A stretch of DNA of 22,089 bases from a virus. Where the stretch lies: IMG/VR virus record IMGVR_UViG_3300035698_017681, positions 1-22,089 of that record; one strand, written 5' to 3'. The notes under the pieces are model-generated. The model ran no database searches. It was not told where the DNA came from and worked only from the letters and a program-made list of their open reading frames with translations. Below are positions 1-22,089 of this stretch, piece after piece. The stretch's first letter is position 1. Every line of letters starts with the position of its first letter. The position numbers and the translations under genes are program-made.

Positions 1-132
1 ATAGTTAAACTAATTAAAAATGAGTTGTCAGTGTTGCACAAAATGATAAAAAATGATACCTCATTCCAAATGCATACAAATGCTTGCAAATTTAAAATTT
101 CAGCATTAACAAAAGTTATCAAACAAATATGA
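1..132 (+). CDS. Possible 3' end of an unidentified gene entering from the left edge
   Basis: The first reading frame is open from base 1 to a TGA at 130-132, 43 codons without a stop in AT-rich DNA where chance frames of that length are uncommon. The peptide is lysine-rich and ends KVIKQI. The true start lies outside the window and no motif allows a family assignment. It could also be a chance open frame, because the region is low in complexity and holds short repeats such as two copies of AAATGATA. Confidence 0.35.
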   Translation: MVKLIKNELSVLHKMIKNDTSFQMHTNACKFKISALTKVIKQI

Positions 133-150
133 GAATTATAACAGCTACGT

Positions 151-209
151 GGTTTGTCGGAGCGGAGCGGAGATCATAACCAACGTGTACGGTTATGACT
201 TCACAAACT
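151..209 (+). other. GC-rich structured element: nested hairpin with three CGGAG repeats
   Basis: A perfect 8-base inverted repeat, TCATAACC (174-181) and GGTTATGA (191-198), encloses a 9-base loop. An outer arm pairs GGTTTGT (151-157) with ACAAACT (203-209, one G-T pair). Between the arms on the 5' side lie three tandem copies of CGGAG (158-172), conspicuously GC-rich in this AT-rich DNA. No T-run follows, so it is not an intrinsic terminator. A structured RNA, a leader for the next gene, or a protein-binding site (for example terminase recognition) are all possible; none can be chosen from sequence alone. Confidence 0.5.
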
Positions 210-227
210 TAAATAGAAAGTTAAAAA

Positions 228-518
228 ATGATTGATACAGATTTGAATAGTAAAATTTTAGAAGCTAAGATTCAGCTTACACTTATTCAAAGATCAGTAT
301 TAATCGCTAATAAGATCAACTATCCTGAAGGAGAAGAACTTTTGGAGCTTCTTAATAAATATAGGAGGCGTTTTGAAAGGAAAGTTAGCATACTTAAAGG
401 AGAAATAAGTTGCTCAAATTGTGTATTCTTAATGCATAAAAGTAAAAATCATACTATTTGTATCGAGTATTGTGAAGATTATTCTCATTGGTCTTTATGT
501 AATAAAAAAAATATATAA
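228..518 (+). CDS. Small cysteine/histidine-rich protein, function unknown
   Basis: A 96-residue protein. The N-terminal half (about residues 5-55) is predicted helical and charged, with a basic stretch YRRRFERK. The C-terminal third carries C62, C65, H70, H75, C78, C82, H87 and C91, a spacing that would suit one or two zinc sites of the CxxC...CxxxC type, although I do not recognise the family. The ATG follows a weak AGAAAG-type ribosome binding site and the structured element at 151-209. It lies two genes upstream of the small terminase, where phages often carry small regulatory or DNA-binding proteins. That role is inference from position and cysteine pattern only. Confidence 0.65.
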   Translation: MIDTDLNSKILEAKIQLTLIQRSVLIANKINYPEGEELLELLNKYRRRFERKVSILKGEISCSNCVFLMHKSKNHTICIEYCEDYSHWSLCNKKNI

Positions 519-548
519 TTTGGAATTTAGAATGGCATATAATATATT

Positions 549-866
549 ATGTTTATGGTTTTAACAAACGGCAAAAATTTGTTTTCTCTTGAAACAATGG
601 GGACTGAGTCACTTAGCACAGTAATTATAGATATGATAATGTTAAGGGGAACTGAGGCTGACACCGAAAACTTTACAAAAATATCGGCATCGTCAAAATT
701 TTTAAGGGCAAATACGGCAACCAAAATTAAAACGTTGGAAAAGTATTTCGATATAGACACCTTGTTTGGGGAGTATAAGCCTGATGAATTGCCAACGGCT
801 AATATATCGTCATATAGTAATATTGATTATGCCTATTTCAATAATCTTATAAAACAAAAACTCTAA
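549..866 (+). CDS. Hypothetical phage protein upstream of terminase
   Basis: A 105-residue open frame with no recognisable motif, membrane segment or signal peptide. Its middle (about residues 35-70) is rich in Thr, Lys and Asp and looks soluble. The start is uncertain: ATG at 549 and ATG at 555 are both poorly preceded by a ribosome binding site (GGAATT around 522-527). An antisense frame overlaps it at 527-760, but the + strand reading agrees with every neighbouring gene. Position suggests a small accessory or packaging-related protein, but this is not shown by the sequence. Confidence 0.5.
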   Translation: MFMVLTNGKNLFSLETMGTESLSTVIIDMIMLRGTEADTENFTKISASSKFLRANTATKIKTLEKYFDIDTLFGEYKPDELPTANISSYSNIDYAYFNNLIKQKL

Positions 867-878
867 TAATAGAATAAC

Positions 879-916
879 AACATCTTGGAGTTATATTAAC
901 AAAGAAATAAGATGTT
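879..916 (+). other. Inverted repeat in the small-terminase leader
   Basis: AACATCTT (879-886) and AAGATGTT (909-916) form a perfect 8-base inverted repeat with a 22-base AT-rich loop, in the 82-base gap before the small terminase gene. No T-run follows, so a terminator is unlikely. It could be an operator, an mRNA leader hairpin or part of a packaging recognition site. Confidence 0.35.
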
Positions 917-948
917 TAGATCAATAATCTTTTAGAAAGCGTGAAATT

Positions 949-1359
949 ATGGCAACACTTAACTATGGCAAGAAAATGAAGCTTATGATTGCTGCATTAG
1001 AGAGAAACGCTTGCAATGTATCCCATGCTTGTAAAGCTATCGGGATTTGTAGACAAACTCATTATGACTGGTTGGACAAATCCGACAAGTATAAAAAGGA
1101 GTTTGAAGAGGTTCAAGAATCTTTGATTGATTTTGGAGAGTCTGCTTTAATGACAAATATTAAGAAGGGAAATGTTACAGCTCAGATTTTTTTCTTAAAA
1201 ACTAAAGGTCGAAGTCGTGGGTATATTGAAAAGAGCGTACATATGAATATGGTGCAAAACTCCGCTTCTGATGATTTTGATTTGTCTAAGCTTTCCAATA
1301 AAGAGCTTTTGGTTTATGAGATGATGTTAGAAAAAGTTACCAAAGGTGACGATGAGTAA
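949..1359 (+). CDS. terS: Terminase small subunit
   Basis: A 136-residue DNA-recognition subunit of the packaging motor, which binds the phage pac or cos site and loads the large subunit. Residues about 15-50 form a helix-turn-helix of the type seen in phage small terminases: an ALERNACNVSHACKAIGI segment followed by RQTHYDWL. A predicted helical oligomerisation region (about 50-95) and an acidic C-terminus (EKVTKGDDE) follow. The gene precedes and overlaps the large terminase by 8 bases, the usual order and coupling. Family assignment rests on the HTH pattern, length and position. The binding site itself is not identified, though the elements at 151-209 and 879-916 are candidates. Confidence 0.88.
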   Translation: MATLNYGKKMKLMIAALERNACNVSHACKAIGICRQTHYDWLDKSDKYKKEFEEVQESLIDFGESALMTNIKKGNVTAQIFFLKTKGRSRGYIEKSVHMNMVQNSASDDFDLSKLSNKELLVYEMMLEKVTKGDDE

Positions 1360-2848
1360 ACTTAATTTAATCAAACAGGAAAAAGCTAGAAGATTTCATT
1401 TAGAGTTTTTAAGGTATACATGGCCATATAAATCTATTAAATTTTTAACTGGATTTCATATTGAGGAGATATGCAAGGAGCTTGATAATTCAATAGTTCG
1501 CCTGAGAGAAGGAAAGAGTACCTTTCTAGCCGTCAAAGTTCCATATAGACACCACAAGAGTCAAACTGTAACTAGGTCGCTCCCTCCACACTTCTTGGGC
1601 GAATTCCCTGAAGGTGAAGTTATCGTTACTTCTTACTCAGGAGCTTTAAGTAATGCGTTCTCTCGTGACTCTCGTTCTCTTCTGCAATCGGAAGAATATT
1701 CAAGATTATATTCCAAGACTAAAATATCAAAAGATGTTTCTTCAATTGGCGAATGGGGTACTAATACAACACTTGAAAACGGAAAAGTTTTGACTGGTAA
1801 AACTGCTTGGACTGGTCTAGGCGGATCAGTGACAGGTCGTGGTGGATCTCTCATAATTGTTGATGATTTTCTCAAAGGTAGACAAGATGCGGAGTCAGAG
1901 AATAGTAGGAATACTATTTGGGAAGCATTCTCGAATGATATTATGACTCGTAGAGCAGATCCTTGCATAGTAATCGTCTTGGCGACTCCATGGAATGTTG
2001 ATGATATATTTGGTAGGATTCACGAGAAGATGATTTCAGATCCACTTTTCCCAAAATTCAAAGAACTCAAGTACCCTGCTAGGTCTCCCAAATATTCTAC
2101 TGGATTCTTATTCCCTGAGAAGTTTTCTACAGACTGGTATGAGTCTCAATATGCTACTCTTGGAGCTTATAATGCATCAGGACTACTTGACTGTGATCCT
2201 GAGATGCGTGGTGGAAACTTGCTTCAGGTTGAAGAAGGAATAAACTGGAAGTATGTGGATGGGAAACCGGACGGGTTTGGAGTTATGGGTAGAGGTTGGG
2301 ATTTGGCATCTACTGAGAAGCAGACTCAAAAAGAAGATCCTGATTGGACTGTTGGAGTCAAAGGAGCTATTCGGGTTGAAAGAGTTAGAATACGGGATCT
2401 TGATAAAGATAACCCTATTCCAAATATCGTCCATATCTATATACATGACATTGTGCGAATTAGACAAAACGCACCTAAGCGAGATAGAATTATGGTCAAT
2501 ACCGCCGTCAAGGATGGTCACGGCTGTACTCAATTCGTAGAAGCTGTTGCAGGATATAAAGACACTCTCAAAACAATGCAACATATTTTAAAAGGTGTCT
2601 CCCGTGTAAGAAGGAGTGATTTAGAGGGAGACAAGATAGTCAAGGTGTCTACTCATTTAGAAGTTCCATTTGAGAATGGGACAGTGTTTGTAAACAAGAA
2701 TATACCAGCACCAATACTAAAAGAATTTTGGAAATGCCTCAAAGGTTTTCCCTCTCTTTTGCATGATGATGATGTTGATGCGCTAGCAATTATGGTTGGT
2801 GGATTAAATAGAGGCGGTGCAAGAGCTGACTATTTAGGTACAATTTAG
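1352..2848 (+). CDS. terL: Terminase large subunit (packaging ATPase and nuclease)
   Basis: A 498-residue motor ATPase that drives DNA into the prohead and cuts the concatemer. Near residues 62-70 is the Walker A region, VKVPYRHHKS, in the place of the usual PPRHGKS. Walker B, LIIVDD, lies near 167-172, and an LATPWN segment that may be the coupling motif near 210-215. The RNase H-like nuclease shows GWDLAS near 315-320, an acidic EDPDW near 328-332 and a late DDDVDAL close to the C-terminus, consistent with the metal-binding aspartates. I prefer the ATG at 1352, which follows AAAGG at 1342-1346 with normal spacing; the in-frame GTG at 1346 overlaps that ribosome site. Oddity: the P-loop glycine is replaced by histidine. 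Confidence 0.95.
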   Translation: MSKLNLIKQEKARRFHLEFLRYTWPYKSIKFLTGFHIEEICKELDNSIVRLREGKSTFLAVKVPYRHHKSQTVTRSLPPHFLGEFPEGEVIVTSYSGALSNAFSRDSRSLLQSEEYSRLYSKTKISKDVSSIGEWGTNTTLENGKVLTGKTAWTGLGGSVTGRGGSLIIVDDFLKGRQDAESENSRNTIWEAFSNDIMTRRADPCIVIVLATPWNVDDIFGRIHEKMISDPLFPKFKELKYPARSPKYSTGFLFPEKFSTDWYESQYATLGAYNASGLLDCDPEMRGGNLLQVEEGINWKYVDGKPDGFGVMGRGWDLASTEKQTQKEDPDWTVGVKGAIRVERVRIRDLDKDNPIPNIVHIYIHDIVRIRQNAPKRDRIMVNTAVKDGHGCTQFVEAVAGYKDTLKTMQHILKGVSRVRRSDLEGDKIVKVSTHLEVPFENGTVFVNKNIPAPILKEFWKCLKGFPSLLHDDDVDALAIMVGGLNRGGARADYLGTI

Positions 2849-2852
2849 TATA

Positions 2853-2872
2853 TATTAATCATTAAGTAATCA
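2853..2872 (+). repeat. AT-rich direct repeat, copy 1 (left of tRNA-like structure)
   Basis: The 20-base sequence TATTAATCATTAAGTAATCA occurs here and again, identically, at 2989-3008, on the two sides of the tRNA-like structure. Within it TAATCATTA is itself repeated about 11 bases on (2867-2875). A related, degenerate cluster lies at 9415-9492. Confidence 0.8.
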
Positions 2873-2904
2873 TTAGATTATATAGATTAATCATAAATAA
2901 AAAC

Positions 2905-2988
2905 GCCTTAGTAACTCAGCTGGCAGAGTGTGGGTAATTCTAAAAAAGATTTGCCTAGTCGTCGGGGGTTCAAGTCCCTCTCAAGGCT
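2905..2988 (+). ncRNA. tRNA-like structure with an enlarged anticodon arm
   Basis: The sequence folds as a tRNA cloverleaf: acceptor 2905-2911 with 2981-2987 (one A-C mismatch, one G-T), D stem ACTC/GAGT (2914-2917, 2926-2929) with loop AGCTGGCA, and T stem 2964-2968/2976-2980 with loop TTCAAGT. The conserved core bases T8, A14, G15, G18, G19, A21, G53, T54, T55, C56, A58 and C61 are all present. The anticodon arm is not normal: 2931-2957 is 27 nt instead of 17 and forms an 11-step hairpin (two G-T pairs, one T-T mismatch) capped by five A. There is no standard 7-base loop and so no identifiable anticodon. The 3' end is TTA, with no encoded CCA. It lies between terL and the portal gene, in the same direction. 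A decoding tRNA is unlikely; a tRNA mimic, a decayed tRNA or an RNA-processing signal are possible. Confidence 0.7.
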
Positions 2989-3008
2989 TATTAATCATTA
3001 AGTAATCA
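2989..3008 (+). repeat. AT-rich direct repeat, copy 2 (right of tRNA-like structure)
   Basis: Identical over 20 bases to 2853-2872 and starting one base after the tRNA-like structure ends. It is followed by a partial further unit (CACTAAGTAA) and then by the ribosome binding site AAGGA (3021-3025) of the portal gene. Confidence 0.8.
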
Positions 3009-3031
3009 CTAAGTAACATGAAGGAATTATT

Positions 3032-4375
3032 ATGGCAAAAGTAAAATCAAGGATGGATGGGCTGAGTAATGTACTCAGTGGAAAAGGCGACCTATTCGAC
3101 CAAGAGAAATACATAAGACCGGCTAAACCAAAAGACTTTGACGATGAATTTGTCAGGGATCTTTACCGAGGTACCGGAATAGCTTCAGCAATTATAGATA
3201 GACCTGTTGATCGGTCTATTCGTGTTGGTTGGACGCTTCGTATGGACGATCAGGATGTTTTAGTTAAACAGCTTAAAGAACTTCGCTTTGTTAGGCATCT
3301 TAAAAAGGCTCTCAAATATGAGAGGATTTATGGAGGTGCATTAATTGTATTTGGATTGAATGATTCCGGAAGCTTAGAAGCTCCTCTCTCTGATGGTTAT
3401 TCTAAAGGGATTGACTTTATTCGAGTATATCGTAGAGATCAAGTAAGAAAAAATCTTCTTGTTGAAGACGATCAAAGTCGTAGATTTGGATTACCTGAGA
3501 CTTACGAGATTCACGCTACAGGTTACGATCCGTACAAAGTTCATTACACTCGATGCATTGAGTTAGAAGGTGAACCTGCTGATGAAGATACAATGCTTGA
3601 AAATGATGGTTGGGGGGATTCAATTTTTGTCTCAACATGGGATTGCATAACTCGGTACGATGATACTCTTGACACAATGAAGAGGATTGCAAATAACTTT
3701 GTCAATCTGTCAATTGAGATAGATGGTTTATTTGATGCTATTAGAAATGGTGAAGAAAACCATATCCGGAAAAGATTAGCTGTATTCAATGCTACAATGC
3801 ATTCGATGAATTTTGCTATTCATGATAAAGATGAGAAGATTGATAAAATTGCATCTAATGTCTCCGGATTGAAAGATATTTTTCAAGCTTTTGCAGATGA
3901 TGCGAAAACATCTTCAGGAATACCTTCAAGAGTTTTGTTTGGAACTCAATTAGGTGGAATTGGAAATACCGGATCGGGTGAAACTAATGATTGGGCTGAG
4001 TACTTGGAAGATTTTATAAATGAGAAGGTAATGTATATCATTGAAGATACGCTAAAGTATATGACTTCTAATGATCCAGTTGTTGCTTTCAATGATGTAA
4101 TTACTCCGACGGCAAAAGAGAAAGCTGAGATTTATAAACTGACTTCAGAAGGTGATGAGAAGAACGTAGTAAATAGTATTCTCACTCCTGAAGAGTGTCG
4201 TCAATCTCATTACGGTGGAGATGAGTTTTCATTAGATATTAAAATAGACAAAAAAAATAATGATATTCCATTCACTCCACAGAATGTAAAATCTGCAAAA
4301 GGTGATAAATTACTTGAGATAGCAAACAATGACAAGTTAATCACTGATGATATTATTGAAACTGAGGAGTCTTAG
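3032..4375 (+). CDS. Portal protein (DUF1073 family)
   Basis: A 447-residue portal, which forms the dodecameric DNA gateway at one capsid vertex and docks the terminase. The N-terminal segment FVRDLYRGTGIASAIIDRP (about residues 41-59) followed by RSIRVGWTLR is typical of the DUF1073 group of portals, as are ERIYGGALIVFGL (near 98-110) and the VHYTRCIELEG segment (near 171-181), which matches the IHPSR-type motif of portals. The second half includes GLKDIFQAFADDAKTSSGIPSRVLFG and a helical stretch before the acidic C-terminus. An ATG follows AAGGA with good spacing. The gene sits after terL and directly before the MuF-like head protein, the usual order. Confidence 0.9.
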   Translation: MAKVKSRMDGLSNVLSGKGDLFDQEKYIRPAKPKDFDDEFVRDLYRGTGIASAIIDRPVDRSIRVGWTLRMDDQDVLVKQLKELRFVRHLKKALKYERIYGGALIVFGLNDSGSLEAPLSDGYSKGIDFIRVYRRDQVRKNLLVEDDQSRRFGLPETYEIHATGYDPYKVHYTRCIELEGEPADEDTMLENDGWGDSIFVSTWDCITRYDDTLDTMKRIANNFVNLSIEIDGLFDAIRNGEENHIRKRLAVFNATMHSMNFAIHDKDEKIDKIASNVSGLKDIFQAFADDAKTSSGIPSRVLFGTQLGGIGNTGSGETNDWAEYLEDFINEKVMYIIEDTLKYMTSNDPVVAFNDVITPTAKEKAEIYKLTSEGDEKNVVNSILTPEECRQSHYGGDEFSLDIKIDKKNNDIPFTPQNVKSAKGDKLLEIANNDKLITDDIIETEES

Positions 4376-4377
4376 TA

Positions 4378-5268
4378 ATGCCTACGCCATTTAAAGAAGT
4401 TTGGCAATCATTCACTCCAAAGGCTAGACTAAGGAAGCTAAAAAAGCGTCCTCCTGCTTGGCTTTATCCTTACAGAGTTGAGTCTGAATACCGGTCTTAC
4501 ATAAATTCAATGTTGACCGAAATGGAAAGCCCTATAAAAACTCTCGTCAATAATCCAAATGTTGTTCAAGGCATAAACGCCTTAACAAGAACGGATGCTG
4601 AAGATTGGAATGATGAGCTATTCAGAGATTTAGATAATATGTCAGGTGCTTTCAATCCAGCAGATATTGACAGAAAAATGCTTGAACTATTTGGTAAAAC
4701 TGATGATGCAAATGCTAAAGAGTGGACTAAATATCAAAGGTCAATGGTCGGTATTCACTTTTTTGGTTCTGAAGAATGGATTAATCCTTTTGCTAAAGTT
4801 TGGGTAAGTAGAAATCATACATTGATAACAAGTTTAGCTTCTGATGTAGTTAAAAAAGTTGAACTTGAAATATCAAATGGTATACTTGCCGGAAAGTCGC
4901 ATAAGACAATTGCTAAAGATTTATATGGGGATGGAGGTGTCATAGATGGCCAAAGATATAGGGCTACGCTCATTGCTAGAGATCAGGTATCCAAGCTCAA
5001 CGGTGCGCTCACAAAAAAGAGGCAACAAGACGGTGGTCTCGAATTGTATACATGGAGAGATGCAAGCGATGAAAGAGTCAGGAAGTCACACCAAGCCAAT
5101 GACGGTAAGGTGTTTGATTGGAACAAACCACCAGCAACGGGGCATCCTTCAGAAGATATTCAATGCAGGTGTTATGCGGAGCCATTGATGATATTTGATT
5201 TAACAAAGTCACAAAAAGATGATTTAATAGGTTTTCCTGCTCAGGAAATCTTTTCAAAAGTAGCTTAG
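4378..5268 (+). CDS. MuF-like minor head / head morphogenesis protein
   Basis: A 296-residue protein with a C-terminal MuF domain (about residues 175-272). The diagnostic pattern is RDQ (201-203), W226-R-D, DERVR (231-235), H238, W248, PP (251-252), GHPSEDI (255-261) and CRC (263-265). MuF proteins are minor capsid components bound near the portal and needed for head assembly. Some are injected or fused to toxins, but no extra domain follows here: only about 25 residues remain after the CRC motif. The N-terminal half (1-170) is helical and unassigned. The start is two bases after the portal stop, so the two are probably translationally coupled. Confidence 0.9.
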   Translation: MPTPFKEVWQSFTPKARLRKLKKRPPAWLYPYRVESEYRSYINSMLTEMESPIKTLVNNPNVVQGINALTRTDAEDWNDELFRDLDNMSGAFNPADIDRKMLELFGKTDDANAKEWTKYQRSMVGIHFFGSEEWINPFAKVWVSRNHTLITSLASDVVKKVELEISNGILAGKSHKTIAKDLYGDGGVIDGQRYRATLIARDQVSKLNGALTKKRQQDGGLELYTWRDASDERVRKSHQANDGKVFDWNKPPATGHPSEDIQCRCYAEPLMIFDLTKSQKDDLIGFPAQEIFSKVA

Positions 5269-5282
5269 TAAAGGAGCAATAA

Positions 5283-5462
5283 TTGGCTAAACTAAACCAG
5301 TGGACACTAAGAGGAGTTATCAATAAATTCATTGATACTTTCACAAAAGAAGTTGATAAAATTGAGAATGGTAGTTATAATTTTTGCATTCACTTTCGTA
5401 ATGGAAAAATGGAAAAAGTTGTTATCAATTCAGTTGACAATTTTGGAGGAGAAAAAGAATAG
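5283..5462 (+). CDS. Small hypothetical protein with TTG start
   Basis: A 59-residue open frame beginning with TTG, preceded by a strong AAGGAG (5271-5276) at 6 bases. The peptide begins MAKLNQWTLRGVINKF and contains FCIHFRNGKMEKVVI, a strand-turn-strand pattern. It has no membrane segment or signal peptide. It fills the gap between the MuF gene and the capsid-cassette leader, and the ribosome site makes it likely to be translated. I do not recognise a family. Confidence 0.6.
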   Translation: MAKLNQWTLRGVINKFIDTFTKEVDKIENGSYNFCIHFRNGKMEKVVINSVDNFGGEKE

Positions 5463-5522
5463 TTGTTTTTTGTTTGAAAGTTTACTATATTAAGTTTTTA
5501 AAGCAGTTACTAATAAATTCAC

Positions 5523-5560
5523 CTATACAGGCTCCTTTGCCAATCAAAATGTTTGTATAG
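5523..5560 (+). other. Hairpin in the leader of the protease-scaffold gene
   Basis: CTATACA (5523-5529) and TGTATAG (5554-5560) are a perfect 7-base inverted repeat, with a smaller GGC/GCC pairing inside the loop. It lies just upstream of the terminator-like hairpin at 5566-5611, in a 166-base gap. It may be part of an attenuation or processing element; no partner factor is evident. Confidence 0.4.
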
Positions 5561-5565
5561 CTACT

Positions 5566-5611
5566 GGATCTTTCAATGCCTAATACGCCTCTTGATTGAT
5601 CCTTTTTTTTT
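5566..5611 (+). terminator. Terminator-like hairpin upstream of the capsid cassette
   Basis: GGATC (5566-5570) pairs with GATCC (5598-5602), and TCAA (5573-5576) with TTGA (5592-5595), separated by a 2x2 T-T mismatch. Nine T residues follow at once (5603-5611). This is the layout of an intrinsic terminator, although the stem is interrupted and only moderately GC-rich. It ends 5 bases before the ribosome binding site of the protease-scaffold gene, so complete termination would silence the capsid genes unless transcription starts after it or reads through. Confidence 0.5.
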
Positions 5612-5628
5612 ATTTGGAGATAATGATT

Positions 5629-6801
5629 ATGAAAAGAGTGATGAGAGGTGACAGAATAGAATTTCCTCATGGCTATACTACCAAAGAAGGATTTATTCAA
5701 GCTCATGCAATTGTTACTAGAACAGGTGTATTTAAATATCTAAATACAGATGGATCTATCCGTAGAGAGCTTCGTCACCCTGATGATGTTTTCAAACAGG
5801 AAAGTCTTGATACTCTTCGCATGATTCCAGTTACAATAAACCATCCTTCTGAGTTAGTAGATTCTGAAAATGCTTCTAGATATTCAGTTGGATCTACTGG
5901 AGACAATTACAATATTGATGGAAAATTCGTAATGTCAAGCCTTGCAGTCCATAAACAAGACGGTGTAGATGCTATTGAGAATGGAAAAAGTCAACTCTCT
6001 CTTGGGTATGAAATAACTCCAATTGAAGAAGTTGGTGAATACAATGGTGAGCGATATGATATTAGGCAAACTGAAATCGAATATAATCATCTAGCAATAG
6101 TTGATCTTGCTCGTGCCGGAAAAGAAGCATCTGTCAAGATGGATAGCGGAAGCGAATTTAGTGTTTCAAATGATATAATCAAACAGGTGTCAAAAAATGA
6201 TGATACCAATACCCCTAACAATAAACCAAAGGAGATAACTATGAAAATAGCTGTAATTGATGGAGTTGCGGTTCAGGTTGAAGATGCCGAAGAATCTAAG
6301 CTCTTGAAAGCGGTTTCTGCAATCACTCAAAAGGTGACTGATGCGGAAAATGCTACTTCTGCACTTCAGGCGAAGTTTGATGCGCTTGAAGTCGACAAGA
6401 AGAAAGTGGATGCTGAATTAGTTGAAGCAAAAAGCGATTCTGTTATGCAGGGAAAGATCACGGCTCGTGTTGATCTTGAAAGCAAAGCAAGAAAAGTTGT
6501 TGGAGATGAGATAGACTTCTCGGGAAAAACTGATATGGAAATCAAAAAAATGGTTATCCTAAAAGTTGATTCTGAAGCTAAAGTTGATAGCTCAGATTCT
6601 TATGTTGAAGCGTATTTCGATATTGCTTGCACAAAAGATGTTAAAGCTGATGAAGATATTCCTGCCGAAAGCGGAACTTCAAGTCAGAGAAAAACTGCCA
6701 ACACCAAGGTTGTTGCAGACGAAACCAATAGTATCGTATTTGATTCTGAAGATGAAAGTCGAAATGCTATGATGAACCAATTTGCAGGAGGTAAAGCATA
6801 A
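5629..6801 (+). CDS. Prohead protease-scaffold protein (DUF2213 family)
   Basis: A 390-residue protein. Residues 1-172 match the DUF2213 group found between portal and capsid genes in DUF1073 phages, thought to be the prohead protease. NHP (71-73), a serine in SQLSLGY (121-127) and HLAIVDLARAGK (154-165) are the candidate catalytic and core segments. Residues about 205-275 form a coiled coil (AVSAITQKVTDAENATSALQ and onward), as expected of a scaffold, followed by an acidic C-terminal tail. The start at 5629 lies 9 bases after GGAG (5616-5619). The ATG at 5623 is too close to it, and an in-frame ATT at 5596 upstream lies in the terminator-like hairpin. An internal start at 6241 probably yields the scaffold part alone. 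Exact protease chemistry is inferred. Confidence 0.82.
   Translation: MKRVMRGDRIEFPHGYTTKEGFIQAHAIVTRTGVFKYLNTDGSIRRELRHPDDVFKQESLDTLRMIPVTINHPSELVDSENASRYSVGSTGDNYNIDGKFVMSSLAVHKQDGVDAIENGKSQLSLGYEITPIEEVGEYNGERYDIRQTEIEYNHLAIVDLARAGKEASVKMDSGSEFSVSNDIIKQVSKNDDTNTPNNKPKEITMKIAVIDGVAVQVEDAEESKLLKAVSAITQKVTDAENATSALQAKFDALEVDKKKVDAELVEAKSDSVMQGKITARVDLESKARKVVGDEIDFSGKTDMEIKKMVILKVDSEAKVDSSDSYVEAYFDIACTKDVKADEDIPAESGTSSQRKTANTKVVADETNSIVFDSEDESRNAMMNQFAGGKA
6241..6801 (+). CDS. Internal in-frame scaffold protein (nested within the protease-scaffold gene)
   Basis: An ATG at codon 205 of the longer gene is preceded by AAAGGAG (6228-6234) with a 6-base spacer, as good a ribosome site as any true gene start in the window. 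The product would be 186 residues, beginning MKIAVIDGVAVQVEDAEESK and comprising the coiled coil and acidic tail without the protease. Lambda C/Nu3 and related phages are known to make scaffold from such nested starts. The preceding linker (about residues 185-204, rich in N, D, T, P and K) looks like a domain boundary. The ribosome site is seen; use of the start is inferred. Confidence 0.65.
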   Translation: MKIAVIDGVAVQVEDAEESKLLKAVSAITQKVTDAENATSALQAKFDALEVDKKKVDAELVEAKSDSVMQGKITARVDLESKARKVVGDEIDFSGKTDMEIKKMVILKVDSEAKVDSSDSYVEAYFDIACTKDVKADEDIPAESGTSSQRKTANTKVVADETNSIVFDSEDESRNAMMNQFAGGKA

Positions 6802-7511
6802 TGGGTTACGGAACAGATATGACAAAAGCAGTTGCAGGAATGCAGGCTGACTCTGGAAACAGTTACAATGAATCCGGCAAAGTTGCCAAAGAACAAGTCG
6901 ATTTTGGTATAGGTGTCGTAAAAGGAACGGCTTCTCATCAGTTGAGAGAAGCAATTCAGGATGTGTCAAATATTATTTTTGATGCAGTATTTGTTACATC
7001 TAATGTGATTAATATGAAAATTAATAATGTTGATGTAGCTTCGCAAACTTTCACTACAGATCAGGCTACTACTGCTGAAGCTCTACGTGTTAAGATTCTT
7101 GCTCTTGCTTCAGTTACAGCTTGTACTTTTGATGCAACTAGCAAAACTTATACTGTAACAACTCTTGGTGTACCTGCTATTGTAACTGATGTGGCAGTAA
7201 CAGGAGGATCTACACAAGCAGGGTCTACTCTTGCTGTTGGTTCTACTGATCTATTTAGAGGAGTTGCACTTCAGATTCACAATGAAGATGGTGTTTACGC
7301 TGATGGTGATGCTGTGACATTCAAAAGACAGGGTCGTGTTTGGGTTCCTGTTTCTGAATCTGTATTAGAAGATGCATCTGCATACATTGATATGTCAGAT
7401 AGCGATAAACGAATGACTGACGATTCTACTAACGGACTTGCAGTTCCTACCGGGGTTTTTCGTTCTGAAGATGAAAATGGTCTTGCCCTTCTTGAAATTA
7501 ACCTTCCATAA
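6801..7511 (+). CDS. Putative capsid decoration / structural cement protein
   Basis: A 236-residue protein between scaffold and major capsid genes, where tailed phages carry the cement protein that stabilises the expanded capsid. The first 55 residues and the last 90 (from about LFRGVALQIHNEDGVYADGDAVTFKRQGRVWVPVSE) resemble the cement/DUF2190-type beta-barrel pattern. About residues 55-145 look like an inserted, threonine- and valine-rich beta domain (INNVDVASQTFTTDQATTAE and following). It starts with ATG overlapping the previous TAA by one base, behind AGGAGGT (6785-6791), the strongest ribosome site in the window, which suits a protein needed in many copies. Family assignment is from position and pattern. 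Confidence 0.65.
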   Translation: MGYGTDMTKAVAGMQADSGNSYNESGKVAKEQVDFGIGVVKGTASHQLREAIQDVSNIIFDAVFVTSNVINMKINNVDVASQTFTTDQATTAEALRVKILALASVTACTFDATSKTYTVTTLGVPAIVTDVAVTGGSTQAGSTLAVGSTDLFRGVALQIHNEDGVYADGDAVTFKRQGRVWVPVSESVLEDASAYIDMSDSDKRMTDDSTNGLAVPTGVFRSEDENGLALLEINLP

Positions 7512-7527
7512 TTAGGAGAAAAATATA

Positions 7528-8463
7528 ATGGCTAAACTTAAATTACCTGTCATGGATGGGTACAATATGGATGCAGGAACTACTGCATTCACAGAAAGAG
7601 AACTTACTTATGTTCGTAAAAAGATTTACGAAACACCTGTAAGAGCTCTTAAGGCTCGTAAGCTTTTACCTATCAGTTACGAGATTCCTTCATACGCTAA
7701 AAATCACACTTACAAAGTGATAGAGCGTTTTGGTATGATGAAACTTATCGAGTCTTATGCTGATAACCTTCCGCTTGCTACTGTTGGTAAGATTGAAGTT
7801 ACTGCAAAGGTTCGCGCATTTGGTAATGCTTACGAATACTCAGTAGATGATATAGATGCGGCTCAAGCTGGCCTTACAAAGCTATCATCTGAGCAGGGTA
7901 TTGCCGTTCGCAGAGCTTGGGAAGAGTTGCTTGAAAAAGTTACTTGGATCGGTGATGAGTCTTACGGTATTATCGGATTGCTTTATAATCCAAATATCAC
8001 AATTATCCAAGCCCCTACTGGTGACTGGACAACTGCTACAGCACAAGACATCTATGATGATCTTGTTGCACTTAATGATGCAGTTTTTGACGCTACAGCA
8101 GGTCAAGAAGAGATAGATCATATCCTCCTTGCTTCTAATCGCTGGTCAAAAGCTAAGAATACAATTCTGTATAACAATAAAACGGTTATGGCAGTATTCA
8201 AGGAAAATTACGAAGGTGTAACATTGGATCATATCAAAGAACTGAACGATATGAGCCCACGTCCTTCTGCAATTGCTGGCACTGAGAATTGTGCTTTTGC
8301 ATATATCAAAGCGGTAGAGTATCTCGAGCTTGAGATACCTATGGAATTTAAGCAGATGCCTCCACAGGCTAAGAACCTTGCTTTTATAACAAACTGTTAT
8401 GCAAAAACAGCGGGCGTTACTGTAAGATACCCTCTTACAATGGCAATAATGGAAGCGATCTAA
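7528..8463 (+). CDS. Major capsid protein (DUF2184 family)
   Basis: A 311-residue HK97-fold capsid subunit of the DUF2184 group, which co-occurs with DUF1073 portals and DUF2213 proteins. Visible features are the N-terminal arm (FTERELTYVRKKIYETPVRALKARKLLP), VRAFGNAYEYSVDDIDAAQ near 91-110, RRAWEELLEKVTWIGD near 128-143 and the C-terminal segment MEFKQMPPQAKNLAFITNCYAKTAGVTVRYPLTM. A good ribosome site (AGGAG, 7514-7518) precedes the ATG. It is followed at once by a strong intrinsic terminator, as expected for the end of a highly expressed capsid cassette. No N-terminal propeptide is obvious. Confidence 0.9.
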   Translation: MAKLKLPVMDGYNMDAGTTAFTERELTYVRKKIYETPVRALKARKLLPISYEIPSYAKNHTYKVIERFGMMKLIESYADNLPLATVGKIEVTAKVRAFGNAYEYSVDDIDAAQAGLTKLSSEQGIAVRRAWEELLEKVTWIGDESYGIIGLLYNPNITIIQAPTGDWTTATAQDIYDDLVALNDAVFDATAGQEEIDHILLASNRWSKAKNTILYNNKTVMAVFKENYEGVTLDHIKELNDMSPRPSAIAGTENCAFAYIKAVEYLELEIPMEFKQMPPQAKNLAFITNCYAKTAGVTVRYPLTMAIMEAI

Positions 8464-8489
8464 AAAGATCCTTTTGTGTGATTAAACTA

Positions 8490-8523
8490 AACCTCTCGGA
8501 TCGATGTATTCGAGAGGTTTTTT
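8490..8523 (+). terminator. Intrinsic terminator after the major capsid gene
   Basis: AACCTCTCG (8490-8498) and CGAGAGGTT (8511-8519) form a perfect 9-base stem with a 12-base loop, and the T-run extends to 8523. Stem quality, GC content against the AT-rich background and the T-tract make this the clearest terminator in the window, 27 bases after the capsid stop. Confidence 0.92.
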
Positions 8524-8566
8524 AAAAAGAACTATAAAATTATTTTATTAATCGGAGAAAATTAAA

Positions 8567-9016
8567 ATGGCTAAAAATTCAATGTACCTTGCAAATAGAA
8601 TAGATAACCAAGCTAGAATAATGGCATTTGGCGATATTCGTTTCGATGTTACTGGAAATATTATTACAGAAGATGAGTACAAAGTACTCAAAAAAGTTAA
8701 AGATTTTAAATCTATCAATAGCACAATTCTTGACATCAAAGAGATTAATTTGAAATCGGTGAAAGAATTGAAAAAAGCAATCTTTTCTTGCGAAACAAAA
8801 CCTGCTACAATTAAAGCAAAAAGATTGCTTCGTACAATTCTTATTGATCTTGTTGGAGCTAGTGAAATTGCAGAGCAGGAAGCTGAAGCAAAAAGAAGAG
8901 CCAAAGTAGATAAAGAAAAATCTGCAAATAAATTAAGTGATGAAGATAATGTCTTAACACCTCCTCAAGATGATCTTGATGACATCTTAAATGGTAATGA
9001 TTTGGGTGGTGAATAA
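8567..9016 (+). CDS. Hypothetical protein between capsid and connector genes
   Basis: A 149-residue protein. Residues 1-105 are mixed, with basic stretches (KVLKKVKDFK, VKELKKAIF, TIKAKRLLRT). About residues 106-123 (AEQEAEAKRRAKVDKEKS) are a charged helix, and the C-terminus is strongly acidic (DDLDDILNGND). A clean GGAG ribosome site precedes it, after the terminator at 8490-8523, and DUF4054 follows two bases after the stop. Head-completion or small capsid-associated roles fit the position, but I do not recognise the family. Confidence 0.75.
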   Translation: MAKNSMYLANRIDNQARIMAFGDIRFDVTGNIITEDEYKVLKKVKDFKSINSTILDIKEINLKSVKELKKAIFSCETKPATIKAKRLLRTILIDLVGASEIAEQEAEAKRRAKVDKEKSANKLSDEDNVLTPPQDDLDDILNGNDLGGE

Positions 9017-9018
9017 TC

Positions 9019-9417
9019 ATGACTCCTGAAAATCTAGCACTGACTAAAGAATATGTTGATTTTCGTGATAGCACTGTCGATCAGGATAGTGCTCTTTTCA
9101 CGAGTGCAATTAAGTTTGGAGAGGCTCGACTTTCCGAATCTGTTTTTAATACAGTCTATTATCAGGCAATAGGTCTTTTCATTTTACATCATTTTGAGTT
9201 GAAGAAAATTTTAGCTGAGAACGGAACCTCTCAAGCCGGAACAATTCAATCTGAAAAAGAAGATTTGCTTGAGGTGAAAATGAATATTTCATCTTCAAAC
9301 AAAAAAGGAAATGATGATTATGACCGAACAGGATACGGTCGAGAATTGAATACTTTATCAAGAGAAAAGATAAGTGGGCGAACATTTATGAATAGCAGAA
9401 TGCTTGTTGCAAGCTAA
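9019..9417 (+). CDS. Head-tail connector protein (DUF4054 family)
   Basis: A 132-residue protein of the DUF4054 type, an adaptor that sits under the portal. Shared features are the helical N-terminus with FTSAIKFGEARLSESVF (about 26-42), YYQAIGLFILHHFELKK (about 47-63), a serine/glycine linker, a strand-like segment (LLEVKMNISS) and the RTGYGRELNTLSRE segment near the end. It lies two genes after the capsid, the typical place. The stop codon is embedded in an AT-rich repeat cluster that fills the next 99 bases. Confidence 0.75.
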   Translation: MTPENLALTKEYVDFRDSTVDQDSALFTSAIKFGEARLSESVFNTVYYQAIGLFILHHFELKKILAENGTSQAGTIQSEKEDLLEVKMNISSSNKKGNDDYDRTGYGRELNTLSREKISGRTFMNSRMLVAS

Positions 9418-9516
9418 TCATTAGACTATCATTAATTAATCATTAGGTAATAATAAGCTAACCCACATTATATTTAATTATATATAGATTAAATTAAATT
9501 AAGTAAGAAAGAAGTT
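9415..9516 (+). repeat. AT-rich repeat cluster related to the repeats around the tRNA-like structure
   Basis: This intergenic stretch contains TAATCATTA-type units (9415-9423, 9438-9446), ATTAATCATTAGGTAAT (9435-9451) and the 12-mer TATATAGATTAA (9481-9492), which also occurs at 2879-2890. It is otherwise nearly pure A+T and non-coding, with a modest GAAAG ribosome site for the next gene at its right end. A promoter may lie here, since TATATT/TATAAT-like runs abound, but no convincing -35/-10 pair can be singled out. Confidence 0.55.
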
Positions 9517-10002
9517 ATGAGTAAAGCAGGAAATTTCATTGTTAACGATTTAGGCTTTAGGGATTATCAAAGTAGAATCCTTGAACTTGAGTCATTACTA
9601 GTGAAAGCTGGTTTTCCTGAAAATGGTGCAGTTGCTCCTATCGGAGAAGATGGAGTTGCTTCAATGTCTGAAATGGTAGTAATTGCAATGTCTCACGAAT
9701 TTGGACTAGGCAATGTTCCGGAAAGATCATTTATTCGCACAGCTATCGATGAGAATATTACTAAGATATCAAATATGAAGGAAACTTTATTTGATAGAGT
9801 TGTTTTAGGAACTATGACACCGAAACAGGCAATGAGTGCTCTTGGGAGTTTTGCAGTTGGACTTATACGAAAGAAAATTACAGATTTAAAGTCTCCACCT
9901 AATAGCTTAGCAACTATAAAAGCAAAGGGATCTTCAAATCCACTTATTGATGATGGTCAAATGAGAGCTACAGTGCAACATATAGTAACGGGAAAGGCTT
10001 AA
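9517..10002 (+). CDS. Putative tail completion / neck protein (HK97 gp10-like)
   Basis: A 161-residue protein with the pattern of HK97 gp10-type and related tail completion proteins: an EFGLGNVPERSFIRTA segment (about 66-81), a central helical stretch (TPKQAMSALGSFAVGLIRKKITD) and a C-terminal PPNSLATIKAKGSSNPLIDDGQMRATV segment, equivalent to the NSPATIKRKGSDKPLIDTGQL pattern of the family. These proteins act at the head-tail interface. The gene lies between the DUF4054 connector and further neck genes, in agreement. Confidence 0.75.
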   Translation: MSKAGNFIVNDLGFRDYQSRILELESLLVKAGFPENGAVAPIGEDGVASMSEMVVIAMSHEFGLGNVPERSFIRTAIDENITKISNMKETLFDRVVLGTMTPKQAMSALGSFAVGLIRKKITDLKSPPNSLATIKAKGSSNPLIDDGQMRATVQHIVTGKA

Positions 10003-10005
10003 AAC

Positions 10006-10329
10006 ATGTCTCTTATACCTCACACCGCTATTACAGTTAAAAGGACTTTAAAAGGTACTAATATTGGCGGTGTTAAAGCTGAAGGTGTTTCTTCTAATTT
10101 TACTATTACAGGATCTTTGCAACCTCCATCTAGTAGAGATATTCAGATGCTACCTGAAGGATCTCATTATACGACTTTGTATAAGATTTATTCAAAAAAT
10201 TACGTACCACAAGATAGTTCGCACGAAACTGATGTTTTTCTCATTGATGGAAAAGAATTGCGAACTATAGTTTATAAAGACTGGCGAAATAATATCATAA
10301 ACCACAAATCTATACTGGTAGGTGCTTAA
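10006..10329 (+). CDS. Putative head closure / head-tail joining protein
   Basis: A 107-residue, beta-rich protein with the segment GSLQPPSSRDIQMLPEGSHYTTLYKIYS (about 37-64), then DVFLIDGKELRTIVYKDWRNNIINHKSILV. The 'LQP...DLQ.LPEG' opening and a late 'GK.Y.V..DW..' stretch recur in head-closure or collar proteins of this phage type. The gene starts 3 bases after the previous stop and overlaps the next start by one base, fixing it in the neck block. The exact family is uncertain. Confidence 0.6.
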   Translation: MSLIPHTAITVKRTLKGTNIGGVKAEGVSSNFTITGSLQPPSSRDIQMLPEGSHYTTLYKIYSKNYVPQDSSHETDVFLIDGKELRTIVYKDWRNNIINHKSILVGA

Positions 10330-10838
10330 TGTTTCCAATAGCAGTTGATAGAATGCAGGTTTTAGGAACGCTACTTGCTAGTTTAAGTGGAGTTGAGTTT
10401 GTTTGGAGACTTCAAAATTTTGAAGAGCCAACAGCTTTAACTTATTTGTCCGGAAGATTAGTTTCAATGTCTGAAAATATTATGAATGATAAGAAACTTG
10501 TAAAGGTTATAGATGAAATAGATCCTGAAATTTACACAGTAAATGAAACTAATACATCGATAGAAGAGTATATGCTTTGTCTCAGCGCAAAAGGTGTTGG
10601 AGTAAATAAAATATTAAAAGAAGTTTCTGCAAAAACTTTACTCACTCCAAATAGGAACGCTTTGCTACCTGCTGGACTTTGTTTTGTTAGTAGAAATCCT
10701 GTAATTGATCTTACAGGGATTCAGGGACAGGCATACATCGAAAGAGCAAATTTAGATATAAGAATGCGGTCTTCAATGGTTGTTGAAGCCGTTGCAGATA
10801 ACATAAAAACAATAACTTTTACTAATGGAGGTAACTAA
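10329..10838 (+). CDS. Putative neck/tail terminator protein (LIC_12616-like)
   Basis: A 169-residue protein resembling the LIC_12616-type neck terminator family: an N-terminal helix, a variable middle, then GLCFVSRNPVIDLTGIQGQAYIERANLDIRMR near 120-150, where family members carry an R-x-x-x-DL... then ERA..D..I pattern. Such proteins cap the tail tube at the neck and are encoded just before the sheath gene, as here. It overlaps the preceding gene by one base and the sheath start by one base. Assignment is moderate and rests on pattern and position. Confidence 0.65.
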   Translation: MFPIAVDRMQVLGTLLASLSGVEFVWRLQNFEEPTALTYLSGRLVSMSENIMNDKKLVKVIDEIDPEIYTVNETNTSIEEYMLCLSAKGVGVNKILKEVSAKTLLTPNRNALLPAGLCFVSRNPVIDLTGIQGQAYIERANLDIRMRSSMVVEAVADNIKTITFTNGGN

Positions 10839-11911
10839 TGTCAAGTATTAATAATATCGTTGACATTACGATAACTACTGAGAGTGGAGCAGTCGCAGTA
10901 CAGGGGTTTGGTCTTCCGACCTTCATTGCTGATTCTGCTTTAGCTTCAGATGCAGCAGCTTTTGAAAGATTCAAAACTTATGCAGATTTAACAGAGGTAG
11001 CAGGAGATTATGCCGATACAACTATGGCATACAAATTTGCTCAAAAGATTTTTAGTGCAGAAGCACCGCCGTCTGAAATAGCAATTGCTAACACAGCGAC
11101 AGATGATGCAAGTTTTACAGCATCACTTACTGCTGTTCAAATTGAGTCTACAGGTCTCTTTTGCTTTGCGATTGAATCTCGCACCCTTCAAGATGCAATA
11201 GATTCGGCTGTTTGGACTGAAGCTAATTCATTAAATTTCATTTATTGTGAAGATACAGTAGTTGATATAGGAGAAAGCGGAACTGATGGTCTTGGAACTT
11301 ATGTTGATACAAATGGTTTGAAACAAACCGCTGTATTTTACCACGAAGATGCAGAAACATATCCAGTTGAAGGTGCATTTATAGGTGCTTGGATTACGCT
11401 TGAAATCGGATCTTGGACTGCAAAGTTTAAAGATGCAATTGGTATTCCAGCTTCAAAACTTACTTCAGCACAAGAATCGGCTTCAAGAGTGATAAATGTT
11501 AATACATTTGTTGACAAAGGTAGCTTTCGGATGATTCAAGAAGGAACTGCTGGAGCAAAATTTCTCGATGAAGTTTATGCCGATGCTTGGATTAAGGCTC
11601 GCCTTTCAGAAGCTATGCTTTCGACTTTCAAGAAACTTGACTTAGTACCTTACGATGATGATGGTATAGGGATTATTGAAAATGATGTCCTAAGAAAAGT
11701 ATTTGACGAAGGTATTGATAGAGGTATTATTACCGACCATGTTTTTGATGAAGATGGAAAAAGAACTGGTGGATATGAAATTACATCTCCAAAAGCTTCC
11801 TCGATTCCTTCCACTGAAAAAGAGATTCGTGTTTATTCTCGCACGACTTTTAAATATTTTAAACGGGTTGCAATGCATAAAGCAGTTATGACCGGTGTCG
11901 CACTTTACTAA
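10838..11911 (+). CDS. Contractile tail sheath protein (DUF3383 family)
   Basis: A 357-residue sheath subunit of the DUF3383 type. The start SSINNIVDITITTESGAVA is typical, followed by GFGLPTFI; the middle has ADAWIKARLSEAML (about 247-260), and the C-terminal half includes GGYEITSPKASSIPSTEKEIR, as seen in this family. A strong GGAGGT ribosome site precedes the ATG. With the DUF3277 tube gene after it, this identifies a contractile tail. Sheath contraction drives the tube through the envelope. Confidence 0.88.
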   Translation: MSSINNIVDITITTESGAVAVQGFGLPTFIADSALASDAAAFERFKTYADLTEVAGDYADTTMAYKFAQKIFSAEAPPSEIAIANTATDDASFTASLTAVQIESTGLFCFAIESRTLQDAIDSAVWTEANSLNFIYCEDTVVDIGESGTDGLGTYVDTNGLKQTAVFYHEDAETYPVEGAFIGAWITLEIGSWTAKFKDAIGIPASKLTSAQESASRVINVNTFVDKGSFRMIQEGTAGAKFLDEVYADAWIKARLSEAMLSTFKKLDLVPYDDDGIGIIENDVLRKVFDEGIDRGIITDHVFDEDGKRTGGYEITSPKASSIPSTEKEIRVYSRTTFKYFKRVAMHKAVMTGVALY

Positions 11912-11929
11912 GAAAGGTAGGTTGACAAA

Positions 11930-12364
11930 ATGGAATTTACAACAATAGATCCACTTGATAAAAAAGTAACTTTCGGCACTATCCCTATTACTGGATGGGC
12001 TGAAGGTAAAAAATTTAGCATAGGTCTTGATGAAGACGACTGGAAAACAGTATCCGGAACAGATGGTGATGTTACTCGTATCAGAATTAGAAAAGATATT
12101 GGTGAAATATCAGTATTTGTAAGTCAGGGTAGTGCTACAAATTCAGCGCTTTCAACTCAAAGACAGATCGATTTATCTACAGGTGCTGGAGCTTTTCCTC
12201 TTTCTGTAGTTGATAAAGGTGGTATTACTGTTATCACTGCTAAAAAGGCTTGGATTAAAAAAGCTCCAAAAGTAGATGAGTCAGATAATGTAGAAATCCG
12301 TGAATGGGTTTTCTCACTTGCAGGACTGCGTGGATCTTACTTTGTAGGAGGTGCACTTGCTTAA
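11930..12364 (+). CDS. Tail tube protein (DUF3277 family)
   Basis: A 144-residue inner tube subunit of the DUF3277 type. Diagnostic stretches are VTFGTIPITGWAEGKKFSIG (about 13-32), DDWKTVSGTDGDVTRI (36-51) and GEISVFVSQGSATNSALS (58-75), a pattern shared by tubes with an early 'G..I.GF..G..I...' strand followed by a G-x-D-G-x-x-x-R loop. The tube forms the rigid core inside the sheath. It follows the sheath gene and precedes the chaperone, the canonical order. Confidence 0.85.
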   Translation: MEFTTIDPLDKKVTFGTIPITGWAEGKKFSIGLDEDDWKTVSGTDGDVTRIRIRKDIGEISVFVSQGSATNSALSTQRQIDLSTGAGAFPLSVVDKGGITVITAKKAWIKKAPKVDESDNVEIREWVFSLAGLRGSYFVGGALA

Positions 12365-12374
12365 TAAGGAAACT

Positions 12375-12854
12375 ATGGTAAGCGATGGTAAAAATATCGA
12401 AGTATCAGAATTCCCTGCTAGGTTTAAGTTTAAGCACGGGATCACCTTATTAAAGGTGGTTCCTGCTATACTACGAAACCTTTCTGAGATCATGGGGTCA
12501 ATTGAAGGGTTCTTGGCAGATGGAGCTTTAGGTGATAAAAAAGTTGAAGATTTGAAAATGGAAGATGTTATGAATCTTGATATGTCTGTAGAGTTGATTG
12601 AGAAAATCAAAGGTATGGACTTCGGTTCTATCGGTAACGCTTTAGAAGATATTTTAAATATAATGTCTCCTGAAAAATGGCTTGAGTTTGCTGAGAATAT
12701 GCTTTCATTTACCTACATTGATAATATTAATGCAGGTGAAAATTTTGACAGAGTGTTTGAAGATGATTTTCCTCTTATCTTTATTGCGGTATTTTTTGCG
12801 ATTAAGTCAAACCGTTTTTTCAAAAAGGGTCTCACTGGAGCAGACCCGAAGTAG
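12375..12854 (+). CDS. Tail assembly chaperone, zero-frame product (gpG-like)
   Basis: A 159-residue protein with a helical, acidic middle (DKKVEDLKMEDVMNLDMSVE) and a hydrophobic stretch (FPLIFIAVFFAIKSNRFF) near the C-terminus. It sits between tube and tape-measure genes, where tailed phages encode the tail assembly chaperone. The ATG at 12375 has AAGGAA (12366-12371) at the right distance. The GTG at 12351, 24 bases upstream in frame, has its AGGAG directly adjacent and would overlap the tube gene, so it is less likely. Near its end the gene carries a slippery heptamer and hairpin that would direct a share of ribosomes into the -1 frame. No protein motif identifies it; position and frameshift do. 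Confidence 0.82.
   Translation: MVSDGKNIEVSEFPARFKFKHGITLLKVVPAILRNLSEIMGSIEGFLADGALGDKKVEDLKMEDVMNLDMSVELIEKIKGMDFGSIGNALEDILNIMSPEKWLEFAENMLSFTYIDNINAGENFDRVFEDDFPLIFIAVFFAIKSNRFFKKGLTGADPK
12815..12847 (+). promoter_or_regulatory. Programmed -1 ribosomal frameshift site (slippery heptamer and stimulatory hairpin)
   Basis: In the chaperone frame the sequence reads T-TTT-TTC at 12815-12821, a classic X-XXY-YYZ slippery heptamer. After 5 bases comes a perfect 6-base hairpin, GGGTCT (12827-12832) with AGACCC (12842-12847), loop 9. The zero-frame stop TAG lies at 12852-12854 and the -1 frame is open from 12806 to TAA 13040-13042. A second but weaker shift-prone run, C-AAA-AAG, overlaps at 12821-12827. 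All expected elements, in register and spacing, are present. Confidence 0.9.
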
Positions 12855-13042
12855 GACAAAGCTCTGAGACTCCAAAAGGCTATAATTACCTTTCGGAAGA
12901 TGTCAAAAATGAGATAATCCTAATCGACCTTGTATCGAAAGGGGTTTTTTCATTTGAGGAACTGGAAACGACTGTAAGTAGTGATGATGTGCTCAGAGTA
13001 CAAGCATACGAAAGTTTTAAAGCAATGCAAGGCGAGGAATAA
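12821..13042 (+). CDS. -1 frame extension of the tail assembly chaperone (gpT-like part of the fusion)
   Basis: This is the 73-codon continuation made only after the -1 shift at 12815-12821, reading from CAA at 12821 to TAA at 13040-13042. Joined to codons 1-149 of the zero-frame gene (12375-12821), it gives a 222-residue fusion. The frame has no independent ATG with a ribosome site near its start, and the residues (GYNYLSEDVKNEIILIDLVSKGVFSFEELET in the middle) look like a real soluble helical domain. In phages with this arrangement the fusion and short form together load the tape measure, which begins 2 bases after this stop. Confidence 0.85.
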   Translation, partial: QKGSHWSRPEVGQSSETPKGYNYLSEDVKNEIILIDLVSKGVFSFEELETTVSSDDVLRVQAYESFKAMQGEE

Positions 13043-13044
13043 AA

Positions 13045-14763
13045 ATGGTATTAAGAGAAGTAATTACTAGACTTGGATATGATGTTGATGAAGGTGATTT
13101 AAAAAAATACAATTCTCAGCTCAAAGCTATTTCTAAGAATGCCAAAGATTACGGTCGTCAAATGCAAATGATGGGTGCAAAATTTGCTATAGGATTATCA
13201 GTTCCAATTGCTTTAATGTCTAAAAAAATGGTTAAAGCTGGTAGTGATGCTCAAGAGACTCATTCAAAATATAGTGTTGTTTTTAGCGGAATTAGAGATG
13301 AGTCTAGTAAAACTGCCCAAAGTCTATCTAGGGATTTTGGAATAGCACAATCTTCTGCTGAAAAATTTATTGGTGATACTGGTGATGTGCTTACTGGATT
13401 TGGATTCAGTCAGAAAGAAGCTCTTAAAATGTCTAACAGAGTTCAGAGGTTGGCTTTAGACCTTGATTCACTCCAAAACCTAGAGGGTGGAGCAAAGCAA
13501 GCAAGTGATTCTTTAACTAGAGGATTACTTGGAGAACGGGAGTCTATGAAAACTCTTGGTATTGCTATACTTGAAAAAGATGTTAAGGCAAGAATTGCAT
13601 TAATGACAAGTAAAGGGCAAACCTTCCAAACTGAGAGACAAGCAAAAGCAGTTGCAACGCTACAAATTGCAGTAGAACAATCCAAAAATGCAATAGGAGA
13701 TGTTTCCCGTACTTGGAATGATTATGCAAATGTTGAGCGTAGGTGGGGAGAGTCAAGAAAAAAAATGTGGGAAGAGTATGGAGCAATACTTTTACCTATC
13801 GCAAAAAAGATTTTAATTTTCTCAACTTCTATGATTGACAAAATGACAAATTTATCCGATGGATGGAAGAAATTTATTTTAGTTCTAGGTGGTTTCCTTT
13901 TTGTAATTGGACCAATTTTATTAGCTCTTGGTACAATGCTTACAATTTTTGGAAGTTTGGCTGGGTTTTTATCCGGAACAAGTGGAATTATTGCAGGTTT
14001 GAAGATGCTTGGAGTTGTTGCAAAAGGAACTTTATTACCATTTTTAACTATTTTTGCAGTAGTTGGGTTTATTTTCATATTGATACAAGAAATTACTGCT
14101 TGGATAAATGGAGACGCATCATTAATTGGAAAGTTTCTTGATATTGAGGAGTACAAAAAAGACTGGTCAGATTTGATGGATTTCTTTGCGAATAGCGGAA
14201 AAAATACAGGTGAACAGTGGGGTATTTTCTTTTTGGAGGGTATTACCGGTACTATGGGTGCTTTTTTAAATTGGTTACTTATTGACCCATTAAAGGAAGT
14301 TGCCAAGTTGCTACCAAAAAAAAGTAGTAGTAATAGTAGTGTTGGGATAATTCAAAAAATAAAAAAATCCCTAATGCCTGAAGAAGACTATAAATCAGGA
14401 AAAAAACCTCAATTTCTATCTTCTGGAGAACTTTTACAAAAGGCATTGAGACATCAAAGAAGCTCTAATGGGTACACTAATATTCCTGCTGTTGAAGAAA
14501 AAGGTAATAAAGGTGGTTTTGATTTGCTTGCAAAAGCCTTAAAATCTGTTAATAGTAAAAGTGTAAAAGGTGGAGATGTTAATATTTATGTTGATGGCGT
14601 TGGAGATTCAACAAAAGTAGCAAATGAATTATATGGTATTATAGTAAGAGAAACAGATCAACTTGCAGTTAGTGAAAAAAATGGAGTTGCTACAGATACT
14701 CCCCTTCAGGTTAATCAAGAGAGTACTTACCCTAAATTACCAAAAGGTTCAGGGGGGTTTTAA
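13045..14763 (+). CDS. Tape measure protein
   Basis: A 572-residue protein that sets tail length and lies inside the tail tube, with hydrophobic segments thought to enter the host membrane on infection. The N-terminal third is helical and basic, with the fold seen in minor tail proteins (residues 1-65, including KMVKAGSDAQETHSKYSVVF at 61-80). Two long hydrophobic stretches lie at about 276-309 (FILVLGGFLFVIGPILLALG and onward) and 330-350. The C-terminal part is polar. It is short for a tape measure, suggesting a short contractile tail, though inferred length depends on the processed form. It starts 2 bases after the frameshift product and overlaps the next gene by one base. Confidence 0.88.
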   Translation: MVLREVITRLGYDVDEGDLKKYNSQLKAISKNAKDYGRQMQMMGAKFAIGLSVPIALMSKKMVKAGSDAQETHSKYSVVFSGIRDESSKTAQSLSRDFGIAQSSAEKFIGDTGDVLTGFGFSQKEALKMSNRVQRLALDLDSLQNLEGGAKQASDSLTRGLLGERESMKTLGIAILEKDVKARIALMTSKGQTFQTERQAKAVATLQIAVEQSKNAIGDVSRTWNDYANVERRWGESRKKMWEEYGAILLPIAKKILIFSTSMIDKMTNLSDGWKKFILVLGGFLFVIGPILLALGTMLTIFGSLAGFLSGTSGIIAGLKMLGVVAKGTLLPFLTIFAVVGFIFILIQEITAWINGDASLIGKFLDIEEYKKDWSDLMDFFANSGKNTGEQWGIFFLEGITGTMGAFLNWLLIDPLKEVAKLLPKKSSSNSSVGIIQKIKKSLMPEEDYKSGKKPQFLSSGELLQKALRHQRSSNGYTNIPAVEEKGNKGGFDLLAKALKSVNSKSVKGGDVNIYVDGVGDSTKVANELYGIIVRETDQLAVSEKNGVATDTPLQVNQESTYPKLPKGSGGF

Positions 14764-15398
14764 TGGCTAAGTTTTTGTTTAGAAATAAAAAATGGATTGG
14801 TACTGAGACCAATAAGATAGAAGCTGATGTTTTTTTGTCTTCAACGCCTACTTATTCAAGACAAGTTCCAATGCATCCAGTCCAAGGAAAAACTCAAGTT
14901 GCAGATACGATTGTAAAAGATCCTATTTCACTTAGCGTAAAGGGATTAATTACACAAACACCAATAGGCGGTATAATAGCAAATCCACTTGCATTAATTG
15001 GGAGAAAACAAAAGGTTAAATTACTCTATACTAAGCTGCAAGACTTGTATCATGATACATCAATCACTACAATTATTTCGATAGTTGATGGAGATCAAAC
15101 TTATACTAATATGACTCTTCAAAGTCTTACTTTGCCAAAAACTCCGGAAGATGGAGATGCATTTGAATTTACGGCAACATTTGTAGAGTTAAATATTGTT
15201 AAAAAATCTTTTGTAGATGTTGAAGGTTTGAATGATGTTAATGGTGATGGTTCAAAGTCGGATATGGCAAACAAGGTAAATAAGGGAAGTGTCGTGAAGG
15301 AAGCGGTTAAATCAAAAACATTAGCACTTCAAGCAGTAGAAACAATTGTTGGTGAAGAAAATTTAACTAAATTTGCTGATTTATTAACAGGGAAATAG
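14763..15398 (+). CDS. Dit-like baseplate/tail protein
   Basis: A 211-residue protein starting MAKFLFRNKKWIGTETNKIEADVFLSS, then HPVQGKTQVADTIVKDPISLSVKGLIT (38-64) and a central LKxTP-like stretch (LTLPKTPEDGDAFEFTATF, about 122-140). The 'V..G......IV..P..L.V.G.I' and 'L..P......A..FTATF.E' patterns recur in Dit-like proteins that link the tube end to the baseplate. AGGGGGG precedes the ATG. The C-terminal 60 residues are Lys/Asp rich and unassigned. It opens the baseplate block. Confidence 0.65.
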   Translation: MAKFLFRNKKWIGTETNKIEADVFLSSTPTYSRQVPMHPVQGKTQVADTIVKDPISLSVKGLITQTPIGGIIANPLALIGRKQKVKLLYTKLQDLYHDTSITTIISIVDGDQTYTNMTLQSLTLPKTPEDGDAFEFTATFVELNIVKKSFVDVEGLNDVNGDGSKSDMANKVNKGSVVKEAVKSKTLALQAVETIVGEENLTKFADLLTGK

Positions 15399-15406
15399 GA
15401 TTAATC

Positions 15407-15754
15407 ATGTTAGATAATTTTACAATAATACCGCTTTTCGAGTATCCTAATTATGAAATGACTGTTAAGTTAGGTGATAAATATTACATACTTGAGTTTA
15501 TTGAAAATATAGTAATCAATTCTGTATGCCTTAATATTTATGACAATGCAAAAAATCCTATATTACTTGGAATGAAAGCCGTTGCAGGATTAAATTTAAT
15601 CAATAGCATATCAATAGAAGGACTTCCTGAAGGATCTCTTTTTATTTTCACAAGCGAAATGGACAGGGATCTTCAGGTATCTGATGATCTTCAAGGCGTA
15701 TATTTGTTTTATACTGAAGATGTTTTTGATGATTTTTTTGAGGCAATATCATGA
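15407..15754 (+). CDS. Putative baseplate plug protein
   Basis: A 115-residue protein with an all-beta look: residues 1-60 (FTIIPLFEYPNYEMTVKLGDKYYILEFIEN) are strands and turns, then NAKNPILLGMKAVAGLNLI and an acidic end. Size, strand pattern and position between the Dit-like and hub genes match the phage baseplate plug family, which caps the tube. It overlaps the hub gene start by 4 bases (ATGA). Family assignment is moderate. Confidence 0.65.
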   Translation: MLDNFTIIPLFEYPNYEMTVKLGDKYYILEFIENIVINSVCLNIYDNAKNPILLGMKAVAGLNLINSISIEGLPEGSLFIFTSEMDRDLQVSDDLQGVYLFYTEDVFDDFFEAIS

Positions 15755-16587
15755 GTGGAATATTTGAAAGAGTAATTGAAATCCTAATAGGCGGATTAGA
15801 TAGTGAAACCCTTGCAGATGTATCAGGTCTACACCTTGATTTTTCTGTAAGATCAGGTGAAGGAATTGATACAGTAGCAACTGTTAGCATTTTTAATTTA
15901 GCAGAATCTGTTTTGAATAAAATTAGCACAGGTGGAGTAATTCAAGTTACTGCTGGCCACAAGTCAGATAATGAATCGAGGGAAGTTTTTAAAGGAGAAA
16001 TTACTGATGTAGATCCACATTCTCAAGGAGCTGATACACTTTATATATTGACTTGTACAGGGGCTACAAGTAATAAATTTAAAGTTGTATCAAATGTTTA
16101 CGATCCTTCAATGTCTGCATTCTCTATTATCGAAGATTTATCTAAATCAATTGGAATGCCTATTGAATTGGATTCAGAGACTGAATCTGCTTCAGGGTTA
16201 TCTAATAGGCAATATGCAGGTGGATACACTGTTTATGGAAGTGCTATGAAAACTATAAGGTCTATTTGCGCAGATGTTGGTCTTGAAGTAATTGTTGATG
16301 ATTTGTCTATAAGGATATTTGATTCGGTTAAAGGAGATCAGTCAAGAATACTAGATATTAATTTTGAGTCAGGTCTTTTAAAAGGCTTATCTTTATCAAA
16401 AAGTTCAAGTAATCCCGGAGTTCCAACTTATACCTGTTCATCTATTTTATTTCCTGAGATAAGAAGAGGTAGAAGAGTACACATTGATGATGGTAAAATG
16501 GTTGGTAATTTCAAGGTGAAAACTGTTGAGCATAAAGGATCTAATTACTCGAATGGCTTTTATTCTCACATGGAGGTTACGGAATGA
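15751..16587 (+). CDS. Baseplate hub protein (gp27/gp44-like)
   Basis: A 278-residue protein whose order of domains fits phage baseplate hubs: an N-terminal beta barrel with FSVRSGEGIDTVATVSIFNL (31-50) and EVFKGEITDVDPHSQGAD (about 76-93), then a helical AFSIIEDLSKSIGMPIEL segment, an RSICADVGLEVIVDD segment, and a final barrel with RRGRRVHIDDGKMVGNFKVKTVEHKGSNY. This last pattern is the usual end of hubs that hold the spike. The gene overlaps the spike gene by 4 bases (ATGA), suggesting coupling of hub and spike synthesis. Confidence 0.75.
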   Translation: MSGIFERVIEILIGGLDSETLADVSGLHLDFSVRSGEGIDTVATVSIFNLAESVLNKISTGGVIQVTAGHKSDNESREVFKGEITDVDPHSQGADTLYILTCTGATSNKFKVVSNVYDPSMSAFSIIEDLSKSIGMPIELDSETESASGLSNRQYAGGYTVYGSAMKTIRSICADVGLEVIVDDLSIRIFDSVKGDQSRILDINFESGLLKGLSLSKSSSNPGVPTYTCSSILFPEIRRGRRVHIDDGKMVGNFKVKTVEHKGSNYSNGFYSHMEVTE

Positions 16588-17090
16588 TAAAAAAAAGCTT
16601 TATAGAATCTCTCAAATCAGCTATTAAAAATATAGTTGTTGGAGAAATTGATGATATTAAGACTACTCGACCTGCAAAAGTTGTTAGTTATGATTCTGAC
16701 AAAGGAACTGTTTCAGTTACCTTAGTTGTTGGAAAGAAAATGATAGGAGATCAAAAAATTGATCTTCCAAGGATAGATAATATTCCAGTCTTGTTTTCAG
16801 GCAATAACAATTTTAGTATAAACTTTAAGCCCGAAAAAGATGATGAAGCTTTATTGGTGTTTTCGGATATTGATATAAGCGGTTGGGTACACAGAAAACT
16901 TGAAGGAAATCCTGAGAGTTTAAGAAGATTTAATATAAACGACTGTTTTGCTATAATTACCAAGACCTCTATAGCAGCCCCCTTATTAGCTTCAGATGAA
17001 ACCCTATCTATCATATCAGGTGATAGTACGATAGTGGCAAAAACAGATGGTTCTGTTGTTATTAATGGACATTTAGAGGTAACTTTATAA
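16584..17090 (+). CDS. Membrane-puncturing spike (Gp138/gpV-like)
   Basis: A 168-residue protein with an N-terminal OB-fold of the Gp138 type: PAKVVSYDSDKGTVSVTLVV (about 30-50), IDLPRIDNIPVLFSG, and FKPEKDDEALLVFSDIDISGW, the pattern 'G.I...GD...L.F...D.....G' typical of phage spike heads. The end (LSIISGDSTIVAKTDGSVVINGHLEV) fits the repeating beta segments that wind into a trimeric spike. It follows the hub by a 4-base overlap and precedes a small beta-rich protein that may be its tip. Confidence 0.85.
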   Translation: MIKKSFIESLKSAIKNIVVGEIDDIKTTRPAKVVSYDSDKGTVSVTLVVGKKMIGDQKIDLPRIDNIPVLFSGNNNFSINFKPEKDDEALLVFSDIDISGWVHRKLEGNPESLRRFNINDCFAIITKTSIAAPLLASDETLSIISGDSTIVAKTDGSVVINGHLEVTL

Positions 17091-17431
17091 TGGAATTACT
17101 CGTTGTTGATGGTGCTACTCTCACTACAGGAAACCCTCTTGATAAGGTTACAATAACACCTCCGCCTGCAAGTTTGGTAAGCTCTCGTGTCTTTTCCGAT
17201 GGCAATGGTGCTTATCATTCTATAACTTTTGTAGTCACTTTGGCTGACGGGTCTACAGGCGGAGGTGTACTTATTGGGAATTCTGAGTATACTAAAGGTG
17301 GCGTTTTGAAATTTGTTTTGGGAGATGCGGAACTTGCTGACGTACCTTGCACGCTAACGCCTCCAGGAACAGTTACACCAGTAGACATTTCGGTAGATAA
17401 TGCCGGACAAACGGAGGTAAAATTTGATTGA
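17090..17431 (+). CDS. Unassigned baseplate protein, possible spike tip
   Basis: A 113-residue, beta-rich protein rich in Gly, Thr, Val and Pro, with PP (24-26), a GGGVLIG turn and a PPGTVTPVDISVDN stretch. It has one cysteine and one histidine, so the metal-binding PAAR pattern is not obvious. The gene sits directly between the spike and the gp25/gp46-like wedge, where contractile-tail phages often carry a tip (PAAR or PAAR-like). A tip role is therefore inference from position and beta-rich composition. Its stop overlaps the next gene by 8 bases. Confidence 0.5.
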   Translation: MELLVVDGATLTTGNPLDKVTITPPPASLVSSRVFSDGNGAYHSITFVVTLADGSTGGGVLIGNSEYTKGGVLKFVLGDAELADVPCTLTPPGTVTPVDISVDNAGQTEVKFD

Positions 17432-17777
17432 TATAAAGTTAGATTCAGTAACTCATGACATAGTTGTCGAAAACGGTGATCTCGTTTTGATTGACGGAGT
17501 AGAGTCAATTGTTCAAGGATTAAGGATAAGGTTGGCTGTTCTGTCTGGAGAATGGTATTTAGATAATAGCATAGGTATTATTAATGCCAATGAAGACAGG
17601 CCCGATGCTGACGATGTTTCAATAAAGGTTCAACAAGAAATTGTTAAAGAGGATGGCGTAACAAGAGTTACTGAATACGCTGATGATTTTAATGCACAAA
17701 CAAGAGTTTTATCTATATCGTTCAAAGTAATGACTATTTATGGTGAGGCAAAACTTGAAAATGGAGTACAATTATGA
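17424..17777 (+). CDS. Baseplate wedge protein (gp25/gp46-like)
   Basis: A 117-residue wedge component. IDIKLDSVTHDIVVENGDLVLIDGVESIVQGLRIRLAVLSGEWYLD (2-47) matches the family's opening, in which a GD-L-LV-G strand is followed by a Q-x-x-R-x-R-L helix and GEW. A TTG start at 17424 has GGAGG (17413-17417) upstream with a 6-base spacer, and no better ATG exists. It overlaps the previous gene by 8 bases and ends in ATGA shared with the baseplate J gene. It works with J to form the hexagonal baseplate wedge. Confidence 0.85.
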   Translation: MIDIKLDSVTHDIVVENGDLVLIDGVESIVQGLRIRLAVLSGEWYLDNSIGIINANEDRPDADDVSIKVQQEIVKEDGVTRVTEYADDFNAQTRVLSISFKVMTIYGEAKLENGVQL

Positions 17778-19246
17778 GTATAGATGGATATGGAATGACA
17801 CCTGAAGGTTATCGGGTAATGCGTAAAGAGCAAATTACCGCAATGATATTTGATGATTTAGAAGCTAAATGGGGAGCAGTTAAAAGAAATCCTGAAAGCG
17901 TAATAGGTCAACTCGTTTATATTATCGCAAAACCTCATGTTACAATGTGGTTAGAGTCTGAAGCTCTTTATATGGCCATGGATCCTGATAGCGCTGATGA
18001 TGTTGCTCTTGATAATCTTTGCAAATATACTTCGATTTATCGTAAGGACAAGACTGGTACCATGGTAATTTGTACAGCTTATGGAACTTTAGGAACCGTA
18101 ATTCCTGAAGGCTCTCTTGTCTCAGATAATAGTGGTAATATTTATGCATCTGTTGATGAGTATACAATAAATTCAACTAATCTTACTCATGCACAAATCA
18201 AGCTTACAGATTACTCCAATTCTGTAGCTAGATCTATTACTGTTAAGTCAGGAAATCAAGAAGCTACTTATTCAGATACTGCTTCAGGAGCTACTTATAC
18301 TTCAGGATTTATTGCATGGTTAGATGATCAAATAATTTTAGGATTACTTCCTTCGGGTTTAGTTGTAACCGTTCTTACTGATGGTTTTGACCTTTATTCA
18401 GTTGGGTTTGTAAGTTTTGAAATATCTGCTTTAGTTATGGCAACCAATGAACTTTCAGGGTCTTCATTTATTGTTGAAAATGTAGTTGCCGGGTCAATCC
18501 CTGCATCTGTAGGAGTTATTACAAATATCGTTACTACAGTTACTGGTTTTGATAGTGTTAAAAATTGGAGCAATGGAATACTTGGAACTGACATTGAAAA
18601 CGACACTGCTTTAAGAGTTCGTAGAAGAAGGTCTAAGTTTAGAGGATCTTCCAATATTGATGCAATCGCAAATGCAATTGAAAATGGTGTAGAAGGAATT
18701 CGTAATGTTCGAGTTTATGAAAACGATCAAGACACAATTGTTGACGGATTAAATCCTCACAGTATTTATGCAGTAGTTGACGGTGGAGAAGGTGATGAAG
18801 ATTTAATTGCTTCGATTATTTGGGAAACAAAAGCTGTAGGAACTGAAACTAATGGAATTATTTCTGTAAATATTATTGATAGAAATGGTGATACTAGAAC
18901 GATTCTTTTTAACAGACCATCTCCTGTTTATGGATGGGTAAGAATTGACATCACAGAGCTTGAAGGGAATAAAGCTCTACCGACAGATTGGGAGAAACAA
19001 ATCAGAGATAATACAGCATCACTCTTAAGAAGTCTTAATATTGGTGATGATTTAAATGCTAGTAGGATGGCTTCAGGAACTTATGCGGTAAGTGGAGTAA
19101 AGGTTGCGGAAATAGAAGTTGGTACAAGTGCATCTGATTCTATTGAGCCTACTAATTGGACTTTTGGAAGTGTTGAGTTATCTAAATATGAAATGGCTCA
19201 ACTTGGAGATCCTGACACAAATATTTTAGTATTGGAGAATATCTAA
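17774..19246 (+). CDS. Baseplate J-like protein (Mu gp47-like)
   Basis: A 490-residue wedge protein. The N-terminal helices (EQITAMIFDDLEAKWG and LYMAMDPDSADDVALDNLCKYTSIYRK) are typical of baseplate J, where a D..LD.L....G segment follows. A beta region (about 98-190) follows, and then GTDIENDTALRVRRRRSKFRGSSNIDAIANAIENGVEGIRNVRVYEN, which matches the family's conserved 'G.D.E.D..LR.R......' core. It is the largest baseplate gene here. It overlaps its neighbours by 4 bases (ATGA) and 1 base. Confidence 0.9.
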   Translation: MSIDGYGMTPEGYRVMRKEQITAMIFDDLEAKWGAVKRNPESVIGQLVYIIAKPHVTMWLESEALYMAMDPDSADDVALDNLCKYTSIYRKDKTGTMVICTAYGTLGTVIPEGSLVSDNSGNIYASVDEYTINSTNLTHAQIKLTDYSNSVARSITVKSGNQEATYSDTASGATYTSGFIAWLDDQIILGLLPSGLVVTVLTDGFDLYSVGFVSFEISALVMATNELSGSSFIVENVVAGSIPASVGVITNIVTTVTGFDSVKNWSNGILGTDIENDTALRVRRRRSKFRGSSNIDAIANAIENGVEGIRNVRVYENDQDTIVDGLNPHSIYAVVDGGEGDEDLIASIIWETKAVGTETNGIISVNIIDRNGDTRTILFNRPSPVYGWVRIDITELEGNKALPTDWEKQIRDNTASLLRSLNIGDDLNASRMASGTYAVSGVKVAEIEVGTSASDSIEPTNWTFGSVELSKYEMAQLGDPDTNILVLENI

Positions 19247-19413
19247 TGGCTTCAAATCTTTCAGCTACAATAGGTGATTATTTGCTTCAGCAATTCAAAG
19301 ATGATTTTGATGATACTGATTATGATATATACAAGACTTACGATCCTTCAGATCCTGAGATTGATAAATCTCTTACTGATCCGGATATTTACGATAAAAT
19401 TTTAGGAGTTTAA
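19246..19413 (+). CDS. Small acidic protein after baseplate J
   Basis: A 55-residue protein, ATG overlapping the J stop (TAA at 19244-19246), with GGAG upstream. It is very acidic (14 Asp/Glu against 4 Lys), with FDDTDYDIYKTYDPSDPEID in the middle and no hydrophobic core or membrane segment. The start and spacing to its neighbours (2 bases to the fibre gene) make it likely to be real. It occupies the place where a gp48/tail protein I or DUF2612-type protein normally lies, but is far too short to be one. No family is recognised. Confidence 0.65.
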   Translation: MASNLSATIGDYLLQQFKDDFDDTDYDIYKTYDPSDPEIDKSLTDPDIYDKILGV

Positions 19414-19415
19414 TA

Positions 19416-22089
19416 ATGGCAGATAGAAGAATTTATGAAGTGCAAAAAACATCCGCTGATTTTATCGCAGGTGCAAATTTCAAGCAAGATGTATTCCTCT
19501 CAGATAAGAATTATGCTCATGCTTACAAAGATACGAGTGGAGTTCATAGAGGCGTTACTATGGATTATGTTCTTGATGGTACAGGAGAAATAGCATCTTA
19601 TCTAGCTAAGAAATTTGGAGATACTGAAGTTGCATCTATAAAGGTCAATGATCTTAGTGCCGGAAATGTTGTTTCTGACGCATCCGGTAATTTGTCAATT
19701 GAGGCTTTGGTTACAGCACATAATGATCTAACAGGAAAACAGGGTGGAGCTACTGGAGAATACTATCACTTAACCGCTGAAGAGAAAAGTTATATTGCAC
19801 CTCAAATTTTCCAAAGTGTAACAGGTGTTATCTCTCCGGCAAATACTGAAACAGAATTGCTTTTTGGAGTAGAGTCTTTTGATGAGAATTATATAAAGTG
19901 GGATTCGTCAGCAAGTTCAATTGATATAAATAATTACGGATATAACAGACTAAGTATTAATGATAATAATTTAGCAGGATATGCCTCTAATTCTACATAT
20001 GATGGACAAGTTATAAAGTCAAGGATAACTATTTCACAGGCTAGTCCGGCATGGAAAGTATTTAAGGATGATGCTGAAACTGAAACTGGAAAACTCTATT
20101 TTGATGAGTCTGATGAGAAGTGGAAAGTTGAAGATTCAAATGGATCTTATGATATGTTTCAAGGTGATTATTGGGATGTTGACGGTGACGTATTAAAGGT
20201 TAAATATGATCAATTAGGTATTAAACTACCAATAACAACTACTGCAGAACTTCCACACGATGAAGCTGTAGTATTTTATGATAATGATAGTAAGACAGTT
20301 AGTTACTATAATGATATAAATAATGTAACAATGAATTTGGGCAGAGAGCTATGGACTCGTTGTAAAAACAATACAGGTTCAACTATCACCAACGGAACCG
20401 CAGTATATATAGAAACTGTTGAAGATGGTTGTTGCTCAATTAACCTTGCTCAAGCTAATCACTATAAGAAATCTGTAATCATTGGTATTGTTACTGCTGA
20501 TATAGCAGATGGTGCAGAAGGAGAAGTTACCTTTTTCGGAAAAGTTTCGGACTGGGATACATCTCATTTAACAGCTGGTGAACCTGTTTATCTCTCAACG
20601 ACTCCCGGAACTATTACTTCCACTCGTCCTCAATTTCCTGCAAAAGCTATTGTTGTTGGTACATGTTTAGTTTCTTCTACAACAGTTGGAAGTATCGATG
20701 TAGTAATCAAAGAAGACAATTATATGTACCAGTTTGACGGCTGTATTGACCAACGCCATGAAACTGAGATTATAGTAGATGCTGATAACACTGTTTATAT
20801 GTATATACAAAAAATTGATGGTGGTGATCTTTCTATTCAATTAGGTTCCGCAATAAGAGTTTTAGACTGTACTACCATAAAAGGGTACACCGGATTAGCA
20901 ACTGAAACAAGAGCGAGAATTGCACTTGTTCAAGGAACTTCAATATTACCGCAGTATAATTTAGTGCATATACTTTTGAATGGTGAGGATGCTGAATTAG
21001 CAGTTTCAACAACTTACCCTACTGCCCCTTTTGCCCCTGTTTCTCAAGTTTCGATTCGTGACTATGCCACAGTTACTTCAGAAGGTGCGGATATGGATCG
21101 TAGAGCTACCTCCGCAATCAATCATGACGGTAGAGGTAGAATAAGTTACTTAACAGAAAGATGGCAAGTTGAGTCTCCAAAATGGGATGGTGACGGAGTA
21201 ACACCTAGTGCTATTATAACTGATACTACAACTGATATTTTTGACTTTTCAATATTAGAGGGTGTAGTTTACCAGCTACATAGACATACAATGCCAGCAC
21301 TAAGTGTTGTTACAGATGGCGTCTATGTTGCTAATGCAACTAACACTCCAGATATTACTAACTATCAAAAAGTAAATAATTTATTAGATGTGTGTGGATA
21401 CACTTCAACTTCGGCAGCAAGGGACACCTCATCTAGGGGTCAGCTAGTTATATTTGGAGTAATCAATAATGAAGAATCTGAGTGTAAGCTTTTCGTTAAT
21501 CTACCATCTGATTTGTATGATGGTGCTAATAGCCAAGCTTATGCGGATTACAAAGGATATGCTGATTATACGTCTCCAGCTGAACTCTCGAATACAGCGT
21601 TTTTGATAGCAAGACTACAATATGACATGAGTAGTTCTACTTCTGTTCGATTAATTGATGCTAGTGGAAATACAACTCTTCTTGGAGATGATATTATAAG
21701 TTTATTGGGTAACCCTATTGGTGTTTCAGGTGGAAGTAGTTCAACTTCTGCATTTGTACCTAACTTAACTCAGGTTATTTCTGAGGGTAATGTAGCAGGC
21801 GGTCAAATTAAAACCCTCACTGCTGGAACTGATGCACTTGATGCGGTTAATAAGACTCAAATGGATGCAGGAGATTTATGGCAAACCGCAGCAGGAGTAT
21901 TAAGCCCATTAGGTGCTGAGACTAAAATAACTTTGCCCGCTGACAATGTTGGTCTATATGCAGATACTATCGGAATAATAAGGAAACAGGGCGATAATTA
22001 CCTTATAGGGGATTCAGGTAACCTTACAATGTCGGGCGAGGGCAATTTCGGAACAACTGGAACGCTCAGGTCTTTAACAACAGGTACCA
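19416..22089 (+). CDS. Tail fibre protein, partial (runs off the right edge)
   Basis: An open frame of at least 891 codons, still open at the window end. The N-terminus (MADRRIYEVQKTSADFIAGANFKQDVFLSD) would attach to the baseplate. About residues 308-430 (from ELWTRCKNNTGSTITNG to VGSIDV) form a beta-rich domain common in phage tail fibres: 'NNTG..I.NG..VY' then 'A....G.VT..GKV....T..L..G..VYLS.TPG'. Later stretches (about 770-890) are Ser/Thr/Gly-rich and lead into a repetitive NLTMSGEGNFGTTG pattern, which often precedes a C-terminal chaperone domain; that part is out of view. Ribosome site AGGAG precedes the ATG. Receptor specificity cannot be read. Confidence 0.85.
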   Translation, partial: MADRRIYEVQKTSADFIAGANFKQDVFLSDKNYAHAYKDTSGVHRGVTMDYVLDGTGEIASYLAKKFGDTEVASIKVNDLSAGNVVSDASGNLSIEALVTAHNDLTGKQGGATGEYYHLTAEEKSYIAPQIFQSVTGVISPANTETELLFGVESFDENYIKWDSSASSIDINNYGYNRLSINDNNLAGYASNSTYDGQVIKSRITISQASPAWKVFKDDAETETGKLYFDESDEKWKVEDSNGSYDMFQGDYWDVDGDVLKVKYDQLGIKLPITTTAELPHDEAVVFYDNDSKTVSYYNDINNVTMNLGRELWTRCKNNTGSTITNGTAVYIETVEDGCCSINLAQANHYKKSVIIGIVTADIADGAEGEVTFFGKVSDWDTSHLTAGEPVYLSTTPGTITSTRPQFPAKAIVVGTCLVSSTTVGSIDVVIKEDNYMYQFDGCIDQRHETEIIVDADNTVYMYIQKIDGGDLSIQLGSAIRVLDCTTIKGYTGLATETRARIALVQGTSILPQYNLVHILLNGEDAELAVSTTYPTAPFAPVSQVSIRDYATVTSEGADMDRRATSAINHDGRGRISYLTERWQVESPKWDGDGVTPSAIITDTTTDIFDFSILEGVVYQLHRHTMPALSVVTDGVYVANATNTPDITNYQKVNNLLDVCGYTSTSAARDTSSRGQLVIFGVINNEESECKLFVNLPSDLYDGANSQAYADYKGYADYTSPAELSNTAFLIARLQYDMSSSTSVRLIDASGNTTLLGDDIISLLGNPIGVSGGSSSTSAFVPNLTQVISEGNVAGGQIKTLTAGTDALDAVNKTQMDAGDLWQTAAGVLSPLGAETKITLPADNVGLYADTIGIIRKQGDNYLIGDSGNLTMSGEGNFGTTGTLRSLTTGT

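Follow-up and report, generated by a model that had tools for sequence, protein, structure and literature searches.

Several described RNAs invite comparison with the element reported here. T4 species 1 and 2 are stable RNAs of T-even phages with tRNA-like parts and an unknown role, and the CI RNA of phage P4 is a phage RNA processed by RNase P. In animal nuclear RNAs, mascRNA-type elements adopt a tRNA-like fold that lacks an anticodon and provides an RNase P cut site within a longer transcript. RNase P itself binds the stack of T arm and acceptor and measures from the elbow, with the anticodon lying outside its recognition (PMC4919913), and it processes phage RNAs that are not tRNAs, among them the M3 and C4 RNAs (PMC11143913).

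The window analysed here, a 22,089-nt stretch of viral DNA, encodes a tRNA-like RNA between the genes for the terminase large subunit (terL) and the portal protein (Table 1). With phage elongator tRNA genes it shares the architecture of D arm, T arm, and acceptor, as well as U8, G18 G19, the T-loop bases, and a sense-direction intergenic placement, but it differs from them in its 27-nt arm without anticodon or U33, its mismatched acceptor, and its stand-alone position. Like M3 and the antisense C4 RNA (PMC11143913), it is a small phage RNA outside the tRNAs and a possible RNase P substrate; unlike them, it keeps a near-complete tRNA cloverleaf, and its cleavage is a prediction. T4 species 1 and 2 are longer and lie in the T4 tRNA cluster, and the comparison with them is one of description. 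The anticodon-less fold shared with mascRNA-type elements is an analogy of mechanism only.

Table 1. Features of the tRNA-like RNA and its surroundings, in window coordinates.
Feature	Position	Strand	Description	Basis
tRNA-like RNA without anticodon	2905–2988	+	cloverleaf is the minimum-energy fold	Rfam tRNA, 30.1 bits (cut-off 29); fold
Acceptor, 5' strand	2905–2911	+	partner 2981–2987; A6.C67 mismatch, G7.U66 wobble	read from sequence
D arm	2914–2929	+	4 pairs; G18 G19	sequence and fold
G26	2930	+		read from sequence
27-nt arm replacing the 17-nt anticodon arm	2931–2957	+	7 + 3 pairs, A5 loop; no U33 or anticodon	fold
Variable loop		+	6 nt, between the 27-nt arm and the T arm	sequence
T arm	2964–2980	+	5 pairs, UUCAAGU loop	sequence, fold, Rfam tRNA match
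U73 (discriminator base)	2988	+		read from sequence
terL, upstream neighbour	1346–2848	+	terminase large subunit gene	PHROG 38, E 1.3e-50
Portal gene, downstream neighbour	3032–4375	+	AAGGA ribosome-binding site just 5'	PHROG 146, E 1.3e-72
Direct repeat, copy 1: TATTAATCATTAAGTAATCA	2853–2872	+	32 nt before the tRNA-like RNA	20/20 identity with copy 2
Direct repeat, copy 2	2989–3008	+	immediately 3' of the discriminator base	

The cloverleaf is obtained when 2905–2988 is folded alone, the seven and three pairs of the long arm being stacked around a U.U mismatch. The Rfam tRNA model (RF00005) passes its cut-off when a small stretch is searched with permissive filters; with default filters over the whole window the element is not reported, and ARAGORN calls no tRNA at this position. 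The D and T arms carry the conserved core bases, and the T arm is the same as in many bacterial tRNAs. The acceptor falls short of a canonical 7-bp stem, with five Watson-Crick pairs besides its mismatch and wobble, and in place of a canonical 7-nt anticodon loop there is a 17-nt apical part with A at the expected position 33. The boundaries, arm layout, and missing anticodon given by the first-pass annotation are all borne out by sequence, fold, and Rfam score, as is its reading of the 27-nt arm as a long hairpin capped by five A; its description of everything outside the anticodon arm as textbook holds for the D and T arms and the core bases, but not for the acceptor. When the window and 53 related loci were scanned with loose cloverleaf criteria, the only other match was one ordinary tRNA(Ala), found in two loci, and a chance tRNA look-alike is therefore unlikely. 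The element is a real tRNA-like RNA that does not decode and whose function is uncertain. The 6-nt variable loop, with the expansion sitting in the anticodon arm, is incompatible with a class II tRNA (Leu, Ser, Tyr) or tRNA-Sec, and a tmRNA is rejected by the length of only 84 nt and a negative ARAGORN tmRNA search.

The 27-nt arm as a whole folds better than each of 200 shuffled versions (200/200; z = -3.97). Once its basal 5-bp stem is given, the frequency of extra pairing is 1% in mononucleotide shuffles, 6.4% in dinucleotide shuffles, and 5.6% in 17-mers drawn at random from this genome, which makes the extension only mildly unlikely by chance (1–6%). The earlier reasoning that a decaying tRNA would not gain a longer helix is therefore weak, and the acceptor is one pair short as well.

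The AT-rich spacer that holds the element spans 183 nt within a late-gene operon, and consensus searches found no promoter or terminator at the tRNA-like RNA. Further downstream, amid the late genes, a clear stem-loop with a T-run follows the gene ending at 8463 (8493–8525) and resembles an intrinsic terminator. AT-rich repeats of the TAATCATTA type, about 11 bases apart, occur in two spacers (2853–3019 and 9415–9453), with nine matches against 1.9 expected. Because related repeats are thus present in another spacer, the 20-bp direct repeats around the element may be regulatory rather than an insertion scar. When the full spacer transcript is folded, the 5' acceptor strand is able to pair downstream of the tRNA-like RNA and the acceptor is missing from the centroid structure, in a model that leaves tRNA tertiary contacts outside.

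Among 50,697 phage records we found no DNA relative of the region, and the element itself gave only T-arm or short chance matches; exact scans of viral contigs with its 5' half and with its 3' half retrieved nothing. In bacterial genomes, the search for a parent tRNA matched nothing beyond the generic T arm, which occurs there in tRNAs of several isotypes. The portal as query returned no relative, and 52 loci were found with three aligned terminases. The closest phage relatives, L125 and L135, have 61% terminase identity and a short terL-portal spacer in which a cloverleaf scan finds no tRNA-like RNA. Rfam gave no match in these two or in seven other related loci, and no tRNA match anywhere in the whole records of L125 and L135. 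Absence from the junction in both closest relatives indicates that the element is an acquisition of this phage lineage and not a conserved part of the junction.

We tentatively favor the reading that 2905–2988 encodes an RNA of tRNA origin, acquired and unable to decode, which RNase P could excise from the late transcript. A tRNA gene would have been remodeled into a non-decoding form and acquired by the phage lineage in the terL-portal spacer; on presumed co-transcription with the late genes, its tRNA core would fold, and RNase P would recognize the stack of T arm and acceptor and cut at 2905. Trimming of the 3' end near 2988 would then release a free 84-nt RNA. Cleavage would also split the terL and portal messages apart, leaving the latter with a 43-nt leader and its own ribosome-binding site. 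A benefit to the phage is presumed, and the 84-nt product could be active in cis, through processing, alone or also in trans. Such processing fits the anatomy of the element: since RNase P reads the T-arm/acceptor stack and also acts on phage RNAs other than tRNAs, an anticodon-less tRNA core placed between two genes is what a message-separating cut site might look like. The Rfam score above cut-off, the cloverleaf fold, and the 183-nt gap against the short spacer of the 61% relatives support this reading. Against it stand the A6.C67 mismatch, the low score, the 1–6% chance of the extension, the competing pairings of the acceptor in the longer transcript, and the relatives, which do without a cut site at this junction. 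Moreover, as no relative of the element was found, selection on it cannot be shown.

A wider class emerged from a blind pattern in which the D-loop and T-loop bases were fixed at an abnormal spacing and acceptor pairing was not required. In viral contigs it matched at least 119 loci with a tRNA core and an anticodon arm of abnormal length; by the criterion used, 109 of the 119 listed lack a canonical anticodon arm. A perfect 7-bp acceptor is present in 86/119, against 1.5% expected from shuffled partners. No other tRNA lies within 1.5 kb in 75/119, the remainder being near tRNAs or in tRNA arrays. Among the matches listed, isolated elements are co-directional with their neighbors in 26 of the 29 cases where both flanking genes point the same way (p = 1.5e-5). 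On average, the arm region of 48 non-redundant isolated cases is more stably folded than its shuffles (mean z -1.36, with 29% of the cases below p 0.05); a basal stem is retained in 37 of them. The six long-arm members inspected (L045, L094, L046, L066, L089, and L023) score 44–59 bits with the Rfam tRNA model, and 2905–2988, with its 30 bits and A6.C67 mismatch, ranks below the class members checked. C74 is common at the 3' ends of the class and C75 is not, which suggests normal tRNA-type processing, as ordinary phage tRNAs look alike in this respect; it also led us to reject a CNA-type 3' end as a mark of the class, the ordinary phage tRNAs of these loci having it as well. Of the 119 listed loci, 84 are tRNAs according to ARAGORN, often with an anticodon that is unknown, arbitrary, or implausible.

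The element fits this grouping of our own making, having a tRNA core, no anticodon, an arm longer than 17 nt, and no tRNA cluster nearby, with the tRNA core as the kinship. The first-pass view of a tRNA-like RNA unable to decode is therefore supported, and similar stand-alone elements recur among phages. In open-licence papers we found no description of phage tRNA-like RNAs with replaced anticodon arms. It is possible, although we regard it as doubtful, that phages of many lineages carry an undescribed kind of repeatedly evolved, stand-alone, tRNA-derived RNA, 2905–2988 included, in which the anticodon arm has given way to new hairpins or a pseudoknot and which is selected, made by the host tRNA machinery, and put to uses other than decoding, for instance punctuating messages or interfering with factors that bind tRNA.

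The first-pass annotation lists a packaging element among the possible roles, and the surroundings of the class bear on a role in packaging or assembly linked to terminase and portal. Location between terL and portal would agree with it, as would two members that lie just after terL (L073 and L096) and one just before (L071). Three terL neighbors in about 100 loci are, however, about what chance adjacency gives, and the other neighbors are diverse (transposase, primase, integrase, tail, head); a tie of the class to terminase and portal is not supported. As both closest relatives also lack the element at the same junction, a packaging role tied to the site goes unsupported and is the least probable of the readings considered.

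Covariation in the arm is seen in one subfamily of five sequences (L011, L020, L049, L309, and L310), where three of four pairs of the arm helix show changes on both sides, with every cell paired. The variants CGGC/GCCG, GTGC/GCAC, and TGGC/GCCA covary, and shifting the partner by a single base abolishes the signal. Together with a second helix, which is invariant, the arm may form a pseudoknot; a simple hairpin as the alternative is less well supported. As far as five sequences can, this covariation shows that at least some class members are structured, and it says nothing on 2905–2988. In phage tRNA arrays, eight other members (L022, L025, L029, L044, L053, L070, L091, and L093) replace the anticodon loop by a stem such as AGGGA/UCCCU around a small GCA..UGC hairpin. 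An unannotated stretch that resembles the tRNA-like RNA of the L018 family lies directly 3' of the cI repressor gene in the cultivable Hafnia phage yong2 (L124:4001–4092; MZ516527, 27473–27564).

Applied to cellular genomes, the same pattern matched many archaeal genomes, where intron-bearing tRNAs are expected; with the listed archaea set aside, the 85 cellular matches listed include artefacts of assembly gaps and a conserved Serratia element. This makes the class heterogeneous, which also weighs against our favored reading, and its size should not be over-read, as some members may be intron-bearing or mis-assembled tRNAs. The Serratia-type element is a nearly identical stand-alone tRNA-like RNA at eleven loci (L196:1115–1211, L205:2526–2622, L244, L248, L249, L259, L260, L262, L280, L284, and L292; the titles seen are Serratia), with a CCA end, a 7-bp acceptor, a long AT-rich hairpin for the anticodon arm, 44.6 bits with the Rfam tRNA model, and a conserved promoter-like stretch upstream. 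Five further loci (L186, L226, L276, L278, and L291) hold tRNA(Tyr)-like genes in which C1 pairs with G72 and the loop has extra bases; the titles seen, for L186 and L226, are bacterial MAGs, and these genes may reflect binning contamination from archaea or eukaryotes.

The archaeal matches, from genomes in which tRNA introns are common, and the tRNA(Tyr)-like genes with extra loop bases would agree with 2905–2988 being a functional tRNA with a very short anticodon-loop intron that is removed after transcription. This is highly improbable at our locus, where no U33 or anticodon is readable on either side. The long arm is a plain helix interrupted by a single 1x1 mismatch; it lacks the 4-bp helix with a 3-nt bulge on either side that makes up a bulge-helix-bulge, and an archaeal-type intron tRNA was rejected accordingly.

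For this copy, a pseudogene is nearly as likely as the favored cut site, because the acceptor is damaged, the score is low, the helix extension is possibly chance, and no relative is known. An ordinary phage tRNA gene would have been inserted, disabled by about 10 extra anticodon-loop bases, and left to decay without function. The acceptor mismatch and wobble, the missing anticodon, the absence from relatives, and the silence of ARAGORN all agree with this, as does the extra pairing expected in 1–6% of random loops; the flanking 20-bp direct repeats suggest insertion or duplication. Decay is harder to reconcile with intact D and T arms and core bases, with the 7/7 acceptors held by class members elsewhere, and with the compactness of phage genomes. 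At class level, the acceptors, the anticodon-arm loss, the isolation, and the co-direction instead support a processed RNA, as do the C74-rich ends, the 44–59-bit members, and the covarying helix of the five-member subfamily.

Retention of the tRNA core with loss of decoding, together with the many class members that stand alone, would also be consistent with an RNA that works in trans, as a decoy for or inhibitor of host factors that bind tRNA; defence nucleases or tRNA-modifying toxins recognizing the elbow or acceptor are examples. Yet an RNA without an anticodon would not be the usual bait for anticodon nucleases, the annotated class neighbors, a minority of all neighbors, show no counter-defence link, and nothing specific speaks for a decoy, which we consider improbable.

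Should elements of this kind prove functional, phages would be putting the tRNA body to a second use, as a module for processing or interaction that does no decoding. Such genes are in part misnamed by tRNA finders and are thereby hidden among doubtful tRNAs in annotations, and the defined list of loci makes the question of function testable in cultivable phages. As a pseudogene, 2905–2988 would be nothing unusual; its interest lies less in itself than in the scattered, poorly annotated phage tRNA-like RNAs to which it points.

A further observation concerns a terminase gene at another locus (L002:4959–7460), whose reading frame continues across an insert that resembles an intein at its ends; a second, overlapping frame (6677–7333) encodes a putative HNH-type endonuclease.
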